Source: a virus. From it: a stretch of DNA of 64,000 bases. The notes below the pieces were generated by a model. The model searched no databases, was not told where the DNA came from, and worked only from the letters and a program-made list of their open reading frames with translations. Below, in pieces: positions 1 through 64,000 of this stretch. The first letter of the stretch is position 1. The number at the start of each line of letters is the position of its first letter. The position numbers and the translations under genes were made by a program. The DNA is taken from positions 1-64,000 of the IMG/VR virus record IMGVR_UViG_3300005537_000002; one strand, 5' to 3'.

Positions 1-395
1 ATAAACTGACGAGAGCTTTAGATGGTATCAACGTAAAAGGGTTGCAGAGTAGCGTGCAAGAAGCTCAACAGACTCTAGCGAGTATACAGTTAGAGGTCGC
101 TGAACTTCAGACTCGCATGGATAGTATTAAGCACACGGGGCTAGGTCGGCCGACTAACTTCACGTCGCGTAATACACATCCAGAATCCGTACAAGTGACA
201 GAAACATCAACGACTAGCACAGCTAGGGTGGTACATATTCCTGGAGTTGGTCAGTGCAAACACTGGTTAGCTGGGGATGTCACACCACGACCTGTGCTAA
301 CGTCTGATCAGATGTCACTTATGCATCCCTACCAGATACTAGCGTATCGCGAAGGTGGAGAAGCTTTCGTGCCTATCATCGAAAGTGAAGTGTAA
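1..395 (+). CDS. C-terminal part of a coiled-coil head-region protein (truncated by window edge)
   Basis: The frame is open from base 3 to a TAA at 393-395, so the gene starts before the window. The visible part opens with a heptad-like helix (residues such as LQSSVQEAQQTLASIQLEV), then a polar Ser/Thr-rich linker and a short C-terminal region. It lies just upstream of a small gene and the major capsid gene, where scaffold, protease or minor head proteins usually sit. I do not recognise the family; a head-assembly role is inference from position. A TTG at 42 could serve as a start, but the frame continues upstream of it without a stop. Confidence 0.6.
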   Translation, partial: KLTRALDGINVKGLQSSVQEAQQTLASIQLEVAELQTRMDSIKHTGLGRPTNFTSRNTHPESVQVTETSTTSTARVVHIPGVGQCKHWLAGDVTPRPVLTSDQMSLMHPYQILAYREGGEAFVPIIESEV

Positions 396-397
396 GT

Positions 398-742
398 GTG
401 AGGACGTTCAAATTGGTTCGTCACGAAGACGTGACTGGAATTTCCGGGACGGGTGTTATCGCTGAAGGCACTCAGTACGAGAGTGGGAAGTGCACACTTG
501 CTTGGTTGACTGAGTATAAATCCATTGGGGTGTACGACTCAATGGAGGAGCTGAAAGCGATACACTGTCACGGAGGTAAGACAGACGTGGTATTCGAACC
601 CGTTGTGAGTTGGCATATGGAGACGTCACCGAATCTAACCTTGACTTCCGTCAATGGTATACCCTACAACTATTGGTCATCTACTACGAGTGCTTCTAAC
701 GTGTTGCATAACGTAGTAGACAGCGATACAAACAAGAAGTAG
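398..742 (+). CDS. Small conserved hypothetical protein, 114 aa
   Basis: GTG start two bases after the upstream stop, so it is probably translationally coupled. The N-terminal 65 residues have the pattern ..GVIAEGTQYESG..TLAWL..SIGVYDSMEELKAIHCHGG. This resembles a small domain common in phages and plasmids that I cannot name with certainty. No membrane segment or catalytic motif is evident. It precedes the capsid gene by about 100 bases; that gap holds only short imperfect hairpins and a weak ribosome site (AAAGGATG) for the next gene. Confidence 0.6.
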   Translation: MRTFKLVRHEDVTGISGTGVIAEGTQYESGKCTLAWLTEYKSIGVYDSMEELKAIHCHGGKTDVVFEPVVSWHMETSPNLTLTSVNGIPYNYWSSTTSASNVLHNVVDSDTNKK

Positions 743-846
743 TGCGCAGCACGCTTAGTGCGAGTCTGCGGCAGCTAACTGCTCAGACGGATACAATATA
801 GCGAGCCACGGCACGAGCATCAAACACATGAAAGGATGCCCGAACA

Positions 847-3657
847 GTGGCAGATACATTTACAGAATTTCAGCATCCGAACGATGCGACTTACCAGATC
901 AAACGTGACAAGATGGTAGGAGAGCTGCTAAAGATGAATCCAGTCCAGCTGGATCGTCAACTGCAGTACATGATGCGTCAGGCACCTCCTAAAGACGACA
1001 GTGGCATGACAAAGGAACTGCTACGCGAAATGCGTAACGCCCCCTTCGCACCAGACGCTGTCAAAGGTATCCTAGACTCAACGTCAGGAACTACAGGCAA
1101 CGTATTAATCCGGCAAGACCTGGAACCTACCCTCTATGCGCTGTTTGTGAAGGTGTTCCCTGCATTTGAGCGGCTCGCTAAGGGACCAGCTAATGGTCTC
1201 GTCCATGCGGCTGGAGCGTAAGCTGTTGGCCCTGCGAAGTAGGATACTGCTTCGTAAGCAAAGAGCGCTGTATCGGTGAAAGCGCAGCAGTGCGTAACGC
1301 CGAGGCAACCTGACCTTTGTCAGAGAGTCCGTAACGAACATACGCGCTCCCCGAAAGGGATGACATGTTCTGAACCCTAGCTATAACTAGTTCGAATGAA
1401 ACTAGGGAGACAAGCAGAAATGACTTGTCCGACGCTTCGGCGTAGGTAACAGACTGAATCAAATTACAACTCCCGACAGTAACTCTCTCGGTTCGACCAT
1501 CATTACTGAGCTTGGTACCGTCAGCTATACCGCCTCGACCTACGTAAGGGCTACGTTCCCGATCGCCGTCTTTGGCGTTGGTAGAGGCGTGAGTTTCAAG
1601 GAGATGGCCGCTGTAGCCCAGGGTGGAGCTCCGTTAGCAGCATAGCGGCTTCAGCAAGTGATTGCTGTCGAATAACTCTCTCTGATATCGGTGGAGGCCT
1701 TCACTTCTCTAGTCTTTAGAAGAAAGGTAATACCGAGGGAAGTCGGCTATGTAGTCGACGCCCGTAACGACTAAGCGAGAGAGCTCTAATGCATATGGTG
1801 TTCACTTGTTTTTATACCTCTTTATATACTATAATTAAAATAGTAGTTAATATAAAGGGGATAAGAACTGTGAGTAATGAGAGACCGTCAAAGGAACAGT
1901 TATATCAGATGTACGTCGTTGAAGGTTTGACACCGATACAAATAGCAAGAAAGTTTGGCTATACAGCATCGGAATCTATACGCTACTGGCTTAATAAGTA
2001 TAGTATCCCCAAACGTACTGTAACGCCGAATAACGCTGTGAGGTCGGTAGCAACTCGAGAGCAACTGTACCAGTGGCACGTAGTTGAAGGGCTTACCGCT
2101 GTAAAGATAGCGTCTGCGCTTGGGTGCAACCAAACAACGATTTCGGGTCTGATAAAAGAGTACGGACTAGATCCCGGACGAGCGCTTGTTAATCGTCCGA
2201 TAGAGTGTCCCGTAACTCGAGATGAGTTGTGGTATATGTATATAGTCGAAGGTATGGGCTTTACTTCTATAGGACAACTACTAGGAGTAGGAGATCAGGC
2301 AGTGGAGCGTTGGGTTAGAGCATTCGGTTTTGAGGTCCACTCTAACGGCAGATACACTCCACAAGTAAAGCGTACTCTAGAGGACTCAACTTATACGACG
2401 TACGGTTTTGACGATACTACGAAACTAGTTATACTATCTCGAGACAGTTGGGTGTGTCAGATGCCTAACTGTGACTGTTCCGAGAAATGGAAGCTTCAAG
2501 TACACCATATCCTACCACTGTACCGAGGAGGTACAAACGACTCTGAGAACGGTATTACTCTCTGCGAAGATTGCCATCGAGCCATTCGCGGAGTGGAAGA
2601 TGAGTGGGTCGAGTACTTTCTGAGTGTAGTGCAAGAGTATTAGATGATGCTATAGTCTGACCTTTACAGAAATGTAAAGAAGTAGGCAGAAATGACCTAC
2701 TCCGACCGAAAGGTCGAGTAACACACGTGATGACCCTCAGAAGACCGAATTAGCTAACGGAATGGTCAAACTGGCTACGGACCTGCAGTACACCATAATG
2801 CAGGGGAATGCGACTAATTCTTCCGGGACTGCGACTCAAGAAGCGGGTCTGTACAATGCGAACGCCTTCGATGGCTTCCGAGGTGTGCTAGGAAGTGTCG
2901 GTTCGTTCTCTGCAAACTCTGCGACACAGGCAGATATTAGCTCGCTGAACATACTCGAGAGTCTCCAGTTCGTTGCAGCGAAGCTAGCTAATGCCGGTGG
3001 TATGCCGAGTGCTGTCTACATGTCGATGAACTCCAAACAAGCTCTCGATACTGAGCAGCAGACCAACCAACGTTATAACAACGACTTCAACGAAATTATA
3101 CCCGGAGTCAAGGTTAACAGCGTACAGTGGGCGAACGGTCAATTAGCCATCATTCCTGTGCCTGGCAACATGATAGGGACGTACAACCGTACGAGCGACA
3201 ACGCTCTAGTCGAGGACATGTACATCTTGGACGAGAGTACCGCAACTTTACGCTGGCTATTCTCTCCAAACTTTACGGTCCTCCAAATTCCGTCGGGAGT
3301 AGACGGAATCCTCAGCGAACGCTACATCGTCTTTGCGATGGACATACACGTCGCCTTCCAGCGTAAGCTGGTCGACTAAACTTCTCTGACATCGGGGAAA
3401 CTCCCAACTGAGATAAGTGGACAATCCCGAGGCAAGCAAGTAGCAAACTACTGTGCAGCCGTAGAGACTGAGTGAGAAGCTCCGAGAGTTCGAACTCTCG
3501 GATGAAGCGACAGTCCGGACTCGCTAGGAATAGCGAGAAGGTAGCAGAAATGACTACCTCACGTAGGTAATGAGTTACCTACGGGGTAACATACCGGTGG
3601 GGCTTAGAATTAGCCGGGCCTATCTTCTGTGGCAAGGTCCGAAGATTGGCTAGCTAG
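847..3657 (+). CDS. Major capsid protein, interrupted by three group I introns
   Basis: Four open segments read as one 404-residue protein when three intron-like blocks are removed: exons 847-1212, 1457-1634, 2730-3339 and 3597-3657. The start is GTG with AAAGG upstream. Junctions were placed by requiring frame continuity, a U before each 5' splice site pairing with G in a nearby guide, and a G at each intron end. The guide pairs are GGCU/GGCC, CCGU/GCGG and GCGAU/GUCGC. The joined protein runs ..GPANGLVHAA-NQITTPDSNSL.., ..AQGGAP-YDPQKTELANG.. and ..YIVFAM-WGLELAGPIFCG.., and it ends at TAG 3655-3657. Size, position before the connector genes and texture fit an HK97-fold capsid protein; the family is inferred. 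Splice sites could be off by a few codons. Confidence 0.82.
1213..1456 (+). ncRNA. Group I intron I in the capsid gene (no ORF)
   Basis: 244-base block between two capsid exons. It shows the group I layout: a P1 formed by exon GGCU and intron GGCC, a P2-like hairpin (GAAG..CUUC), a core segment with GCCGAGGCAACC, a P7-like stretch GATGACATGTTCTGAAC, and a 3' tail AGAAATGACTTGTC followed by a hairpin, GTAACA and a final G. The tail is shared with the other three introns in the window. It has no encoded endonuclease. Confidence 0.8.
1806..1835 (+). promoter_or_regulatory. Promoter inside intron II for the endonuclease gene
   Basis: TTGTTT at 1806-1811, 18-base spacer, TATAAT at 1830-1835, about 35 bases before the GTG start of the HNH gene. 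A private promoter would allow expression apart from the capsid transcript. The base composition here is AT-rich compared with the capsid exons. Confidence 0.55.
1870..2643 (+). CDS. Intron-encoded HNH homing endonuclease with repeated HTH modules, 257 aa
   Basis: The GTG at 1870 is preferred over the upstream ATG at 1789 because AAAGGGG sits nine bases before it and the upstream extension is hydrophobic and AT-rich. The first 160 residues hold three repeats of about 50 residues, each beginning with a pattern like EQLYQMYVVEGLTPIQIARKFG, a helix-turn-helix unit. The C-terminal 75 residues form an HNH domain: VCQMPNCDC, LQVHHILPLYRGG, then NGITLCEDCHRAI, with zinc-binding Cys pairs and the catalytic HH. 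It should cleave an intronless capsid gene and so spread the intron. Two other proteins in the window (4707 and 8712) carry similar repeats without the nuclease. Confidence 0.88.
   Translation: MSNERPSKEQLYQMYVVEGLTPIQIARKFGYTASESIRYWLNKYSIPKRTVTPNNAVRSVATREQLYQWHVVEGLTAVKIASALGCNQTTISGLIKEYGLDPGRALVNRPIECPVTRDELWYMYIVEGMGFTSIGQLLGVGDQAVERWVRAFGFEVHSNGRYTPQVKRTLEDSTYTTYGFDDTTKLVILSRDSWVCQMPNCDCSEKWKLQVHHILPLYRGGTNDSENGITLCEDCHRAIRGVEDEWVEYFLSVVQEY
3340..3596 (+). ncRNA. Group I intron III in the capsid gene (no ORF)
   Basis: 257-base block. P1 pairs exon GCGAU with intron GUCGC; a CCAGC/GCTGG hairpin follows. The core reads ACTTCTCTGACATCGGGGA, GACAATCCCGAGGCAAGC and GCAGCCGTAGAGACTGAG, matching the P3-P7 style of T-even and SPO1-type phage introns. 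A CCGAGAGTTCGAACTCTCGG hairpin precedes GATGAAGCGACAGTCCG. The tail has AGAAATGACTACC, a hairpin, GTAACA and a terminal G. The capsid frame stays open for 13 codons into the intron before a TAA, which could mislead a simple ORF caller. Confidence 0.82.
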
Positions 3658-3710
3658 TCGAGGTAAAGGTTCGTGATGTGTGAGAGCTCGCGAATTCAAC
3701 CATGAGTTAT

Positions 3711-3748
3711 ACAAGGGGAGCATTCCGGAATGCTCCCCTTGTATTTTT
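3711..3748 (+). terminator. Terminator after the capsid gene
   Basis: Perfect 16-base inverted repeat (3711-3726 and 3727-3742) with stem core AAGGGGAGCATTCC, followed by ATTTTT. It closes the head operon 53 bases after the capsid stop. Confidence 0.85.
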
Positions 3749-3763
3749 GGGCTTTTGAACCTC

Positions 3764-3793
3764 TTGTAAACAGCCAATCGTTTATATTATAAT
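3764..3793 (+). promoter_or_regulatory. Promoter for the 3835 gene
   Basis: TTGTAA at 3764-3769, 18-base spacer, TATAAT at 3788-3793. The same TTGTAA plus TTTATATTATAAT arrangement recurs on the minus strand at 39447-39418. Confidence 0.65.
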
Positions 3794-3834
3794 ATATTTA
3801 TATAAAGTTGTAATATAAACGAAAGGTTACCTGC

Positions 3835-4587
3835 ATGTTTAACCCAAAGATCGCTGAGGAAGAGATCGTACAGCGTACTATCGAGTTCATTCATGAGTTC
3901 CACGACGCTCACTTACAAGACTACGCGGAATGTTACCGACTTGACACGAGCACCGAACTTGCTCGTTGGTGGTTCGAGAAGCATCTCTTTACTGTTATGG
4001 ACGGGTTTAACTACCACGACCGTTGGATTAATATGGTCGCGTCTGCTTCAACGCCCGATTATGATACAGAGTCTTGGGAGAGAGACTTAAGAGCGAATTG
4101 GCATACACCGTCAAATCAGCCTCTTATGGAAACGAAGTTTGAGCTGGGTTTGTGCGAGCTGAATGATAGATGTCACGTACTAGACAACCGTAAGTGGGCT
4201 AGTGCTACTGAAGCTCAAATCGCGGAGGCGAACGAGTTGGTGGACGTCCACCAACTATCCTATAGTGGGGATATAGCTTTTGAGTTGGAAGTGGAGTTCA
4301 TTAAAGCGTTCGAAGCTCTCGTTCGGCAATTTATTACGAACTATAAAGTTGGTTTTGACAGTCTGACGGCTGAAGAGCGACTTGCCTTACACGAAACTTA
4401 CGAGTATGGTACGTTCGAGGAGTTTACCTGTGGGTTCTGGATTGAGAGCATTGTCAGTAAGCGTCACTATCGGTTTTTGCAAGCGATGCATCAAGGGATA
4501 CAGCGTGCGTACCCAGTCGAGATTGGAGACCGTTGGTTGTACTGGGACGAGAAAGACATCGACCGTGGCGGATGCGGATTCGCCTAG
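3835..4587 (+). CDS. Hypothetical protein, 250 aa
   Basis: ATG start with GAAAGGT upstream and its own promoter; a strong terminator follows, so it is a single-gene unit. The protein is acidic and rich in Trp, Tyr and His, with predicted long helices (for example EEEIVQRTIEFIHEFHDAH near the start). There is no signal peptide, membrane segment or motif I recognise. It sits in the accessory block between capsid and decoration genes. Confidence 0.65.
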   Translation: MFNPKIAEEEIVQRTIEFIHEFHDAHLQDYAECYRLDTSTELARWWFEKHLFTVMDGFNYHDRWINMVASASTPDYDTESWERDLRANWHTPSNQPLMETKFELGLCELNDRCHVLDNRKWASATEAQIAEANELVDVHQLSYSGDIAFELEVEFIKAFEALVRQFITNYKVGFDSLTAEERLALHETYEYGTFEEFTCGFWIESIVSKRHYRFLQAMHQGIQRAYPVEIGDRWLYWDEKDIDRGGCGFA

Positions 4588-4605
4588 ACTCTAAAGGGTA
4601 CTAGT

Positions 4606-4645
4606 ACAAGTAGGTCATATACGTATATGACCTACTTGTTTATGC
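4606..4645 (+). terminator. Terminator after the 3835 gene
   Basis: Perfect 34-base palindrome at 4606-4639 (arm ACAAGTAGGTCATATA) followed by TTATG and, a few bases on, TTTTTAT. The last bases overlap the -35 of the next promoter. Confidence 0.7.
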
Positions 4646-4665
4646 CTCACTTTTTATATTATAAT
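4636..4665 (+). promoter_or_regulatory. Promoter for the 4707 HTH-repeat gene
   Basis: TTGTTT at 4636-4641, 18-base spacer, TATAAT at 4660-4665; the ATG lies about 42 bases downstream. Confidence 0.5.
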
Positions 4666-4706
4666 ATATTATATAAAGTATATTGCGATACGAAAGCGAG
4701 TGTACT

Positions 4707-5540
4707 ATGTTTCTTGACCCCGTAGAGTACGACGAGTGCGGAAGACCGACGTACGAGTGGCTATACGATGCCTATGTCGTGAAGAGGGTTCGTATAGCTG
4801 TCTTATATGAGATACTTGAGTTATCCTCACCATATATGTACGCTTTGATACGAGCGTACAACCTACCGATGCGTATACCTCGTCGAGTTAAGGCACGTCA
4901 ACCGAGTAAAGAAGACGTCGAATATGTGTACACTGACCTAAGTATCCCCTTAGGAGATGCTCTAGCATTACTAGACCTACATTCTCACGTGGAACTGTCC
5001 GCTTGGTGTTATGCGTACGGTATCCCCTACAGATACCGCCACTTACTGACTGATACTGACATAGAAGACATCGTCAACCTCATAGACGATGGAGAGACTA
5101 TGACTGCTATTAGTGCTAGTTACCACACGTCTCCCTCTACGATAAGGGCCGCTCTAGCTACCGTCGGGTATGCTCCTCCTAGTAGACGTTGGTTACGCAA
5201 ACGTCCTACGGCAGAGGCCGAGTTGAGGAACGCAGCCTCTCGACCGGGTGCAACCGTTAGCAGTATCCGCGATGAAGTCGGAGGGTCGATAATAACTGTG
5301 GAGAAGATGCTACAAGAGTTCGGCATACCCTACGCAAAGTGTTATAGAGGTGTGAAAACCGGATGGTTACGCAAAGTAACCACTCCGAGCGAACTACAGG
5401 CAATGCTAGACAGCAAACGTTCACTTACTGACATTGCATCCGCTTATGGTAAGAGTATTTCTACCATAAGTAAGACAGTTAGGCGTTGGGGACTATCAAT
5501 CCCCAAAGATGAGGATATAGTCGATGAGGACTGTGGGTAA
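4707..5540 (+). CDS. Multi-HTH repeat protein, nuclease-less relative of the intron endonuclease, 277 aa
   Basis: ATG at 4707 chosen because GAAAGCGAG precedes it; a TTG at 4683 is in frame but has no ribosome site. The chain is a run of helix-turn-helix-like units, for example TMTAISASYHTSPSTIRAAL (residues about 131-150) and SLTDIASAYGKSISTISKTV near the C-terminus. The N-terminal phrase GRPTYEWLYDAYVVK matches SYEWTYEVFIRR in the 8712 protein and, more loosely, the repeats of the intron II endonuclease. There is no HNH or other nuclease motif. It may be a DNA-binding regulator or a decayed homing endonuclease; the sequence does not decide. Confidence 0.65.
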   Translation: MFLDPVEYDECGRPTYEWLYDAYVVKRVRIAVLYEILELSSPYMYALIRAYNLPMRIPRRVKARQPSKEDVEYVYTDLSIPLGDALALLDLHSHVELSAWCYAYGIPYRYRHLLTDTDIEDIVNLIDDGETMTAISASYHTSPSTIRAALATVGYAPPSRRWLRKRPTAEAELRNAASRPGATVSSIRDEVGGSIITVEKMLQEFGIPYAKCYRGVKTGWLRKVTTPSELQAMLDSKRSLTDIASAYGKSISTISKTVRRWGLSIPKDEDIVDEDCG

Positions 5541-5547
5541 CCTCCTA

Positions 5548-5604
5548 TTGATTTACGTTACATAATACCTTATAATACTTAGGACAGTGAAGTCTCACTG
5601 TCCT
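5548..5604 (+). promoter_or_regulatory. Promoter followed by a 5' leader hairpin
   Basis: TTGATT at 5548-5553, 17-base spacer, TATAAT at 5571-5576. The expected start site falls at the foot of a perfect 10-base-pair hairpin (AGGACAGTGA, loop AGTC, TCACTGTCCT; 5581-5604). The mRNA of the next gene would thus begin with a stable stem, which may protect the 5' end. There is no U-run after it, so it is not a standard terminator. Confidence 0.6.
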
Positions 5605-5626
5605 AAAAATATCGTAGGTGGTCAGC

Positions 5627-6355
5627 ATGAGATTGAATCAGGTAATCGCCGTAGAGAAAGGCGTAAAGTCGAGCGCTCTGCAGGAGGTTACAGCCGCATA
5701 CCATATCTTACAGAAACCCCCTCTGTTTACTGGAATCAGCCGTACGTACCGACCTAAAGATGAAGAGGGGGAGACTCTTCCTCCAGAGCACACTAAGGTG
5801 CAGATGAACGTAGATGACATCATTCGGTCTACGTCAGGGACGCTCGTGAAGTTGTTTGACGTTGTAGCGTCAAAGGATTGGGCTAACTGTAGGGCAAGAG
5901 CTGATGTCGTCGTAGACGGTAAGGTACTACTTACTGGAGTACCTGCAACGTACCTGTTGTTTCTCGAGAAACAACTCATCGATCTGCACACGCTTATAGG
6001 CAAGCTACCTGTGCTAGATCCAGCGGAGACTTGGCTCTGGGATGCGACAGTTGACTGTTGGGCGACGGAGCCAGCACAGACTGTACGGACTAAGAAGGTT
6101 CCACGCAACCATGTGAAGGCCGAGGCTACAGAGAAGCACCCAGCACAGGTGGAAGTGTACTACGAGGACGTCTCTGTAGGTACTTGGCGTACAGTAAGGT
6201 TCTCTGGTATGGTGCCGGCTTCTAGAGTAAGGGAACTGTCTGCTAGGGTAGTGAAGTTGCAAGAAGCCGTAAAGGTTGCTCGAGAAGAGGCTAACAACCT
6301 CGAGATCGAGGAACACAAAGTCGGCGACGCTGTTTTGCGATATGTATTCGGATAG
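5627..6355 (+). CDS. Conserved hypothetical protein, DUF7873-like, 242 aa
   Basis: ATG at 5627 with GTAGGTGG upstream; an in-frame GTG at 5618 is less likely. The protein closely resembles a highly conserved family I recall from actinobacteria and Chloroflexota: MRLNQVIAVEKGVKS at the start, LQKPPLFTGISRTY, TYLLFLEKQLIDLHT, TVRTKKVPRNHVKAEATEKH and a C-terminal coiled segment. The function of the family is unknown to me. Its strong resemblance to cellular homologues suggests acquisition from a host. The permuted tRNA locus begins about 50 bases downstream and may share its transcript. Confidence 0.72.
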   Translation: MRLNQVIAVEKGVKSSALQEVTAAYHILQKPPLFTGISRTYRPKDEEGETLPPEHTKVQMNVDDIIRSTSGTLVKLFDVVASKDWANCRARADVVVDGKVLLTGVPATYLLFLEKQLIDLHTLIGKLPVLDPAETWLWDATVDCWATEPAQTVRTKKVPRNHVKAEATEKHPAQVEVYYEDVSVGTWRTVRFSGMVPASRVRELSARVVKLQEAVKVAREEANNLEIEEHKVGDAVLRYVFG

Positions 6356-6408
6356 TATCCGGTATATATAATTTGGGGTTCTACACTCAAACTTATACTC
6401 ATGTATAA

Positions 6409-6486
6409 TGAAGAGGTATCAAGTGTGGGTTCAAGTCCCACTCGCGTTTCGTGACGCGATAGCCCAACTTGGTAGAGGCAGTACCT
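6409..6486 (+). tRNA. Circularly permuted tRNA gene, probable tRNA-Phe (GAA)
   Basis: Read in DNA order: anticodon-loop part TGAAGA (6409-6414), 3' anticodon strand GGTAT, variable CAAGT, T stem GTGGG, T loop TTCAAGT, CCCAC, 3' acceptor strand TCGCGTT (6442-6448), linker TCGT, 5' acceptor strand GACGCGA (6453-6459), TA, D arm GCC..GGTAGA..GGC, A, 5' anticodon strand GTACC (6481-6485), T. Reordered, this gives a full cloverleaf with U8, A14, G18-G19, A21, U33, U54-U55-C56 and 5-7-5 T arm. The acceptor pairs over seven positions (one G-U) and the anticodon stem over five (one G-U). No normally ordered partner half exists nearby. The break falls at position 32/33. CCA is not encoded. Confidence 0.6.
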
Positions 6487-6497
6487 CGACTGGTAAG

Positions 6498-6524
6498 GCT
6501 TAGGTTATTACCCCTAACTTAAGC
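6498..6524 (+). ncRNA. Hairpin between the two permuted tRNA-like units
   Basis: GCTTAGGTTA (6498-6507), loop TTACCCC, TAACTTAAGC (6515-6524): ten pairs with one G-U. A second hairpin (AGCATT..AATGCT) follows directly to 6551. The whole span between the two units is thus structured rather than coding. Confidence 0.55.
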
Positions 6525-6562
6525 ATTTTCGTCGAACGCCAAATCGAATGCTAGGAGACTAA

Positions 6563-6638
6563 ACTCACGTATGCAGGTGCAGCTCCTGCTCCGCCGTCCA
6601 ATTCATCGGCGGATAGTTTAAGAGTAGAACGCGCGAGT
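6563..6638 (+). tRNA. Second circularly permuted tRNA-like unit (degenerate, anticodon unclear)
   Basis: Same order as the first: ACTCACG (6563-6569), TAT, T arm GCAGG-TGCAGCT-CCTGC, 3' acceptor strand TCCGCCG (6590-6596), T plus an encoded CCA (6598-6600), spacer ATTCAT, 5' acceptor strand CGGCGGA (6607-6613, seven perfect pairs), TA, D arm GTTT-AAGAGTA-GAAC, G, then CGCGAGT (6632-6638), which pairs with ACTCACG except for one C-A. The loops are weak: no GG in the D loop, G at T-loop position 55, and a three-base variable region. It may be a decayed tRNA or a tRNA-like RNA. Confidence 0.4.
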
Positions 6639-6696
6639 GTAACGACTGAACTCCCAGCTTAAACGCCGTTGGTGTGCGCAAATGGACGATCAGAAC

Positions 6697-6737
6697 GGGA
6701 CTAGGAACTTAGGGTATTGTTCCTAGTCCCACTTTTT
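6697..6737 (+). terminator. Terminator of the tRNA-like RNA locus
   Basis: GGGACTAGGAAC (6697-6708), ten-base loop, GTTCCTAGTCCC (6719-6730), then ACTTTTT. It ends the noncoding locus 6356-6740. The rest of that gap holds an AT-rich stretch with a TATAAT at 6404-6409 that overlaps the first tRNA half. Confidence 0.85.
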
Positions 6738-6755
6738 ATGTATGGGCAACGAACT

Positions 6756-7508
6756 ATGAACACGATTGACGATTTCAACCAACAACCAACCAAGCCTAGT
6801 AAAGCAGTGCGAAAGCGTAATAGGCAGCGTACGCTACGAGACGCTATTGGAGCTGCAGTATCCATATGTATCATTGCTATTAGCATCGGCTTCATGATAG
6901 CGAAGCTTACACCGACTACTTCAGCCGCAACTTCTAGCTCTACCCCTACGGTTGCAGTAGTACATACAGCTCTACCTAACGAACAAGGCAAAACTGCTAG
7001 GGACAAACCAAACACAGTCCCCGGTACAACCCCCACAGCAACTCCGATACCTGTGGTCGCTATCGTAACATCCACACCTGTACCAGTCGCTGCACAGCCG
7101 ATCGTTCCTACCGCAGCTCCCACGCAACGCTCTGTAGTGTACCCAACTCCTACACCACAGCCTATCCCAGTAGTACTACCTACAGCTACACCCACTACTC
7201 CGAAGCCAACACCAGTACCAGTCACGTCTACACCCACGTCTGTAGTAGTCCCTACAGCTACACCTGGCATCACTCCTACAGCTACACCCATGCCTATAGT
7301 ACCCACTGCTACACCTGTACCTACACCTGTACCTACACCTGTACCTACACCTGTACCTACACCTGTACCTACAGTAGTGGTGATACCCACACCTACACCA
7401 GCAGGGGTAAGGATAGGTGCTATATGTAGGGATGGTACTAGGTCCACTGCTACTGGGTCTGGTGCATGTTCACACCATGGTGGTGTACAGAGTTGGATCT
7501 ATGGGTAG
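6756..7508 (+). CDS. Membrane-anchored Thr-Pro-Val-rich protein with DUF3761-like C-terminus, 250 aa
   Basis: The ATG at 6756 is preferred because the ATG at 6738 lies against the terminator with no ribosome site. Layout: a basic N-terminus, one membrane helix (AIGAAVSICIIAISIGFMIA, about residues 31-50), then about 150 residues of Pro-Thr-Val spacer (repeats of TPVP), and a compact C-terminal domain with ICRDGTRSTATGSGACSHHGG, the pattern of DUF3761. The anchor-then-spacer shape implies an extracytoplasmic end domain. Such PT-rich spacers are common in Chloroflexota and some actinobacterial proteins. A role at the host surface, such as blocking other phages, is a guess. Confidence 0.72.
   Translation: MNTIDDFNQQPTKPSKAVRKRNRQRTLRDAIGAAVSICIIAISIGFMIAKLTPTTSAATSSSTPTVAVVHTALPNEQGKTARDKPNTVPGTTPTATPIPVVAIVTSTPVPVAAQPIVPTAAPTQRSVVYPTPTPQPIPVVLPTATPTTPKPTPVPVTSTPTSVVVPTATPGITPTATPMPIVPTATPVPTPVPTPVPTPVPTPVPTVVVIPTPTPAGVRIGAICRDGTRSTATGSGACSHHGGVQSWIYG
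7311..7370 (+). repeat. Five tandem 12-base repeats in the PT-rich spacer
   Basis: ACACCTGTACCT repeated five times exactly (7311-7370), coding for Thr-Pro-Val-Pro units. Likely to vary in copy number by slippage. Confidence 0.9.
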
Positions 7509-7511
7509 TGT

Positions 7512-8675
7512 ATGAGAGTGACGTGTGCGTTAACTGGTTGCGATAGTGTCGTACGTAGTTCGGGTAAGTTCTGCTCTAACGCATGTAAGCAGAAGGCATA
7601 CCGAAGACGTATACACGGCATCTCACAACATCCTGATATCCAGTTGTACTGTGGACTCAGCGAAAGGGACTGGAACCATCACAGCGCCGAAACTGGTACT
7701 CATGTATGCATATCGCCTGTCAACGTTCGGACGAGAGGCGGAGTTAAGAGCGGTCGGGAGACTAACCTGTACGTAGATACGTCCAAGGTCACCCACATAC
7801 TACTAGACAGTGGAGCATTCTGTGACAGCATCGAGATAGCACAGGGTGAGATCGTTCGGGATGGTAGGTTGTCGTTTCCTCATGCGTTGGATAGACAAAT
7901 AGCACATGCTTTTAAGTACCACTACTGGAGGCAGGTAGAGACTATCGTCAGCTACGACCTGCTTATCGACGAGACCTGGACCGATGGCGAGAGGCATAAA
8001 CTGAGATGGTCGTCTGAAGCTGCCGAGTATGCTGTACGTGAAACCATTGAAGCAGCAGAGTATCTAGTTCGGCAGCGTAGACGTATAGACAGAGTGTTCG
8101 GTCACCACGTACCTCTGTGCTTACCTGCGCAGGGTGTAGATGCCCACCAGTACGTACGCTGCACTCAAGGGATTGTACCGCTGATGGAGCAGGGTGACAT
8201 CTTCGGTCTAGGAGGCTGGTGTATCTCAGGTAAGATGCGCAGCAGTATGCTGCATGCTGCGTCTGAGATACTACCCCATACATTCAGGGTACTCAGTACA
8301 GGAGGGGTTACACGAGTACATGTGTTCGGTGTCATACTACCTGCACTACTAGGTTACCTACTGTACCTGTGTGACTCCTACGGTATGTCCCTATCGACAG
8401 ATAGTGCAGGACCTCATGTAGAGCCAGCGGCTCATGGTACTTGGGGATACGGCTCATGGTATGATCCCTACTATACCATACCGCCTGTACTAGATACTTG
8501 CAGGGTGGTAGATAGTACCGGGAGGAAAGCCCCCACCTGTGCTATACACGGGGGCTGCAGAGGGTTAGAACGTTGTAGACATGTGCAACTAACACGGAAC
8601 TACCTGGCGAACTTTAGGGAAAGGGAGCCTCAACTGTACGGACCTCTTGATAAGCCGTATGTGATTCCATTATAA
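7512..8675 (+). CDS. DpdA-like DNA 7-deazaguanine transglycosylase with N-terminal zinc finger, 387 aa
   Basis: ATG three bases after the upstream stop. Residues 5-25 hold a Cys-4 finger (CALTGC..FCSNAC followed by KQKAYRRR). The body looks like the tRNA-guanine transglycosylase superfamily: HILLDSGAF (Asp 99), ETIVSYDLL (Asp 149), DIFGLGGW (about 229-236), RVHVFGV (268-274) and LSTDSAGPH (Asp 297), with a C-terminal Cys cluster CAIHGGCRGLERC. DpdA proteins exchange guanine in DNA for a 7-deazaguanine made by FolE, QueD and QueE, all encoded at 60995-63028. It lies 53 kb from that cluster. Exact catalytic Asp assignment is inferred. Confidence 0.72.
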   Translation: MRVTCALTGCDSVVRSSGKFCSNACKQKAYRRRIHGISQHPDIQLYCGLSERDWNHHSAETGTHVCISPVNVRTRGGVKSGRETNLYVDTSKVTHILLDSGAFCDSIEIAQGEIVRDGRLSFPHALDRQIAHAFKYHYWRQVETIVSYDLLIDETWTDGERHKLRWSSEAAEYAVRETIEAAEYLVRQRRRIDRVFGHHVPLCLPAQGVDAHQYVRCTQGIVPLMEQGDIFGLGGWCISGKMRSSMLHAASEILPHTFRVLSTGGVTRVHVFGVILPALLGYLLYLCDSYGMSLSTDSAGPHVEPAAHGTWGYGSWYDPYYTIPPVLDTCRVVDSTGRKAPTCAIHGGCRGLERCRHVQLTRNYLANFREREPQLYGPLDKPYVIPL

Positions 8676-8676
8676 T
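8647..8676 (+). promoter_or_regulatory. Promoter for the 8712 gene
   Basis: TTGATA at 8647-8652 (inside the end of the DpdA-like gene), 18-base spacer, TATAAT at 8671-8676. Confidence 0.55.
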
Positions 8677-8711
8677 ATAATTATATAATCGTATTATAAT
8701 GGAGGTCTAGC

Positions 8712-9527
8712 GTGCAGATACCCCTAATTACCTACGAGTCTACAGGAGCTCCTTCGTATGAGTGGACATACGAAGTGTTCATTCGAAGAGGAGTACGTCT
8801 AAAGGAGCTGTCGTCTATATTAGAGTGGTCACACGAAGCGGCTTGTTTACTTGTCTGGTATCACGGTCTGCAGTACGGACGACAACGCCAACGTACTAGG
8901 AGTGAATTCACTCGAGTAGACGGTGTACGGCTACGACAAATCTACTCGGAAGATTTGTGGCGTATAGAGGATGTCATATCCGAGTTAGGACTTCGTGACC
9001 CCCAAGAGATGTATAACTGGTTACAACTCTTTAACATACCTCGGAGAAGAAGGCAAGTGCTACTTCAAGTCAGTGACGACGAGTGGATCGCAGCAGCTGA
9101 AAGTGACATGACTGTTTCGGAAATATGCAGACAGTTCGGGGTAACCGCGGACTACCTGTACAGACAGTGGCGCAGACTAGGTATACGTAGTCTGGATCAG
9201 CGGAGAAAAGCCGTGCAAGAGTTTAGAGAGGTTGCTACTTACGATCTCTTATACAAGTGGGTGCACGTACACGGTTTCTCCCCTCGAGAACTGGCTAGTA
9301 AGTTTGGCATAGCAGTATCTACAGTTAGTAGACATATGAAGTTACTAGGTGTACCTCGGAATACGCAAGATACGTATCGGCCTAGGGGAGGAAGTACGGT
9401 ACACGCAGATACTCTTAGGTACTGGTACGTGACCGAACGCAGAACTTTAGAGTGGATTGCAGATAAAGTAGGTGGAGAACCCTCCGGAGTATACAGAGCG
9501 TTGGTGCGACTCGGTATTATAGAATAG
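8712..9527 (+). CDS. Multi-HTH repeat protein, 271 aa
   Basis: GTG start with GGAGG seven bases upstream. It holds about five helix-turn-helix-like repeats, for example MTVSEICRQFGVTADYLYRQ, FSPRELASKFGIAVSTVSRH and RTLEWIADKVGGEPSGVYRA. Its N-terminus resembles that of the 4707 protein. It is very Arg-rich and lacks an HNH motif. A sequence-specific DNA-binding role is likely from the repeats; the target is unknown. It may be a remnant of a homing endonuclease or a regulator in its own right. Confidence 0.65.
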   Translation: MQIPLITYESTGAPSYEWTYEVFIRRGVRLKELSSILEWSHEAACLLVWYHGLQYGRQRQRTRSEFTRVDGVRLRQIYSEDLWRIEDVISELGLRDPQEMYNWLQLFNIPRRRRQVLLQVSDDEWIAAAESDMTVSEICRQFGVTADYLYRQWRRLGIRSLDQRRKAVQEFREVATYDLLYKWVHVHGFSPRELASKFGIAVSTVSRHMKLLGVPRNTQDTYRPRGGSTVHADTLRYWYVTERRTLEWIADKVGGEPSGVYRALVRLGIIE

Positions 9528-9534
9528 TCCGCTC

Positions 9535-9564
9535 TTGATTTTCTCATACTGACACTCTTATAAT
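9535..9564 (+). promoter_or_regulatory. Promoter for the 9590-10421 pair
   Basis: TTGATT at 9535-9540, 18-base spacer, TATAAT at 9559-9564. Confidence 0.65.
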
Positions 9565-9589
9565 TATTGAAACTGATAAAGGAGTGTCA

Positions 9590-9961
9590 ATGTCCCACGC
9601 CTTATACCACGCAAAATCCTCCGCTAAGCGTTTCGGTGGCGAGCCAGAAGACTACATGGCTCTGCATGAATGGTTAGATCATACTAAAGCACACTTCGCA
9701 GACGCTAGACACAGACTCTTACTACATAACTCCTGGGGTATTTTTCTAGCCGAACAGGTACTTGGTAAAGTGTTAGTGAGAGCTTCAGACGGTAAGGAAG
9801 TCCCTACTCGCACTGTGCTAGAACGTCATGTGTTAGAGGACTTAGGTCGCATCCCGACACTCGAACAGTGCTTATCCCAGGTGTCGCTAAAGCCTTGGAT
9901 GTATAAGAATGCCGAACAGTTGAGTACTAAGGGGGAAGAGTACCTTGAACACACTAACTAG
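9590..9961 (+). CDS. DUF6915-like phage protein, 123 aa
   Basis: ATG at 9590 with AAAGGAGTG upstream. The sequence SHALYHAKSSAKRFGGEPED, then HEWLDHTKAHFADARHRLLL and HNSWGIFLAEQVLG, matches a family of small proteins widespread in phages and annotated DUF6915, as far as I can recall. The His-rich helices could bind a metal. Function unknown. It overlaps the next gene by 17 bases. Confidence 0.72.
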   Translation: MSHALYHAKSSAKRFGGEPEDYMALHEWLDHTKAHFADARHRLLLHNSWGIFLAEQVLGKVLVRASDGKEVPTRTVLERHVLEDLGRIPTLEQCLSQVSLKPWMYKNAEQLSTKGEEYLEHTN

Positions 9962-10421
9962 AACCCAACTGGAGCAGCTATCTGTAGAATCTGTTCGACT
10001 CTACAACTGGACCGTCGCTAGAGACTTCATCTACCAGATGTACGGAGACAAAGCTGTAACAGTACACTTCGACGTACACGGAGAGTCTGACGACGAAGGT
10101 GGATTAGTTTACAGTATAGACAACCTAATCGTACGTGATGAAGAGGATACCGAGCTGTATCCGGATACTACGCTACCTTTCTATCAGCTGTCTGAAGTGT
10201 ACACGGTTATGCGTACACTTACAGGTGAAGACGGATACTCAACCTATACTTGGGGTACAGCTACGTTTACCGGTGGGGATGTGATAGCTCTATTCGGTGA
10301 ACTGTACTTTACTGCCAATGACAAGGCTGACTGGGTAATGCTGGAAGATATCTCCGTAGAGGATGCCGACTACGACTTTCGAGCTCAACCCGTACTATCG
10401 TTTGAGGTTACGCCGATCTAG
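9945..10421 (+). CDS. Hypothetical acidic protein, 158 aa
   Basis: TTG start with AGGGGGAAGAG just upstream, inside the end of the previous gene, so the pair is probably coupled. The protein is strongly acidic (Asp/Glu clusters such as HGESDDEGG and VRDEEDTELY) with alternating beta-strand-like stretches. There is no recognisable motif. DNA mimicry is possible for so acidic a protein but is only a guess. Confidence 0.65.
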   Translation: MNTLTRTQLEQLSVESVRLYNWTVARDFIYQMYGDKAVTVHFDVHGESDDEGGLVYSIDNLIVRDEEDTELYPDTTLPFYQLSEVYTVMRTLTGEDGYSTYTWGTATFTGGDVIALFGELYFTANDKADWVMLEDISVEDADYDFRAQPVLSFEVTPI

Positions 10422-10442
10422 ACTTTAGTAAGTCCTACCCAC

Positions 10443-10471
10443 TTGATTTTAAGGTCAATGTCACATATAAT
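10443..10471 (+). promoter_or_regulatory. Promoter upstream of a short leader RNA and the structural operon
   Basis: TTGATT at 10443-10448, 17-base spacer, TATAAT at 10466-10471. It is one of the best consensus matches in the window. Confidence 0.7.
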
Positions 10472-10477
10472 CTATAT

Positions 10478-10575
10478 AGTGACAGAACTTGCTGACGAAT
10501 AGGTCATATCCCGTACAATACAGAACTGCTGACTGCCCCTCGAAAGACTCTGGTTTACTAACCAGAGTCTTTTTT
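10478..10575 (+). ncRNA. Candidate small RNA or attenuated leader, about 98 nt, with terminator
   Basis: Starts at the expected +1 of the 10443 promoter and ends at a strong terminator: AAAGACTCTGGTT (10543-10555), loop TACT, AACCAGAGTCTTTTTT. No ORF fits. Two near-identical boxes, CAGAACTTGCTGAC (10483-10496) and CAGAACTGCTGAC (10521-10533), lie before the terminator. The gene at 10605 follows, so this could be a trans-acting RNA or an attenuator. Confidence 0.55.
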
Positions 10576-10604
10576 GATGGTCGATATAGAAAGAAGTTTC
10601 CCTA

Positions 10605-11024
10605 ATGGCAACCGCTACAACAGTCTCAACCACAAAAGAGACCCAAGCATTTAGCGATGAAGATGTAGTCACTGTGCTACATGGTTGGGGTGTCGTAAGG
10701 CACAATGACAGACATTACATTGACAATATCCTCTTTGAAGGTGGAGTCGCGAGGAACGTTCCGTATACAATCGCTAAGCACTGGAAAGCCGGTACTAGAC
10801 CTGATGGCAAACCCGCTATTGGTCGTGTGAAGGTGCATCTGCTACCTAACGACGCTAACGAAGTCGAGTTTGCTAGAGCTACTGGCATTCAGCCTATGAA
10901 GACTAATGAACTGGCCGCTATGATACTGGCGACTGACAAGCAGGAGCTACTGAAGTCGTTAGGACCCCAACGTATGCTAGAACTGTCTCAAGAACTTAGC
11001 AAACTCGCTAAAGCTCAACTATAA
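10605..11024 (+). CDS. Hypothetical structural-region protein, 139 aa
   Basis: ATG start 30 bases after the terminator. It opens with a Thr/Ser-rich tail, then FSDEDVVTVLHGWGVVRHNDRHYIDN (read as two parts), which resembles N-terminal segments of small head proteins, and ends in a helical segment LGPQRMLELSQELSKLAKAQ. It heads the block of decoration, connector and tail genes. No firm family assignment. Confidence 0.6.
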   Translation: MATATTVSTTKETQAFSDEDVVTVLHGWGVVRHNDRHYIDNILFEGGVARNVPYTIAKHWKAGTRPDGKPAIGRVKVHLLPNDANEVEFARATGIQPMKTNELAAMILATDKQELLKSLGPQRMLELSQELSKLAKAQL

Positions 11025-11105
11025 ACCCGCCCGCATGAAACAGCTAGGAGGAATATTCCTCCTTGTCGGTTGTGGTGCTACCACAACGGAAAGAGAGTAT
11101 GCATA

Positions 11106-12023
11106 ATGGCACGTTTAGCCCCCTCACTTGGACGAAGACGCGATTGGCCCCAAGTAGAGTCTATTAACGTCTCTAGCGTGGCAGCCGGATCTGCTACTGA
11201 CTATGAAAAGTGTATCTTTACCGTTCCGGATCTTACGAAGGTTAACCCAGCAGTTTCCGGTACTGCTGGTGATGTACCCATCAACTCTGTTGCAGTTCGT
11301 ATGATGTACATCATACCTGACACGACGATTACCGGGCAGGCTACAAACTTCTTCACGTTTAACTTCCTGCAAAGACGTAACCTAGCGGTCAACACGACTG
11401 GTCCATCGACTATCGCCTCTGGTTCACGTACGATCACCCCAGCTAGTATGAATAATATCAATCTTAACTCCGTACTAGTCATCGATACAGTCGCAAGCGG
11501 TGTACAAGAAACTGTGACAGTCTCCGCCGTTACAGCGACAACGTTCACAGCTACCTTCTCCAATGCTCACACGGGACCATTTCCGATCGTAAACGGTAAC
11601 CTAGCGTCATTCCCAGTAACAACGTCTTCTGCCACGACTGTGACTGCAGGTACGATGGCGGTTACACCACTAAGTATGTCTAATATCGCTATTGGCACCA
11701 CACTACGTTTCAGTGGAGGTACTGGTGCTACTGAAGACGTTATTGTAAATGCGGTAACTGCGACAACGTTCACAGCAACGTTCGCTAACGGTCACTCCGG
11801 TGCGTATACTATTACTAGTTCTCCAATTGGGTCAATCGTATTCAGTGCAGCTACTGTCGTAGCTACATCTTTGCTACCAACGCAGCTTAGCTTGATCGTA
11901 CCTCTAGGTACGTCTCCCCTGATCGCTGGGGACGTACTTACGCTGCAAAGAGTGTCGTCTAACGCTACTGGACTTGCTACTCCGGCTACGACAGCAATTG
12001 CGGAGTGGGTACCAATCAGATAA
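11106..12023 (+). CDS. Decoration-like structural protein with duplicated beta modules, 305 aa
   Basis: ATG at 11106 chosen over the GTG at 11070 because AAAGAGAG sits before it. The protein contains two copies of a module of about 60 residues: TITPASMNNINLNSVLVID..VSAVTATTFTATF, then VTPLSMSNIAIGTTLRFSGG..VNAVTATTFTATF. A third copy lies in the next gene. The content is almost all beta strand, Thr/Ala/Ser-rich and short of Cys. Head decoration or fibre roles fit this texture and position. The module resembles a domain common in phage structural proteins that I cannot name. Confidence 0.65.
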   Translation: MARLAPSLGRRRDWPQVESINVSSVAAGSATDYEKCIFTVPDLTKVNPAVSGTAGDVPINSVAVRMMYIIPDTTITGQATNFFTFNFLQRRNLAVNTTGPSTIASGSRTITPASMNNINLNSVLVIDTVASGVQETVTVSAVTATTFTATFSNAHTGPFPIVNGNLASFPVTTSSATTVTAGTMAVTPLSMSNIAIGTTLRFSGGTGATEDVIVNAVTATTFTATFANGHSGAYTITSSPIGSIVFSAATVVATSLLPTQLSLIVPLGTSPLIAGDVLTLQRVSSNATGLATPATTAIAEWVPIR

Positions 12024-12038
12024 GGTAGGTAGCTACAT

Positions 12039-12569
12039 ATGGCGACTAGACACGTAAGATACTCTCCAATTGGAGAGTATCAACCACTCCATATAACAGC
12101 GACTGGTACTCTCGTACCAGTCGGTAAGACTGTGAACACTACTGCATCCGCTGTCCTGTCAGGTAGTGGGGTAACTGTGACACCCGCATCGATGTCGAAC
12201 ATTACCGTTGGCATGTCGCTTAACTTTGCCAACGGTACTGGCACTGCGGAGAACGTTACTGTGCTTTCGACCACTGCGACGACGTTTACGGCTAACTTCG
12301 TAAACGGACATAGCGGTTCTTACAACATTACGTCCCTTAGCGGTACGTTTCTGGGGAGCATCGTAGTAGGAGCCGCAGGTACTGGAGTTGCGATTACACT
12401 CTACAACGGGTCACCTAATACCTTACCAAGTGCGGGTACAGCCTTTGCTGTCATTACGCCAACTGCAGGAACGTATACATTTAACTGCACACTCGACAAA
12501 GGACTATTCTACACCCTTACAGGCACAGCGGGTGACTACACGTTAATGTATTTAGATCACAGTGTATAA
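12039..12569 (+). CDS. Decoration-like structural protein with one shared beta module, 176 aa
   Basis: ATG with GGTAGGT upstream, 15 bases after the previous stop. Residues about 45-110 carry the same module as the 11106 protein (GVTVTPASMSNITVGMSLNF, then TATTFTANFVNGHSG). The flanks are beta-rich and end in a strand-like tail, GDYTLMYLDHSV. The shared module points to duplication between the neighbours and to assembly in the same shell or fibre. Confidence 0.65.
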   Translation: MATRHVRYSPIGEYQPLHITATGTLVPVGKTVNTTASAVLSGSGVTVTPASMSNITVGMSLNFANGTGTAENVTVLSTTATTFTANFVNGHSGSYNITSLSGTFLGSIVVGAAGTGVAITLYNGSPNTLPSAGTAFAVITPTAGTYTFNCTLDKGLFYTLTGTAGDYTLMYLDHSV

Positions 12570-12574
12570 AGAGA

Positions 12575-12608
12575 CAGACCACTAACGGTCTCAAGCGATA
12601 GTGGTCTG
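12575..12608 (+). terminator. Inverted repeat after the decoration genes (possible terminator)
   Basis: CAGACCACTA (12575-12584) and TAGTGGTCTG (12599-12608), ten perfect pairs, five bases after the 12569 stop. No U-run follows, so termination strength is doubtful. Confidence 0.45.
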
Positions 12609-12644
12609 TATCGTAATAGACCCTTCAGGATTCCACTGCAAAAG

Positions 12645-12686
12645 GTTTCTACATGTATATTATAAGGTAGTTTGATATGTAGAAAC
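12645..12686 (+). repeat. Inverted repeat around an AT-rich segment upstream of the connector genes
   Basis: GTTTCTACAT (12645-12654) and ATGTAGAAAC (12677-12686), ten perfect pairs, enclose TATATTATAA, a possible -10. It may be an operator or a leader stem for the connector-tail operon that starts at 12713. Confidence 0.45.
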
Positions 12687-12712
12687 AAGGGTACCCAAAC
12701 GGATGGTGTCGC

Positions 12713-13636
12713 ATGAATTTGTATGCTAGCGTGTTCGACTTCTACGGTAAGTCTGCGGGTCCGTTAGGATTGGAAGTCAACTCTCTAGTGGGAAACGTTG
12801 CTAGGCTATCGGGCAGTCACATACTAGGTGCTACTTCCCTTACGGTAGCACCTAGCACCACCGTACAACTCGAAGCCTACGACGACATCACCATCTTCGA
12901 CGGTGCACTGAGCGAGAGTGTAGTAGTCGCTAGCACAGTGCAAGTCGGTTCTTCCAGCATCCCACTGCAGTCCGGTCTACAAAACCCACACTCTTCCGGT
13001 ACAGCTTGGTGCTCCGACGGTATAATGGGGTCTCTTGCGGATTGCATCATCGACGGCTCAGCAGAACTCGAGAACATTATCCAGCAGTCGCTATGGGAAG
13101 CGACTCATAGCGAAACCATTCGTATGCCTTCTATGCGCGCATCTATTGACGAGGAGCAAAGACTAGTTATTATACCTAACTGGCAGCCTGTAAACTCAGT
13201 TTCAGCCATCTCTGTGAAGGCGTACAGCACACTGTCAGCTATTTATAACGTGCTACCGGTCATTTTTGATCCCACTCAAGTTATTTATGATATACGTAAG
13301 CAGATCATCTATGTACCGTGGCTCATCGCTGGCTTTGCTTACGGCGAAACATACTACAGTTTGCTGCCAACCGTTCTGCGCACTACGAAGCTGTTTCTGA
13401 CTGTCACTTACGATGCCGGCTACTCAGTATCGACTATGCCAGGAGCGATACGTCAGGCTGCTGTGCTATTAGCGAGTGACTATTTATCGAAGCGGTTGAA
13501 TCCTAGTGGCGCAGCGGACATTAGTTCTGGTGCAAGGCGACTCTCACCCGTAATCCGTACCGACCTTGCGGGTGAGAGTTTGCTCTACAAACGTGCGTTA
13601 CGACTGCTAAGCCACTACACCAACGTGTCATTCTAA
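12713..13636 (+). CDS. Head-tail connector (adaptor-like) protein, 307 aa
   Basis: ATG start. The N-terminal half is beta-rich with a repeat-free insertion; the C-terminal half has the helical pattern of gp6/gp15-type adaptors, with ITYDAG-like VTYDAGYSV, then MPGAIRQAAVLLASDYLSKR and SPVIRTDLAGESLL. It is larger than typical adaptors (about 100-200 residues), so the N-terminal half is an extension. It is first in the run of connector genes and should contact the portal ring. Confidence 0.62.
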   Translation: MNLYASVFDFYGKSAGPLGLEVNSLVGNVARLSGSHILGATSLTVAPSTTVQLEAYDDITIFDGALSESVVVASTVQVGSSSIPLQSGLQNPHSSGTAWCSDGIMGSLADCIIDGSAELENIIQQSLWEATHSETIRMPSMRASIDEEQRLVIIPNWQPVNSVSAISVKAYSTLSAIYNVLPVIFDPTQVIYDIRKQIIYVPWLIAGFAYGETYYSLLPTVLRTTKLFLTVTYDAGYSVSTMPGAIRQAAVLLASDYLSKRLNPSGAADISSGARRLSPVIRTDLAGESLLYKRALRLLSHYTNVSF

Positions 13637-13646
13637 AGGGAGACTT

Positions 13647-13973
13647 ATGTCTGAGGATATCCGTGTAAACATCACGAGAGCGGGTGTAGATAATCCGATA
13701 GTGACTAATATACCTGTGCAACTAGACAAGTTAGGTGCACACGAGATCGTCACGTTTCAAGGTGCGGATCCTCACTTCACGTATAGGGCTATTACAGTTA
13801 TGCTACCGTTGAATAACTCGCAACTCATACTCTATAGGGATCATATGATCGATCAGGTAGTAGTAGACGCAGTTACTGGTAGCCTACGTAAGTATCTCAT
13901 TATAAGCGACCCCCAAATGCACATCTTTGCTGGTCACTGGGAGTGGATCTGTACTAGACAGAGAGGCAAATAA
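13647..13973 (+). CDS. Head closure-like protein, 108 aa
   Basis: ATG with AAGGGAGA upstream, ten bases after the adaptor stop. It is beta-rich with PVQLDKLGAHEIVTFQGADP, then YRDHMIDQVVVDAVTG and a C-terminal HWEWICTRQRGK strand. Size and position match head-closure (stopper) proteins such as SPP1 gp16. Assignment is mostly by gene order. Confidence 0.55.
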   Translation: MSEDIRVNITRAGVDNPIVTNIPVQLDKLGAHEIVTFQGADPHFTYRAITVMLPLNNSQLILYRDHMIDQVVVDAVTGSLRKYLIISDPQMHIFAGHWEWICTRQRGK

Positions 13974-13974
13974 T

Positions 13975-14403
13975 ATGGGAGAACTGTCCATCAGCATAGC
14001 GTACGAACCAACGTCGTTGAAACGTTTGGGGAATATGCTAAAGGTGCATAGCTTCCTCGCGCCTGAACTATCGTCAACTATGCAGCAAATTGGAGATATC
14101 ATAGTAGCTGCTGCCGTTGCTAACACGTGGGCGGTCTTCGACGAACCAACTGGTACACTAGCGGACACGATAAAAGCTGTACTAAGTGGACCGTACGAAG
14201 TGACTATTGGTACTGACAGTCCGTATGGACTGCGTCGAGAGTATGGCTTTATGGGTATGACTGACTCGCTAGGTAGAGGACCCTACAACGATCCGGCGAA
14301 GCCTTATATGCAACCCGCGTTAGACGACAATGTAGATCAAATTAATGCTTTAATTAACGCCGCCGTTGCTAGAGGACTAGCTAACATGGGGCTAGCTATA
14401 TGA
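13975..14403 (+). CDS. HK97 gp10-like tail completion protein, 142 aa
   Basis: ATG at 13975 preceded by GAGAGGCAAA. The C-terminal motif SPYGLRREYGFMGMTD, then PYNDPAKPYMQPALD, matches gp10-like proteins, which end in a pattern of Ala/Pro-Phe-Leu-xx-Ala-Leu. The N-terminal half is helical. It overlaps the next gene by four bases (ATGA). Probably joins tail to head. Confidence 0.62.
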   Translation: MGELSISIAYEPTSLKRLGNMLKVHSFLAPELSSTMQQIGDIIVAAAVANTWAVFDEPTGTLADTIKAVLSGPYEVTIGTDSPYGLRREYGFMGMTDSLGRGPYNDPAKPYMQPALDDNVDQINALINAAVARGLANMGLAI

Positions 14404-14882
14404 GTAACTCACCAAATACTATAGCTATCATGACCGCCATTCAGGGTTATATGACCTCCCTTACGTGGGGTATCAACCAGAGTTTCGCTCAAGTACAGAT
14501 TGAGGAAATTAAAGACGTCACGGAGTCTGTAGCACAGGGGTCAGCGTGCCTAGAAATCTACGGAGCTTCCGACGATAGTCAGCACTTCACGTTTGGGGGT
14601 AAAGTGCGGGATGAGCAATCGTTTATCTTAATGGCGCTTGTCAGTAAGGATACTCCAGCTTATGCCCAACAAATCTATACTATTCGGGACGCTTTAATCG
14701 TCCCCTTCCAGACACACGCAACGCTAGGTAATGCCGGAACTGTGTATCATGCTCAAATTAAACCTGGGACTGGAGCGTATTTAGACGTCTTACGTAACAA
14801 CCAATGGCTACGTGGATATCGAGTACACATTATGACTAGACAAGAGTGGTTTGTTCCAACACCACCGGGAGTTATCTCATGA
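14400..14882 (+). CDS. Tail terminator-like protein, 160 aa
   Basis: ATG overlaps the previous stop (ATGA). Alpha/beta protein with an N-terminal helix, QIEEIKDVTESVAQGSACLE, and a strand-rich centre with a helix AYAQQIYTIRDALIVPFQ, similar in size to gpU/gp17-type tail terminators. Gene order (gp10-like, this, small protein, major tail protein) supports the call. No catalytic motif. Confidence 0.5.
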   Translation: MSNSPNTIAIMTAIQGYMTSLTWGINQSFAQVQIEEIKDVTESVAQGSACLEIYGASDDSQHFTFGGKVRDEQSFILMALVSKDTPAYAQQIYTIRDALIVPFQTHATLGNAGTVYHAQIKPGTGAYLDVLRNNQWLRGYRVHIMTRQEWFVPTPPGVIS

Positions 14883-15178
14883 GTACGCAAACATACGTCT
14901 TCTACGGTGCGGGAGGGGTCATTCCGGGAGTTGTGGGTCAGTTTAGCGCTAACACATACGTAACGATCGACACTACGACCATGCAAGTCGTCGGACAAGG
15001 TTTCCTACCTGTTGCAATGCCTATTACCGGGAGTGATGTAGACGCTACGTACATTGACTATGGAGAAGCCGGTGTCGTCCCGGACGTCGCAAATCAAGTT
15101 ATAGACATTGGTCAAGAGGAAGTGGTAGATGTTACCACTGACACTGTGCTCCAAGACAAGTTTCTATCGTCTCAATAA
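14879..15178 (+). CDS. Hypothetical small tail-region protein, 99 aa
   Basis: ATG at 14879 overlaps the previous stop (ATGA), so the three genes 13975-15178 are coupled. It is acidic with a Gly-rich start (FYGAGGVIPGVVGQFSANTY) and a Val/Asp-rich end. Not recognised. Position just before the tail-tube gene suggests a minor tail or adaptor role. Confidence 0.55.
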   Translation: MSTQTYVFYGAGGVIPGVVGQFSANTYVTIDTTTMQVVGQGFLPVAMPITGSDVDATYIDYGEAGVVPDVANQVIDIGQEEVVDVTTDTVLQDKFLSSQ

Positions 15179-15201
15179 CGTATAAAAAGGGGATGTAGTT
15201 T

Positions 15202-16809
15202 ATGCCAATCTCCGCAACAGCGGCAAAAGGTGTAGTCAACATCATGTTGGAGGCAGCAAACGGCGAACAGCTTCTACTGTCCACCACTGCTGTTGCTGCT
15301 ACTATTACTGGTATTACCGCTCCAACTGGCAGTACCGGTATGAGATTCCACGTAAGAGTTACCAACTGGACGACATCTGGGACACTCACCATTAACGGTA
15401 CGGGTATTCCGGGTAACACAGAAACGTTTACCGTCGCTGCACCTACTGCACAGCAGACACAATCAGCACAGATGGCTAGCTTCGACATCGTGTCTCTGAA
15501 TGCGTACAGTGCTGTTACCAATATTACTACTACAGGTATGGCTAACGGTCTCATTACGGTCTGGGGGATATACGCAGGTAAGTTTCAGGTTCCCTCGATC
15601 TTGAAGTCAAAGCGCAAGCCTAAAGTGTACAGCCCGAACGAACACAATACGTTTATCGAGCGAGATAAGAAACTCCTGCAACTCATCAACGAGACCACTA
15701 TCGACGAGTTGAAGCAAGACGTATACGCAGACCTCTCACTCTGGTGGCCTTACATGATGATGGGAGCTCCTACTGCTACAGCGACTGTACCAGCTACGCC
15801 AACGTCGTTGAAGTCTTCTGCAGCTATTACTTCTTCGATGACGCTTACGACCCAACCGAGTGCCCCCGGTATGAAGTTGATACTCACTATTACTTCGTTC
15901 ACGCTTGCCGGGACGCTTACTATCAACGGGGTAGCGTTTGGTTCGACTGCCTCAGTATCAGAGACTATTAACGTTACTGCTGCTGGTACTTACTACAGTT
16001 CGAATGTGTACACGAGTGTAACTACCATTACCAACGTTACTACTGCTGCTTCACTGGCGGTTACTGGTGTGTTCGGCTGGTCGCTTACTTTCCTTTCTAG
16101 TGCCAACCAATACACGGCAGCTATCGAGTGGTATGACGGTGCAGGTTCTTGGGTTCACCCATTTTCGTTCTTTACTGAAGGTGACTTCGATATTAAGGTC
16201 TTGACTGAAGCTACTATTACCGCTAAGGGAGTAGCACAGGATAAATATCCTATCGGCGACCGAACCGTGACGCCGTTGAGTGGTACAAATCGCATATCCT
16301 CAATCGGGTCCAGCCTTTCGGATCTACCTATTGTAGGTTGGCAAACAGTAGTATACATGGATGCCATCACTGGTACTCCACTTACGACTGTCTATATCGA
16401 CGTGCAAGAGTTGAAGGTTAGTCTTAAGACGCCGAATGAGCACCACTACACTTTTACGAACTCTCAAAACTTTAATAGGGCGTACTTAGGTAAGCGAGAG
16501 TGTGTAGCTGACTGTACACTCAACTTTATTGACTTCCTGCAGTGGGAACAGTTTAGGCAGAACCTGAAACAGTATCTAGCCTTTCAGTTCTTAGGCCAGT
16601 ATATTGGTAACGACGGTACTACACCGTACTACAAGTCGTGGACTTGGACTTTACCGATCCGATCTGATGGAGACTTCGACATCACAAGTGACCCAGCTAA
16701 GGCTATTGTCACTGCTAAGGCGATGTGGAGATGCGAGTACGACAGTGGTATCGGTGGAAGTTACAAATTAGTCGTAGTTACTCAGATGCCGCCGACCTAC
16801 CCTAACTAA
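15202..16809 (+). CDS. Major tail (tube) protein with beta-sandwich insertions, 535 aa
   Basis: ATG with AAAGGGG upstream. It contains two similar beta modules (TGMRFHVRVTNWTTSGTLTI near residue 45 and PGMKLILTITSFTLAGTLTI near 230), which look like Ig-like duplications, and a C-terminal tube-like part with TPNEHHYTFTNSQNF, LNFIDFLQWEQFRQNLKQY and AKAMWRCEYDSG. It directly precedes the frameshifted chaperone and tape measure, the standard place of the tail tube protein. A contractile sheath is not seen. Residues 136-200 form a basic, helical linker between the two halves. Confidence 0.65.
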   Translation: MPISATAAKGVVNIMLEAANGEQLLLSTTAVAATITGITAPTGSTGMRFHVRVTNWTTSGTLTINGTGIPGNTETFTVAAPTAQQTQSAQMASFDIVSLNAYSAVTNITTTGMANGLITVWGIYAGKFQVPSILKSKRKPKVYSPNEHNTFIERDKKLLQLINETTIDELKQDVYADLSLWWPYMMMGAPTATATVPATPTSLKSSAAITSSMTLTTQPSAPGMKLILTITSFTLAGTLTINGVAFGSTASVSETINVTAAGTYYSSNVYTSVTTITNVTTAASLAVTGVFGWSLTFLSSANQYTAAIEWYDGAGSWVHPFSFFTEGDFDIKVLTEATITAKGVAQDKYPIGDRTVTPLSGTNRISSIGSSLSDLPIVGWQTVVYMDAITGTPLTTVYIDVQELKVSLKTPNEHHYTFTNSQNFNRAYLGKRECVADCTLNFIDFLQWEQFRQNLKQYLAFQFLGQYIGNDGTTPYYKSWTWTLPIRSDGDFDITSDPAKAIVTAKAMWRCEYDSGIGGSYKLVVVTQMPPTYPN

Positions 16810-16828
16810 TAGAAAGAGACATATCTCA

Positions 16829-17281
16829 ATGGGAGCTTTCGACGTAAAGCCACCGATTACCATACCGGACCCTAGCGATCCGGAAAGTGCTACCACCTTC
16901 CGTAAGAAGTGGGGTTGGGATCCGCATGAACAAGTACTCATCAAGGGTACTATCGACGTAGCTGATCAAGAGTACGTCACCAACCTTACAGCTAAGTCTA
17001 GTAAACGAGGAGAGTTCGAGCTGCAAGCAGGTACTGGAAGGTACGCACTACTTGACCGCATGATTCAAGACTGGACTCTGTTACAAGATGGACATAGGGT
17101 GCCAGTCAGCAAAGTCAACATTCGGCGACTGCCAGCTAACTACGCTAACCCCATTTTGGAGGAGATCGACAAATTAGCTGCCGGAATGACGGAGGAAGAA
17201 CAAGACGATTTTTTGCCCTCTGCAAACGGGTATATAGTGGACAGCTCCGAGAGGATGACATCGTCCCTCCAGAGATCCTAG
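16829..17281 (+). CDS. Tail assembly chaperone, short form (G), 150 aa
   Basis: ATG with AAAGAGA upstream. It lies between tail tube and tape measure, as lambda G does. It contains EEIDKLAAGMTEEEQDDF just before the slip site and then runs a further 24 codons in the zero frame to TAG. The C-terminal tail past the slip site is low in structure. It should bind the tape measure during tail assembly together with the longer frameshift product. Confidence 0.72.
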   Translation: MGAFDVKPPITIPDPSDPESATTFRKKWGWDPHEQVLIKGTIDVADQEYVTNLTAKSSKRGEFELQAGTGRYALLDRMIQDWTLLQDGHRVPVSKVNIRRLPANYANPILEEIDKLAAGMTEEEQDDFLPSANGYIVDSSERMTSSLQRS

Positions 17282-17445
17282 AAGAAGTAATGTACCCGTT
17301 ATTCGGCGGCTACCACGAATATGAAGCTGCACCTGTCATCAAAGTTATGCGACACCAATTAAGACACGCCGCGAAGATGCAGGTTACACAAGAGCAGCAA
17401 GAAGACCAGGAGCGTGAGTACCGCCGACAACAGCTACTAGGTTAA
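16829..17445 (+). CDS. Tail assembly chaperone, -1 frameshift fusion (G-T), about 205 aa
   Basis: At 17209-17215 the sequence T TTT TTG sits in zero frame as GAT TTT TTG, a classic -1 slippery heptamer. After slipping, the frame is open to TAA 17443-17445 and reads FFALCKRVYSGQLRED, then PPEILEEVMYPLFGG and a charged helical tail with VTQEQQEDQEREYRRQQ. This second part lacks its own well-placed start. The arrangement matches the conserved G/GT frameshift of siphophages. Frameshift rate cannot be judged from sequence. Confidence 0.75.
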
Positions 17446-17455
17446 GGACTAGCGT

Positions 17456-20400
17456 ATGGCAGCCGGAGATACAGCACTCAATATCATTATAGGCGCAACT
17501 GACAATGCGTCCAGCGTCATAATGGGCCTTGGGAACGCACTCCAGCAACTCGCAAGCGGTAACGTAATGGGTGCTATCGGTACTGCGGCTGGCGCAGTCG
17601 CTGGGGGTATAGCACAGGCTACTACTGCTGCCGGCGACTTCCAGCAGCAGCTGACGCTACTCGTAACCTCAGCTAACGAGTCCTCAAATAACCTAAAGGC
17701 CGTGGGAGATGGTATACTACAAATCTCTACTGACACCGGTACAGCTACGGACCAGCTAACGTCCGGTATGTACATGATCGAGTCCGCAGGTTACCACGGA
17801 CAGCAAGGACTCGACGTACTAAGGATCGCAGCAGAGGGAGCAAAGGCAGAGAACGCGGACCTTACGGGAGTCGCTAAAGCTCTAACGTCCGTCATGCACG
17901 ATTACAACATTCCCTTCGATCAGGCTGCCGCTGCTATGAACACGATGACTCAAACTGTTGCTGACGGTAAGTTGAAGTTGAATGATCTTGCAACCTCTCT
18001 TGGGTACGTGCTACCTATCGCTTCCGAACTGCATGTATCCCTACCCCAAGTAACGGCAGCCCTCGCTACTATGACTAACGCTGGTATGTCTTCATTCCAC
18101 GCCTCTCAAAACCTAGCATTCTCGCTACGTGCTCTATCCTCGCCAAGTAGTGTTGCAGTCACTCAGCTCAAAGACATTGGGTTAACCGCGCAGCAATTAA
18201 AGGACGCTCTGTCTACTCAAGGCTTGAGTGGTGCATTACAGCTAGTCGAAGACCACATCTCTAAGAAGTTCCCTGCTGGGTCGGTACAGGCACAGACCGC
18301 ACTCAAAGATATTATGGGTGGTGCTGCCGGCTTAAATACAGCACTTGCTCTGAGTGGTGATAAAGCGAAGTACTTCGCAGGTAGCATTACAGACATTACT
18401 GCAGCACTACGCAACGGCACCGGTGAGGTGATGAACTGGTCTCTAGTTCAGGACACTCTCAACTTCCAAATGGACCGAGTTAAGGCGTCCTTCGATGCAA
18501 TGATGATCTCGATAGGCACGGAATTCTTACCTATCATGACCAAATTAATGGATAACGTCGCTAATGCTGTTGTAGGCTTCACCCACTGGGAGGAACAGAC
18601 ACACTTCGTAGCAGACGCCGTGCAAGTCGCTGTAACGGTTATTGAATGGTTAGTAACTGCTATAGGTAAAGTTGTAGATGTGCTATCTCAACTATGGAGT
18701 CTGATCGAACCTACGTTCAACCAACTCATCGCATCCGCAGAAGTTTGGGGCAAGAACTTTATGGTGTCGTTCGGCAATGGTATCATAGCGGTAGCTAACG
18801 ACATCATTGCTATAGTTGAACAGATAGCGCAGGAGATTGAGAACTATCTCGGCTTCGCTTCACCCGCAAAGAAAGGTCCTGGTTCGAAACTAGCCAGTTG
18901 GGGTCCAGGTCTCATACAGGGGTTCGCTGATGGCATCACTAGCAGTATACCACTCGTAACGGATGCTGTAACTGGTATCGTAAGTCAATTCCAAGCGTTA
19001 AGCGATCCTGCATCGATGCAAGCAGCCGGAGGACCGAATATCACGAACTTTACTGACGCCCTTACAGGCGACTCTCGTAAAGTTACCGTAACCCAAGATA
19101 AGATGCCTGACCAAAAGACTAACACACCAGCCGCTCACGCGGCTGCAGCAGGTCAACATATATCTAATGTAGGTACTGCCATCGCTGGTGGTGCTGGTAA
19201 AGTAGCGTCCGCTACAAGTCAAGTTACTAAAGCTCTATCTACCGTCTGTGACCACGCTAAGGCAGTCAGTAAGTGTGCTGCAGATCACTTAACGACACAT
19301 CTCGCATCCAAGATAACTGCTCAGTCTCCCGCAGCTCAAGCTGCAGCCGCTAAACATGCCGCTGCAGTCGCAGCCGCTGCAGCAAAGGCTCAAGACACGG
19401 CAAACGCTAAAGCTGCCAACCTAAATACCGACTGGCAGAAAGCTATTTCAACGTCGTCTACTCAAGCTGTACAGGACCTAGTTAACAAGAGTAAGGCAGA
19501 GTTCGCCAAAGGCAACACAGCAATGGCGACCTTCTATGCACAGCAAGCTATACAACTAGCCAACCAACAGGCAGCAGCAGCGAAAAAGACTCAAGCGGCA
19601 CTAGCAAAACTAGGTCCTGCACCCGTAGCGGGAGCTCAAGCGCCTGACCTGACCATACCCGGTAAAGACGTTATGCCGGACAACCCTATTACGAAAGCAT
19701 CCAACGCGGTTAAGGCAGCCTCAGTTCAGTTAGGTCCAGCGGCGACTGCTGTTAAGAATGCTTGGATGAGTGTGCTACAAGTTTTCAGTCAAGTAGCCGC
19801 GGTTATGAATCAGGTAGCTAAAGCTATGACACCCGGACTCCAGGATATTTGGCGAGTCATCCAAACCGAGTTAGTCCCTTCACTCAAGTCTTTGTGGGAT
19901 GCTGTTAAACCCGGCGTCGTTGCACTAGGGCAGTTAATGGGTGCTATCGTAGTAGGTACTGCAGCCTTTGCGAAGTGGATGGTGACTAGCGGTACACTTA
20001 AGGCTATTTGGGATGGTCTAGTAGTAGTCATTAAGGTTGTCATTGCAACCGTCTCCACTCTCATCGGTGCACTATCTGCTGCATTGGGACCGACTATCGC
20101 AATGCTAGTCGGTACGTTTAACGACAGCCTAAAACCAGCCCTCACAAACTTGTGGGAAGCACTTAAGGCCGGCGCTCCAGTATTCAAGTTTGTGGGTGGC
20201 GTCATCGGAGTAGCATTCATCGCTGTGCTAGGAGTCGTAGTAGGTCTGCTTGGTGGTATCATGAAGGGGTTAGGTAACTTCCTACAGGGTGTCATTATAG
20301 CACTTGGAGGCATCATCCAGTTTGTCAGTGGCTTCGTACAAGTCTTTATAGGGTGGTGGCAATTAGTCTACGACGTACTCACGGGCAATTGGAAGAAGGT

Positions 20401-22189
20401 GGGTAAGGATCTAGATGTCATTTGGCACGGTATCCAAGACATGTGGAACGGCTTCTGGAAGTTTGTTTGGGGCGTCATTTGGGCAGTTGGAGGAGCTATC
20501 ATCGGATTCTTCGATGGCTTCGTCCATACCATTATTGGGTTCTTCCAAAACCTCTACAATGCACTCGTAGGTCACTCTATTATTCCTGACCTTGTCAATG
20601 GCATCATGAGTTGGTTCAAGAATCTTTGGAACTTTCTCGAGGGTATTGTCAATACCATTGTGACTTGGATAGTTAACCAATTTATCACTTTTAGGGATAA
20701 GACTATCGCGTACTGGACGGCCGTCTACACTGGTATCGTGCAGGTACTCAAGCAAATACAGTCGGGTGTTCAGACTGCTATCACCTTCGTCATCAACTGG
20801 CTGCAGAAGCAGTGGCAAACGTTCCAAACTAACGTACAGACAGCTTGGACGGCTGTGCAAACAATTATCCAAAAGACTGCTAACGGTATTTCCACGTGGC
20901 TAGGCGGTTGGATTGCCGGACTTATCACTGCCGCTGTGCAGTGGGGTCTCAACCTTATGAAATCATTCGCAAACTCGATTACACAAGGAGTAGCCAATGT
21001 AACTGCTGCAGTCACTGGAGTCGCAGCTAAGATTAAGTCGTTTCTAGGCATTGCCTCTCCAGCACAGCAGGGGCCGCTCTCAACAGCAGATCAGTGGATG
21101 CCTAACTTTATGACCATGCTTGCGAACGGCATCAAGATTAACACACCGAAAGTGACGATTGCGGTTACTGGGGTCGCCAACCAATTTACACTACTGACGA
21201 CGAATGTCAATACGTCTGTCAACAACATCAACACGAAGATCGGAACTCTTGGAAACACACTCCCAACTGCGAGTAACAAGATCACGTCGAACCTGAACTT
21301 GCTGACAACACAAGTTAAAACGTCAGCTGACAACATTAACACGTCGATGAACGGTGTAGGAACGAACTCGGCGAACGTAAGTAACCAGGTTGGTAATAGT
21401 TGGCACTATATCGGTTGGACTGTAACTACCTCCAGTACGCTATCTCAGCAAGCGGCTAAAGACTTGGATACGTGTTGCCAAAACGTCTCTAATAACGTCT
21501 GTACTTCAAACACAAAGATGACTCAGAATACCCAGACGACTGCACAGACTATGGGTCAGTCGTTCAATAGTATCGGTCAGCAAGCAAGTGATGCTTGGAA
21601 TAACTTCAATGACACTATGACCAAGTGGGGCGACGGGATGAAAACCTGGACTAACGACCTACAGACTAAGCTGAATAACTTTTTTAGGTCGCTCTTTGAC
21701 CCTAACAGCTCTCTCAACAAGCAGATCTTCGGTTGGATTGACTCCACAACAAGGGCTGTGGGAGACTTTCTTAAAGAGTTAGGGAAAAACATCGGTGACT
21801 CCTTTAGTGGTTTCATCACTTCATCTCAGAACTTCATCGGCCAAGCGATCACTATGGCGCAATCTGCCGCCCAACAGATTGCGGCCATTCTTGGTCATAG
21901 TACACCGACCTCAGGTCCACTCAAAGACGATGACCAGTGGGGCAAGCACATGATGCAAAACATTGCGAGTGGTATGCGAGCTGGTATGCCGGAACTGACT
22001 GCGGCGGCGAATCAAGCGGCAGGTATTATGCAGAGCAAACTCTCACCGTCGTTCGCTCTATCCGGAGGATCGAAGCTAGCTAGTCCTATGGTTATTTACA
22101 TGTCGCTAGACGGTAAAACGATAGGTAAGGTCGTTACCAAGTATCAGGTAGGCGAACTACACGTACAGGGCGGGATACGGAGTATATAA
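17456..22189 (+). CDS. Tape measure protein, 1577 aa
   Basis: ATG eleven bases after the chaperone fusion. Long, helical, Ala/Thr-rich chain with an N-terminal start typical of tape measures (TALNIIIGATDNASSVIMGL), Ala-rich coiled regions near residues 600-720 and a central hydrophobic block (about 830-1000). Three copies of a tape-measure motif are visible: ASPAKKGPGSKLASWGPGL (about 472), ASPAQQGPLSTADQWMPNF (about 1200) and STPTSGPLKDDDQWGKHM (about 1482). Two Cys clusters (near 598-605 and 1340-1348) are unusual. By the usual ratio of about 1.5 angstroms per residue, tail length would be near 230 nm. It sets tail length and probably enters the host membrane. Confidence 0.93.
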   Translation: MAAGDTALNIIIGATDNASSVIMGLGNALQQLASGNVMGAIGTAAGAVAGGIAQATTAAGDFQQQLTLLVTSANESSNNLKAVGDGILQISTDTGTATDQLTSGMYMIESAGYHGQQGLDVLRIAAEGAKAENADLTGVAKALTSVMHDYNIPFDQAAAAMNTMTQTVADGKLKLNDLATSLGYVLPIASELHVSLPQVTAALATMTNAGMSSFHASQNLAFSLRALSSPSSVAVTQLKDIGLTAQQLKDALSTQGLSGALQLVEDHISKKFPAGSVQAQTALKDIMGGAAGLNTALALSGDKAKYFAGSITDITAALRNGTGEVMNWSLVQDTLNFQMDRVKASFDAMMISIGTEFLPIMTKLMDNVANAVVGFTHWEEQTHFVADAVQVAVTVIEWLVTAIGKVVDVLSQLWSLIEPTFNQLIASAEVWGKNFMVSFGNGIIAVANDIIAIVEQIAQEIENYLGFASPAKKGPGSKLASWGPGLIQGFADGITSSIPLVTDAVTGIVSQFQALSDPASMQAAGGPNITNFTDALTGDSRKVTVTQDKMPDQKTNTPAAHAAAAGQHISNVGTAIAGGAGKVASATSQVTKALSTVCDHAKAVSKCAADHLTTHLASKITAQSPAAQAAAAKHAAAVAAAAAKAQDTANAKAANLNTDWQKAISTSSTQAVQDLVNKSKAEFAKGNTAMATFYAQQAIQLANQQAAAAKKTQAALAKLGPAPVAGAQAPDLTIPGKDVMPDNPITKASNAVKAASVQLGPAATAVKNAWMSVLQVFSQVAAVMNQVAKAMTPGLQDIWRVIQTELVPSLKSLWDAVKPGVVALGQLMGAIVVGTAAFAKWMVTSGTLKAIWDGLVVVIKVVIATVSTLIGALSAALGPTIAMLVGTFNDSLKPALTNLWEALKAGAPVFKFVGGVIGVAFIAVLGVVVGLLGGIMKGLGNFLQGVIIALGGIIQFVSGFVQVFIGWWQLVYDVLTGNWKKVGKDLDVIWHGIQDMWNGFWKFVWGVIWAVGGAIIGFFDGFVHTIIGFFQNLYNALVGHSIIPDLVNGIMSWFKNLWNFLEGIVNTIVTWIVNQFITFRDKTIAYWTAVYTGIVQVLKQIQSGVQTAITFVINWLQKQWQTFQTNVQTAWTAVQTIIQKTANGISTWLGGWIAGLITAAVQWGLNLMKSFANSITQGVANVTAAVTGVAAKIKSFLGIASPAQQGPLSTADQWMPNFMTMLANGIKINTPKVTIAVTGVANQFTLLTTNVNTSVNNINTKIGTLGNTLPTASNKITSNLNLLTTQVKTSADNINTSMNGVGTNSANVSNQVGNSWHYIGWTVTTSSTLSQQAAKDLDTCCQNVSNNVCTSNTKMTQNTQTTAQTMGQSFNSIGQQASDAWNNFNDTMTKWGDGMKTWTNDLQTKLNNFFRSLFDPNSSLNKQIFGWIDSTTRAVGDFLKELGKNIGDSFSGFITSSQNFIGQAITMAQSAAQQIAAILGHSTPTSGPLKDDDQWGKHMMQNIASGMRAGMPELTAAANQAAGIMQSKLSPSFALSGGSKLASPMVIYMSLDGKTIGKVVTKYQVGELHVQGGIRSI

Positions 22190-22204
22190 CAGAAAGGAGG
22201 TTCT

Positions 22205-25200
22205 ATGGCTGCTCTCTGCACGATAGGTGGCGTACAGTATATCATGATCGAGGATCAGCATGACTTGACGAACGCGCTTGACGAGCGTCAACGGTTCAAG
22301 TGTGACATCATCGATTATAGCGGTACAGCACACTTTGTGAGAGGGGAGCAGGTTGTAGTCTCCGACCCAGCATTAGGAGTCTTCTTTACCGGATTTATCA
22401 ATAGCGACAAGGAAGTACCTCAATACCCTTCCGGTGCTATCCTACACACCATTGACTGCATAGACCTACATTACTTAGCAGACAAGCGAACGTATACCAG
22501 AACCTATCCTAACCCCACACTTGCTGGGAAGGTTGCCGTCGATATGTTAGACGACGTACTAGTAGCCGAGGGTATTTCTCCAAACTTTGCGTTAGCAGAC
22601 AATATTACGCAAACCGACTGGAGCACAGGTACACTAGTCAATACGCAAGGTTCTGACGACGTAGGAGATGGAGATCTAGAACTACTACCCGCAGGCGTAG
22701 ACGTTACTATCGTCGAAGGCACGACAGCACAGTTTGCTACTGGTACTCTCGTCAATATGCAAGCCACCAGTAACTCACTTCAACCGACTACTGTCAGTGC
22801 TGTACGCCTGCAATCAACTCTCTCATTTGCTTATGGTATTGAGTTTGCACAAAACTTTCAGACTGCTAGCGGTAGTGCGTCAGGTAGCGTAAGTGGAAAT
22901 GCGGCTGGTACAGTTACTGGCAGTCCAACTGGTACAGCAAGTGGATCTATTAACGTGAGTGGGGGACTCACACCATCAGGTACGATAAGTATATCTGGAG
23001 GCGCTCCTGGAGAGTCAGCATCATTTAGTGGGTTTTTTGTCAGTGTTAGTTCATCCGGTTCAGCAAGTCTTTCAACCAGTGATTCATTTACGACGTTCGC
23101 TAGTCTTCCATTTAGTACTTCAGCTACGTTTCCGCTGACTGCGAGTGTTACGCAACTCTATCAGCCAAAGACGAAGAGTAAGGTGAAAGTTACCGACAGT
23201 CACTATCACGTCGTAACAGTCGACAAAGCAGTAGCTGACAACCGTGCGGACGCTATGATTTGGACAGGAAGTATGACCGTTGGTAGTGGGGATACTCTTA
23301 ACTACGACATCTGGATTGCTTCTACGTCACCGTCTGAAGAAGGTGGAGTGGATCTCTACTTTAGTGATGGAACAGCACTCACTCAATACCTAGGTACTCT
23401 ACAATCAAACTTCGACGTTGGCATATGGGACCAGAACCAACTGTCGGTATCACCTATTCAGGACCTCTCCAACTTTGCTAGGGACGCTTGGTGTACTAGA
23501 CAGGTCGATCTTTCATCTCTTTCAGGCAAGACTATTATTGGAGTATCCATCTTCAACGCAGCGAACATCGCGGGTACGTTTGATATCTATATTAAGAATG
23601 CCTACCTCGGAAGTCACAGCGGCTCTCCATTCTTTAGCACCACTCAAACGTCAACTACACTCAATCCACCAACGTATGCTTCGATCGGAGCGTATATTAC
23701 AGCAGCTACTATCGCTTCAGTCGCTACTGTATACACACCCGCTACGAGTTCTAGGACCTCTTCAGCCTACAACATCGACCCTGCAAAACTTGTACAAAAC
23801 TCAATCATTACATGGTCCGCTGCCCTACCAGTAACTGGACCAACCGTTATTACGAGTGCTCCGGGTGCTGCTACGGTTGCAGGAATTTCCAACGTATACG
23901 TAAGTTACGATGCTACCACTTGGCTGCCTTGCGTAAGTGGTCAAGCCCTTCCAGGTCTTCCTGTAGGCGCAAACTGCTCTGGAATGTCTCTCTACTTGCT
24001 AGAGACATTTTCCGGTGGACAAGACCCCTCAGCTATTCCTGCACTACTGCAAGTGAATATTACGATCAACTCCGCGCCTAAAGCTACTACTACAGATATT
24101 GTAAGCTCATTCGGTACTACAGCAACCTGGAACTCCGGAACGGAGTTAGGGACCGCTCCTAACAGTAACGGAGATCTAGTCCTAGGTATGACTTCCTATA
24201 GCTGGTCAAACCTCAACAATATGAGTTACTCTCCAGGAAGTGATACTTCTGGACACAATCCAACGCAGTCCACGTCGTCTGGAACCTACGTTATCTCCTC
24301 GCCAGGGTACTCTGGAGGAGCGTCTTGGTCAACGTCTCGATTTAACTTTATCGCTGCTGTACAGGACTTTACAGCAGAGGCTGACTTCACCCTCAACTCC
24401 TCTAGCGAGATCCAAAATGAGGTAGGATTTCTCTACCGACAGACATACTGGGGATCTCCGAATAATAGCTTCGCCTACTACATACGAGTGATGAGGAACC
24501 CAGGAGGACTTGCTGGGGGTACATCGGTCACATTGGGATATGGTACTAATAATCCCCCATCTAACGTTGGCGGAGGTCCGTCGTCGGGTGCATTCACTAC
24601 AATAGTCCAGATAGCGGAGACGATCAACAATAATACAGCCTACCATGTTAAGCTCGTCGTCGGTCAGAACAGGCACACGGTGTATTGGAACCACGGTTCC
24701 TCACCCATTATCGACGTACTAGATAACACCTATACAGCCGCCGGAAACATCGGCCTACGTACGTATCACTACAGTACCAATTCCGGAACGGGTAAGATAG
24801 CTAACTTTACAGTCACTAATACGTATGCTGGCATTTGGACCTCACCTTCGATCAACCTTAACAGTTTAGGAACGTGCGGTAGTACGCAAGTCTCTTGGTC
24901 TGAAATCGAAGCCGCAGGTAACCAACAGTCGACCATTCTTACTATGGCCTCACTTGACGGTGGCACGACTTGGCAGCAGTGCACAAACGGTTCAGCGTCT
25001 CCTACAGCTATCATTCCTGGTTTGCCAGTTGGAACTAGCGTTACTGGCAAGTCTCTAAAGATCCAACTTATCCTCTCTGCGACCTCTCTCCTCTCTAGTC
25101 CGATCATTACGGGTCTCTACATAAGGGTATGTGGAGCATATCCAGGAGCGTCCGGTACTAGATCTACAGCTCCGCTGGGCAACGATCGTATGATACGGGC

Positions 25201-25681
25201 TAACCAGAGTGGCTGGGGTACAGCCTTTGACAGCCAGACTTGGACCAAAGTCGGTACCGGTACTGACGCTATTACAAGCAACGAAGGTACGATAGCTAAC
25301 ACAACTGGTGACGTACACGAAGTTTTAGGCAGTAACACTTGGACTGACCTCGATGGCACAGTTCGGTTTCAGCTGTCTGCAGCAACTATCTCCGCGGGCA
25401 TCGAACTACGTTACACGGACGCTAACAACTTCTACAGGTTACAAGCGACGACGACGACCGTCAGCATCATTAAAAAGGAGTTAGGCGTATCTACGACGCT
25501 TGCAAGCGTCGGTATGACTATCCCAACTGGTACTTGGTATCGCATGAGGTTTCGAGTGGTAGGGTCAAGCCAGCCTGTGCTAAGAGGCAACGCTTGGCTT
25601 GACGGTACTCTCGAACCTACTATCAGCTCGACGACCGGACTTTGGAACGACGCATTATGGACTATTGTAGCTACAGACTAA
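22205..25681 (+). CDS. Tail tip / distal tail protein with lectin-like domains, 1158 aa
   Basis: ATG with AGAAAGGAGG upstream, sixteen bases after the tape measure. Residues 1-120 resemble a tail-tip ring start (FKCDIIDYSG, then TIDCIDLHYLADKRTYTR). A Ser/Gly-rich low-complexity tract follows (about 220-275). Two jelly-roll-like segments follow near 755-890 (NSSSEIQNEVGFLYRQ, then AYHVKLVVGQNRHTVYWNHG) and near 1030-1158 (FDSQTWTKVGTG, then RMRFRVVGSS), which look like LamG/laminin-type lectin folds. Together they suggest a baseplate or tip protein carrying sugar-binding domains. Confidence 0.68.
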   Translation: MAALCTIGGVQYIMIEDQHDLTNALDERQRFKCDIIDYSGTAHFVRGEQVVVSDPALGVFFTGFINSDKEVPQYPSGAILHTIDCIDLHYLADKRTYTRTYPNPTLAGKVAVDMLDDVLVAEGISPNFALADNITQTDWSTGTLVNTQGSDDVGDGDLELLPAGVDVTIVEGTTAQFATGTLVNMQATSNSLQPTTVSAVRLQSTLSFAYGIEFAQNFQTASGSASGSVSGNAAGTVTGSPTGTASGSINVSGGLTPSGTISISGGAPGESASFSGFFVSVSSSGSASLSTSDSFTTFASLPFSTSATFPLTASVTQLYQPKTKSKVKVTDSHYHVVTVDKAVADNRADAMIWTGSMTVGSGDTLNYDIWIASTSPSEEGGVDLYFSDGTALTQYLGTLQSNFDVGIWDQNQLSVSPIQDLSNFARDAWCTRQVDLSSLSGKTIIGVSIFNAANIAGTFDIYIKNAYLGSHSGSPFFSTTQTSTTLNPPTYASIGAYITAATIASVATVYTPATSSRTSSAYNIDPAKLVQNSIITWSAALPVTGPTVITSAPGAATVAGISNVYVSYDATTWLPCVSGQALPGLPVGANCSGMSLYLLETFSGGQDPSAIPALLQVNITINSAPKATTTDIVSSFGTTATWNSGTELGTAPNSNGDLVLGMTSYSWSNLNNMSYSPGSDTSGHNPTQSTSSGTYVISSPGYSGGASWSTSRFNFIAAVQDFTAEADFTLNSSSEIQNEVGFLYRQTYWGSPNNSFAYYIRVMRNPGGLAGGTSVTLGYGTNNPPSNVGGGPSSGAFTTIVQIAETINNNTAYHVKLVVGQNRHTVYWNHGSSPIIDVLDNTYTAAGNIGLRTYHYSTNSGTGKIANFTVTNTYAGIWTSPSINLNSLGTCGSTQVSWSEIEAAGNQQSTILTMASLDGGTTWQQCTNGSASPTAIIPGLPVGTSVTGKSLKIQLILSATSLLSSPIITGLYIRVCGAYPGASGTRSTAPLGNDRMIRANQSGWGTAFDSQTWTKVGTGTDAITSNEGTIANTTGDVHEVLGSNTWTDLDGTVRFQLSAATISAGIELRYTDANNFYRLQATTTTVSIIKKELGVSTTLASVGMTIPTGTWYRMRFRVVGSSQPVLRGNAWLDGTLEPTISSTTGLWNDALWTIVATD

Positions 25682-25693
25682 TAAGGAGCCTCT

Positions 25694-26452
25694 ATGGCGG
25701 ACTACACTACTATCAATATGCAATACAATACTGGTACTGACGCTTCTCCAACGTGGACTGGAACCGCCATCGCGCTTTCTGGTTCAGCTGGCGCTAACGA
25801 GTTCAGAATGGCTATTACTGGCGGAGGAACATCGATCGCTTCCGCTTCCTGGCCATTCATGGCAAAACCGACGTCGGGTACATCAGCGGTGACTTCTCTG
25901 TACGCTTACACGGCAGACACAACCGGGTCTCAGGTCGCAACGTACACTGGCGACAACACAAAAGCACGTGTGCTAAGATGGAACTTTGACAATACAGGCA
26001 ACCCAGTAACGGTTATGCAGGTGGGTTTCTTCGCTAATAGTACGCACACTGCACCTTCTGCTGGAACACAACCTCCAGGAACAAATAACGATGCATTTAC
26101 GAACGGGCAGTCGTCGGATACGTCTAGCACCAGCTATATTAAGTTCAATCTGTACGGTTCCGGGTTAACGGCTGGAGGATCTCAAGAAACTCCATCAGCT
26201 GGAACCGTAGGGACGAATCCTAGTGCAACAACTGGCACAGCGGGTAGTGTCACGACTACCGCAGGAAACTGGTTGAACACCAACGCTGCTTGGCAATCTG
26301 GCCAAGGCTTTACGCAGTACATCACAGGGGTAGCGATTCCACAGACAGCGACTGCATTCAACTGGTATATGACTTGGGTCATTTTCATTGGGGCTAACAT
26401 TACTGCAGGTACATGGACTCCAGTTTGCACGCTGCAGTACTCTTACTCCTAA
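25694..26452 (+). CDS. Minor tail protein, 252 aa
   Basis: ATG with AAGGAG upstream. Thr/Ala/Gly-rich beta protein with no helix of note; it ends TWTPVCTLQYSYS in an amphipathic strand. The pattern RVLRWNFDN..PVTVMQVGFFAN is seen in phage fibre-associated proteins. It overlaps nothing and lies in the tail-tip gene run. Exact role unknown. Confidence 0.6.
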   Translation: MADYTTINMQYNTGTDASPTWTGTAIALSGSAGANEFRMAITGGGTSIASASWPFMAKPTSGTSAVTSLYAYTADTTGSQVATYTGDNTKARVLRWNFDNTGNPVTVMQVGFFANSTHTAPSAGTQPPGTNNDAFTNGQSSDTSSTSYIKFNLYGSGLTAGGSQETPSAGTVGTNPSATTGTAGSVTTTAGNWLNTNAAWQSGQGFTQYITGVAIPQTATAFNWYMTWVIFIGANITAGTWTPVCTLQYSYS

Positions 26453-26466
26453 AGGTAGGTGAAGGT

Positions 26467-27051
26467 ATGGGGCTTGTCGAAGAACTGCTTGGTTGCTCTC
26501 TCCTTGACATCACTAGACCGTATTGGGCTGTAAAGTTGTCTACAGGTACTTGGGTGTGCGAGGCGCACACCAAAACTGACCTACGAACAGGATCAGTTAG
26601 GTACTTCGACTGGTCTAATGACCTTGTTGCAAGCGGAGACGTACTCAAGATCGCTCAACTCTGGCTCCTATGCCCTTCAAGCAAGCGTTCGCCCCTTGGA
26701 AACACCGCTTGGCTGCAGATTACTGAGTCGGGTACAGCCTTTCAGTTTAAGGTTAGCACAGTGGACAGCATAGTCGTCGAGAGTGTCAGGAGCCTGCAAG
26801 CGCACATTATCGGGAAGGTTACTAATAAAGAAACTGGCGACTGTGAAGTCTTTATTTGGGATACCTACCAACAAGGACTGATTACGCCAACCACACGTAT
26901 TTACGACTCACTTACCAACAGTTATAGAAAAGACTCGAATGGTAACCCTGTTTACGCTGGCAAGGCAAACGTGTACAACTTTCATTCGTGGAGAGAGGGT
27001 ATAGCACCGCTCGGTAGGTTAGAGCTGAGTACAGTAGGGGTAAGGATTTGA
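26467..27051 (+). CDS. Tail protein of unknown function, 194 aa
   Basis: ATG at 26467 with AGGTGAAGG upstream; an in-frame ATG at 26413 lies inside the previous gene and is not needed. Alpha/beta with Trp-rich core (FDWSNDLVASGDVLKIAQLW, then TAWLQITESGTAFQFKV). It overlaps the next start by four bases. Its place among tip genes suggests a hub or chaperone role. Confidence 0.55.
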   Translation: MGLVEELLGCSLLDITRPYWAVKLSTGTWVCEAHTKTDLRTGSVRYFDWSNDLVASGDVLKIAQLWLLCPSSKRSPLGNTAWLQITESGTAFQFKVSTVDSIVVESVRSLQAHIIGKVTNKETGDCEVFIWDTYQQGLITPTTRIYDSLTNSYRKDSNGNPVYAGKANVYNFHSWREGIAPLGRLELSTVGVRI

Positions 27052-29975
27052 CAGCACTCACAGTCTATCTCACTAACTTTGCTGCGACGACCGTCACAAC
27101 CTCGAATACCCTTATCGAAAATGCTACTACTGGTGCTAGCCTTACTAACAAAAATACCAATCTGACGTCCGGTACAACAGGTTGGGTCGAGATTCTTTCG
27201 CAAGGTGGTACGTTCGGTGCAGGTGTCGGATCGGAACCATCTCCATCTGGCAAAGGGTGGATCGACGACGGTACTACACTTGAGGGATTTCACTTTGCGT
27301 CCGGCACATGGACGTTCAATCTTGGCTTCGAGTGTACTACGACAGGCACGTTCACAGCAGACGTTCACTTCCGAGCGTACCAGCGATCATCCGGTGGTAC
27401 GTATACCCTTATTGGAGAGGCAACTGCTTCCGGTCAGACAATCATCTCCACTAGTTATACAGTTGTTTCAGCTTCCGGTAGCTTCTCCGCATCCGCGACG
27501 TTTGCGACAGGCGATAAACTCTACATCGACTGTCTGATGAACATCACGACGAACTCGACTACTGGCAACATGCGTATGCAGCAGTCGAGTAGTGCGACTA
27601 CGGGTTCTACTAGCGCGGATGCAGTAACTCCCGGGTATATTTCAAGCACCCAAGTCGATAAAGATGTTGTCGTTCGTGCACGTATTCAGGCACTAGTAGA
27701 CAAAGACGTTCGAATCCGAGGCCGGCTCAAGCAGCTAGTTAACAAAGACGTTGCACTTCGCGGTAACGTAGGTCTGCAAGCTACCAAAGATGTCGTCGTT
27801 CGTGCACGTATCCAACAGCTAATCAATAAAGACGTCGGACTACGCGGTAGGATTAGTGCCCTTGTCGTAAAAGATGTAGGACTACGCGGTCGTATAAACA
27901 TACTCAGCACGAAGGACGTTCGTGTCAGGGGTATAGTAGCAGCATCTGGCATAAAGGATGTCAGACTACGAGGCCGAATCAATATACTCGTAGATAAGGA
28001 TATCGGACTACGGGGTAAACCTGCTAACACCGTCACTAAAGATATAGTCATTCGTGCTAACGTAACCTCTCCTCCATTAGCGAGTGGAGGATTTACGCTT
28101 TGGGCCAACGGTACCGGGACTGCGTCATTTGACCACTTTAGAGTAACCCAATTTCCTGACCCCTCCCTATCACTCTCGACTATTACACCCAGAGTAGGAA
28201 CGACTCTAGTCTCTTGGAACTCTATAACGCCAGCTAGCACGACGCTTGGAGTCGATATATCACTAGACGGTGTCAACTGGACGGACGTAACTTCGGGTAA
28301 TAACGGTAGTCTACCGGGTATCTATTCGCAAACTGACCCAGTTGTAGATGGCTTCGATATAGTCTCAACTGCTAACTACACTAATACTTTCCGAACTGGT
28401 GGAGCTACTGCTACTTGGACGTATAATACCGGAAGTAGTCAGCTTACAGCGACTAGCGGTACTAACGCACTATATTTATACTCCGCTATCTCAAAGTCTG
28501 ACGTCGACTTCTTTGTAGATATGGATCAGTCGGATGCCGGGGGAATGGTATGGCGATATGTAGACGGTAGCAACTTCTACTATCTACTTATAAGTGACAG
28601 CCTTTCTAGCACAGGGGTAGTTAACGCCGTTACTCTATATAAAGTTGCAAGCAACGTCAGAACCCAACTAGGTACGTCACTCATCACCTATACGGTTGGT
28701 GACAGCTTCAACGGATACACAGCGTCGTTCATTAGGGGTACGTACCACAGATTTAGGGTCACGATGTTAGGTGGTGTCATTACAGTCTATGCTGACGGCA
28801 ATGTGCTTATCACCTACACGGACGGTTCTCCATTAGGTGCAGGACTAATGGGTCTATACAACAATGGAGGAACAGTAGGTTCTAGGTACTACCAACTATG
28901 GATGCAGCCACTAGGTGACTACGTTACGGGTACCCCACAGTTCGACATTGTCACTGGAGACTTTGTCTATACTAGGTGTAGGTTAGCCACTACAAGCGTT
29001 GCAGTGTCTCCACAAGTACTAGACTTGACGACGATGGCTACTACACCCTCGATAGGAGCGGGTGCTATCTTACCGAACGTCGCGTATACCTCAACTACGG
29101 TTGCTAAGAACATTGACGACCTAGCCAAGAAGAGTAACTACTCCTGGTTTATAGACCCTAGTACACGTACATTAGTCTTTAGATCTAGGGGGGCTACTGC
29201 CTCTCCATGGATACTACAGTCTGTACCATACGGGCTTGCGTCTGTATCGGATATAGAGATAGACACCAACTTGGAGTTAGACGTCGGTAATGACCTATAT
29301 CGTAATCGACAGACTATATTAGGAGCCTTCGACACAGCTAACTTTGTAGACTCTCTCATTGGGGATGGAAGCACACGTACATTCCCAATCGGTTACATAC
29401 CAGCTTCAGCACCGACTGTTACTCTTAACGGATACACACAGACAGTAGGTCTGAAGGGTTCGTCAGGATTCTCCTTCTACTACAACTTAACCGACCCAAA
29501 TATCGTACAGGACTCAAGTCTCGCTGTGCTACAACCGTCGGATAAGTTGGTGGTAACCTATGTAGGGCAGTTCCCTGTGACTATTGTAGTTGATGATCTC
29601 ACTAAGCAAGCAGCGCAAGCGGCTATTGAGGGTGGAACTGGCATCGTCGAGAACGTAGTCGACGTAACTGGACAGGGAGTTAACAGAAGTGCTGCAACAT
29701 CACTAGCTAACCAGTTGATTAGTCGTTATGGTACTGCAGGTCGTACACTGATCTTTGATACGACTCGCAATGGACTTGCAGTAGGCCAGCTACTGTCCAT
29801 CTTCTTACCAGAGCACGGCATCTTCGATGGACAGTTCTTCATCACCCAAATTGAGATTACGCTCATGAAAGGGAGGGGAGACACACAAGTATGGTGGTAC
29901 AAAACAACTGCGTCGGAACTTCCGAGGCAAGCATCTTGGGCCAAACTACTAGCCAGTGGTTTAGGTCTACAATAA
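27048..29975 (+). CDS. Tail tip/baseplate hub protein with ten KDV repeats, 975 aa
   Basis: TTG start overlapping the previous stop. Three parts: an N-terminal beta domain (1-200), ten repeats of about 14 residues of the form KDVGLRGRI..LV (about 203-342), and a large C-terminal part with a carbohydrate-module-like beta region (SKSDVDFFVDMDQSDAGGMV, then GTYHRFRVTMLGG). It ends in a hub-like segment (DDLAKKSNYSWFIDPSTRTL, then LIFDTTRNGLAVGQLLSIFL). The hub segment resembles phage tail proteins that cap the tube. The repeats may form a beta solenoid or stalk. Confidence 0.65.
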   Translation: MTALTVYLTNFAATTVTTSNTLIENATTGASLTNKNTNLTSGTTGWVEILSQGGTFGAGVGSEPSPSGKGWIDDGTTLEGFHFASGTWTFNLGFECTTTGTFTADVHFRAYQRSSGGTYTLIGEATASGQTIISTSYTVVSASGSFSASATFATGDKLYIDCLMNITTNSTTGNMRMQQSSSATTGSTSADAVTPGYISSTQVDKDVVVRARIQALVDKDVRIRGRLKQLVNKDVALRGNVGLQATKDVVVRARIQQLINKDVGLRGRISALVVKDVGLRGRINILSTKDVRVRGIVAASGIKDVRLRGRINILVDKDIGLRGKPANTVTKDIVIRANVTSPPLASGGFTLWANGTGTASFDHFRVTQFPDPSLSLSTITPRVGTTLVSWNSITPASTTLGVDISLDGVNWTDVTSGNNGSLPGIYSQTDPVVDGFDIVSTANYTNTFRTGGATATWTYNTGSSQLTATSGTNALYLYSAISKSDVDFFVDMDQSDAGGMVWRYVDGSNFYYLLISDSLSSTGVVNAVTLYKVASNVRTQLGTSLITYTVGDSFNGYTASFIRGTYHRFRVTMLGGVITVYADGNVLITYTDGSPLGAGLMGLYNNGGTVGSRYYQLWMQPLGDYVTGTPQFDIVTGDFVYTRCRLATTSVAVSPQVLDLTTMATTPSIGAGAILPNVAYTSTTVAKNIDDLAKKSNYSWFIDPSTRTLVFRSRGATASPWILQSVPYGLASVSDIEIDTNLELDVGNDLYRNRQTILGAFDTANFVDSLIGDGSTRTFPIGYIPASAPTVTLNGYTQTVGLKGSSGFSFYYNLTDPNIVQDSSLAVLQPSDKLVVTYVGQFPVTIVVDDLTKQAAQAAIEGGTGIVENVVDVTGQGVNRSAATSLANQLISRYGTAGRTLIFDTTRNGLAVGQLLSIFLPEHGIFDGQFFITQIEITLMKGRGDTQVWWYKTTASELPRQASWAKLLASGLGLQ
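27654..28071 (+). repeat. Ten 42-base coding repeats (KDV-x-RGR units)
   Basis: Diverged tandem units of 42 bases coding for patterns such as VDKDVVVRARIQAL, VNKDVALRGNVGLQ and VTKDIVIRANVTS. DNA identity between units is moderate, so the repeat is old rather than a recent slippage product. Confidence 0.8.
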
Positions 29976-29991
29976 CTAAAGGAGTATAGCA

Positions 29992-31114
29992 TTGACTGAA
30001 TTGCATCTTGTCAATCGACCGGAGTACTGGAAACAGACATCCGTACGACCCAGAGGCTTCACCGAGTTCTGCGACATGATAGAAACCAACGGTCGCATTA
30101 CGGGCATTTGGGAGTTCAAACAGTACGACCCTAAAACGGGCGAAGTACGTAAGCGAGAGTGGAATACCAACGTCGTAACTGACCACGGTGCGGTCAACAT
30201 CCTCGCGAGTGCTATGGCTAGCGCTTCCAACTCTAGCCAATGGAATAACATTTACATCAACAACAACAGCGGTTCAACTACACTCACAACAGCTCTAACT
30301 AACGGCCAGACGGCTGTTACATCCCTTGCTGTAGCCGCTATACCGGCTGCCATTCCATTGGACTACCCGGCTCCAATCTCATCGACAGTAACACAGCTCA
30401 CTGTCGGGTATGGAACTGGTCAGACACAAACAGTCTCGATGAACGGTGCAGCTTCTCAAGCAGCGACATCACTCACAACAGTGTCTTACACCAGTAACGC
30501 TGCCTATGCGATTGGTACTAACGTCGTGCCACTACCAAACGTTGGCGAAAATCCATCGAACGCTAACCTGAAAGCCAACGCAACGTCTCCAGTTGAGACC
30601 TATAGCGGTAACCTTTCTTCAGGAGCATTCACGTACACCCCGACTACCGGTGCAGGTAACCGACTAGTCACGATCGCGTTCACGTTCGCAAACTCTACCA
30701 ACGGTGGCTCGACCTCTAACGGAACATACACCGATGCGTGGCTCGTTAACGTGACATCCGCCGCCGCGAACACTACAACGGGCAACTTCGTAGGCAACTA
30801 CGTGGCGCACGAGGTGAATACTCCGATGATCGTGAACAACAGCAACAACGTTAGAACAGTGACGCTTCAGTAGGTAACTGCTGTCGAATAACTTCTCTGG
30901 AAACGGTGAAGGTCCAGAACGGATAACGCCGTGGGAAGCATAGCAAAGACGCTAAGGCACCCGTAGAGACTAAGTGAGAAGCTCCTGTCAATGTCGACAG
31001 GATGATGCCATAGTCCGAACTGTATAGGAATATACAGAATGAGGCAGAAATGACCTCATCCGTACTGCAGTACGAGTAACATCAAAGGCTGTAAGTATTA
31101 CTATAAAGATTTAA
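29992..31114 (+). CDS. Tail fibre-associated protein split by a group I intron, 295 aa
   Basis: TTG start with AAAGGAG upstream. Exon 1 (29992-30852) codes for a helical start (RPEYWKQTSVRPRG, then IWEFKQYDPKTGEVRKREWN) and a Thr/Ala/Asn-rich beta domain. Exon 2 (31088-31114) adds only AVSITIKI before TAA, completing a final beta strand (..VNNSNNV-AVSITIKI). Without splicing the frame stops at TAG 30871. The N-terminal pattern VVTDHGAVNILASAMA is like that of phage proteins at the base of tail fibres. Splice sites follow the P1 pair CGUU/GACG and the terminal G rule. Confidence 0.68.
30853..31087 (+). ncRNA. Group I intron IV in the tail gene (no ORF)
   Basis: 235-base block. P1 pairs exon CGUU with intron GACG; then CAGT..ACTG hairpin, TAACTTCTCTGGAAACGG core, CACCCGTAGAGACTAAG, GATGATGCCATAGTCCGAAC (P7-like) and the common tail AGAAATGACCTCATCC, hairpin, GTAACA, final G. 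It is closely related to introns II and III of the capsid gene by the segments GTCGAATAACT and TCCGAAC. Confidence 0.82.
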
Positions 31115-31147
31115 CTGGAAGGTTCGTACCTAGTCCAACCTTTCCAG
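31115..31147 (+). repeat. Hairpin directly after the spliced tail gene
   Basis: CTGGAAGGTT (31115-31124) and AACCTTTCCAG (31137-31147) pair with one bulge, right after the stop codon. No U-run follows. It may end or stabilise the tail transcript. Confidence 0.45.
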
Positions 31148-31179
31148 CTATCTCGTTTGCCTGTAGCAACTTCACACAT

Positions 31180-31240
31180 ATAAGCTACGTGTAGAGAATG
31201 CTCTCTACAGAACGCCTGTAAGTTATGTACAGGAGCTTAT
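31180..31240 (+). ncRNA. Three-way-junction RNA element between tail genes
   Basis: Outer stem ATAAGCT/AGCTTAT (31180-31186 and 31234-31240) encloses hairpin TGTAGAGA-ATGC-TCTCTACA and hairpin CCTGTA-AGTTATG-TACAGG. All three stems are perfect. It occupies most of the noncoding gap 31115-31277 and precedes a 63-residue ORF. Confidence 0.5.
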
Positions 31241-31277
31241 CAAGTGGTACCACACAACAGAAAGGGTTCTTTCACGC

Positions 31278-31469
31278 ATGACCAACTACATTGTAGTCAC
31301 TACCAACACTCCAGAAGTCCGAGCGACTATGCACCAGTCAGTCGAGGATGTCGAACTCGTTGCGGGCCAAACTACGTTCCTGTGCTGGCACCTTCACGAA
31401 CCTACTCCGGACGATCTGGAGAAAGCTCAGCATCTCGAGGGTTACCTAGGCATCGTTGAGATTAAATAG
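31278..31469 (+). CDS. Hypothetical small protein, 63 aa
   Basis: ATG with AGAAAGGG eleven bases upstream. Compact alpha/beta chain (TNYIVVTTNTPEVRATM, then CWHLHEPTPDDLEKAQHL). The composition is that of a real protein, unlike the overlapping alternative frame. No family recognised. Confidence 0.55.
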   Translation: MTNYIVVTTNTPEVRATMHQSVEDVELVAGQTTFLCWHLHEPTPDDLEKAQHLEGYLGIVEIK

Positions 31470-31500
31470 TTTTCAGTTCACAACGACAGTGGAGTATTAG

Positions 31501-34500
31501 GTGGCATTTCCTACATTTGACGCCGTCTTCAATATCACACCGAATACGACGACGACCTGGAGTCATACTGTTTCTAATACCCAATCTAACCTCTGCCTCC
31601 TTGTCGTTGTGAACTGTATCAGCTCGACTGGTAAAACTACAACTGGTGTAACCTATGCCTCCGTCGCTATGACAAAGGTTACATCCTTCTTCTACAACGG
31701 TACTAACGACGAACTGTCACTTTGGAGACTCGTCGGTCCTACAACGGGTTCCAACACTGTAACTGTCACTCTCTCCGGGTCTGCTCTTATGACCGGAGAC
31801 TCAGTCTCATACTACAACGTCAACCAGACGACTCCAGTCGCAACCTCTAACACCTTCCATGGAACTACGGCCAACCCAAGTAACTCTCTCTCTAGTACAG
31901 ATACGACTATGCTGGTCGTTGATGCAATAGGCAACCTCGGCAATGCATCGTACGGTGCGGTAGGTTCAGGGCAAACCTCGCGTTATGGTGCAGCGCCATC
32001 GAGTGGCTTAGGCGGTTCAGATAAAACCGGAGTATCGACTAGTACTACCATGTCTCGTACTATGACTGCAGACACTTGGGGTCAGATTATCGCTGCCCTC
32101 AATTCGTCGGGTCCTACTGTTAACACGTCCACCTTCACAGACGCTCTTACCGCATCTGACGTCGGAAACATGCAGTCATGGAATGTCGACTCTCTTACTG
32201 CCAGTGATGTTCTTGGAGCAGCCACTTGGAATGTAGACAGTCTTACAGCGTCCGATGTACTAGGCGGAAGTTCTTGGAACGTTGACTCACTTACCGCTAC
32301 AGACGTCTCCGCGGGTTCGAACTGGAACGTAGATAGCCTTAGTTCGTCCACAAGTACTCTATTTACTGATACTGATCTAGCATCCGACGCCCTCACAGTT
32401 ACAGACGTCGGCAACCAGCAGGTATGGAGAGTAGACTCAAGCACCCCTACAGATGTCACACTCTCGACTGACTCTTTACTCGCAGCTGAACTTCTAAATA
32501 CAGCAGACGTAACTCTCTCAACTACTACCTTCTCGTCTACTGACGCTCTAACTCTGTCAGACTCTACTCTAGTTACTGCTAGTGTACTACCACTCGACCT
32601 GTTAAGCACAGTGGACAGCGTCCTGTTAACCGACAGTACTGTCATAGTTGACTCCCTTACCACCGCTGACAGTCTCTCAACTACGGGTACTCTCCTCCAA
32701 ACTGACTCACTATCAACTGTAGATAGCACTCTCGCGACCGACAGTACACTCGTTACAGACATCCTACCTACATCAGACAGTTTCTCCTCACCTACCAGTC
32801 CATCTCTAACGGACTCTCTATCAGTTACGGACACCCTACTTACTACGGGTTCGCTTACTGTCGCTGACTCACTATCTACTACTGACAACGTACTGGCAAC
32901 TGACACCAACGTTGTAATAGAGTTACTCACAGCCTCAGACACTGGCACCTCACAAACCTGGAATATAGACGCTCTTACAGCTACTGACTCGCTACTCACT
33001 ACAAACTCCGCATCCACAGTTGATACAAGCTCAGTTGCTGACACCACACTTGTAACGGACTCGAGTATCCTAACTGATGTACTAACCCAGTCGGATGCTG
33101 TGCTTGTAACAGACTCTGATACCGTTACTGACAGTCTTACCACTACAGACAGCCTGCTGCAATCTAATACTTACTCCCCATCGGAAGTACTTACTGAATC
33201 AGACACCGGAGGCTCACAAGTCTGGAATGTTGACCTACTCTCGGTTGCTGACTCTCTCCTACAGACTAGTACCTCTATCGTTAGTGAGTCCCTAACCTCA
33301 TCCGATACGACCCTTACTACATGCAGTTGGTTGGTAACCGAAACCCTGGCTGCCAGTGACTCCCTTACATCTCCTTATACGATTCAGTATAGCGACTTAC
33401 TAGTAGTATCTGAAAGTATATCCGTAAGTGACTCAACCCTCCTAGCTGAGTCTTTGACGGTTTCTGACCAGATTACGGCTAGCCAGTCCACTGTGCTAAT
33501 CGAGTCTAGTGTAGTGGTTGACTCTACACTAACAACTACTAACTCTGTATACACGGAGTTCTTAACGATTCCCGATATAGTTACCAATAACTATATCAGC
33601 TCTCTTACAGACCTACTTACTGCCACTGACACGAATGCCCAACAAACGTGGGGAACTGACAGCCTCCTAATAGCAGACAGTACACTCTACGCTAGCTCTA
33701 GCCTCTCTATCGAGTCTATAGCTGTTACTGACACTGAGTCCGCTATTACCACACTACTCCTAACAGACGCCCTGCCTGTTACAGATGTAGCATCAGTAAC
33801 GCTAAGCGCTAGTACTACCGATAGCGTACCGTCGGTAGACTTCTTACAGGGGTCTACTACTTACCTCGCACTCGATGCACTTACCTCGGTGGATGTAGGG
33901 TCTCTACAGCTTTGGGGTACGGACTCTCTAGTAGTTACAGACGCACTTACACTCTCAGTTCCGACTCTCGTTACAGACTCCCTATTGGCGAATGATACTA
34001 CCCTTAATACGAGTTACTTCTCATGTACGGATAGCATTCCGATAAGCGACTCTAGTACGTGGATAGATATACCCGCGGGAACAGTCACTACGACGTATAC
34101 GTTCGTAGACGTGCTAGTAGTTGGAGACGCATATCAAGTCATACTACAACCTGTACTAGTAGAAGTTAACTCAACAACTACTTCTACACTGACTACCACT
34201 TCCAGTAGTAGTACAGAGTCACTAACTGCGAGTGACTCCAGTAATAGTTATACCTGGCTTACAGAGTCACTCACTGCATCCGACAGTTCGTCTACATCAT
34301 CTACATCGCTTGCTTCTGACTCTTTAGTTGTAACGGAGTCGCTTACAACTACCTATACGTACTCACTAATAGAGTCTCTTGTCGTTACTGATACCAACTC
34401 CTCAGTAACGGCAAGTTCATTTATGGATGCGCTAACTGCATCTGACGTACACAGTGAGTATACAGTCGTAGTAGACGCACTCACAGCTACAGACGCTCTT

Positions 34501-35235
34501 ACTTGTAGTTTGATCTCACAAGTACAGGATGTTATAGTTGTCTCTGACCAGTCGACCGCGTCGAGTATCTCTAGTTCAAGTGATTCGCTCTCAGTCACTG
34601 ATACCGCATCCTACGTCGTACTCGTCAGTGGTACTGAAGCTACTGTGCTAGTCGACTCACTATTAGCAGTTGGTAGTACCTTTAGCTCGGATGGCAGTCC
34701 AATTCTAGATCAGTCAACGGATACGACCATCTACTTATCGGTAGATACTCTATCTCCATCCGACTCTATCAGTACTGGTCCTACTACCAACCTCACGTTA
34801 TTCACGGATTCGCTACTAGTAGTTGAGAGTATACTCTCCCTAAGTGGTAGTAGTGCTGTCGATGCCTTACTGTTACTAGACGTGAGTTCCACTAGTAGTT
34901 GGGTGACAGACTCATTAGCTACTAGTGAGTACGCTTCATACACTCAATTACTCGCGGGTACAGAACTATATACTGTAGGTAGTAGCACGAACATAACGAG
35001 TCGGTACTATGACACAGACTCGTTAGCTGTGCTAGACAGTGCTGAGTTTGCACCTATTATACAATCTCCGCCTACAAATGCAGAGTTTGAAGTGAGACTA
35101 GGTACAGCGGTTGCGAGCGTCCGAAAGGGTACAACTGTTGTAAGGGTTAGACTCGACAGTATCAAGGTTATCGTCAGAACTGGGGTTGCTAAAGCGAGAG
35201 TTCGTACTGGAGTTACGAGTATAACCTCTAGATAA
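31501..35235 (+). CDS. Very long Ser/Thr/Asp repeat fibre protein, 1244 aa
   Basis: GTG start with TGGAG upstream. The first 200 residues form a beta domain (FDAVFNITPNTTTTWSHTV). About 1000 residues of imperfect repeats follow, of the form VDSLTASDV or TDSLTTTDSLL, with DS/SD nearly every ten residues and almost no Lys, Arg or Cys. The last 60 residues switch to basic beta repeats (VRLGTAVASVRKGTTVVRV) like the KDV repeats in the 27048 protein. This layout fits a tail fibre or an adhesin-like stalk. The acidic repeats could bind calcium. An antisense ORF of 353 codons within it is a shadow. Confidence 0.68.
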   Translation: MAFPTFDAVFNITPNTTTTWSHTVSNTQSNLCLLVVVNCISSTGKTTTGVTYASVAMTKVTSFFYNGTNDELSLWRLVGPTTGSNTVTVTLSGSALMTGDSVSYYNVNQTTPVATSNTFHGTTANPSNSLSSTDTTMLVVDAIGNLGNASYGAVGSGQTSRYGAAPSSGLGGSDKTGVSTSTTMSRTMTADTWGQIIAALNSSGPTVNTSTFTDALTASDVGNMQSWNVDSLTASDVLGAATWNVDSLTASDVLGGSSWNVDSLTATDVSAGSNWNVDSLSSSTSTLFTDTDLASDALTVTDVGNQQVWRVDSSTPTDVTLSTDSLLAAELLNTADVTLSTTTFSSTDALTLSDSTLVTASVLPLDLLSTVDSVLLTDSTVIVDSLTTADSLSTTGTLLQTDSLSTVDSTLATDSTLVTDILPTSDSFSSPTSPSLTDSLSVTDTLLTTGSLTVADSLSTTDNVLATDTNVVIELLTASDTGTSQTWNIDALTATDSLLTTNSASTVDTSSVADTTLVTDSSILTDVLTQSDAVLVTDSDTVTDSLTTTDSLLQSNTYSPSEVLTESDTGGSQVWNVDLLSVADSLLQTSTSIVSESLTSSDTTLTTCSWLVTETLAASDSLTSPYTIQYSDLLVVSESISVSDSTLLAESLTVSDQITASQSTVLIESSVVVDSTLTTTNSVYTEFLTIPDIVTNNYISSLTDLLTATDTNAQQTWGTDSLLIADSTLYASSSLSIESIAVTDTESAITTLLLTDALPVTDVASVTLSASTTDSVPSVDFLQGSTTYLALDALTSVDVGSLQLWGTDSLVVTDALTLSVPTLVTDSLLANDTTLNTSYFSCTDSIPISDSSTWIDIPAGTVTTTYTFVDVLVVGDAYQVILQPVLVEVNSTTTSTLTTTSSSSTESLTASDSSNSYTWLTESLTASDSSSTSSTSLASDSLVVTESLTTTYTYSLIESLVVTDTNSSVTASSFMDALTASDVHSEYTVVVDALTATDALTCSLISQVQDVIVVSDQSTASSISSSSDSLSVTDTASYVVLVSGTEATVLVDSLLAVGSTFSSDGSPILDQSTDTTIYLSVDTLSPSDSISTGPTTNLTLFTDSLLVVESILSLSGSSAVDALLLLDVSSTSSWVTDSLATSEYASYTQLLAGTELYTVGSSTNITSRYYDTDSLAVLDSAEFAPIIQSPPTNAEFEVRLGTAVASVRKGTTVVRVRLDSIKVIVRTGVAKARVRTGVTSITSR

Positions 35236-35249
35236 GAAAGGAGACATAT

Positions 35250-35573
35250 GTGGCAGTTGTAGATGACTATAGTCCTATCTACGTAGGCGATACTGGGATA
35301 CCGTTCGCTCCTGTGTTTCAGCACATGGATGGCAGTACGTTTAACTTAAGCGGTGCTACCGTCACGATGAAAATGCAAGACCAGGACGGAAACTTAAAGA
35401 CATGTAATGGTACGTGGACTGTGGACGATGCCGTAAACGGCAAGGCTCACTATACGTGGCAATCCGCAGACGTCAGCACAGCCGGAGTGTGGAACTTGTA
35501 CATCACTATTACTATCGCGGGATCTCCCGTACACGCTGACATGAAACAACTACAGATTCTGAGTGCGCCATAG
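35250..35573 (+). CDS. Ig-like / BppU N-terminal-like small tail protein, 107 aa
   Basis: GTG with AAAGGAG upstream. Single beta domain: DYSPIYVGDTGIPFAPVF, then NLSGATVTMKMQDQDG, KAHYTWQSADVSTAGVWNLY. This matches the small domain found at the N-terminus of baseplate upper proteins (BppU family). It probably joins a fibre to the baseplate. Confidence 0.6.
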   Translation: MAVVDDYSPIYVGDTGIPFAPVFQHMDGSTFNLSGATVTMKMQDQDGNLKTCNGTWTVDDAVNGKAHYTWQSADVSTAGVWNLYITITIAGSPVHADMKQLQILSAP

Positions 35574-35599
35574 ACAGTATAGAAGAAAGAGTGCTAGAT

Positions 35600-35911
35600 A
35601 TGCCAGGACAATCCGACGTGTCTAGACTTATCGAGGTGCTTCAGTCCTCTATCAAACGAGCGTTGGATGAACAAGCAGTTCTAAGACCTCAAATAGACAG
35701 TTTGAAAACTACCCAAACTGCCCAACAGGAGCAAATTCGTGTAATGTCTGAAGAGCTGAAGGAACTCAAACAGGACCTGAAAGAGGCAAAGCAAGCGATT
35801 CTTGAGTCACAAGAATCGAACTACAAACGCATCATTTATGTACAAGGAACGCTTCTCCTTGCAATCTTAGGTGCAGTCATCGGTCTTGCCGTAAAGGTCT
35901 TCTTCCACTAG
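35600..35911 (+). CDS. XhlA-like coiled-coil protein with C-terminal membrane anchor, 103 aa
   Basis: ATG at 35600 chosen over GTG 35591 for spacing from GAAAGAG. A heptad coiled coil covers about residues 30-75 (QEQIRVMSEELKELKQDL), followed by one membrane helix (GTLLLAILGAVIGLAVKVFF). This is the layout of haemolysin XhlA-type proteins, which act with holins in lysis. It begins a run of four membrane-protein genes. Confidence 0.62.
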   Translation: MPGQSDVSRLIEVLQSSIKRALDEQAVLRPQIDSLKTTQTAQQEQIRVMSEELKELKQDLKEAKQAILESQESNYKRIIYVQGTLLLAILGAVIGLAVKVFFH

Positions 35912-35924
35912 CGATGGAGGTGCT

Positions 35925-36638
35925 ATGCCAAACTCCCCTATTACAAAGCAGTCCGTAAGACTGCTTGTCATTTCGTATATCAGTTCCGTTAGTATCGTCG
36001 CATTCCTACTGGTTAGCGCACAAGTCCTTATCCAACTCGTACTACTACAAGAGGTGCACACTCGTTCGATAGCCTCTACCATTAATGGTCAGGAACTTCG
36101 CACACAGCGTATGTTCTATAACATCATCCTGCTACAGTCTCCAGGTGGTGTTGCTAGTTACGCAGCCCTTACGAAAACTGTCGCAGCCGACGCCACGCTG
36201 TGGGAGCAGACTCAAAGTGCGATGTACTCCGACAGTTCGAACTACCCGGCAACTGCAATCGCAGCACTACAAAAAGGTAAGACGGACTACATTGCTATGC
36301 ACGACGCACTTACTCGCATCTTTGCCATCGAGAAAACCAATCCGCCGAACTCATTCGACCTTGTCCGACCGGATGTAGGCGTATTCTACATTCACGAGTC
36401 TCCTTACCTACAATCGCTCATCTCTACCTACACTGACCTCGCAAAGTCAGCTGACGACTACGTACAATCCGTACGAGTGCTCGAAATAGTACTCTTTGTG
36501 CTCATGATACTCACACTAGTACTAGAAGCTCGACTCGTGGCAGCTCCGGCCATTCGTCACCTTAACGATCACTTACGTACTCTAGCGCATACGTTGGAAC
36601 TAGTCGACAAAATTACCGGAGAGGAGCCCAAGACATGA
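35925..36638 (+). CDS. PilJ-like two-helix membrane sensor domain protein, 237 aa
   Basis: ATG with GATGGAGG upstream. Two membrane segments (about 10-40 and 185-205) flank an extracytoplasmic helical domain with ASTINGQELRTQRM, which resembles the PilJ-type sensor module of bacterial chemoreceptors. The C-terminal cytoplasmic part is short and ends TLELVDKITGEEPKT, with no HAMP, methylation or kinase domain. Such a sensor without output is odd in a phage. It overlaps the next small ORF by four bases. Confidence 0.6.
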   Translation: MPNSPITKQSVRLLVISYISSVSIVAFLLVSAQVLIQLVLLQEVHTRSIASTINGQELRTQRMFYNIILLQSPGGVASYAALTKTVAADATLWEQTQSAMYSDSSNYPATAIAALQKGKTDYIAMHDALTRIFAIEKTNPPNSFDLVRPDVGVFYIHESPYLQSLISTYTDLAKSADDYVQSVRVLEIVLFVLMILTLVLEARLVAAPAIRHLNDHLRTLAHTLELVDKITGEEPKT

Positions 36639-36814
36639 TAGAGTGGTTACACAGGTGCATACAACCAACCGCTGTACTTATGCTGTTCATCGCCGCAGTC
36701 TGTATACTCGGTTACGGCTACCCCGCTTGGACAGCTAAAACCTCTTGGTGGTTGCTCTGGTTGTTCATCGGTGTACTCGCTGCCATAGCCTGGACACTAC
36801 TAGTGTTTACCTAG
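36635..36814 (+). CDS. Small two-helix membrane protein, holin candidate, 59 aa
   Basis: ATG overlaps the previous stop (ATGA). Two hydrophobic helices: TAVLMLFIAAVCILGYGY and SWWLLWLFIGVLAAIAWTLL, joined by a short turn PAWTAKT. The length is below common ORF cut-offs. Its position between the XhlA-like and DUF1003-like genes suggests a lysis or membrane role. Confidence 0.6.
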   Translation: MIEWLHRCIQPTAVLMLFIAAVCILGYGYPAWTAKTSWWLLWLFIGVLAAIAWTLLVFT

Positions 36815-36829
36815 AAAGGGGTACCGCCA

Positions 36830-37351
36830 TTGAACCCTCAGACACCTCAGATCAAGGCTAAAAAGACGTTATTCTCTCACGTACTACTAGCTCACACACC
36901 CAAGAACGTCAATCTAGCTCACTCCATTGAACTTAGCACAGCCAACTTCAACGAGAGGTTCGCCGTGTGGATTACTAAAGGGTTCGGAACTGTTTGGGCG
37001 TTCTACGTGCTTGTACTTTGGATGTTGCTATGGATAGCCCTCGCCGGAGTAGGCTTTTGGCTCTTCCGATACGACCAGTACCCATTTCCCTTCCTGCTGT
37101 TCTGTAGCAACCTAGTACAGTTGTGGGCTTTACCTGTACTAGCGGTTGGTCAGTCTGTACTAGGCCGCAAACAGGAACTACTTGCGGATGAACAGTACAG
37201 GACGACTCAAAAGACCTACCATGACACCGAACAACTACTGGAGCACCTTAACGCACAGGATGAGGAACTGCTGAAACAGACAGGCATACTCTTGCAACTC
37301 TTACGTGCAGCACCAACTACCCAGCAGAAGCCACTTGACGACAGCAAGTAG
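36830..37351 (+). CDS. DUF1003 membrane protein, 173 aa
   Basis: TTG start with AAAGGGG upstream. It matches DUF1003: SFNE-like NFNERFAVWITKGFGTVWAF, two membrane helices, then FLLFCSNLVQLWALPVLAVGQ and a C-terminal helix with AQDEELLKQTGILLQLL. Family function is unknown to me; it occurs in many bacteria and in phages of Gram-positive hosts. It ends the membrane-gene run and is followed by a strong hairpin. Confidence 0.75.
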   Translation: MNPQTPQIKAKKTLFSHVLLAHTPKNVNLAHSIELSTANFNERFAVWITKGFGTVWAFYVLVLWMLLWIALAGVGFWLFRYDQYPFPFLLFCSNLVQLWALPVLAVGQSVLGRKQELLADEQYRTTQKTYHDTEQLLEHLNAQDEELLKQTGILLQLLRAAPTTQQKPLDDSK

Positions 37352-37360
37352 TAACGAGTG

Positions 37361-37443
37361 TATAGTTAGTTTTTACCCGTACTAAAAATGAAGATATATA
37401 AATCATACAAGTCCTCCTATAGTACGGGTAAAAACTAACTATA
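37361..37443 (+). repeat. Long hairpin element, copy 1 of the TAGTTAGTTTTTAC family
   Basis: A 24-base arm (37361-37384) and its perfect complement (37420-37443) enclose 35 bases that include GATATATAAATCATAC. The arm contains TAGTTAGTTTTTACCCG. Copies with the same arm core and loop box occur at 47594-47679, and a reduced one at 51974-52011. All lie between co-directional genes. Confidence 0.8.
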
Positions 37444-37481
37444 GCTTCAAATACACGTACATTTTAACTGGAGAAAAACTC

Positions 37482-38009
37482 ATGCAACAACCAACATCTA
37501 ACGAACTTTCGCATGTCCATGAAACTACCCTCGAAGTAGCTACTGTTGAGCTTACTCCCCCACACCCTGCTAGAGAAGATACGCCAATATACGAAGCAAC
37601 ACATAAACGCATGGTGTACGACCTAGACACTCCTTGTTATGTATGTGGAGTCACTCATACTACACTTTCGGACCCAACTAAGAACCCGTTCGGTGCGAAA
37701 GCTATGGAGACTCATCACTTCCCAGTGGAGCGTAGCCTCATCGACGCTTGCGACCCAATTAGGTTGGGCATCGACTTCCCAGCAGTTACGGACGCTACTA
37801 CAGCGCAAAACTGGGTGGACAGTGAAGATAACATGCTAGTTCTATGTGACAAGCATCACAGAGACCCTGAAATCGGCATCCACCACCTATCGGCACAGGA
37901 CTTTTTCGTACAACGCTACCTAGTAGCGGGTTACCAGGTTACTGCCACTGCTAAAGATGAAGCTGCGATAGAAGCCAAAGACCAAAGTGTAGAAGCTCAA
38001 AAGTCGTAG
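37482..38009 (+). CDS. HNH-like (His-Me finger) protein, 175 aa
   Basis: ATG with CTGGAG upstream. The first 45 residues are disordered and Thr/Glu-rich. Then comes a zinc/HNH pattern: DTPCYVCGVTH, METHHFPVERSLID, EDNMLVLCDKHHRDP and GIHHLSAQDFFVQRYL. The HH and the C..HH pairs fit an HNH nuclease core. It is free-standing, with no intron around it. A role in homing or packaging is possible. It converges with the minus-strand genes. Confidence 0.62.
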   Translation: MQQPTSNELSHVHETTLEVATVELTPPHPAREDTPIYEATHKRMVYDLDTPCYVCGVTHTTLSDPTKNPFGAKAMETHHFPVERSLIDACDPIRLGIDFPAVTDATTAQNWVDSEDNMLVLCDKHHRDPEIGIHHLSAQDFFVQRYLVAGYQVTATAKDEAAIEAKDQSVEAQKS

Positions 38010-38695
38010 CGGTCACCATATAAGTCCTCGTACCGTTGCTTACTAACGTAGTCTGGCAAATCGGTAATCTCATCTACTCGGTGCCTGTGTATGTGTTTAC
38101 CTTCCTCAACTAGATCCTGTACATACGTAGTCGCGAACTCACCGTTACAATCTACATAAACCGGCCTGGTTTCTATACCCTTAATGTAGACTTCTACTTC
38201 CCTACCACCCGCTACTTCACAGTCTACGTGGAAGACCGCTCTCACATAAGGTTCTAGCAACACATTCCTATTGGTAGACATAGCCCTATCCAGGCAAGCA
38301 TGAGTCTCAAACCGTGCTGAACCCTCTATACGACCTGGATCTGTCACCAACTTAAACGTATGTTGGTGCCAACGTGTATGTACAGACGTGTTTTGTCCTT
38401 TATCCCAGTAGCTGACAGTACTCATACGCATATGATTGGAAGACCACAAAGACACGTAAGAGTCGGGTGCCTCTACTGCGGACATTAAGTCCTGTGCTAA
38501 CCCTAATTTCTCGATAGCACTCTTGTCATACATCTCACTCCCATTACACCACAGCATACTAGTAGTGTTATTGAAGACGTGAGTCACTACATACAGCTTC
38601 AAGTTGGGTTTAGCGGCAGTGGGTGCTGGCATTCTCATCATAGACGCTGCCATCGTTGTGAGAGGCAGTTCTACCTCGAACGTTCTCCATACCAT
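37997..38695 (-). CDS. Hypothetical protein, 232 aa
   Basis: Reads leftwards from an ATG at 38695, 24 bases after the sigma-like gene stop, so the two form one operon. Alpha/beta with His- and Trp-rich centre (TRWHQHTFKLVTDPGRIEG) and an acidic end. No known motif found. Its end overlaps the HNH gene tail by 13 bases on the other strand. Confidence 0.6.
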   Translation of the reverse strand: MVWRTFEVELPLTTMAASMMRMPAPTAAKPNLKLYVVTHVFNNTTSMLWCNGSEMYDKSAIEKLGLAQDLMSAVEAPDSYVSLWSSNHMRMSTVSYWDKGQNTSVHTRWHQHTFKLVTDPGRIEGSARFETHACLDRAMSTNRNVLLEPYVRAVFHVDCEVAGGREVEVYIKGIETRPVYVDCNGEFATTYVQDLVEEGKHIHRHRVDEITDLPDYVSKQRYEDLYGDRYDF

Positions 38696-38718
38696 AACTT
38701 TGTCAACCTTCTACCTTC

Positions 38719-39378
38719 TTATCCTAAGTACAATTCAGGGTATTGCATGACGTAGTCGCGAAGTAAGCTAATGACCCCGATAAACTTTCTACGACAAGTA
38801 CGTTCTGAATACCCTACTAATTCAGCAATCTCATCCCAACCGTACTTGTCGTACACGCGTAAACGGAAGACTTCCCGCATGAGAGTGTCTTTTACAGCAG
38901 CTTCCAGCACCTCTTCCGCATATAAGTACGGTAAGTTATTCTCAATTACGTCTTCGTAGGGGTGAGGGCTAGTATCACTATCCGACTCTCTCAGTAGACG
39001 ATCTATACTCATACGAACCTTGGAAGGTACTCTATCGGGTAATGACGTATCTGCGTCATCCTCCAGACCCTCTCTTACCATAAGACGGTGATACTGCGTA
39101 TAGCAGTCCTTCTTAATAACCTGCCATGGGTTCCGAACGATATAGTCGTTGTCTGAGTATACTTCCAACAGAAACTGCACCATTACCTCTGCGTTGGTAT
39201 CTTCAGCCCACTGTGGGTTCCTCATATGCAGTCGTCGGTTGTATTTTGCGCGTGCTACTTCCATACACTGAGGTAGCACAGTTGCTAGTAGTTCGTTCGC
39301 CTGTATAAAGAGGCCTCTACTACGCAATTCCCGTACTCGTATGATGGTACTTCCGACTACTTGGTTAAAGTCCGACAT
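38719..39378 (-). CDS. ECF-like RNA polymerase sigma factor, 219 aa
   Basis: ATG at 39378. Residues about 45-100 look like a sigma region 2 (WAEDTNAEVMVQFLLEVYSD, then NPWQVIKKDCYTQYHRLM). Residues about 175-213 are a clear region 4 helix-turn-helix (LRVYDKYGWDEIAELVGYSE, RTCRRKFIGVISLLRDYV). The linker between is charged and variable. A phage sigma factor would redirect host polymerase to late genes. The two promoter -35 styles in the window (TTGATT and TTGTAA) could reflect two sigma factors, which is untested. Confidence 0.65.
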   Translation of the reverse strand: MSDFNQVVGSTIIRVRELRSRGLFIQANELLATVLPQCMEVARAKYNRRLHMRNPQWAEDTNAEVMVQFLLEVYSDNDYIVRNPWQVIKKDCYTQYHRLMVREGLEDDADTSLPDRVPSKVRMSIDRLLRESDSDTSPHPYEDVIENNLPYLYAEEVLEAAVKDTLMREVFRLRVYDKYGWDEIAELVGYSERTCRRKFIGVISLLRDYVMQYPELYLG

Positions 39379-39417
39379 CTACAGAACCTTTCTATGGAAA
39401 ATGTATTTATATAATAT

Positions 39418-39447
39418 ATTATAATATAAACGTTTGTGTGTTTACAA
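39418..39447 (-). promoter_or_regulatory. Promoter for the sigma-like operon
   Basis: Minus strand: TTGTAA (39447-39442), 18-base spacer, TATAAT (39423-39418). It is the same arrangement as the 3764 promoter. Confidence 0.65.
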
Positions 39448-39475
39448 GAGTACTTAACCCTCCGTAAGTGACCCC

Positions 39476-39504
39476 TTGTAAACTGCCAGTGAGTATACTA
39501 TATT
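39476..39504 (+). promoter_or_regulatory. Promoter for the 39537 operon
   Basis: TTGTAA (39476-39481), 17-base spacer, TATATT (39499-39504). It diverges from the sigma-operon promoter about 30 bases away, so the two could be co-regulated. Confidence 0.6.
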
Positions 39505-39536
39505 TATTATATTCACCTCATAGACGGAGTACACGT

Positions 39537-39971
39537 ATGAGCTACAACATTTCCCGCTTTCACCTGCAAACAGTCTGGCTCGAGTTACCCAGAGACTTCG
39601 ACTTCTTAGCTTGGGTTCGTACCCTACCAGATCGAGATGGCCAAGGGTCTGAGAACACAGGCAAACTCTGGCTAACAGAGAAGGACGATATACTACTACA
39701 CGTCGATATGCTATCCAATACATGGGAACTCGAACTGCTTAACCAGAGTATGCGAGGACACGTTCGGCCGGACGCACTAGTAGTAACTGACCTCGATTGG
39801 AATGACGAGTTCTCCGGCATCCTATACGATGACATCCTACTTCCACTGTTCGAACAGTTTAAGGGTACTCTCACCGCTGTAGTCGTCTGGGAGAGCGGAG
39901 ACAAAATTCAGCACCTCCTTATACAAGACGGCCTAACCACAGAAAAGGACTTACTCTATGAAGAAGCATGA
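39537..39971 (+). CDS. Hypothetical protein, 144 aa
   Basis: ATG at 39537 with GACGGAG upstream; the track-length extension to 39468 lies in the promoter. Acidic alpha/beta protein: SYNISRFHLQTVWLELPRD, then DALVVTDLDWNDEFSGIL and a strand TAVVVWESGDKIQHLLIQ. No family recognised. It overlaps the next small ORF by 14 bases. Confidence 0.6.
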   Translation: MSYNISRFHLQTVWLELPRDFDFLAWVRTLPDRDGQGSENTGKLWLTEKDDILLHVDMLSNTWELELLNQSMRGHVRPDALVVTDLDWNDEFSGILYDDILLPLFEQFKGTLTAVVVWESGDKIQHLLIQDGLTTEKDLLYEEA

Positions 39972-40131
39972 CAAAGGCATAGCCCAACTCCAACTCAAAG
40001 AACGCAAAAAACGCAAACGCCTACACAGCGACGAAGTCGTACAACCAGAAGTCGGAGGACTCATGCACGGAGCCGTACTCAAAAAGGAACAACTCAACCA
40101 ACCCACCAAAAAGCAAAAGAAACAACCTTGA
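39958..40131 (+). CDS. Small basic Lys/Gln-rich protein, 57 aa
   Basis: ATG inside the end of the previous gene. MKKHDKGIAQLQLKERKKRK, then a middle patch PEVGGLMHGAVLKK and a Lys/Gln tail. It is highly basic and likely binds nucleic acid. Codon use is A-rich compared with the neighbours. The gene is too short for many callers; coding status is plausible, not proven. Confidence 0.45.
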   Translation: MKKHDKGIAQLQLKERKKRKRLHSDEVVQPEVGGLMHGAVLKKEQLNQPTKKQKKQP

Positions 40132-40197
40132 AAACCCACTGAACAACCTTTTATACTATATTATATAGAAGCAATAGTACTAAAAGGGAGTACAGTT

Positions 40198-40584
40198 ATG
40201 ACCGAGACAGATTGGTGGAAGACTACATATCCGTACGTCGTCCGTGTAAGTAATCATGTAAAGGGTGCGATGAGAGACTACCTACGTACTCATACATTAG
40301 AACAGGCCTACGAAGCTATACAGGGATACACACTCGTCAGCATATACCAACAGAAAAGTCAAGAAAACGACCTAGTCGCAACTCTATTACGTGAGTGCCA
40401 ACGTACGGTTCTAGGTAACTCCAACAAGAACTTTACGCGGGAGTACTTTACAAGAGTGTTCTCCTTTTACGACTTGGAGACTCTGCTAGAAGAAGCTTCT
40501 CTAGGGTGGATACTCACTCGAGAGAGCGACATCCGTCGGGCTATAAAGTACGGACAGCAAGCTCACTTACACGACCCGGACTAG
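40198..40584 (+). CDS. Hypothetical protein, 128 aa
   Basis: ATG with AAAGGGAG upstream. All-helical, soluble: DYLRTHTLEQAYEAIQGYTL, then REYFTRVFSFYDLETLLEEA. A terminator follows directly, so it closes the 39537 operon. Not recognised. Confidence 0.6.
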   Translation: MTETDWWKTTYPYVVRVSNHVKGAMRDYLRTHTLEQAYEAIQGYTLVSIYQQKSQENDLVATLLRECQRTVLGNSNKNFTREYFTRVFSFYDLETLLEEASLGWILTRESDIRRAIKYGQQAHLHDPD

Positions 40585-40591
40585 TACCTTT

Positions 40592-40625
40592 GTTAGTCTT
40601 ATCCGCTAAGATAAGACTAACTTTC
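40592..40625 (+). terminator. Terminator before the endolysin gene
   Basis: GTTAGTCTTATC (40592-40603), loop CGCTAA, GATAAGACTAAC (40610-40621), then TTTCT. Twelve perfect pairs. Confidence 0.7.
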
Positions 40626-40657
40626 TCGACATTTTTACATAGACAGGATGTTTTAAC

Positions 40658-41647
40658 ATGGATCAGGCAGTTGCAACACGTCAAACTGGAAATGTAGTAC
40701 TATTCGTAGGAACAGAATCCGCATACTGGGGGTTGAAAGACTATGAAGTCGCCTCCCAAACCGCGAGAGCTATGGGTGTAGACTCGCTAGCGGTCAAATG
40801 CGCCGACGGTGAAAACCGGTGGTACAGAGATATTAGTCAGATACGAGAGCAGCGTAGCACTGTGCTAAGCCAGGGCTGTGGGTACATACCGTATACGTAC
40901 ATGTACGGTCCTAAGTTCGGCAACAGCCAAATAGACGGAGAAGTTGCGATACTAAAGGAGCTCATGTCAGTAAGTGACGGTATAGTTTGTGGGGACCTCG
41001 AGGTTGAGTGGAACAACCAAGTAGGAGGGGCTCAACATTTAGCACAGGTTATGTCGCATAACTCCGGTGTTTTCATCGTCACTACGTGGGCTGACCCGCT
41101 AGTACAAGGTTGGTCCGGAGTTATGGAAGCGTTGTCCGCTGTCGTTGACGTTTGGGTACCCCAACAGTACACCAATTGGCTGGCACTGCAAGAGAGTACA
41201 CTGTCTAACTTAGGTGCTCACGTCATACAACCCGCTATAGAACTAGTGTCAGAGTTCGGTGGGAACAACCCTATCGACAATGCTGTGCTAGCTAAGAGTA
41301 GAGGGCACAAGACGTTATGGATCTGGGAGTACGGTCAAGCTCGTTCCAACCCGAACCTAGTACGCTCGTGTGCTGCCATTATCGGTAAAACACTTACTAG
41401 TGCTCAGTCTGTTAACATCCAACAAAAGCACCCTACGCCAACGGTTGCTACACCAGCTACAAAGTCCTATACCATTCAGTCTGGAGACACACTAGCATCT
41501 ATCGCAGTTAAATTAGGCATTGCTAATTGGTGGCAAGACCTGTACGTCGCGAATCTCAATACGCTGTCAGTCGTGGCACATCAGCACGGGCAAGAAGTGT
41601 CGGCTAGCCTTATCTATCCCGGAACGAAGTTAACGTATAAAGTGTAA
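40658..41647 (+). CDS. Endolysin: glycoside-hydrolase-like barrel plus LysM, 329 aa
   Basis: ATG with AGGATG nearby. Residues 10-245 look like a TIM-barrel hydrolase or glycoside-hydrolase-like domain: strands VVLFVGTESAY, SDGIVCGDLEVEWNN, VFIVTTWADP, VDVWVPQQY, TLWIWEYGQAR. The acidic pair in DLEVEW is a likely catalytic site. Residues 272-329 are a LysM peptidoglycan-binding domain (SYTIQSGDTLASIAVKLG, then WWQDLYVANL and PGTKLTYKV). A holin-like gene follows. The barrel family is not certain. Confidence 0.75.
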   Translation: MDQAVATRQTGNVVLFVGTESAYWGLKDYEVASQTARAMGVDSLAVKCADGENRWYRDISQIREQRSTVLSQGCGYIPYTYMYGPKFGNSQIDGEVAILKELMSVSDGIVCGDLEVEWNNQVGGAQHLAQVMSHNSGVFIVTTWADPLVQGWSGVMEALSAVVDVWVPQQYTNWLALQESTLSNLGAHVIQPAIELVSEFGGNNPIDNAVLAKSRGHKTLWIWEYGQARSNPNLVRSCAAIIGKTLTSAQSVNIQQKHPTPTVATPATKSYTIQSGDTLASIAVKLGIANWWQDLYVANLNTLSVVAHQHGQEVSASLIYPGTKLTYKV

Positions 41648-41662
41648 TAGAAAGAGCGAAAC

Positions 41663-41977
41663 ATGGATAACCTATTCGTTAAGGGTTGGATCAAACAGCA
41701 CCCGTTACAACCGTGGGAGCGTGCTACTCTTAAGTTCGTGGAGCAAGTCATCATAGCTGCATTCTCTACTACTATACTCGCAGTCGCTTACGACTTACCA
41801 AGTCACACAACTATCGATTGGCTGTTCTTAGCACAAGTTTCATTGCTAGTCGGTCTATTAACAGCACTTGTCCAGTACTTTCGTGCTAGAGGTGATACTC
41901 TAGTCACGAAAGCGTTGGAACAAGTTATCTCTGACGTTGAAGCTCGAGCTAGGTTACCTCTGAATCCTCCTCAATAA
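41663..41977 (+). CDS. Holin-like membrane protein, 104 aa
   Basis: ATG with AGAAAGAG upstream, 15 bases after the endolysin. Two membrane helices (EQVIIAAFSTTILAVAY and DWLFLAQVSLLVGLLTALV) and a charged C-terminal helix. Length, topology and place next to the endolysin fit a class II holin or phage-holin-like protein. Its end overlaps the opposite-strand gene. Confidence 0.65.
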   Translation: MDNLFVKGWIKQHPLQPWERATLKFVEQVIIAAFSTTILAVAYDLPSHTTIDWLFLAQVSLLVGLLTALVQYFRARGDTLVTKALEQVISDVEARARLPLNPPQ

Positions 41978-42242
41978 AGTAGTTATAGCACAGGTCTATT
42001 ACACTCTCCCATAACCTGCGTATACGGGCTGAGAGAGTATTCTCCTCTATAGAGGGTTGCCTCTCATACGTCCCAGAGAGCGTGTCTTCATTCGAACTAC
42101 ACCAACCATAGCGGTTCTCATACAACCAAGCTTGCACCTCGTTCGGAGAACCGCTACTGATAGGCCATACGCCTCCCTTTCGATAGATGTTGGCAAATTG
42201 ATGATCCACCAACCGTACACTCACCCATCTTGGACGACGCAT
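41949..42242 (-). CDS. Hypothetical protein, 97 aa
   Basis: Minus-strand ATG at 42242 with GGAGG eight bases before it; a TTG at 42260 is less likely. WVSVRLVDHQFANIYRKGGVW, then TLSARIRRLWESVIDLC and an acidic tail. Located downstream of the primase gene. Not recognised. Confidence 0.6.
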   Translation of the reverse strand: MRRPRWVSVRLVDHQFANIYRKGGVWPISSGSPNEVQAWLYENRYGWCSSNEDTLSGTYERQPSIEENTLSARIRRLWESVIDLCYNYFIEEDSEVT

Positions 42243-42286
42243 ACTAACCTCCGTCTTCAATAAGGTTGCCTGAACTCGATACTAGT

Positions 42287-44620
42287 CTACAATCCGCTGG
42301 TCCCAGTAGGGGGTTTGTAGTCTTCCAAATGTAGTAGCGTTCCTCTCGAACTAGGTTCGTGAGTAACTCTTAGTCTGCGACCAATGTACACGTTGGTCTG
42401 TACTCCGTTGATAGATTTAGAACTCTCGCTCATGTTAAATGCTGGCATGAGTGACCTCATACGACTCCAGAACGTTCTGTCTGCCATGTTACCGCGAGAG
42501 ACCGAACCTACCCAACCCCTAAACGCCTGTAACAGATCGGACTTGGGGATGTAGTTGTTACTGTCTCCAGGTAGAGTCCAAGCACAGAGGAATGCGTGTA
42601 CACTGTCAAGCGCACTCTGAAATGCTGTATGCTCCTCTTTCATACTCTGACTGACGGAGAACGCATTGTTGGAGAGCAGTCTACGCAAGCCATCGCAAGC
42701 TAGATTCAACATCGCGGACAGGTTAGCTGGACTGGCAATCTGTTCGATCTTACGTAGGTCCGCTCTCCCTTCAAACGAATTCCCTGCTCTCATCACCAAC
42801 CATCGATCAAAGTACGCGTCATCCGGATCCCTAACTGGCGTAGGTCCATTCGCGCTAAAGAACTGCTTACACGTCGGATAGAACGCAAAAGCATCCTTAA
42901 ACTTACGCTCTCCCTCGATTCGGTCTCCAGCTACGTACAGCTTGAACTTACCCGGTTGGTGCACTTCCGTTGCTTCTAAGTCCGCGAAGACGTTCGCGTA
43001 CCTACCTAGCATATCAGCGGCACCGAACCTGGAGTCGCACAAGTTTTGTAGCGACATCGAGATCGTATTGTTGAGGCCCAGGAACCTAATCACCAAGTCC
43101 AGTAGGGTACTCTTACCTGACCACTTCTCACCGAAAATGATCAAGGCCTTGCGGTATCGACAGTCTGGTAACAGCGAATACCCAACAAACTCCCACCAAG
43201 CATCGATACAGTCTGACGGGAGTATCTCTCGTACAAACTGGTCTACAATCGCAGTGTTTGCATTAGGATCGTAATGTACAGGCAGCTGTGCTAACGAGTG
43301 CTGTTCGGGTATATGCCGTTGTACCTGCCCCGATGCTACGTTCAGCATACCAGTTCGGGTATTGATGACTATTTCTTCTAGCTTCCTCCTAACAGGAGGT
43401 TGCAACGTATTCATCATCGGCGCGTTATGTACAAACCACTTTACAACTTCATCTCCGTAACCCGATCGCCACTGACGACCTAAACGTTGAGCGGCCTCCT
43501 GCTGTAGAAAACGCTCCCCTCCCGGTACGTATCTACCGTCCAAGTAGTGATAGAGTACTCCACCAACTGAGATCACATTCGTACTATGCAGGATGGACTC
43601 GATCAACAACAGCGGAACGAATGTCTTCTTATCAAAAAACCGATCCGGACTACCCTCGAGTCTGGTGAGAGCACGTTGGACTGTACTCTCAACGTATCGG
43701 TAATCCTTACTCTCCCTAAACTTACTACCGCTAAACCAGGTCGGATGCTTGAGTACGGACGTAACTTGTCCTGCGGGAATACCCATTGACAATAAGAAAA
43801 TGGCAATCCTAATATCATTACGCGACCTATCCACTCGACCGGAGTTGTTTAGGTCCGCCCCAGCTGTTCGTGCTGTTGTCTCACTGAACATCAGGTTATA
43901 CGCGTGTGCGTTCTCGCGCTGCACCCTCTCCAAAAAGTCGTCTGGGAGGGGTTCGTCATTGATCGGATCAACCGGTGAAGACTTCTCGGTCTCGCTTATC
44001 GAACTAAAGTCGCTATAGTTGTAGACTCGTTGGGGGTATATACTTACAACCCCAGCATCTTTTGGCTGGTCTACAAACTTATAGTTTCGCGTTCCCGGTG
44101 TCCTCATCAATCGGGCTAAATCCACCACACCATCATCCGCCCCTAGGTACATTAATTGCGAATTCAGCCACCGAATACGACCCTTTAGGCCTTGAACGTC
44201 TTCGATGAACTCGCTTAACAACCAAAAGATTTGCAACCCATGCCCACTATTTACAGCAACGGAGGGTGGAAAGGGAAAGCTTTCAAGCTCTGTAAGTACT
44301 TCCCCCATCTGTTTACCCAGTTTGTAAAAATCTAAATCACAATAGAGTGCGCTAGCACCCCACGTATCAGATTCTTTACCCCTAGTTCCAGGTGCCGCTT
44401 CCGTCTTCATAACTGAAGCCCGAAAGTAGATGTCAGGGGCACTACGTCGCTTTAGTCTCTCAACCTCCGCTATAAGATTAGGGATCTCGTTGGGCATACG
44501 ATGATGTCCAATGTGTGTCGCGTACGCACTCGTGGGTTCAAACACTACTATATTCGTAACACTGCCCGGAGGTGAGTGCTTAAAGACCTCCTGGAAGAAC
44601 TCTAAACTGTCTGCTGCCAT
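42287..44620 (-). CDS. Primase-helicase: AEP-like primase plus SF3 (D5-like) helicase, 777 aa
   Basis: Minus-strand ATG at 44620. The N-terminal 210 residues look like an archaeo-eukaryotic primase: ALYCDLDFYK (about 92-101), VNSGHGLQIFWLL (about 124-136), then DLARLMRTPGTRNYK. The C-terminal half is a superfamily 3 helicase of the poxvirus D5/phage P4 type: FGEKWSGKSTLLDLV (Walker A, about 497), YANVFADLEATE (Walker B-like), and FYPTCKQFFSANGPTPVRD (motif C). A winged-helix-like end follows. It should prime and unwind DNA at the origin. The candidate origin at 45221-45835 lies beside it. Confidence 0.85.
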   Translation of the reverse strand: MAADSLEFFQEVFKHSPPGSVTNIVVFEPTSAYATHIGHHRMPNEIPNLIAEVERLKRRSAPDIYFRASVMKTEAAPGTRGKESDTWGASALYCDLDFYKLGKQMGEVLTELESFPFPPSVAVNSGHGLQIFWLLSEFIEDVQGLKGRIRWLNSQLMYLGADDGVVDLARLMRTPGTRNYKFVDQPKDAGVVSIYPQRVYNYSDFSSISETEKSSPVDPINDEPLPDDFLERVQRENAHAYNLMFSETTARTAGADLNNSGRVDRSRNDIRIAIFLLSMGIPAGQVTSVLKHPTWFSGSKFRESKDYRYVESTVQRALTRLEGSPDRFFDKKTFVPLLLIESILHSTNVISVGGVLYHYLDGRYVPGGERFLQQEAAQRLGRQWRSGYGDEVVKWFVHNAPMMNTLQPPVRRKLEEIVINTRTGMLNVASGQVQRHIPEQHSLAQLPVHYDPNANTAIVDQFVREILPSDCIDAWWEFVGYSLLPDCRYRKALIIFGEKWSGKSTLLDLVIRFLGLNNTISMSLQNLCDSRFGAADMLGRYANVFADLEATEVHQPGKFKLYVAGDRIEGERKFKDAFAFYPTCKQFFSANGPTPVRDPDDAYFDRWLVMRAGNSFEGRADLRKIEQIASPANLSAMLNLACDGLRRLLSNNAFSVSQSMKEEHTAFQSALDSVHAFLCAWTLPGDSNNYIPKSDLLQAFRGWVGSVSRGNMADRTFWSRMRSLMPAFNMSESSKSINGVQTNVYIGRRLRVTHEPSSRGTLLHLEDYKPPTGTSGL

Positions 44621-44685
44621 CTAATGTAACCTTCTAACAACGATGCTACGATGACCTCATTTCGATAATACTAGAGGACCCCTTG

Positions 44686-44723
44686 TAATATTATCAAAGG
44701 TCACTTATAATATTATCAAAGGT
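44686..44723 (+). repeat. Direct repeats overlapping the primase promoter
   Basis: TAATATTATCAAAGGT occurs at 44686-44701 and 44708-44723, a 22-base period. Read leftwards, they provide TTGATA (44719-44714) and GATAAT (44695-44690), a promoter for the primase gene. The period is two helix turns, so a dimeric repressor could bind both. The remaining gap 44621-44833 holds nothing else I can identify. Confidence 0.6.
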
Positions 44724-44833
44724 GCGTAGCACCAGACTAGCACACCTCTGCTGGCACGGAGGGTGCAACTTCTTGCAACTACTACACGTTCGCGCAGGGG
44801 TAGAGACTGCTTCCTCCTACCCCTTTGTGAACC

Positions 44834-45220
44834 TCACGATGCCATATCGAGCTCACTATCAACCACCCCCAAGCGTTCCTTACGCCACTCTTCTACTGCT
44901 CGCTCGTAGCGAGGGAGGTAGTACTGATTCGCCCCCATCTTAGTAAGCGACAGCTGAACTCGGATCAGCCCTAACCCCACTAAGGACTCCAATACAGGCC
45001 CAAAAATTGCCCCTGTCAGTTGTAGTTGAGGCTGTAAAGTCGAGCGTGTAAAGAAGAGGCTCCGTTCCATAGTTATCAGGATCCGACGAGCGATTTCTAG
45101 TTCCGTTCGTGAAAGGGGAGCAATCCTTTCCTCTACCTCCCTACTCAATGTGTTGTGTGTCGTCTGTTGAGTCAATATGTTGTCTCCTTCTTGTTCGCGA
45201 TGTAGAAGTTCTACTCGCAT
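44834..45220 (-). CDS. Winged-helix-like small DNA-binding protein, 128 aa
   Basis: Minus-strand ATG at 45220. Residues about 35-90 have the shape of a winged helix: LSRTELEIARRILITMERS, then QPQLQLTGAIFGPVLESL and a wing GLGLIRVQLSLTKMG. It lies upstream of the primase gene and beside the repeat region, so it may control either. The exact family is unclear. Confidence 0.55.
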   Translation of the reverse strand: MRVELLHREQEGDNILTQQTTHNTLSREVEERIAPLSRTELEIARRILITMERSLFFTRSTLQPQLQLTGAIFGPVLESLVGLGLIRVQLSLTKMGANQYYLPRYERAVEEWRKERLGVVDSELDMAS

Positions 45221-45484
45221 CTGATATGTTTATATTATAAAGAATTACGTTACAAAAATCAAGGGTACTCAACCTACTTGATTTTCGGTCGCCTATACCA
45301 CTATACTTATACCATACAGTCGTCTAGCACAGCTACGTAGTCCCCTTCTCCTCGACCACTCAAAACCTATACTAACGAACCTTTAGTCAACCGAGCACCT
45401 ATAGCACTGATATAAAATCAATGCCCCCGCGTTCAACCGGATAAGCTCAGCCATTTTATATGGGCGGGTTTCGGAATTAGGGTC

Positions 45485-45545
45485 GATTTCTGGATTCACT
45501 TTAAAAATCATGTGTGATTTCTGGATTCACACATGATTTTTAAAG
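45485..45545. repeat. Origin-region module 1: direct repeat plus 19-base dyad
   Basis: GATTTCTGGATTCAC occurs at 45485-45499 and 45516-45530. A 19-base arm (45499-45517, CTTTAAAAATCATGTGTGA) is perfectly complementary to 45527-45545, with nine bases between. The order is unit, arm, unit, arm'. Confidence 0.85.
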
Positions 45546-45647
45546 TCGAGATCGATAGCTCTGTTATTTTTTTAGTACCCCCGCGATAAAATTATAAGAC
45601 TATATATATGGGGGGAGCTTAAAAAATTATCCGAGTTCTCGTAGCTC

Positions 45648-45715
45648 GTAAACAATCGCCAGGGTTTTACTTAAGAATCATAAACAATCGCGTGAGTTTA
45701 CTTATGATTCTTAAG
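45648..45715. repeat. Origin-region module 2: direct repeat plus 14-base dyad
   Basis: TAAACAATCGC followed by a GTTTTACTTA or GTTTACTTA end occurs at 45649-45673 and 45681-45703. A 14-base arm CTTAAGAATCATAA (45670-45683) is perfectly complementary to 45702-45715. It has the same unit-arm-unit-arm' order as module 1 but a different sequence. Confidence 0.85.
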
Positions 45716-45772
45716 CGCCCATATAGTATAGCTGAGCTTTGTCGATTTCGAGTTAGGTTCGGGCTATGCCTC

Positions 45773-45802
45773 TTGTAAAACGTGGGTAGAATTCATTATA
45801 AT
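45773..45802 (+). promoter_or_regulatory. Promoter for the helicase operon
   Basis: TTGTAA (45773-45778), 18-base spacer, TATAAT (45797-45802). Confidence 0.65.
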
Positions 45803-45835
45803 ATAAACAAGTAAATAACATCGTGAGGAGGTTCG

Positions 45836-47566
45836 ATGAGTAGTTTGTCCGCGTTGTGCGACTCAAAGGGTAAAGTGAAGACGCTAGTCTTCACTCCAAG
45901 TTCGGTTGACCACAAGCATACCGTCTGTGCTCTTAACGGTGCGAGACCACAAAAGGACGACACCATTCACTTTAGTCCTGAACCACACTTCATCGGAGAG
46001 GTTCGACAGAGGTTCCCGGGTATTGAGCTAGATGCAACTGTGCTAGATTGGTACGACGAGTACCAAACAAGCCTGCAGCAACAGAGTCAGATTGTAGCTA
46101 GTTCTCACACTAACTCGACTGACTTCGGATCTCTACTATATAACAGTGAGCTGAGGCCGTATCAAAGAGCTGGCATTCAGTGGTTGAACTCACATGAAGA
46201 CGGCGCAATATTGGGAGACCCAACTGGTATGGGCAAGACCGTCCAGTTACTGTCGGTGTGCGAACTGATACAAGCTAAACGTGTGTTAGTGATCTCTCCT
46301 TCATACGTCAAGTATCAGTGGGGAGACCAAATTACACGTTGGTTGGGCATCACTCCGGTTATATGTGAAGGAGAGACTCCTAAGCGTCGTAAGCAAGTGC
46401 AAACGTTTCTTAGTAGTGATAGTAGGTACTTAGTCGTCAATATTGAAATGTTACGTACCTACCCAAATCGGTATTACGACAACAAGCATGCAAAGGCAGG
46501 ACAACAAGCCCCCTGTGCTATTCCGGAACTCTGGCAGGCACAGTGGGATGTGGTGATTGTAGACGAGGCCCACGGTATACACGACCGGAACTCGTTGCAA
46601 TCTAAGGGTGTAAAAGCTCTCAAACGGAAAAGGCTGTACCTAGCGACTGGTACTCCGGTTTGGGATATGGCTGACGACATTTGGAATTTGCTTCATATAT
46701 TAGAACCAAAGCGCTTTAGTTCATACTGGAACTTCGCCCGTATGTACTGTAAGATCGAGAAGTTGTGGAACGGCATCGAACAGGTAGTCGGACGTAGAGA
46801 AGACCGTCTAGATGCCTTTAGGGAGACTATTACTCCCTATGTACTAGCGAGAGACAAAAGAGAGTTCCTACCTGATCTACCACTACTCATACACAAACAG
46901 TGGTGGTACGACGCTAGTCCTAAGCAACGGGAACTCACGCGTACCCTAAAGAAGAAGATGAGGTTAGAACTGACCTCAGGAGACATTAAGGTCTTCGACA
47001 GCGTCGCAAGTGAGATCAGTACGTTGCGGATGCTACTTTCCGCCCCAGAAATGGTTGGAGTGGATATTGAGACTCCAAAGGACTCGCTAATGATGTCTCT
47101 GTTAGCTGACCTATTGTTGGAAACCGATCGAGTGTTGATCGCATGCTGGTTTAAGGATCACGCCAAACATATAGCACAGCTCTGTGCTAAAGAGGGCATT
47201 GCACATACCGTGGTTGATGGTGACTTGTCTCAATCTCAGCGGCGAACGGAGATACAACGCTTTAGGCAAGGCAAAGTAGCTGTGCTAATTGGGACTATCG
47301 CGTCATTCGGACAGGGTATTGATATGCAGGAATGCAACCACTGTATAGTAGCTGACGCTGACTGGACTCCTACAGTTATGACCCAGCTATACGGACGCTT
47401 AGACCGTTTTGGACAACAATTGCCGCCGGTGTTTCATAGGCTCATTTGCCGTAAATCGATTGAGCAAGCTATCTACGAAGTAGAGCGGGATAAAGGAGCG
47501 CAAGCCAACGAGATACTAGCGTTACAGGCCGTGTACGAGCACTACCTACAACTGGAGGATTTGTAG
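45836..47566 (+). CDS. SNF2-family DNA helicase/ATPase, 576 aa
   Basis: ATG with GAGGAGG upstream. A 100-residue N-terminal extension, then SF2 motifs: YQRAGIQWLNSHEDGAIL (Q-like), GDPTGMGKTVQ (I, about 124-134), VVIVDEAHG (II), LYLATGTPVWD (III), and in the second RecA lobe LIACWFKDHAKHI, then IGTIASFGQGIDMQ (V) and QLYGRLDRFGQ (VI, about 519). This layout is that of short phage SNF2/DEAD helicases used in replication or recombination. It is first in the rightward replication operon. Confidence 0.87.
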   Translation: MSSLSALCDSKGKVKTLVFTPSSVDHKHTVCALNGARPQKDDTIHFSPEPHFIGEVRQRFPGIELDATVLDWYDEYQTSLQQQSQIVASSHTNSTDFGSLLYNSELRPYQRAGIQWLNSHEDGAILGDPTGMGKTVQLLSVCELIQAKRVLVISPSYVKYQWGDQITRWLGITPVICEGETPKRRKQVQTFLSSDSRYLVVNIEMLRTYPNRYYDNKHAKAGQQAPCAIPELWQAQWDVVIVDEAHGIHDRNSLQSKGVKALKRKRLYLATGTPVWDMADDIWNLLHILEPKRFSSYWNFARMYCKIEKLWNGIEQVVGRREDRLDAFRETITPYVLARDKREFLPDLPLLIHKQWWYDASPKQRELTRTLKKKMRLELTSGDIKVFDSVASEISTLRMLLSAPEMVGVDIETPKDSLMMSLLADLLLETDRVLIACWFKDHAKHIAQLCAKEGIAHTVVDGDLSQSQRRTEIQRFRQGKVAVLIGTIASFGQGIDMQECNHCIVADADWTPTVMTQLYGRLDRFGQQLPPVFHRLICRKSIEQAIYEVERDKGAQANEILALQAVYEHYLQLEDL

Positions 47567-47593
47567 TCTGTACCCCGTATGTATAGTAATAAC

Positions 47594-47679
47594 GCTATAG
47601 TTAGTTTTTACGGTGTTTGCATCTTGGATATATAAATCATACATATACACGTGCAGTCCGTGTAAAAACTAACTATAGC
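47594..47679 (+). repeat. Long hairpin element, copy 2 of the TAGTTAGTTTTTAC family
   Basis: GCTATAGTTAGTTTTTACGG (47594-47613) pairs with 47658-47679 over 20 positions with a two-base bulge. The loop shares GATATATAAATCATAC (47627-47642) with copy 1, while the rest of the loop differs. It lies between co-directional genes. Confidence 0.75.
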
Positions 47680-47739
47680 ACGATTTCATAATGTTGTACA
47701 AGTGTTGTAAAACATACTTAGTAAAAGGAAGGTCAGTTG

Positions 47740-48156
47740 ATGACAGGAGTACCTACCAACCTCGAGGGTATTGAGGCACCCGATTGGGTGACTGCAGAGA
47801 TATTCAATGCTTACTTGCAGTATCGTAAGCATTGTACGGATGCGTTCCACTATATGCAGAACGCATCCGACTTAGGCGAAGCTGCTCGCCTACTACACGC
47901 GTGGACCAGTAATACATTCAACGAGCGTTTCGATCAAGCGTTGTCGAGCAGATACTACTGTGCTAAAGAAGGTTTGTCTGACGGTTTGTCTGTAGGGGGT
48001 AAGCAGACCTTCTCCAATGTATTCGGGTACGTCATGCTAACCGTATTGAGGCAAGTTGACTGGGCTTGGCTAGTCAACCACTTGCAGTACGCAGTGTGGC
48101 CGTTTACGAAACCTGGTGGATCTCCCCAAACTAGTCCGGAGTACGATGACGCATGA
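47740..48156 (+). CDS. Hypothetical protein, 138 aa
   Basis: ATG at 47740 with AAAGGAAGG upstream. Helical and Trp/Tyr-rich: EIFNAYLQYRKHCTDAFHYM, then NVFGYVMLTVLRQVDWAWLV. The end is Pro/Ser-rich. It overlaps the next gene by four bases (ATGA). Not recognised. Confidence 0.6.
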   Translation: MTGVPTNLEGIEAPDWVTAEIFNAYLQYRKHCTDAFHYMQNASDLGEAARLLHAWTSNTFNERFDQALSSRYYCAKEGLSDGLSVGGKQTFSNVFGYVMLTVLRQVDWAWLVNHLQYAVWPFTKPGGSPQTSPEYDDA

Positions 48157-48437
48157 ACGAGGAGGCAATGACGCTAACCGAATTTTGTAAACAGTTGCAC
48201 TCGACTGTAGAGCAGCTACTAGCTATGGAAAGCCTCGCTCTACGTGACAACCCAGAATGCGTCGTAGTTGACATTTCACTTGACACATCGAGCGGTTGGG
48301 GTTTCGATGTGTGGATCGTCGAGGTAGTCGCTCGTAACTCGGTGCACAGTAATCAACGTTGGCTGTTTCCGCTCTGTCTGAACGAACATGGGACGCCAGT
48401 CTTAGCTACAAGTCGGTTGCTCCACGCGTTTGCCTAG
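48153..48437 (+). CDS. Hypothetical protein, 94 aa
   Basis: ATG overlaps the previous stop. Alpha/beta: MTLTEFCKQLHSTVEQLLAM, then VVVDISLDTSSGWGFDVWIV and RWLFPLCLNEHGTPVL. It closes a two-gene unit that ends at a strong terminator. Not recognised. Confidence 0.58.
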   Translation: MNEEAMTLTEFCKQLHSTVEQLLAMESLALRDNPECVVVDISLDTSSGWGFDVWIVEVVARNSVHSNQRWLFPLCLNEHGTPVLATSRLLHAFA

Positions 48438-48442
48438 GGTAC

Positions 48443-48477
48443 GAGGGTCAATTTCTATGTTGACCCTCTTGTTTTTT
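48443..48477 (+). terminator. Terminator after the 47740-48437 pair
   Basis: GAGGGTCAA (48443-48451), loop, TTGACCCTC (48460-48468), then TTGTTTTTT. Its tail also forms the -35 of the next promoter. Confidence 0.85.
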
Positions 48478-48498
48478 GTAGTATGTTTATATTATAAT
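48469..48498 (+). promoter_or_regulatory. Promoter for the 48537 operon
   Basis: TTGTTT (48469-48474), 18-base spacer, TATAAT (48493-48498). The -35 lies in the terminator tail, as at 4636. Confidence 0.55.
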
Positions 48499-48536
48499 CA
48501 TATTAATAAATAAAAAAAAACTAAGGGGGTACATTC

Positions 48537-48971
48537 ATGGCGGAGTTGCCAATTGGAGCGGAGACAATAGTACAGGTACTAGTAGCACTCGGTGGAGACT
48601 ATCACGGTGAAAACCAGGAGTACGGTAAAGTATGGTGCCATCACTGTTCGTGGTCTGACCCGTTTGAATGGCCTAACGTTGAAACTAGAACGATGGAGCC
48701 TCACCGGGCTTGGTGTCCAGTGCTACAAGCTAGAGAAGCACTTCGCGTGATGGGTCTACCGATGAAAGTGTGGCGTTTAGACTTTAAAGCTACACCAATA
48801 GATTCTCAAGGTCGGAGAGGGCGTCTGCAGAGACGTAGTCAAACTATTCTTCATTGCTACCGACCGTTAGCACCAGAGGTATGGAGAGAGCTACAAGATT
48901 TCCCCGAAGAGTATCGTCTAGAAGTAGTCGAGCATACTATAGAGATTAGAGAAGTAAGGGAGTTGTACTAG
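48537..48971 (+). CDS. Cys/His zinc-site protein, paralogue of the 51203 protein, 144 aa
   Basis: ATG with AAGGGGG upstream. A CHHC pair near residue 33 and HRAWC near residue 57 form a likely CxxC...HxxxC zinc site. Next comes AREALRVMGLPMKVWRLDF, which matches LRNRLADLGFPMRRWKVDF in the 51203 protein. The C-terminal half differs. It overlaps the helicase start by one base. Function unknown. Confidence 0.65.
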   Translation: MAELPIGAETIVQVLVALGGDYHGENQEYGKVWCHHCSWSDPFEWPNVETRTMEPHRAWCPVLQAREALRVMGLPMKVWRLDFKATPIDSQGRRGRLQRRSQTILHCYRPLAPEVWRELQDFPEEYRLEVVEHTIEIREVRELY

Positions 48972-50971
48972 TGAGTAGTATAGTAGAGGATGCACTGGCG
49001 TTTGCGGAAGCGAACTTTCCTGAGAGACGAGAGCCTCAACTGAAGATGATGGAGTCGGTATGCGAGTTCTTAGAAGCACAGACACCCACGCTTATAGAAG
49101 CCGGAACTGGAACAGGAAAGAGTTTCGCCTATCTAGTTCCTGCTATGTTGTGGTTGCAAGAGCATCCACTCGACAAAATTGTCGTTAGCACAGGGACAAA
49201 GGCCCTACAACGTCAACTAGTTGAGAAGGATATAAAAGCACTACAAAAGCACTTTCCAGGTGTGAAAGTAGCGATTGCAAAAAGCGCGTCCAATTACGCC
49301 TGTGCTGAGTCGATTGCACCTACGATATCAGATCTGGAAAGTACGAATGGGTCAGTTACGGATCTAAGGATCTTAAAGAAGCTAGAAGGGTACGTAACCG
49401 CTCGTTCTGGGTGGGATGGAGACCTAGATAAGATTACCGGCAATCTAGACTGGCAGGTGCGAGAGAGGATTGCGTACTCCCACGATAGCCCCGCATGTGA
49501 TAGTCCGGGTGTTTGCTACCTAAAGCGACGGTTCCAGGAGTTAGAGGAAGCCCAACTGATCATTACAAACCATGCGATGCTAATGACTAGCATGCGACAT
49601 CAACAAGGCTTACCACAATTACTATCAATGGTAATTGTCGACGAGGGGCATAAGCTTCCAGACGTAACAAGAGATGCCTTCACTGAAACTCTCCGACAGT
49701 CAAGTGTAGAACGCTTTGTAAAAAGGGTCTTGCGTGAAGAAGACTCTAACCGCTTGGAACCGTACTACCGAGCTGTGCTAGACGCCAACAATAAGTTGTG
49801 GCAAGAGATCAAGTACGAGCTCAAAAAAGCTGCTGGTAAGAGTCAGTGGGCGCAGATCGTACAAACTACAGAGAATTCTTACGGTTTGAGGCTCTCAACC
49901 GAACTGTCGTTGCTGAAGGAAGCGCTCAAGAACAAACTGTGGAAAATATACATGCAGAGCCTATACGGAGAGAGTGACTATGGACTTACCCCAGAAGAGA
50001 TAAAGGAAGCCAAGCACCGAGGTAAGCTCATCAATACTTGCAACGCACTTTCAGCGCAAGCAGCGCTTATCTTTAAGGCTGAAGAGCCTAACGAAGTCTA
50101 CGCATATGTATGGACAATGGAAGCACAGGACGTTCGTGCAGAAGCTATCCCAATAGACGTAGGAGAACTACTGCAACGTTATCTATACGAAGAGATACCT
50201 ACGTTTCTAACATCAGCGACCCTAGCACATTCAAAGGGTGCTTTAGGATTTGATAGCAAGCAGCACGTCACTGTACTTGACAGTGTCTTTGACTACGAGC
50301 GTCAATCTATCATGTACGTGCCGAAAAGTGCTGTGCTAGCTGGAGACAACAGAGATTCAGACCACTACTTTTCGGCACTAGCAAATACGATGCTGGAACT
50401 AGTGCGGATAACTAAGGGGAGAGGGTTTCTACTGTTCACATCTCGTTACGATATGGAAAAGACGTATGAACTGTTAACTCACCCACTACTAGACGAGGGG
50501 TACTATCCTATCATACAAGGTCAGAACGGTGCGGGTCCTGCTATGCACTCGTATATGACTGCGAACAGACCGCCTGTGCTATTCGGCTTGAAAAGTTTCT
50601 GGGAGGGAGTTGATATCCAAGGAGAGCAACTGTCGCTGGTGGTACTCTCCAAACTTCCGTTCGAGCAGCAGACAGTGATCGACAAAATCCTGCAAAGCGA
50701 TGCGAAGCTTGGTTTTGGTAAGTGGTGGACTGACTTATACTTACCGAGACTGATCACGAATACACAGCAGTCGTTAGGCCGTTTGATTAGGACGACTAAC
50801 GACATTGGCGTCGTAGCGTGCTTGGACGCACGCATTTTTACCAAACAAAGCAACTACGGACAGAAACTAGTAAGTTCGTTGCCATTCACGAACTTTGCTG
50901 TCCAGACTAGCCAAGTTCGTGAATGGTGGAGTACAGCTACAAAAGGAGTATTAACACATGCAGCAAAGTAG
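48971..50971 (+). CDS. DinG/XPD-type Fe-S helicase, 666 aa
   Basis: GTG start overlapping the previous stop. SF2 motifs: TLIEAGTGTGKSFAYLVPAM (motif I, about 40-58), VSTGTKALQRQL (Ia), MVIVDEGHKL (DEGH box, about 219-228), FLTSATLAHS (III), and SLGRLIRTTNDIGVVACLDA (VI). Cys residues in NYACAES and SPACDSPGVCYLK lie where Rad3/XPD helicases bind an Fe-S cluster. DinG-type enzymes unwind 5' to 3' and clear R-loops. It is in the replication operon. Confidence 0.85.
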   Translation: MSSIVEDALAFAEANFPERREPQLKMMESVCEFLEAQTPTLIEAGTGTGKSFAYLVPAMLWLQEHPLDKIVVSTGTKALQRQLVEKDIKALQKHFPGVKVAIAKSASNYACAESIAPTISDLESTNGSVTDLRILKKLEGYVTARSGWDGDLDKITGNLDWQVRERIAYSHDSPACDSPGVCYLKRRFQELEEAQLIITNHAMLMTSMRHQQGLPQLLSMVIVDEGHKLPDVTRDAFTETLRQSSVERFVKRVLREEDSNRLEPYYRAVLDANNKLWQEIKYELKKAAGKSQWAQIVQTTENSYGLRLSTELSLLKEALKNKLWKIYMQSLYGESDYGLTPEEIKEAKHRGKLINTCNALSAQAALIFKAEEPNEVYAYVWTMEAQDVRAEAIPIDVGELLQRYLYEEIPTFLTSATLAHSKGALGFDSKQHVTVLDSVFDYERQSIMYVPKSAVLAGDNRDSDHYFSALANTMLELVRITKGRGFLLFTSRYDMEKTYELLTHPLLDEGYYPIIQGQNGAGPAMHSYMTANRPPVLFGLKSFWEGVDIQGEQLSLVVLSKLPFEQQTVIDKILQSDAKLGFGKWWTDLYLPRLITNTQQSLGRLIRTTNDIGVVACLDARIFTKQSNYGQKLVSSLPFTNFAVQTSQVREWWSTATKGVLTHAAK

Positions 50972-51188
50972 GTTGACATACACAGTAAACGTTACTCAAC
51001 CTTACTACTTATTAAGTAGTAAGTGCATAGGTACAACAGTTAAGGAAGGAGACAAGTACGAATTCGGCTCCTATGAGGGTTGTGGGACGTACGACGAATT
51101 GTCTGAGATTAGACTCATAAAGGAGAAGTATCATCCAGAACTGAGTTTTTGGATCTTTCGCACGCACGATCATGAGCCCATAAGTTAA
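50958..51188 (+). CDS. Hypothetical protein, 76 aa
   Basis: ATG inside the end of the helicase gene with AAAGGAG upstream. Small beta-rich protein (RLTYTVNVTQPYYLLSSK, then SFWIFRTHDHEPIS). Not recognised. Coupling to the helicase gene suggests joint expression. Confidence 0.55.
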   Translation: MQQSRLTYTVNVTQPYYLLSSKCIGTTVKEGDKYEFGSYEGCGTYDELSEIRLIKEKYHPELSFWIFRTHDHEPIS

Positions 51189-51202
51189 GGAGGAGTTCTT
51201 AC

Positions 51203-51694
51203 ATGACGCTAGATAGAAGCGTTCCAAAACTCACCGTTGAGGAAGAGGTTGCACTACTCGAACCCTTTGCAGGTGATGATGTAGTGTTACTCAAAGACAC
51301 CGATAGGAGTGGTAACATAGACAAGTGTTCTTGGTGTAATCTTGACCTGTCGGATGCCTATGACGAAGGGCACGAACGTGGATGCAAAATCACTGCACTT
51401 AGGAATCGACTTGCTGATTTAGGCTTTCCTATGAGGCGGTGGAAGGTGGATTTTACGCATATACACCGATACTATCCGGAGAGCGTTATGCATGCTAGTG
51501 CTTGGATACATAGTTGTAGGGAGTTGAGTACGGAACAGGCTTTGCATCTAGCTCAACATGAACTAGATACGTGGGGCGTTGGGCGTGCATGGAATGGTGA
51601 GCCTGACTACGTTGGCAACCATCGATATGTAGACCCAGACTCCATAAAGTTATATGTCTTACGTACGTTCTATAGAACAGAAGAAGGGGACTAA
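51203..51694 (+). CDS. Cys/His zinc-site protein, paralogue of the 48537 protein, 163 aa
   Basis: ATG with AAGGAGGAG upstream. KCSWCNLDLSDAYDEGHERGC gives a CxxC...HxxxC zinc site near residues 42-60, followed by LGFPMRRWKVDF, shared with the 48537 protein. The acidic N-terminal 40 residues are unique. The pair probably arose by duplication; the helicase gene lies between them. Confidence 0.65.
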   Translation: MTLDRSVPKLTVEEEVALLEPFAGDDVVLLKDTDRSGNIDKCSWCNLDLSDAYDEGHERGCKITALRNRLADLGFPMRRWKVDFTHIHRYYPESVMHASAWIHSCRELSTEQALHLAQHELDTWGVGRAWNGEPDYVGNHRYVDPDSIKLYVLRTFYRTEEGD

Positions 51695-51697
51695 CAT

Positions 51698-51928
51698 ATG
51701 AAAAAGGCGCTATCAGTATTGTTACTGTCGTTGCTTATTGGGGCTACTATCGCGTGCGGTCAGTCGTCTAACTATTACTACTCTCAGCCGGTACGTAGGC
51801 AACCAGTCATTGTTGTAGGTGGTTCGTCCGGGTGTTCGTACTACACCAAAAGTAGGGCGACGACCAAGATGAAGTCCAATGGGTCCGTGACGGTAAAGTC
51901 GAAAAGCAAGACGACTTCTAGTTGCTAG
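51698..51928 (+). CDS. Small lipoprotein, 76 aa
   Basis: ATG with AAGGGGA upstream. Signal peptide KKALSVLLLSLLIGATIAC with a lipobox ending in Cys20, then a short Ser/Lys-rich chain with two more Cys (GCSYY and the C-terminal SSC). Phage lipoproteins often act in superinfection exclusion; that role is inference. Confidence 0.68.
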   Translation: MKKALSVLLLSLLIGATIACGQSSNYYYSQPVRRQPVIVVGGSSGCSYYTKSRATTKMKSNGSVTVKSKSKTTSSC

Positions 51929-51973
51929 AGTGGTTGAAAACAGAGCGTTGTATAATACGTGTATATAACGCTC

Positions 51974-52011
51974 TAGTTAGTTTTTACCCGTTATTAGCAC
52001 GCAACTAACTA
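51974..52011 (+). repeat. Reduced hairpin element, copy 3 of the TAGTTAGTTTTTAC family
   Basis: TAGTTAGTTTTTACCCG (51974-51990) matches the arm of copy 1 exactly, but only TAGTTAGTT can pair, with AACTAACTA at 52003-52011. The loop box is absent. It looks like a decayed or truncated copy. Confidence 0.55.
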
Positions 52012-52049
52012 AAAACTGTTGGGGAGTAGAAAACACTACATAAACCGTG

Positions 52050-52077
52050 CGGATGTATAGTATAATATATACATCCG
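52050..52077 (+). promoter_or_regulatory. Inverted repeat enclosing a -10 box upstream of the 52094 gene
   Basis: CGGATGTATA (52050-52059) and TATACATCCG (52068-52077) flank GTATAATA, which contains TATAAT (52061-52066). An operator over the -10 would allow tight repression. No good -35 is present (CATAAA-like), so an activator may be needed. AGGAGAAGGAG lies between it and the ATG. Confidence 0.6.
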
Positions 52078-52093
52078 AGGAGAAGGAGTCAGC

Positions 52094-52636
52094 ATGCGTT
52101 CAGAGGATCTTAGGTTGACGTTGGAGGACATCTACGGACTGGATATGATACAGAGACCATCGGCTACGCTAGTGCATGGCGTAGTGAGTATGGAGGATGA
52201 AGAAGTACTGTGTGAGGGTGATGCACTTGAGATCGTTTCAGTCGCTGTCGAGAAGTGGGTTATGGATCCATATGACCCAACAATCGTACTCTATCTACGT
52301 CCGGAGAGATCGTATTCGCCTGACGTCGAGTCTAAACGTAGGGTTGGTTTTGAGGATGTGTGTACGAAGTCTATCCTTACAGAAGAGCAGTATAAAGGTA
52401 CGTACCTGTTGAGTCTGTCTATGTGTATAGAGATGCTCGGTGTCGGAGTGAACACGTTAGGATTTCCGTGTACACTTCCAGCTAGGGTACTGTACACGGA
52501 GTACAGGCCGACTGGCATAGTGCATTGCATTACCTACACGGACGAAGCCTTATTCTTCGACTGTGTTATGATCCACACAACTAGTTGTTCCTGTAAGTAT
52601 GGCATAGCCCGCAATCAACAGCCATACCTAAACTAG
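52094..52636 (+). CDS. Hypothetical protein, 180 aa
   Basis: ATG with GAAGGAG upstream. Acidic N-terminal half (LEDIYGLDMIQRPSATLVHG), a beta centre, and a C-terminal CxC pair (TTSCSCKYG). Possible DNA-mimic or regulator given the operator-like repeat upstream; the sequence does not show which. Confidence 0.6.
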   Translation: MRSEDLRLTLEDIYGLDMIQRPSATLVHGVVSMEDEEVLCEGDALEIVSVAVEKWVMDPYDPTIVLYLRPERSYSPDVESKRRVGFEDVCTKSILTEEQYKGTYLLSLSMCIEMLGVGVNTLGFPCTLPARVLYTEYRPTGIVHCITYTDEALFFDCVMIHTTSCSCKYGIARNQQPYLN

Positions 52637-52659
52637 CGCGGAGGAAGTAGACTACGCGA

Positions 52660-52866
52660 ATGAAAACACTATACGACGAGAACCACAGGTACACACCAGA
52701 CGCAACTGGTCTTAGCGCGAACGTAGGTAGAGCCCTTCACAGTATATTCAAGGACTACATAGAGTTGGGCTACTCCCCGATAGAAATATCCCATATTATG
52801 CATAGCGTCGTGTTCGACCTCGAGATGGAGTCGATACTTGACGCAGACGAGGATTCTAATGCCTAA
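52660..52866 (+). CDS. Hyp. small acidic protein, 68 aa
   Basis: ATG with GGAGGAAG upstream. Helical: GRALHSIFKDYIELGYSP, then HIMHSVVFDLEMESILD and an acidic end. It overlaps the polymerase start by eight bases, so it is coupled to it. Not recognised. Confidence 0.58.
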   Translation: MKTLYDENHRYTPDATGLSANVGRALHSIFKDYIELGYSPIEISHIMHSVVFDLEMESILDADEDSNA

Positions 52867-55648
52867 ACTCGCAATAGTAGATGGCCATAGCCTTCTCTAC
52901 CGGGGATATCACGCGATGTACGGGACGACGCTGATAACTAGTTCAGGTGAGTTGACGTCAGCGACGTTTGCGTTCACGAGCATGCTGTTAAAGGCCGTGA
53001 TAGATTTGCGACCCGATTATGTCGTTGTGGCATTCGATCCTGGTGGACGTCTACGACGACACGATCTCTACAACGACTATAAGAGCAACCGAACCGCGGA
53101 AGCAGTAGACGACTTGTGGATGCAGTATCCACGTATACAGGAGATCGTACAAGCGTTCGGATTCCCAATCGTGACTTGCTTGGGGTACGAAGGGGACGAT
53201 ATTCTGGGTACTCTAGCGGTGCAGGCGACAGCACAGGGTGTAGAGACCATATTACTAACGGGAGACCACGACACTCTACAGTTAGTCAACGACTCCGTCT
53301 CAGCGTACATCTTCAAAAGAGGTGTATCCGAGATGATCCGATATGACAGCCCAGCTGTGCTAGAGAAGATGAAGGTGCGTCCCGATCAAATCCCTTGCTA
53401 TAAGGGTCTGGTTGGGGATGTAACTGACGCTATTCCCGGTGTCAGGGGATTTGGTGAAGTAACTACATCTAAACTATTAGCACAGTACGGTAGTTTGGAA
53501 GGCATCTACGAGCATCTGCCCGAACTCAAGCCTCGTATAGCACAGTTGCTTGTGGATAATCGAGACATAGCGTTTCTAAGTAGGAAGTTGGGTACGATTG
53601 ATACGAATGCTCCTATCCAGCTGTGCTTAGAGGAGGCTAGAGTAGGTCAGTACGACGTCCCCAAGTTACAAGCCTTGTTCGAAATGTTGGAGTTCAGGGG
53701 TTTTATAAAGAAGCTAGCTATACTAACGGGTACTAGCGTAGCACCGATGTACGACCCGACGACTCCAATCGGTATGGTGCAGGTACTGCCTATACCTACT
53801 AACATCTATCGGAAAGCACCTGATCCTCGACGCCAGTCGGTAGATGTAGGTCCCGAAACGTTAGTACAGGTTGTAGAGACACTAGGGGACTTACAAGCCT
53901 GTATGACAGCCATTTGGAGCTCGAAGGAGCTGTCTTTCGACACAGAGACGACTGGCTTAGATATGCCTACACTCGAACTAGTAGGCATATCGCTGTCAAC
54001 TCAAGAGGGTACTGCTTGGTACATACCAGTTGGGCACAAGCTCGAACGGGAGCGTCAGTTACCTCTGACGGATGTACTTTGCGTACTACAACCTGTGCTA
54101 GAAGACCCACACGTCCGTAAGTATATGCACAACGCTAAGTATGACATGGCAGTGATGGCAAAGTACGGTATCGAGGTACAAGGCTTAGCTATGGATACGA
54201 TGGTCGGTGCGTACTTGTTAGACCCGGGTATTTCTGGGAAGGGTCTAAAGGAGCAAACCAAAACAAGGCTTGGGATAGTGATGACTGAGATTACTGACAT
54301 TGTCAACTTCCGTAAAGGTATGACAATGGCCGACGTAGGCATTGACATCGCTGCTCCATATGCAGGTGCTGACGCTGACATGACGTTGCGTTTAGTCCAA
54401 CCGATTGTGCAAGAGCTCTCAAGATGGAAGTTGATGGACCTGTACCAGCAGATCGAACAGCCTATTATACCGATCTTACGGGACATGGAACGGGAGGGTG
54501 TGTTAGTAGATGGTGAGTTCATTCGAGAGTATGGCGTGAAGGTGTCTGCAAAGATTTCAGAATTAGAGCTAGCCATTTACGAGAGTGCTGGTCGATCGTT
54601 CAACCTATCCTCTGACCAACAGTTAGCACAGATTTTATTCGGTGACCTCAAACTTACACCCACTCGTAGAACTAAACGTGGCTATGCAGTTGGCAAATAC
54701 GAGTTAGCGAGTTTACAGGAACTGCATCCGATCATACCACTCGTACAGGAATGGAGGCAACTCACCAAGTTAAGAAGCACGTACATCGACGGTCTGCTCA
54801 AACTGATACATCCGGTGACTGGTAGAGTACACACGAGCTTCAACCAAATTGTGACTGCTAGCGGGCGACTGTCGAGTTCGCACCCGAACTTACAAAATAT
54901 CCCTATCAAGAGTGAGGTGGGCAAGCTGATACGTAGAGCTTTCATTGCTAGACCTGGTTACAAGCTGGTGAAAGCGGACTTTAGTCAAGCCGAACTGCGT
55001 ATCCTTACTCACGTTACACAAGACCCAGTCTACCTACGTTTGTTTGCAGAAGGTGTGGACGTGCATACCATTACCGCTAGTCAATTGTACCAAGTACCCG
55101 AAAGTGAAGTAACTTGGTTGCAGCGTAAGATCGCCAAAAACGTGAGTTTTGCGATCTTGTACGGTCAGTCTCCACACGGACTAGCTGAGATGTTAGGCAT
55201 CCCTGAAATAGATGCAGCTACGTTTATCAAGCGGTACCATATGACGTATAAGACCGTTAAGGGGTATATTGCCTCCGTAACGGAGCAATTACACAAGCAG
55301 GGATTCGTAAACACGTTCTTTGGAAGGAAACGTTTCTTTACGGATCTAAGTGGGGATTTAGCAGCACACGAGCGTGAGGCTATCAACAGCCCAATCCAAG
55401 GTGGGTGCGCTGACTTGATGAAGCTGTCACTGATCGCTATCAACCGAGAGTTGAAAGCTCGTAGTAGTGACGCTCGTATTGTACTGACCGTACACGACGA
55501 AGTGCTGTTAGAAGTACCTAACGAGGAGGCATTAGATATTGCTCGACTCGTATGGCGTATTATGTCGAATGTGGTCAAGTTAGATGTGCCAATGGAGTCT
55601 AGTGTATCGGTTGGTTCGAATTGGCTGGAACAGGTAGAGCTAGATTAG
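52859..55648 (+). CDS. polA: DNA polymerase I with 5' nuclease, proofreading and polymerase domains, 929 aa
   Basis: ATG at 52859 with GAGGA upstream; TTG at 52838 is weaker. Residues 1-290 are a 5' nuclease (KLAIVDGHSLLYRGYHAMYG, VVVAFDPGG, LLTGDHDTLQLV). Next comes a 3' exonuclease with DTETTGLD (about 360), HNAKYDMAVM and AGADADMTLRL, all three motifs intact. The polymerase has motif A VKADFSQAELRIL (about 705), O-helix RKIAKNVSFAILYGQS with Phe at the sugar-reading position, and motif C TVHDEVLLEV (about 877). It is the length of cellular Pol I, unlike most phage forms that lack the 5' nuclease. The O-helix has SFA in place of the usual NFG. Confidence 0.93.
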   Translation: MPKLAIVDGHSLLYRGYHAMYGTTLITSSGELTSATFAFTSMLLKAVIDLRPDYVVVAFDPGGRLRRHDLYNDYKSNRTAEAVDDLWMQYPRIQEIVQAFGFPIVTCLGYEGDDILGTLAVQATAQGVETILLTGDHDTLQLVNDSVSAYIFKRGVSEMIRYDSPAVLEKMKVRPDQIPCYKGLVGDVTDAIPGVRGFGEVTTSKLLAQYGSLEGIYEHLPELKPRIAQLLVDNRDIAFLSRKLGTIDTNAPIQLCLEEARVGQYDVPKLQALFEMLEFRGFIKKLAILTGTSVAPMYDPTTPIGMVQVLPIPTNIYRKAPDPRRQSVDVGPETLVQVVETLGDLQACMTAIWSSKELSFDTETTGLDMPTLELVGISLSTQEGTAWYIPVGHKLERERQLPLTDVLCVLQPVLEDPHVRKYMHNAKYDMAVMAKYGIEVQGLAMDTMVGAYLLDPGISGKGLKEQTKTRLGIVMTEITDIVNFRKGMTMADVGIDIAAPYAGADADMTLRLVQPIVQELSRWKLMDLYQQIEQPIIPILRDMEREGVLVDGEFIREYGVKVSAKISELELAIYESAGRSFNLSSDQQLAQILFGDLKLTPTRRTKRGYAVGKYELASLQELHPIIPLVQEWRQLTKLRSTYIDGLLKLIHPVTGRVHTSFNQIVTASGRLSSSHPNLQNIPIKSEVGKLIRRAFIARPGYKLVKADFSQAELRILTHVTQDPVYLRLFAEGVDVHTITASQLYQVPESEVTWLQRKIAKNVSFAILYGQSPHGLAEMLGIPEIDAATFIKRYHMTYKTVKGYIASVTEQLHKQGFVNTFFGRKRFFTDLSGDLAAHEREAINSPIQGGCADLMKLSLIAINRELKARSSDARIVLTVHDEVLLEVPNEEALDIARLVWRIMSNVVKLDVPMESSVSVGSNWLEQVELD

Positions 55649-55863
55649 TGGCAGAACAGCTAGTAGCAGACCTATGCTTAACTTGGGGAGTATGGAGTCT
55701 GTTAGTTGGAATGTTGTGGACTTTATTGTCGACGACATCCCAAAGAGAAAGGTGGCAGTTAGCTGGTTGTATCGTTACAACCAGCTTGTTCGTAGTAGCG
55801 AGTGTAGTCACTGTGCTAAGAGTGACTGGTGTAGTAGGCCCACTACTACACGTACACTATTAA
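55648..55863 (+). CDS. Small two-helix membrane protein, 71 aa
   Basis: GTG overlapping the polymerase stop by one base. Two hydrophobic helices (CLTWGVWSLLVGMLWTLL and VTTSLFVVASVVTVLRVTG) separated by a polar turn (TTSQRERWQ). Too small for a family call. It may be a membrane-acting accessory such as an exclusion or holin-type protein. Confidence 0.55.
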   Translation: MAEQLVADLCLTWGVWSLLVGMLWTLLSTTSQRERWQLAGCIVTTSLFVVASVVTVLRVTGVVGPLLHVHY

Positions 55864-55876
55864 ACAAGGAGTATAC

Positions 55877-56953
55877 ATGTTAGACACACGTATTAAGGAA
55901 ATGGTGGTTGCTTATAGCAACTTAATCGAGTCGTACGGAGGCCCAACCGAATTTGCAAAGCAGGGTGCGTACAGTACGCCGTATTGGGGGACTCAGCAGA
56001 TTACGAGCTATCCACAAGTTGTAACCCAACTTGTGGAGATAGCTCCACAGTACGTAGACTTGACTGCTGGTGGTGGTAGGTATCCGGTGCATCGAGCACA
56101 GCAAGGTCAGCGAGTCGCTTGTAACGACCGCTGTGTATATGCTGCAGTGTCGTTGGACGCAGTGCTGTGTAGTAAAACGACGCATACACTCGGATTCGAA
56201 GAGTGGCTAGAGGCATTCGCTCAAGCTACACATCCGATCTACGTAGCTTCTCGAAAGGGTTGGCTGCATAGACGTGCAGCGAAAGGTGATGTACTAGAAG
56301 GTTTCGAGGCAACAGCCTCGTACATCGACGGGTTGGTGAGTCAATTCGAGCGAGACTCGTTAGTGCTGGCTGCTGTAGGTGCAACTTTAGTTGAGGACTG
56401 TTCGCACAACGGGCTGAGTTGGTTGCAAGATGTCAGTTCCGTAACGACGGACGTGTTTTGGCGTAGTTTTGTACGTGAAGCTGTACGTATACGCTGTACT
56501 ATTGACAGTATGCCTATGCACGGGTATGTGCATCAGGTTACGAATATGGACGCACTCGAGTCACTCGACAACCTACATATCGAAGGAGGAGCTGTCTGCT
56601 ATATCGATCCGGCTTGGCCTTGGATGAGTACAGACGGAGCTAACCCGTATACGTTCTTCAGCACTCAAATATCAGCTGTGCTAGCGCAAAGTGATCTGCA
56701 AGTACCGTTCTGGAGTAGACATGAACCCGAAGCTGTGTACGCGGAGATTGGGACCTGGATCAACCGAGCGTTCGAGAAGGGTGCGGCCTACTTTATCGTA
56801 AGCACACAGGGTACGAACTCGCCTCCGCCAAACGATCTGTACGATTGGTTGGGTACAGAGTTTGATCTTACACACGTAGAGAACGTGGTGGCGAAGAGTT
56901 CCCGCACCGGTAAAGAATTCGTAGAGTGGTATGGTATAGTGAAAGCGTCGTAG
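55877..56953 (+). CDS. DNA adenine methyltransferase-like protein (D12-like), 358 aa
   Basis: ATG with CAAGGAG upstream. SAM-binding motif VDLTAGGGRYPVHRA (about 60-74) and catalytic-type motif CYIDPAWPW (about 240-248), in the order of D12-class N6-adenine methyltransferases. The canonical DPPY is replaced by DPAW. Residues 100-225 are a helical specificity-type insertion. It would methylate phage DNA or protect it from host enzymes. The changed motif leaves activity open. Confidence 0.65.
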   Translation: MLDTRIKEMVVAYSNLIESYGGPTEFAKQGAYSTPYWGTQQITSYPQVVTQLVEIAPQYVDLTAGGGRYPVHRAQQGQRVACNDRCVYAAVSLDAVLCSKTTHTLGFEEWLEAFAQATHPIYVASRKGWLHRRAAKGDVLEGFEATASYIDGLVSQFERDSLVLAAVGATLVEDCSHNGLSWLQDVSSVTTDVFWRSFVREAVRIRCTIDSMPMHGYVHQVTNMDALESLDNLHIEGGAVCYIDPAWPWMSTDGANPYTFFSTQISAVLAQSDLQVPFWSRHEPEAVYAEIGTWINRAFEKGAAYFIVSTQGTNSPPPNDLYDWLGTEFDLTHVENVVAKSSRTGKEFVEWYGIVKAS

Positions 56954-57030
56954 CCTAATACCATATCTACGTTATACTGCAGAGCTGGAGCTCTGCAGTA
57001 TTGATTTGTATACATATATAACATATACTA

Positions 57031-57103
57031 AAGTATAGAGCGGTTCGGAGTGTTGGCTCCGATGAGTTCTCACCCAACTCATACAGCGGACCGCTCTATA
57101 CTT
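57031..57103 (+). ncRNA. Structured RNA with three-way junction between genes
   Basis: Outer stem of 14 perfect pairs (AAGTATAGAGCGGT at 57031-57044 with 57090-57103) encloses hairpin TCGGAG-TGTTGG-CTCCGA, hairpin TGAGTT-CTCACCC-AACTCA and an unpaired TACAGCGG before the closing strand. Loop bases GTTGG could also pair with CCAAC in the second hairpin. It lies in the 228-base gap 56954-57181, 78 bases before the next start. The rest of that gap is AT-rich, with a possible weak promoter TATAAT at 57137-57142. Confidence 0.65.
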
Positions 57104-57181
57104 AGGGGACACTCTTAAAAGTCACTGGCAGTACATTATAATTATTCATACTTATACTGTATACAGTGCTAGGAACTGTCA

Positions 57182-58246
57182 GTGCCTGTTCGTACTATTT
57201 CTGCTTCACAACTGCAAGAGTTCTCTACTTGCAGACGACGCTGGGGCTATAGTGCCCTAGAACATTTGGATAGCCGGAGACAGTCGTATGCTTTATGGTT
57301 CGGCATCGGGGTACACCACGCACTAGATCGATTTTATTCCTTAGGCTTCGACCCTTCTGTAAGCTTTGATACGTGGTGGTCTACTGAGACTACCAAGCAA
57401 CAGGCAGGTCAACGTTCGCTGTTGGGTGAACGGGATATTGAACAGAAGTGGCTTGAGTTACGTCAGTTAGGTATAGGCATGCTATCACACTATCGGGAAT
57501 GGGCTCGTCTGCAGGACGACTTCGAGGTACTAGCAACAGAGGCGGACTTTCGGGTACCCATTCCCGAAACCGAAGGTCACTTAGTTGGCAGGTTCGACGG
57601 CATTATACGACTATGGCGCAGACCAAACGACGTGTATTTACTCGAACACAAGAGCTACAGTATCAAACCCCCACAATACTTCCTGCTACTCGACGAACAG
57701 ACTAACGTGTATCAGTGGGCAGCTACAAAACTACTTGCAAGTGGAGATTTAGCACAGTACGGTGTACCTGAAACCGCCACTGTTAAGGGTGTGTTGTATA
57801 ACGGGTTGAGGAAAGCCGTTCCAACTACTCCCCCGCTTGCTGACGACGGTAAGAGTTTACTAAGGGACGCGCGTATTGCTACAACGTATGAGTTGTATTT
57901 AGCTTCTATACGGGAGCACGACTTTTCGCCGAGTGACTATGCTGATGTGCTAGTGAAGTTGAAACTACGTGGTAACCGCTATTTCTATCGAGAGTGGATA
58001 CAAAGGTCAGCAGAGGAGCTGACTAGACTAGAGCGGAGACTGACCTCGCAATTTAGGGCCATGTCTAACCCGGAAGTTGCCCTACTTCCGTCGCCTACGT
58101 GGGATTGCTACTGGCGGTGTCCGTACTTCTCGTTGTGTGTCGCTGAAAACACTGGGAAGGATTATGACGAGATCAAAAGGACGCAGTACGCTCCTAGGGT
58201 ATGGTCTAGAGAGAAAACACCGTCAACGACTGACGATTTCCTGTAG
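57182..58246 (+). CDS. Cas4/RecB-like PD-(D/E)XK nuclease A, 354 aa
   Basis: GTG with TAGGAAC upstream. N-terminal SASQLQEFSTCRRRW places Cys17; HHALDRFY is the conserved His helix; the nuclease core is RFDGIIRLW (Asp) and YLLEHKSYS (E-x-K); the end has WDCYWRCPYFSLC with three Cys. The Cys pattern is that of Fe-S nucleases such as Cas4 and AddB. The partner gene follows 95 bases on. A recombination role in DNA-end processing is likely. Confidence 0.8.
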   Translation: MPVRTISASQLQEFSTCRRRWGYSALEHLDSRRQSYALWFGIGVHHALDRFYSLGFDPSVSFDTWWSTETTKQQAGQRSLLGERDIEQKWLELRQLGIGMLSHYREWARLQDDFEVLATEADFRVPIPETEGHLVGRFDGIIRLWRRPNDVYLLEHKSYSIKPPQYFLLLDEQTNVYQWAATKLLASGDLAQYGVPETATVKGVLYNGLRKAVPTTPPLADDGKSLLRDARIATTYELYLASIREHDFSPSDYADVLVKLKLRGNRYFYREWIQRSAEELTRLERRLTSQFRAMSNPEVALLPSPTWDCYWRCPYFSLCVAENTGKDYDEIKRTQYAPRVWSREKTPSTTDDFL

Positions 58247-58275
58247 GCGCTGCCTTGGTGTTAGACTCCGCCCTC

Positions 58276-58304
58276 TTGATTTTGTTTATGTAATCCTTTA
58301 TAAT
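58276..58304 (+). promoter_or_regulatory. Promoter for nuclease B and recombination genes
   Basis: TTGATT (58276-58281), 17-base spacer, TATAAT (58299-58304), between the two nuclease genes. Confidence 0.65.
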
Positions 58305-58340
58305 ATAAATAAGAAGATTTAATAAATGAGGAGGCAACAA

Positions 58341-59492
58341 GTGACCCAAGACAACAAACGCAACCCGTTTAGAGTCGTTGCCCTACCCGTAAGACGCATA
58401 AGTGCCACTGGTATAAGCGAATTTAAGGAATGTAGGAGGAGATGGTACTACTCTAACGAGTCCCAGTTGAATTTGGAGCCTAAACGTGGGACAGTTGCGT
58501 ACGACTTTGGGAGAAAGATTCATCATGCGTTAGAGCGACACTATCGGGATGGTGTGCATGCATCCGATGCGTTTGTAGAAGTATTTGATAGTGATGTAAC
58601 TCGTATGGTAGAAGTGGGGATGATGGGAGATGACTATAGCAAGTACGAAGCTATGCGTGAATTGGGTGTGCAAATGCTGACGTATTACGAGAACTGGGCT
58701 AGCACTCACGACGACTTCAAGATGCTGCACACCGAGTTTGAATTTGAAATCCCGCTAGTCGACTATGACGGAACAGACTTAGGGGTCTATTTTGTGGGGC
58801 GTATTGACGGTATCGTCCGTACTAATGACGGCCTGTATTATTTAATCGAGTACAAGACGGCTGGTACACATTTGGCCAGTGACGTCATGCTACTAGATGA
58901 GCAGACAGCTAGATACCAGTTAGCGGCTCAGTGGTTGATACGCAATGGTAAAGTACCGGGTATACCTAGTGATGCTATACTAAGTGGGGTTATTTACACG
59001 GCACTGCTTAAAAAGATAGTTAAACCCCCACTACTACTCAAAAACGGAAAAGGGTTGAGTAAGGATATAGTCACCAACCCAACTACGTACGAGCTGTATC
59101 TGAAAGCGATACAGGACAATGGCTTTAACGAAAGCGACTATGCAGCTGTGCTAGATAAGCTGCAGAACACGTACCCAACTGGTACGATATTTGTGCGTAG
59201 AGAGTATGTGTTGAGGAGTAAGGACGAGATGCAGGGTCATGCACACAGGCTAATGTTGGAAGTGAGGGAGATGTCGAGAGAGAACCTACCTATTTATCCT
59301 AGTCCCAAATGGGACGGCTCTTGCGCGTGGAGTTGTCCGTATCATGCGCTGTGTGTGACGGAAAATATAACTGGAAATCTCGGGGGTGAGGTAGACTTCC
59401 GCATACGTAACGAGTTTGTGCAGCGTCCACCAAGGGGAGGAGTCTACCAACAGCCACGAGAAGGAGGATACGACGGCCAAGAGTTAGGCTAG
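58341..59492 (+). CDS. Cas4/RecB-like PD-(D/E)XK nuclease B, 383 aa
   Basis: The GTG at 58341 is preferred over ATG 58326: AGGAGG lies inside the longer version, six bases before the GTG. Same architecture as nuclease A: SEFKECRRRWYYS, IHHALERHYRDG, GRIDGIVRT, YYLIEYKTAG (E-x-K), and WDGSCAWSCPYHALC. The two are about one-third identical by eye. The C-terminal tail is Gly/Arg-rich. It is upstream of the Sak4-like and SSB-like genes in one transcription unit. Confidence 0.8.
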   Translation: MTQDNKRNPFRVVALPVRRISATGISEFKECRRRWYYSNESQLNLEPKRGTVAYDFGRKIHHALERHYRDGVHASDAFVEVFDSDVTRMVEVGMMGDDYSKYEAMRELGVQMLTYYENWASTHDDFKMLHTEFEFEIPLVDYDGTDLGVYFVGRIDGIVRTNDGLYYLIEYKTAGTHLASDVMLLDEQTARYQLAAQWLIRNGKVPGIPSDAILSGVIYTALLKKIVKPPLLLKNGKGLSKDIVTNPTTYELYLKAIQDNGFNESDYAAVLDKLQNTYPTGTIFVRREYVLRSKDEMQGHAHRLMLEVREMSRENLPIYPSPKWDGSCAWSCPYHALCVTENITGNLGGEVDFRIRNEFVQRPPRGGVYQQPREGGYDGQELG

Positions 59493-59554
59493 CCACCTAA
59501 CATCTCGAACAAACTAAAACCTCAAAACACAAACATCTAACAAGGGAAACAGTA

Positions 59555-60391
59555 ATGGCAGTAACACAGGGGGTACAACCGACGCTCACGATACCCCCAC
59601 TACGAATTGAGAGTCCCCAACAAGCGGCGGAGTACATCAAAGTATTGGTGTACGGTATACAAGGTATGGGTAAGACCTACTTTGTAGGGACTGCCGAAGA
59701 CGTTCCGTCGATGAGGAACGTCTTCATCGCCGACTACGACAAGGGTATGATGACCCTAGCTGCTTTAGGGCGAGGTTCGCACCTAAAGACAGTTCAACTA
59801 GAGGCGTTCAGCGGTTACTGGAAGGGAACAGAGTATATTCCGGGTATAACGGACATATACAAGTTCCTAACAGAACAGCCTCACGAGTATAAGACTATCG
59901 TCATTGACGGGGTTCGAGCGATGCAGGAGCTATGTCACGAACAAGTCATGAAAGAGGCGGCAGCTCGAGAAAGGCGTGACCCTGAAGTACCCCAGCAACA
60001 AGACTACGGTCGAGTTGCTTCTCGTATGAAGTTGGTTCTGCAACGATTTGTTAGTCTGCCGATGAACGTTATCATGACGTGTCAGGAGCAGTCGATGCAG
60101 AACCAGTTGACGATGAAGATGTCAACTCGTCCTCACCTACAGGAGTCGCTTGCTCTATTGATTCCAGGTCTATTCGATGTAGTGCTACATCTAGACGTAG
60201 CTGTAAAGATGGTAGATGGTAAGTCGATAACGACTAGACTTGCTCAGTGCCAGCCAGATGGACAGTACGTAGCTAAGGATAGGTCCGGAAGGTTGGGGTC
60301 TGTTATTGAGGACCCTACAATGGGATACATTCACGATCGGGTTACAGCCGCGTTAGCGGTAAAACCCACTACTACCACCAAAGTTAAGTAA
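59555..60391 (+). CDS. Sak4-like RecA-fold ATPase (single-strand annealing), 278 aa
   Basis: ATG with CAAGGG upstream. P-loop VLVYGIQGMGKTYFVG (about 29-44), Walker B-like YKTIVIDGVRAMQEL (about 109-123), then RVASRMKLVLQRF and a motif LPMNVIMTCQEQ. This is the layout of phage RecA-fold annealing proteins of the Sak4 type. It sits between nuclease B and the SSB-like gene, a typical recombination trio. Confidence 0.75.
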   Translation: MAVTQGVQPTLTIPPLRIESPQQAAEYIKVLVYGIQGMGKTYFVGTAEDVPSMRNVFIADYDKGMMTLAALGRGSHLKTVQLEAFSGYWKGTEYIPGITDIYKFLTEQPHEYKTIVIDGVRAMQELCHEQVMKEAAARERRDPEVPQQQDYGRVASRMKLVLQRFVSLPMNVIMTCQEQSMQNQLTMKMSTRPHLQESLALLIPGLFDVVLHLDVAVKMVDGKSITTRLAQCQPDGQYVAKDRSGRLGSVIEDPTMGYIHDRVTAALAVKPTTTTKVK

Positions 60392-60409
60392 CAGAAAGGG
60401 ACAGCAACA

Positions 60410-60901
60410 ATGGCAACATTAGATTTCAGTCAAGTCGAGGAGAGAGAAGGTTTTAATACTCTTCCTACGGGAGCTTATACGGTAGCTCTTGCTAAGGTGG
60501 AACAGAAAATGTCTAACTCTAGCGGTAAGCCAATGTATTCAGTGGAGTTCGTCATTCAAGGACCGATTTATGCACAGCGCCGGTTGTGGGATAATTTCAG
60601 TCTCCAACTGAACTCGATGTGGAAACTGCAAGCATTTCTGCAAGCACTTCACCCGGAGGAAGAGATTGGGAAGACCTACGACTGGGTCGAGAATGGGGAT
60701 CAAGGCCGACAGGTCGTAGCTTTGGTTAAGCACGAGGTCTATAACGGTAAGTTGTCTGAACGTATCGAAGCGTATTGGCCCGCTAACGAGAAAGGTCAGG
60801 AAGTGTTAGCACGTAACGTTCCTGATCCGAAGAGCGTTCCGAGCATGCCAGAGAACGGAGCACAAGCTCCGGTAGGGGCTAGCTCACTGTTTAGTATGTA
60901 G
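60410..60901 (+). CDS. Single-strand DNA-binding protein-like (DUF669-type), 163 aa
   Basis: ATG with GAAAGGG upstream. FNTLPTGAYTVALAKVEQKM, then KPMYSVEFVIQGPIYAQRRL and WDNFSLQLNSMWKLQAFLQA match the DUF669 family often found beside Sak4-like genes. The tail is Pro/Ala-rich. Probably coats single strands in replication and recombination. Confidence 0.72.
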   Translation: MATLDFSQVEEREGFNTLPTGAYTVALAKVEQKMSNSSGKPMYSVEFVIQGPIYAQRRLWDNFSLQLNSMWKLQAFLQALHPEEEIGKTYDWVENGDQGRQVVALVKHEVYNGKLSERIEAYWPANEKGQEVLARNVPDPKSVPSMPENGAQAPVGASSLFSM

Positions 60902-60909
60902 TCGTTCCC

Positions 60910-60953
60910 ACTAATGGATGCAGAGTTAGACTCCTAACTCTGCATCCATTAGT
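60910..60953 (+). terminator. Perfect 20-base-pair hairpin between recombination and deazaguanine genes
   Basis: Arm 60910-60929 (ACTAATGGATGCAGAGTTAG), loop ACTC, arm 60934-60953. Only ACTATTTAAG follows, so termination without a U-run is uncertain; it may be an RNase site. Confidence 0.65.
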
Positions 60954-60994
60954 ACTATTTAAGACGCGCTAATACTAAACAGGAAAGGAAGCTG

Positions 60995-61405
60995 ATGGAA
61001 CAGGCATTAATTCGAAAGGCCTTCAAGTTTGAGTCTGCACATCAATTACCACATCATAGAGGTCAGTGTGCTAGACTCCATGGACATTCTTACCGGTTAG
61101 AGGTTTTTGTGTACGGTCCGATACAAGAAGTAGTCGAAGACGCACCTGACAGTAGTGAGGGCATGGTAATGGACTTTGGTGATATAAGTGCGGTAGTAAA
61201 GGAACACATTATTACTAGACTCGACCACTACAATCTGAATGACGTGGTTCCCGTTCCAGTAACGACTGCAGAGTTAGTCGCTTGCTGGATTCGAGATACA
61301 TTGCTCCCCTACGTGCCAAATTTGTTTGCCATACGTCTTTGGGAGACCGAAGACGGCTACGCTGAAGTGTACGTAGGCGGAGCAAACTTCAAGTTGTTGC
61401 CGTAG
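60995..61405 (+). CDS. queD: QueD, 6-carboxytetrahydropterin synthase, 136 aa
   Basis: ATG with GAAAGGAAG upstream. Zinc ligands His16, His29 and His31 (FESAHQLPHHRG, CARLHGHSY), catalytic Cys25, LDHYNLND, and the C-terminal RLWETEDGYAEV with the substrate Glu. Length is standard. It turns dihydroneopterin triphosphate (from FolE) into 6-carboxytetrahydropterin, the QueE substrate. First of a run with queE and folE. Confidence 0.9.
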   Translation: MEQALIRKAFKFESAHQLPHHRGQCARLHGHSYRLEVFVYGPIQEVVEDAPDSSEGMVMDFGDISAVVKEHIITRLDHYNLNDVVPVPVTTAELVACWIRDTLLPYVPNLFAIRLWETEDGYAEVYVGGANFKLLP

Positions 61406-61454
61406 TGCGTAACGTATAGAGAAAGGCGCCTAACATGTTGAAGGAGGAAAACCT

Positions 61455-62234
61455 TTGAGTATTGACACTCAGACAGTCTCCGAAGTTGAACCAAACGTCG
61501 TTGAACGGAAGTTTACTGTCAGTGAGATTTATGGAGACGTAGTTCAGGGGGAAGGAACTATGACTTACGTACGCACCCATTTCTTACGGATGGGTGGCTG
61601 CGACTACCAACATTGCAGTTGGTGTGATAGTTTGTACGCAGTTCTCCCAGAAGAGGTACGTAAGTTGGAACGGTTATCCGCAAAGGAGATCGTTACAAGA
61701 ATACTTAGTCTACCTAGAGCTCCATACGTTACCATTAGTGGGGGTAATCCGGTAATGCACAAACTAGATGACGTAGTTGATGCATTGCACGCTGCAAATT
61801 ATTGTGTGGCAGTCGAGACTCAGGGAACGCTTTGGAAAGACTGGGTAGGACAGTGCGAGTGTATCACTTGCTCTCCTAAACCACCTAGCTCAGGTATGAC
61901 GACCAATTGGTCGTTACTGGACAATTTCATCGCCAAGTCAAGACTTGCCAACACACAACTGTGCTTAAAGGTAGTCGTCTTCACTGATGATGACTACGAG
62001 TACGCACGGACGGTGTACCATAGATACAGATGCGATGATGGGAGTACACCATTCTACCTACAAACTGGTACGATACTGCCAACTACAGAGAATCCGAATG
62101 GGGATACAGTTTATACTCTAACCCAACGATATAGAGAGTTGACCGAACGAGTACTAGCGGACGGTGACATGCAGTATGCTAGACCTAGTTGTCAACAGCA
62201 TGTACTGATGTACGGCCACAAGAGAGGAATCTGA
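61455..62234 (+). CDS. queE: QueE, 7-carboxy-7-deazaguanine synthase, 259 aa
   Basis: TTG start with AAGGAGGAAAA upstream. VSEIYGDVVQGEGTMTYVR, the radical-SAM cysteines Cys49, Cys54 and Cys57 (GGCDYQHCSWCDS), TISGGNPVMH, ETQGTLWKDW and SPKPPSSGM are QueE hallmarks. The cysteine spacing C-x4-C-x2-C is one residue longer than the usual C-x3-C-x2-C. It forms CDG from 6-carboxytetrahydropterin. The next gene starts three bases after its stop. Confidence 0.9.
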   Translation: MSIDTQTVSEVEPNVVERKFTVSEIYGDVVQGEGTMTYVRTHFLRMGGCDYQHCSWCDSLYAVLPEEVRKLERLSAKEIVTRILSLPRAPYVTISGGNPVMHKLDDVVDALHAANYCVAVETQGTLWKDWVGQCECITCSPKPPSSGMTTNWSLLDNFIAKSRLANTQLCLKVVVFTDDDYEYARTVYHRYRCDDGSTPFYLQTGTILPTTENPNGDTVYTLTQRYRELTERVLADGDMQYARPSCQQHVLMYGHKRGI

Positions 62235-62236
62235 CA

Positions 62237-63028
62237 TTGACAACGCAGCGTATGCCGTTCAACTTAAGTGCGGAACTTGTTGCCGGTCTTCGTAAGCAAT
62301 CCGTACGAGCTTGTCTGCAGTGTGGCGTAACGGAAGCCCAGTCGTTGGAGTTAACGGGTAGAGGTTTGCAGACACATAGGGTTAAGAGTGGGGAAGTGAC
62401 AGAGGACATTGTAATGTGCCACGACTGTCACTTCCGCCAGCATAATGACCCGGAAGTGGACCGAGCACGATATCAAACTGTGCTAGCTTCTACTCGTAAT
62501 TGGCTGGAATCCTTAGGGGTAGACCTAACACACGGCGACTTCAGAGAAACTGCTAGGAGAGTGGCTACATACTACTTAGGACACTTTAAGTCTCCGGATT
62601 CTGTTGAGTACGAGTTAGAACAACTACGACAGGCGAAGTTCTCGACAGGATATAGTGGTATGGTAGCTGTATCCGGCATTCAAGCGGACGGTCTCTGTCC
62701 TCACCATCTGCTACCTGTACGATATACTATTAAAGTAGGGTATCTCCCCTACGAAGGTAGAGCAATCGGCCTGTCTAAGCTGCCGAGGGTAGTTGAGTTA
62801 TGTGCCAGCATACCTCGATTACAAGAAGATATCACGATGTGGATAGCGGAAGAGGTTTCGCTAGCTGCAGAAACTCCTCACGTAGCTGTGCAAATTGTGG
62901 GGAAGCACAGTTGTATGGAGATTAGGGGCGTCCGTCAACGTAAGTCGGATACTACAACTACAGTGCTTCTAGGTCACTTCCTAGAAGAAACTAATTCTCA
63001 CCGCGAATTCCTAGCGCTCACCGACTAG
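62237..63028 (+). CDS. folE: HNH-like zinc domain fused to GTP cyclohydrolase I (FolE), 263 aa
   Basis: TTG at 62237 with GAGAGGAA upstream; the longer frame lies in queE. Residues 20-70 hold a zinc/HNH-like fold: Cys26-xx-Cys29, THRVKSG (His47), MCHDCHFRQH (Cys61, Cys64, His65, His69). Residues about 75-263 are GTP cyclohydrolase I: VSGIQADGLCPHHLLPV, AIGLSKLPRVVELCA and VGKHSCMEIRGVRQRKS, with zinc ligands Cys and His in CPHH and HSC. It makes dihydroneopterin triphosphate from GTP for QueD. The fused domain is not part of ordinary FolE. Confidence 0.85.
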   Translation: MTTQRMPFNLSAELVAGLRKQSVRACLQCGVTEAQSLELTGRGLQTHRVKSGEVTEDIVMCHDCHFRQHNDPEVDRARYQTVLASTRNWLESLGVDLTHGDFRETARRVATYYLGHFKSPDSVEYELEQLRQAKFSTGYSGMVAVSGIQADGLCPHHLLPVRYTIKVGYLPYEGRAIGLSKLPRVVELCASIPRLQEDITMWIAEEVSLAAETPHVAVQIVGKHSCMEIRGVRQRKSDTTTTVLLGHFLEETNSHREFLALTD

Positions 63029-63038
63029 GGATGTGGTA

Positions 63039-63530
63039 GTGCAAGAAGAAAGGTACACTTTTGTGAATCAACCTAGACCAGCGGGTACGTTTACGTACAC
63101 AGACCACGAGTTTAATGAAGAGTTCCTGCATTTCATGCAGGAGTGTATGGAAACGTATCGAGAACGAGCTCAAGAGTACAATAACGCAGCGGCTAGTACG
63201 TCGATGTTAGAGTACTTTGAGCCGGATGTGGTGATCCCAAACCACTTTGCAGCGTGCTACATGTACGTTAAACATAAGTTCAGTCGGTTCGCAAACTGCC
63301 TGAAGAACTACATCGCAAAGGTAGAACTCGTTGCTGACACTCGAGTTAGTTACGAACGAGCGGAAGATAGCATACGAGACTTAGTCAACTACGCCGCATT
63401 TGAGGCAGTCATTCTACGACTGCACTACAAGTGGGTACAGTCCCAACTACGTACGCCTCAAGCTATCTATGATCAAGCTCCAGAGATTGACGTAGATCAA
63501 CAAGTTCCCGTTGTGAACGGACACCACTAA
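63039..63530 (+). CDS. Possible nucleotide-modification-associated protein (DUF1599/Nmad1-like), 163 aa
   Basis: GTG at 63039 gives better spacing from AGGGAT than GTG 63033. Helical chain with FLHFMQECMETYRERAQEYN, then YVKHKFSRFANCLKNY and SYERAEDSIRDLVNYAAFEA. The order of E-x..-Y-N, K-x-S/x-R and ED..DL.NYA resembles the DUF1599 (nucleotide modification associated domain 1) pattern. It lies between folE and the transglycosylase-like gene, in keeping with a role in base modification. The family call is tentative. Confidence 0.5.
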   Translation: MQEERYTFVNQPRPAGTFTYTDHEFNEEFLHFMQECMETYRERAQEYNNAAASTSMLEYFEPDVVIPNHFAACYMYVKHKFSRFANCLKNYIAKVELVADTRVSYERAEDSIRDLVNYAAFEAVILRLHYKWVQSQLRTPQAIYDQAPEIDVDQQVPVVNGHH

Positions 63531-63547
63531 ACGAAAGGTGCAGGCTG

Positions 63548-64000
63548 ATGCAAGCGTCAATCATCAGTCCTGTATCTTTACTAGATGCAGTTTCATTACG
63601 ACAGAAACTGCATCTAGTCTTAGTACAGGAGCTGGAGAGAAGCAAGGCGTATGCAGACTTCTATACGAACGTTATACGGCCTAGAGGTGACTACCTTATT
63701 CTAGATAATGGCGCGTTCGAGCTAGGAGAAGCTGCTAGTGCTGAACTACTCCTCAAATGGGTACGATTGCTGCATCCGGATGAAATTGTGTTACCGGATG
63801 TACGCGAGGATTCCTTTGCTACGCTTAGTCGCACAACCGACTTCATACAGCACGTCTTACCGTTGATAGACTACCCGATTAAGTGTATGGCAGTGCCTCA
63901 AGGGAAAAACTTGCAAGAGTGGATGATGTGCTTGCATATTATGCTGTCTATACCCCAGATTACGTGTATCGGACCTTATGAGGAAAGTGCCGACTGGTTC
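63548..64000 (+). CDS. Transglycosylase-like (DpdA/TGT superfamily) protein, N-terminal 151 aa, cut by window edge
   Basis: ATG with GAAAGG upstream. The frame is open to the window end. YLILDNGAFELGEAAS, then HPDEIVLPDVREDS, MAVPQGKNLQEWMM and CIGPYEES read as strands of a TGT-type barrel with Asp in the place of the catalytic DSGxF motif (here DNGAF). It differs from the 7512 protein by lacking the N-terminal finger. With folE-queD-queE just upstream it probably uses their product. Its C-terminus and full length are outside the window. Confidence 0.6.
   Translation, partial: MQASIISPVSLLDAVSLRQKLHLVLVQELERSKAYADFYTNVIRPRGDYLILDNGAFELGEAASAELLLKWVRLLHPDEIVLPDVREDSFATLSRTTDFIQHVLPLIDYPIKCMAVPQGKNLQEWMMCLHIMLSIPQITCIGPYEESADWF

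Follow-up and report, generated by a model that had tools for sequence, protein, structure and literature searches.

A very stable branched fold ahead of a nuclease gene in a hairpin-rich tailed phage, possibly the 5' end of the nuclease message

What is the role of a 73-nucleotide branched structure that sits between two genes of an uncultivated virus? The structure lies in IMG/VR record IMGVR_UViG_3300005537_000002, which is 177,637 bases long; the window analysed here is the stretch of its first 64,000 nucleotides. The record is that of a tailed phage, whose genes include a family A polymerase, a pair of paralogous PD-(D/E)XK nucleases, an AAA protein, DUF669 and PTPS/GTP-cyclohydrolase. 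The genes around the element serve replication/recombination, and all its neighbours are on the plus strand. The element itself occupies a gap of 228 bases between a 358-aa gene upstream and the first nuclease (57182-58246) downstream, in which there follow one another a hairpin (56974-57001), a promoter-like TTGATT-17-TATACT, the element, a second promoter-like site (TTAAAA-16-TATAAT) and a weak stem that may cover the GTG start codon (Table 1).

Table 1. Coordinates of the element, its surroundings and other features of the phage discussed in the text
Feature	Position	Strand	Remarks
Three-way-junction element, 73 nt	57031-57103	+	sequence, RNAfold, z -7.4
P1, closing stem, 14 perfect Watson-Crick pairs	57031-57044/57090-57103	+	
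P2 hairpin, 6 pairs	57045-57050/57057-57062	+	
P3 hairpin, 6 pairs	57063-57068/57076-57081	+	
Unpaired TACAGCGG, 8 bases	57082-57089	+	
Upstream gene, 358 aa	55877-56953	+	without Pfam match or phage homologue
12-bp perfect hairpin	56974-57001	+	weak U tract (TGATTTGT)
Candidate promoter TTGATT-17-TATACT	57001-57029	+	predicted start ~57035-57038, within first P1 pairs
Alternative promoter-like site TTAAAA-16-TATAAT	57115-57142	+	39 bases ahead of nuclease start
Possible stem CACTGGCAGT / ACTGTCAGTG	57124-57184	+	pairs GTG start codon; weak, z -1.8
PD-(D/E)XK nuclease (PF12705), Cas4/RecB-like, 354 aa	57182-58246	+	GTG start, AGGA upstream
Second PD-(D/E)XK nuclease, paralogue of first, 388 aa	58326-59492	+	
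Stable stem directly behind a -10, similar arrangement	5571-5576 (-10) / 5579-5606 (stem)		
TAGTTAGTTTTTAC / GTAAAAACTAACTA repeat copies	37361-37443, 47594-47679 (window); 147679-147758, 158497-158575 (rest of record)		
TAGTTAGTTTTTAC / GTAAAAACTAACTA repeat, single arms	51974 and 92401		
Group I intron regions	about 1463-2761, 3318-3554, 30843-31081		

The element reads AAGTATAGAGCGGT, TCGGAG TGTTGG CTCCGA, TGAGTT CTCACCC AACTCA, TACAGCGG and ACCGCTCTATACTT, and both the sequence and RNAfold bear out the architecture described in the initial annotation, a 14-pair closing stem with two six-pair hairpins and an unpaired TACAGCGG. The two hairpins abut, with 0 bases between them. RNAfold returns the same junction in a slightly moved register (two more pairs in P1, five in P2, seven in P3) at a minimum free energy of -36.8 kcal/mol, which none of 200 shuffles equalled, and the element ranks third in stability among 73-nt windows sampled every 3 bases across the 64 kb. 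Almost all of this significance comes from the closing stem: shuffling the 45 bases inside a fixed P1 gave sequences that fold at least equally well in 136 of 2000 cases, and 52 of 2000 shuffles are as good as the interior taken alone. Because the interior is only marginally unusual once P1 is fixed, "three-way junction" is a less secure description than "long inverted repeat".

Long inverted repeats must fold on either strand, and the minus strand of the element folds nearly as well (z -5.9), so folding leaves the strand undecided. One could accordingly imagine a small antisense RNA that starts at the TATACA-17-TATAAT promoter-like site at 57163-57135 on the minus strand, crosses the element leftwards and extends as far as the hairpin at 57001-56974. 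I consider this very improbable, given that the neighbouring genes are all on the plus strand and that the minus strand has no U-tract terminator.

Nor is the element isolated, as it was first described. Besides the 12-bp hairpin close by at 56974-57001, there are 19 perfect inverted repeats with arms of at least 12 bases in the 64-kb window, compared with 0-2 in 20 block-shuffled controls. Many of the long inverted repeats of this phage are intergenic, and some are followed by U tracts (3709-3744, 82035-82072). The element is one of this large hairpin population, distinguished by its branched interior. Its fold is genuine, very stable and a singleton, and it is of an ordinary kind for a hairpin-rich phage. 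In such a phage one striking fold says little in favour of a special RNA class.

An inverted repeat that is equal on both strands may also work as DNA, bound by a phage regulator or forming a cruciform, in which case the RNA fold would be incidental. The phage does possess a family of repeats with TAGTTAGTTTTTAC arms at near-fixed spacing that resembles a DNA or promoter element. However, the record contains the arms of the element a single time, they bear no relation to that family, and 14-bp arms set 45 bases apart would be unusual for an operator, all of which makes this explanation improbable.

The repeat family deserves mention in its own right, as it is odder than the element at 57031-57103. 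Its inverted arms TAGTTAGTTTTTAC / GTAAAAACTAACTA are spaced a near-constant 64-66 bases apart in one orientation throughout, and they enclose an AT-rich motif, ATATATAAATCATAC in three copies and a variant in one; it is possibly a phage-specific promoter/operator or replication element. A 615-base noncoding gap at 45221-45835 separates divergent gene blocks and contains divergent promoters, a pair of long hairpins with arms of 20 bp and 14 bp, and the direct repeats GATTTCTGGATTCAC and AAACAATCGC; it is a possible replication origin or regulatory hub. Group I introns are present in the window too: the Rfam model RF00028 scores 51.5 bits at 30843-31037 and 44.7 bits at 3318-3537, and matches weakly at 2554-2679. 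These introns seem to split capsid-/tail-region genes, and one of them adjoins an HNH endonuclease gene (1789-2643).

Does the element belong to a known or recurrent RNA family? The Rfam search proposed in the initial annotation was run, and no family matched the element, either at gathering score over the whole window (a scan that failed to pick up the group I introns) or in a local scan of 56950-57190 at E ≤ 10, which yielded no riboswitch and only weak, irrelevant matches, to the neighbouring hairpin. A tRNA search found none, and blastn against INPHARED found no similar DNA. The sole other copy in IMG/VR is on IMGVR_UViG_3300027857_000021, the same virus, with 100% identity across the 12.8 kb that were compared, and the core pattern CGATGAG...CTCATACAGCGG likewise recovered the same virus only. 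With a covariance model built from the single sequence I found one copy and no second in the phage's own 177.6-kb record, the weak matches in the window being other simple hairpins, and no second copy at loci with related nucleases or polymerases, for which related records and 20 loci were covered. Protein-guided searches (nuclease, PolA, upstream gene, nuclease alignment) led to the same virus or to distant homologues without synteny. Thus the collections searched yielded an identical copy and no divergent homologue.

These searches weigh upon the idea that the element is a specific functional RNA of an undescribed class (a riboswitch, ribozyme, protein-binding leader or sRNA), whose active part would be the junction together with the TACAGCGG strand. 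The junction geometry is what such an RNA might look like, in that its two hairpins directly adjoin each other and 8 nt stay single-stranded; the interior taken alone is slightly better than its shuffles; and a 5-base complementarity, GUUGG/CCAAC, links 57052-57056 in the P2 loop with 57074-57078 in the P3 loop and the adjoining P3 bases, so that a loop-loop contact is possible. That contact, however, would open the upper P3 pairs, and there is no Rfam match to the element; no further copy came up in the 177.6-kb record, among IMG/VR sequences other than the same virus (by core pattern) or near related genes. A 14-bp P1 at a pairing probability of about 1 also leaves nothing to switch. I regard a specific RNA of this sort as improbable, and its most elaborate form, an undescribed phage class in which junction, 8-nt strand and loop-loop contact together make a regulatory or nuclease-resistant leader for the Cas4/RecB-like nuclease operon, as more doubtful still.

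The predicted pairing also bears on how the element could act. In every context folded, pairing in P3 and in the inner part of P1 has a probability near 1, and no helix competes with P1 in the minimum free energy folds; the P1 probability suggests, in these models, a static rather than a switching fold. This argues against a ligand switch, which appears unlikely, and for a passive leader that protects an end or for a boundary. A riboswitch, including the preQ0 type that had been suggested, is not supported, given the locked P1, the lack of a competing expression-platform helix and the absence of Rfam riboswitch matches. The remark that hammerhead core bases are missing was correct: there is no CUGANGA...GAAA on the plus strand and no Rfam match to this or another known ribozyme. 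A small in-frame ORF can be read in the sequence, starting inside the element at GTG 57050 or ATG 57062 and ending at TAA 57118 (18-22 codons), and no evidence of its use was found.

The candidate promoter TTGATT-17-TATACT ends 1 base ahead of the element (last base of the -10, 57029), and the first base of its -35 is the last base of the hairpin at 56974-57001, which likely terminates or bounds the upstream gene. Apart from its -10, TATACT, the site fits the recurrent promoter pattern of the phage (TTGATT/TTGTAA/TTGTTT, 17-18 bases, TATAAT), of which there are 39 intergenic examples in 124 kb; the survey of hairpins and promoters covered 124 of the 177.6 kb, in three stretches of the record. 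Promoter-like matches in the region are not in excess (8, versus 8.4 in shuffles). A start at about 57035 would drop the first 4 pairs of P1, and the fold from this position still reaches -31.0 kcal/mol (z -5.5).

At this point the explanation that I tentatively prefer, at somewhat less than an even chance, is that the element forms the leader structure at the 5' terminus of the mRNA for the nuclease. Transcription would start from TTGATT-17-TATACT, giving an RNA whose 5' end, near 57035, falls within P1 and is locked at once into a branched fold, in which a stem of about 10 pairs carries two hairpins. The structure would most likely act passively, shielding the 5' end against end-dependent ribonucleases and separating the leader from the upstream transcript; the message of the nuclease would thereby last long or be dosed separately. 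Stem-loops at the 5' terminus are known to stabilise bacterial mRNA (Emory et al. 1992, as cited in PMC7509114). Of what the initial annotation proposed, a structured and compact RNA ahead of the nuclease is what fits the sequence and the plausible promoter just 5' of it. Its more specific suggestions are not supported: besides the riboswitch, no evidence was found for a packaging RNA like the phi29 pRNA (there is no Rfam match, and the neighbours are replication/recombination genes) or for a regulatory sRNA.

A similar arrangement, with a stem directly behind the -10, occurs near 5571, and at 152895-152975 of the record (10895-10975 of L045) a structured leader lies directly behind TTGACA-17-TATACT. 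There the long stem that closes the structure, CCTTGTGTAGGGTG / CACCCACAAAGG, reaches over the ribosome-binding site and encloses an inner hairpin; for translational control, that leader is a stronger candidate than the element at 57031-57103. The arms differ in sequence among the three sites (57031, 5579 and 152895), which fits a role for structure and not for a common protein-binding sequence. Nonetheless, the first 75 bases behind 36 promoters have a mean z of -0.90 versus -0.80 at random noncoding positions of the phage, and z falls below -3 in 11% of these leaders versus 12% of the random positions. Structure at the 5' terminus is thus not supported as a general trait of the promoters of this phage, and the coupling at 57031 may be coincidence; stems behind single promoters are facts about single sites and make no rule.

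The strongest competitor of a 5'-terminal leader is a transcript boundary, in which read-through out of the upstream gene would stop, pause or be cut (in the manner of RNase III) at the element together with the hairpin at 56974-57001, while transcription of the nuclease would begin from the site at 57115-57142. If that site is the real promoter, the element lies outside the nuclease mRNA. The massive enrichment of long perfect hairpins in the phage, many of them intergenic and some with U tracts, suits a boundary, and TTAAAA-16-TATAAT lies 39 bases 5' of the nuclease, a placing that resembles that of the promoters of related nucleases. The closest of these, from Weizmannia phage Youna2, Bacillus phage BSTP5 and the IMG/VR locus L030 (about 33-36% identity), have a TTGAxx-17/18-TATAAT promoter immediately 5' of the gene and lack the branched structure; in Youna2 and BSTP5 the promoter sits behind a terminator-like hairpin. 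Promoter position in these relatives favours the 57115-57142 site and keeps a boundary alive. Yet the -35 and the 16-nt spacer of that site depart from the usual pattern of the phage, and a second, branched structure would be superfluous 30 bases past a hairpin. Furthermore, the element alone is not an intrinsic terminator, since AGGGGACACTC and not a U tract follows the stem on its 3' side, and it is not among the terminator-like sites. Taken together, a boundary seems possible but rather unlikely. If the element is instead a functional leader, it would show an uncultivated phage using a passive RNA fold to set how much of a potentially self-damaging nuclease message there is, or how long it lasts.

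How does the element compare with known systems? It shares three helices about a junction with the hammerhead ribozyme, but has neither its core bases nor a match to its Rfam model. Its likeness to preQ1 riboswitches is one of neighbourhood, as PTPS, QueE-like and FolE genes are found about 4-6 kb downstream; the element matches no Rfam model and adjoins nuclease rather than queuosine genes. The preQ1 classes are pseudoknots, whereas the element is a three-way junction closed by 14 bp. The genes in question (60995-63028), for a PTPS (QueD-like), a QueE-like protein (by reading only) and a GTP cyclohydrolase I (FolE), form a probable preQ0 / deazaguanine DNA modification pathway. With the intergenic hairpins, RNase III sites and terminators of tailed phages the element shares a long perfect stem between genes, one of many here, although it encloses more (45 nt, with two inner hairpins) and has no U tract. 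Finally, whereas leaders of the ompA type are simple stems, the element is branched and its start site is a predicted one; like them, it would put a stable fold at, or very close to, the 5' end predicted for a message, ahead of a separate ribosome-binding site.
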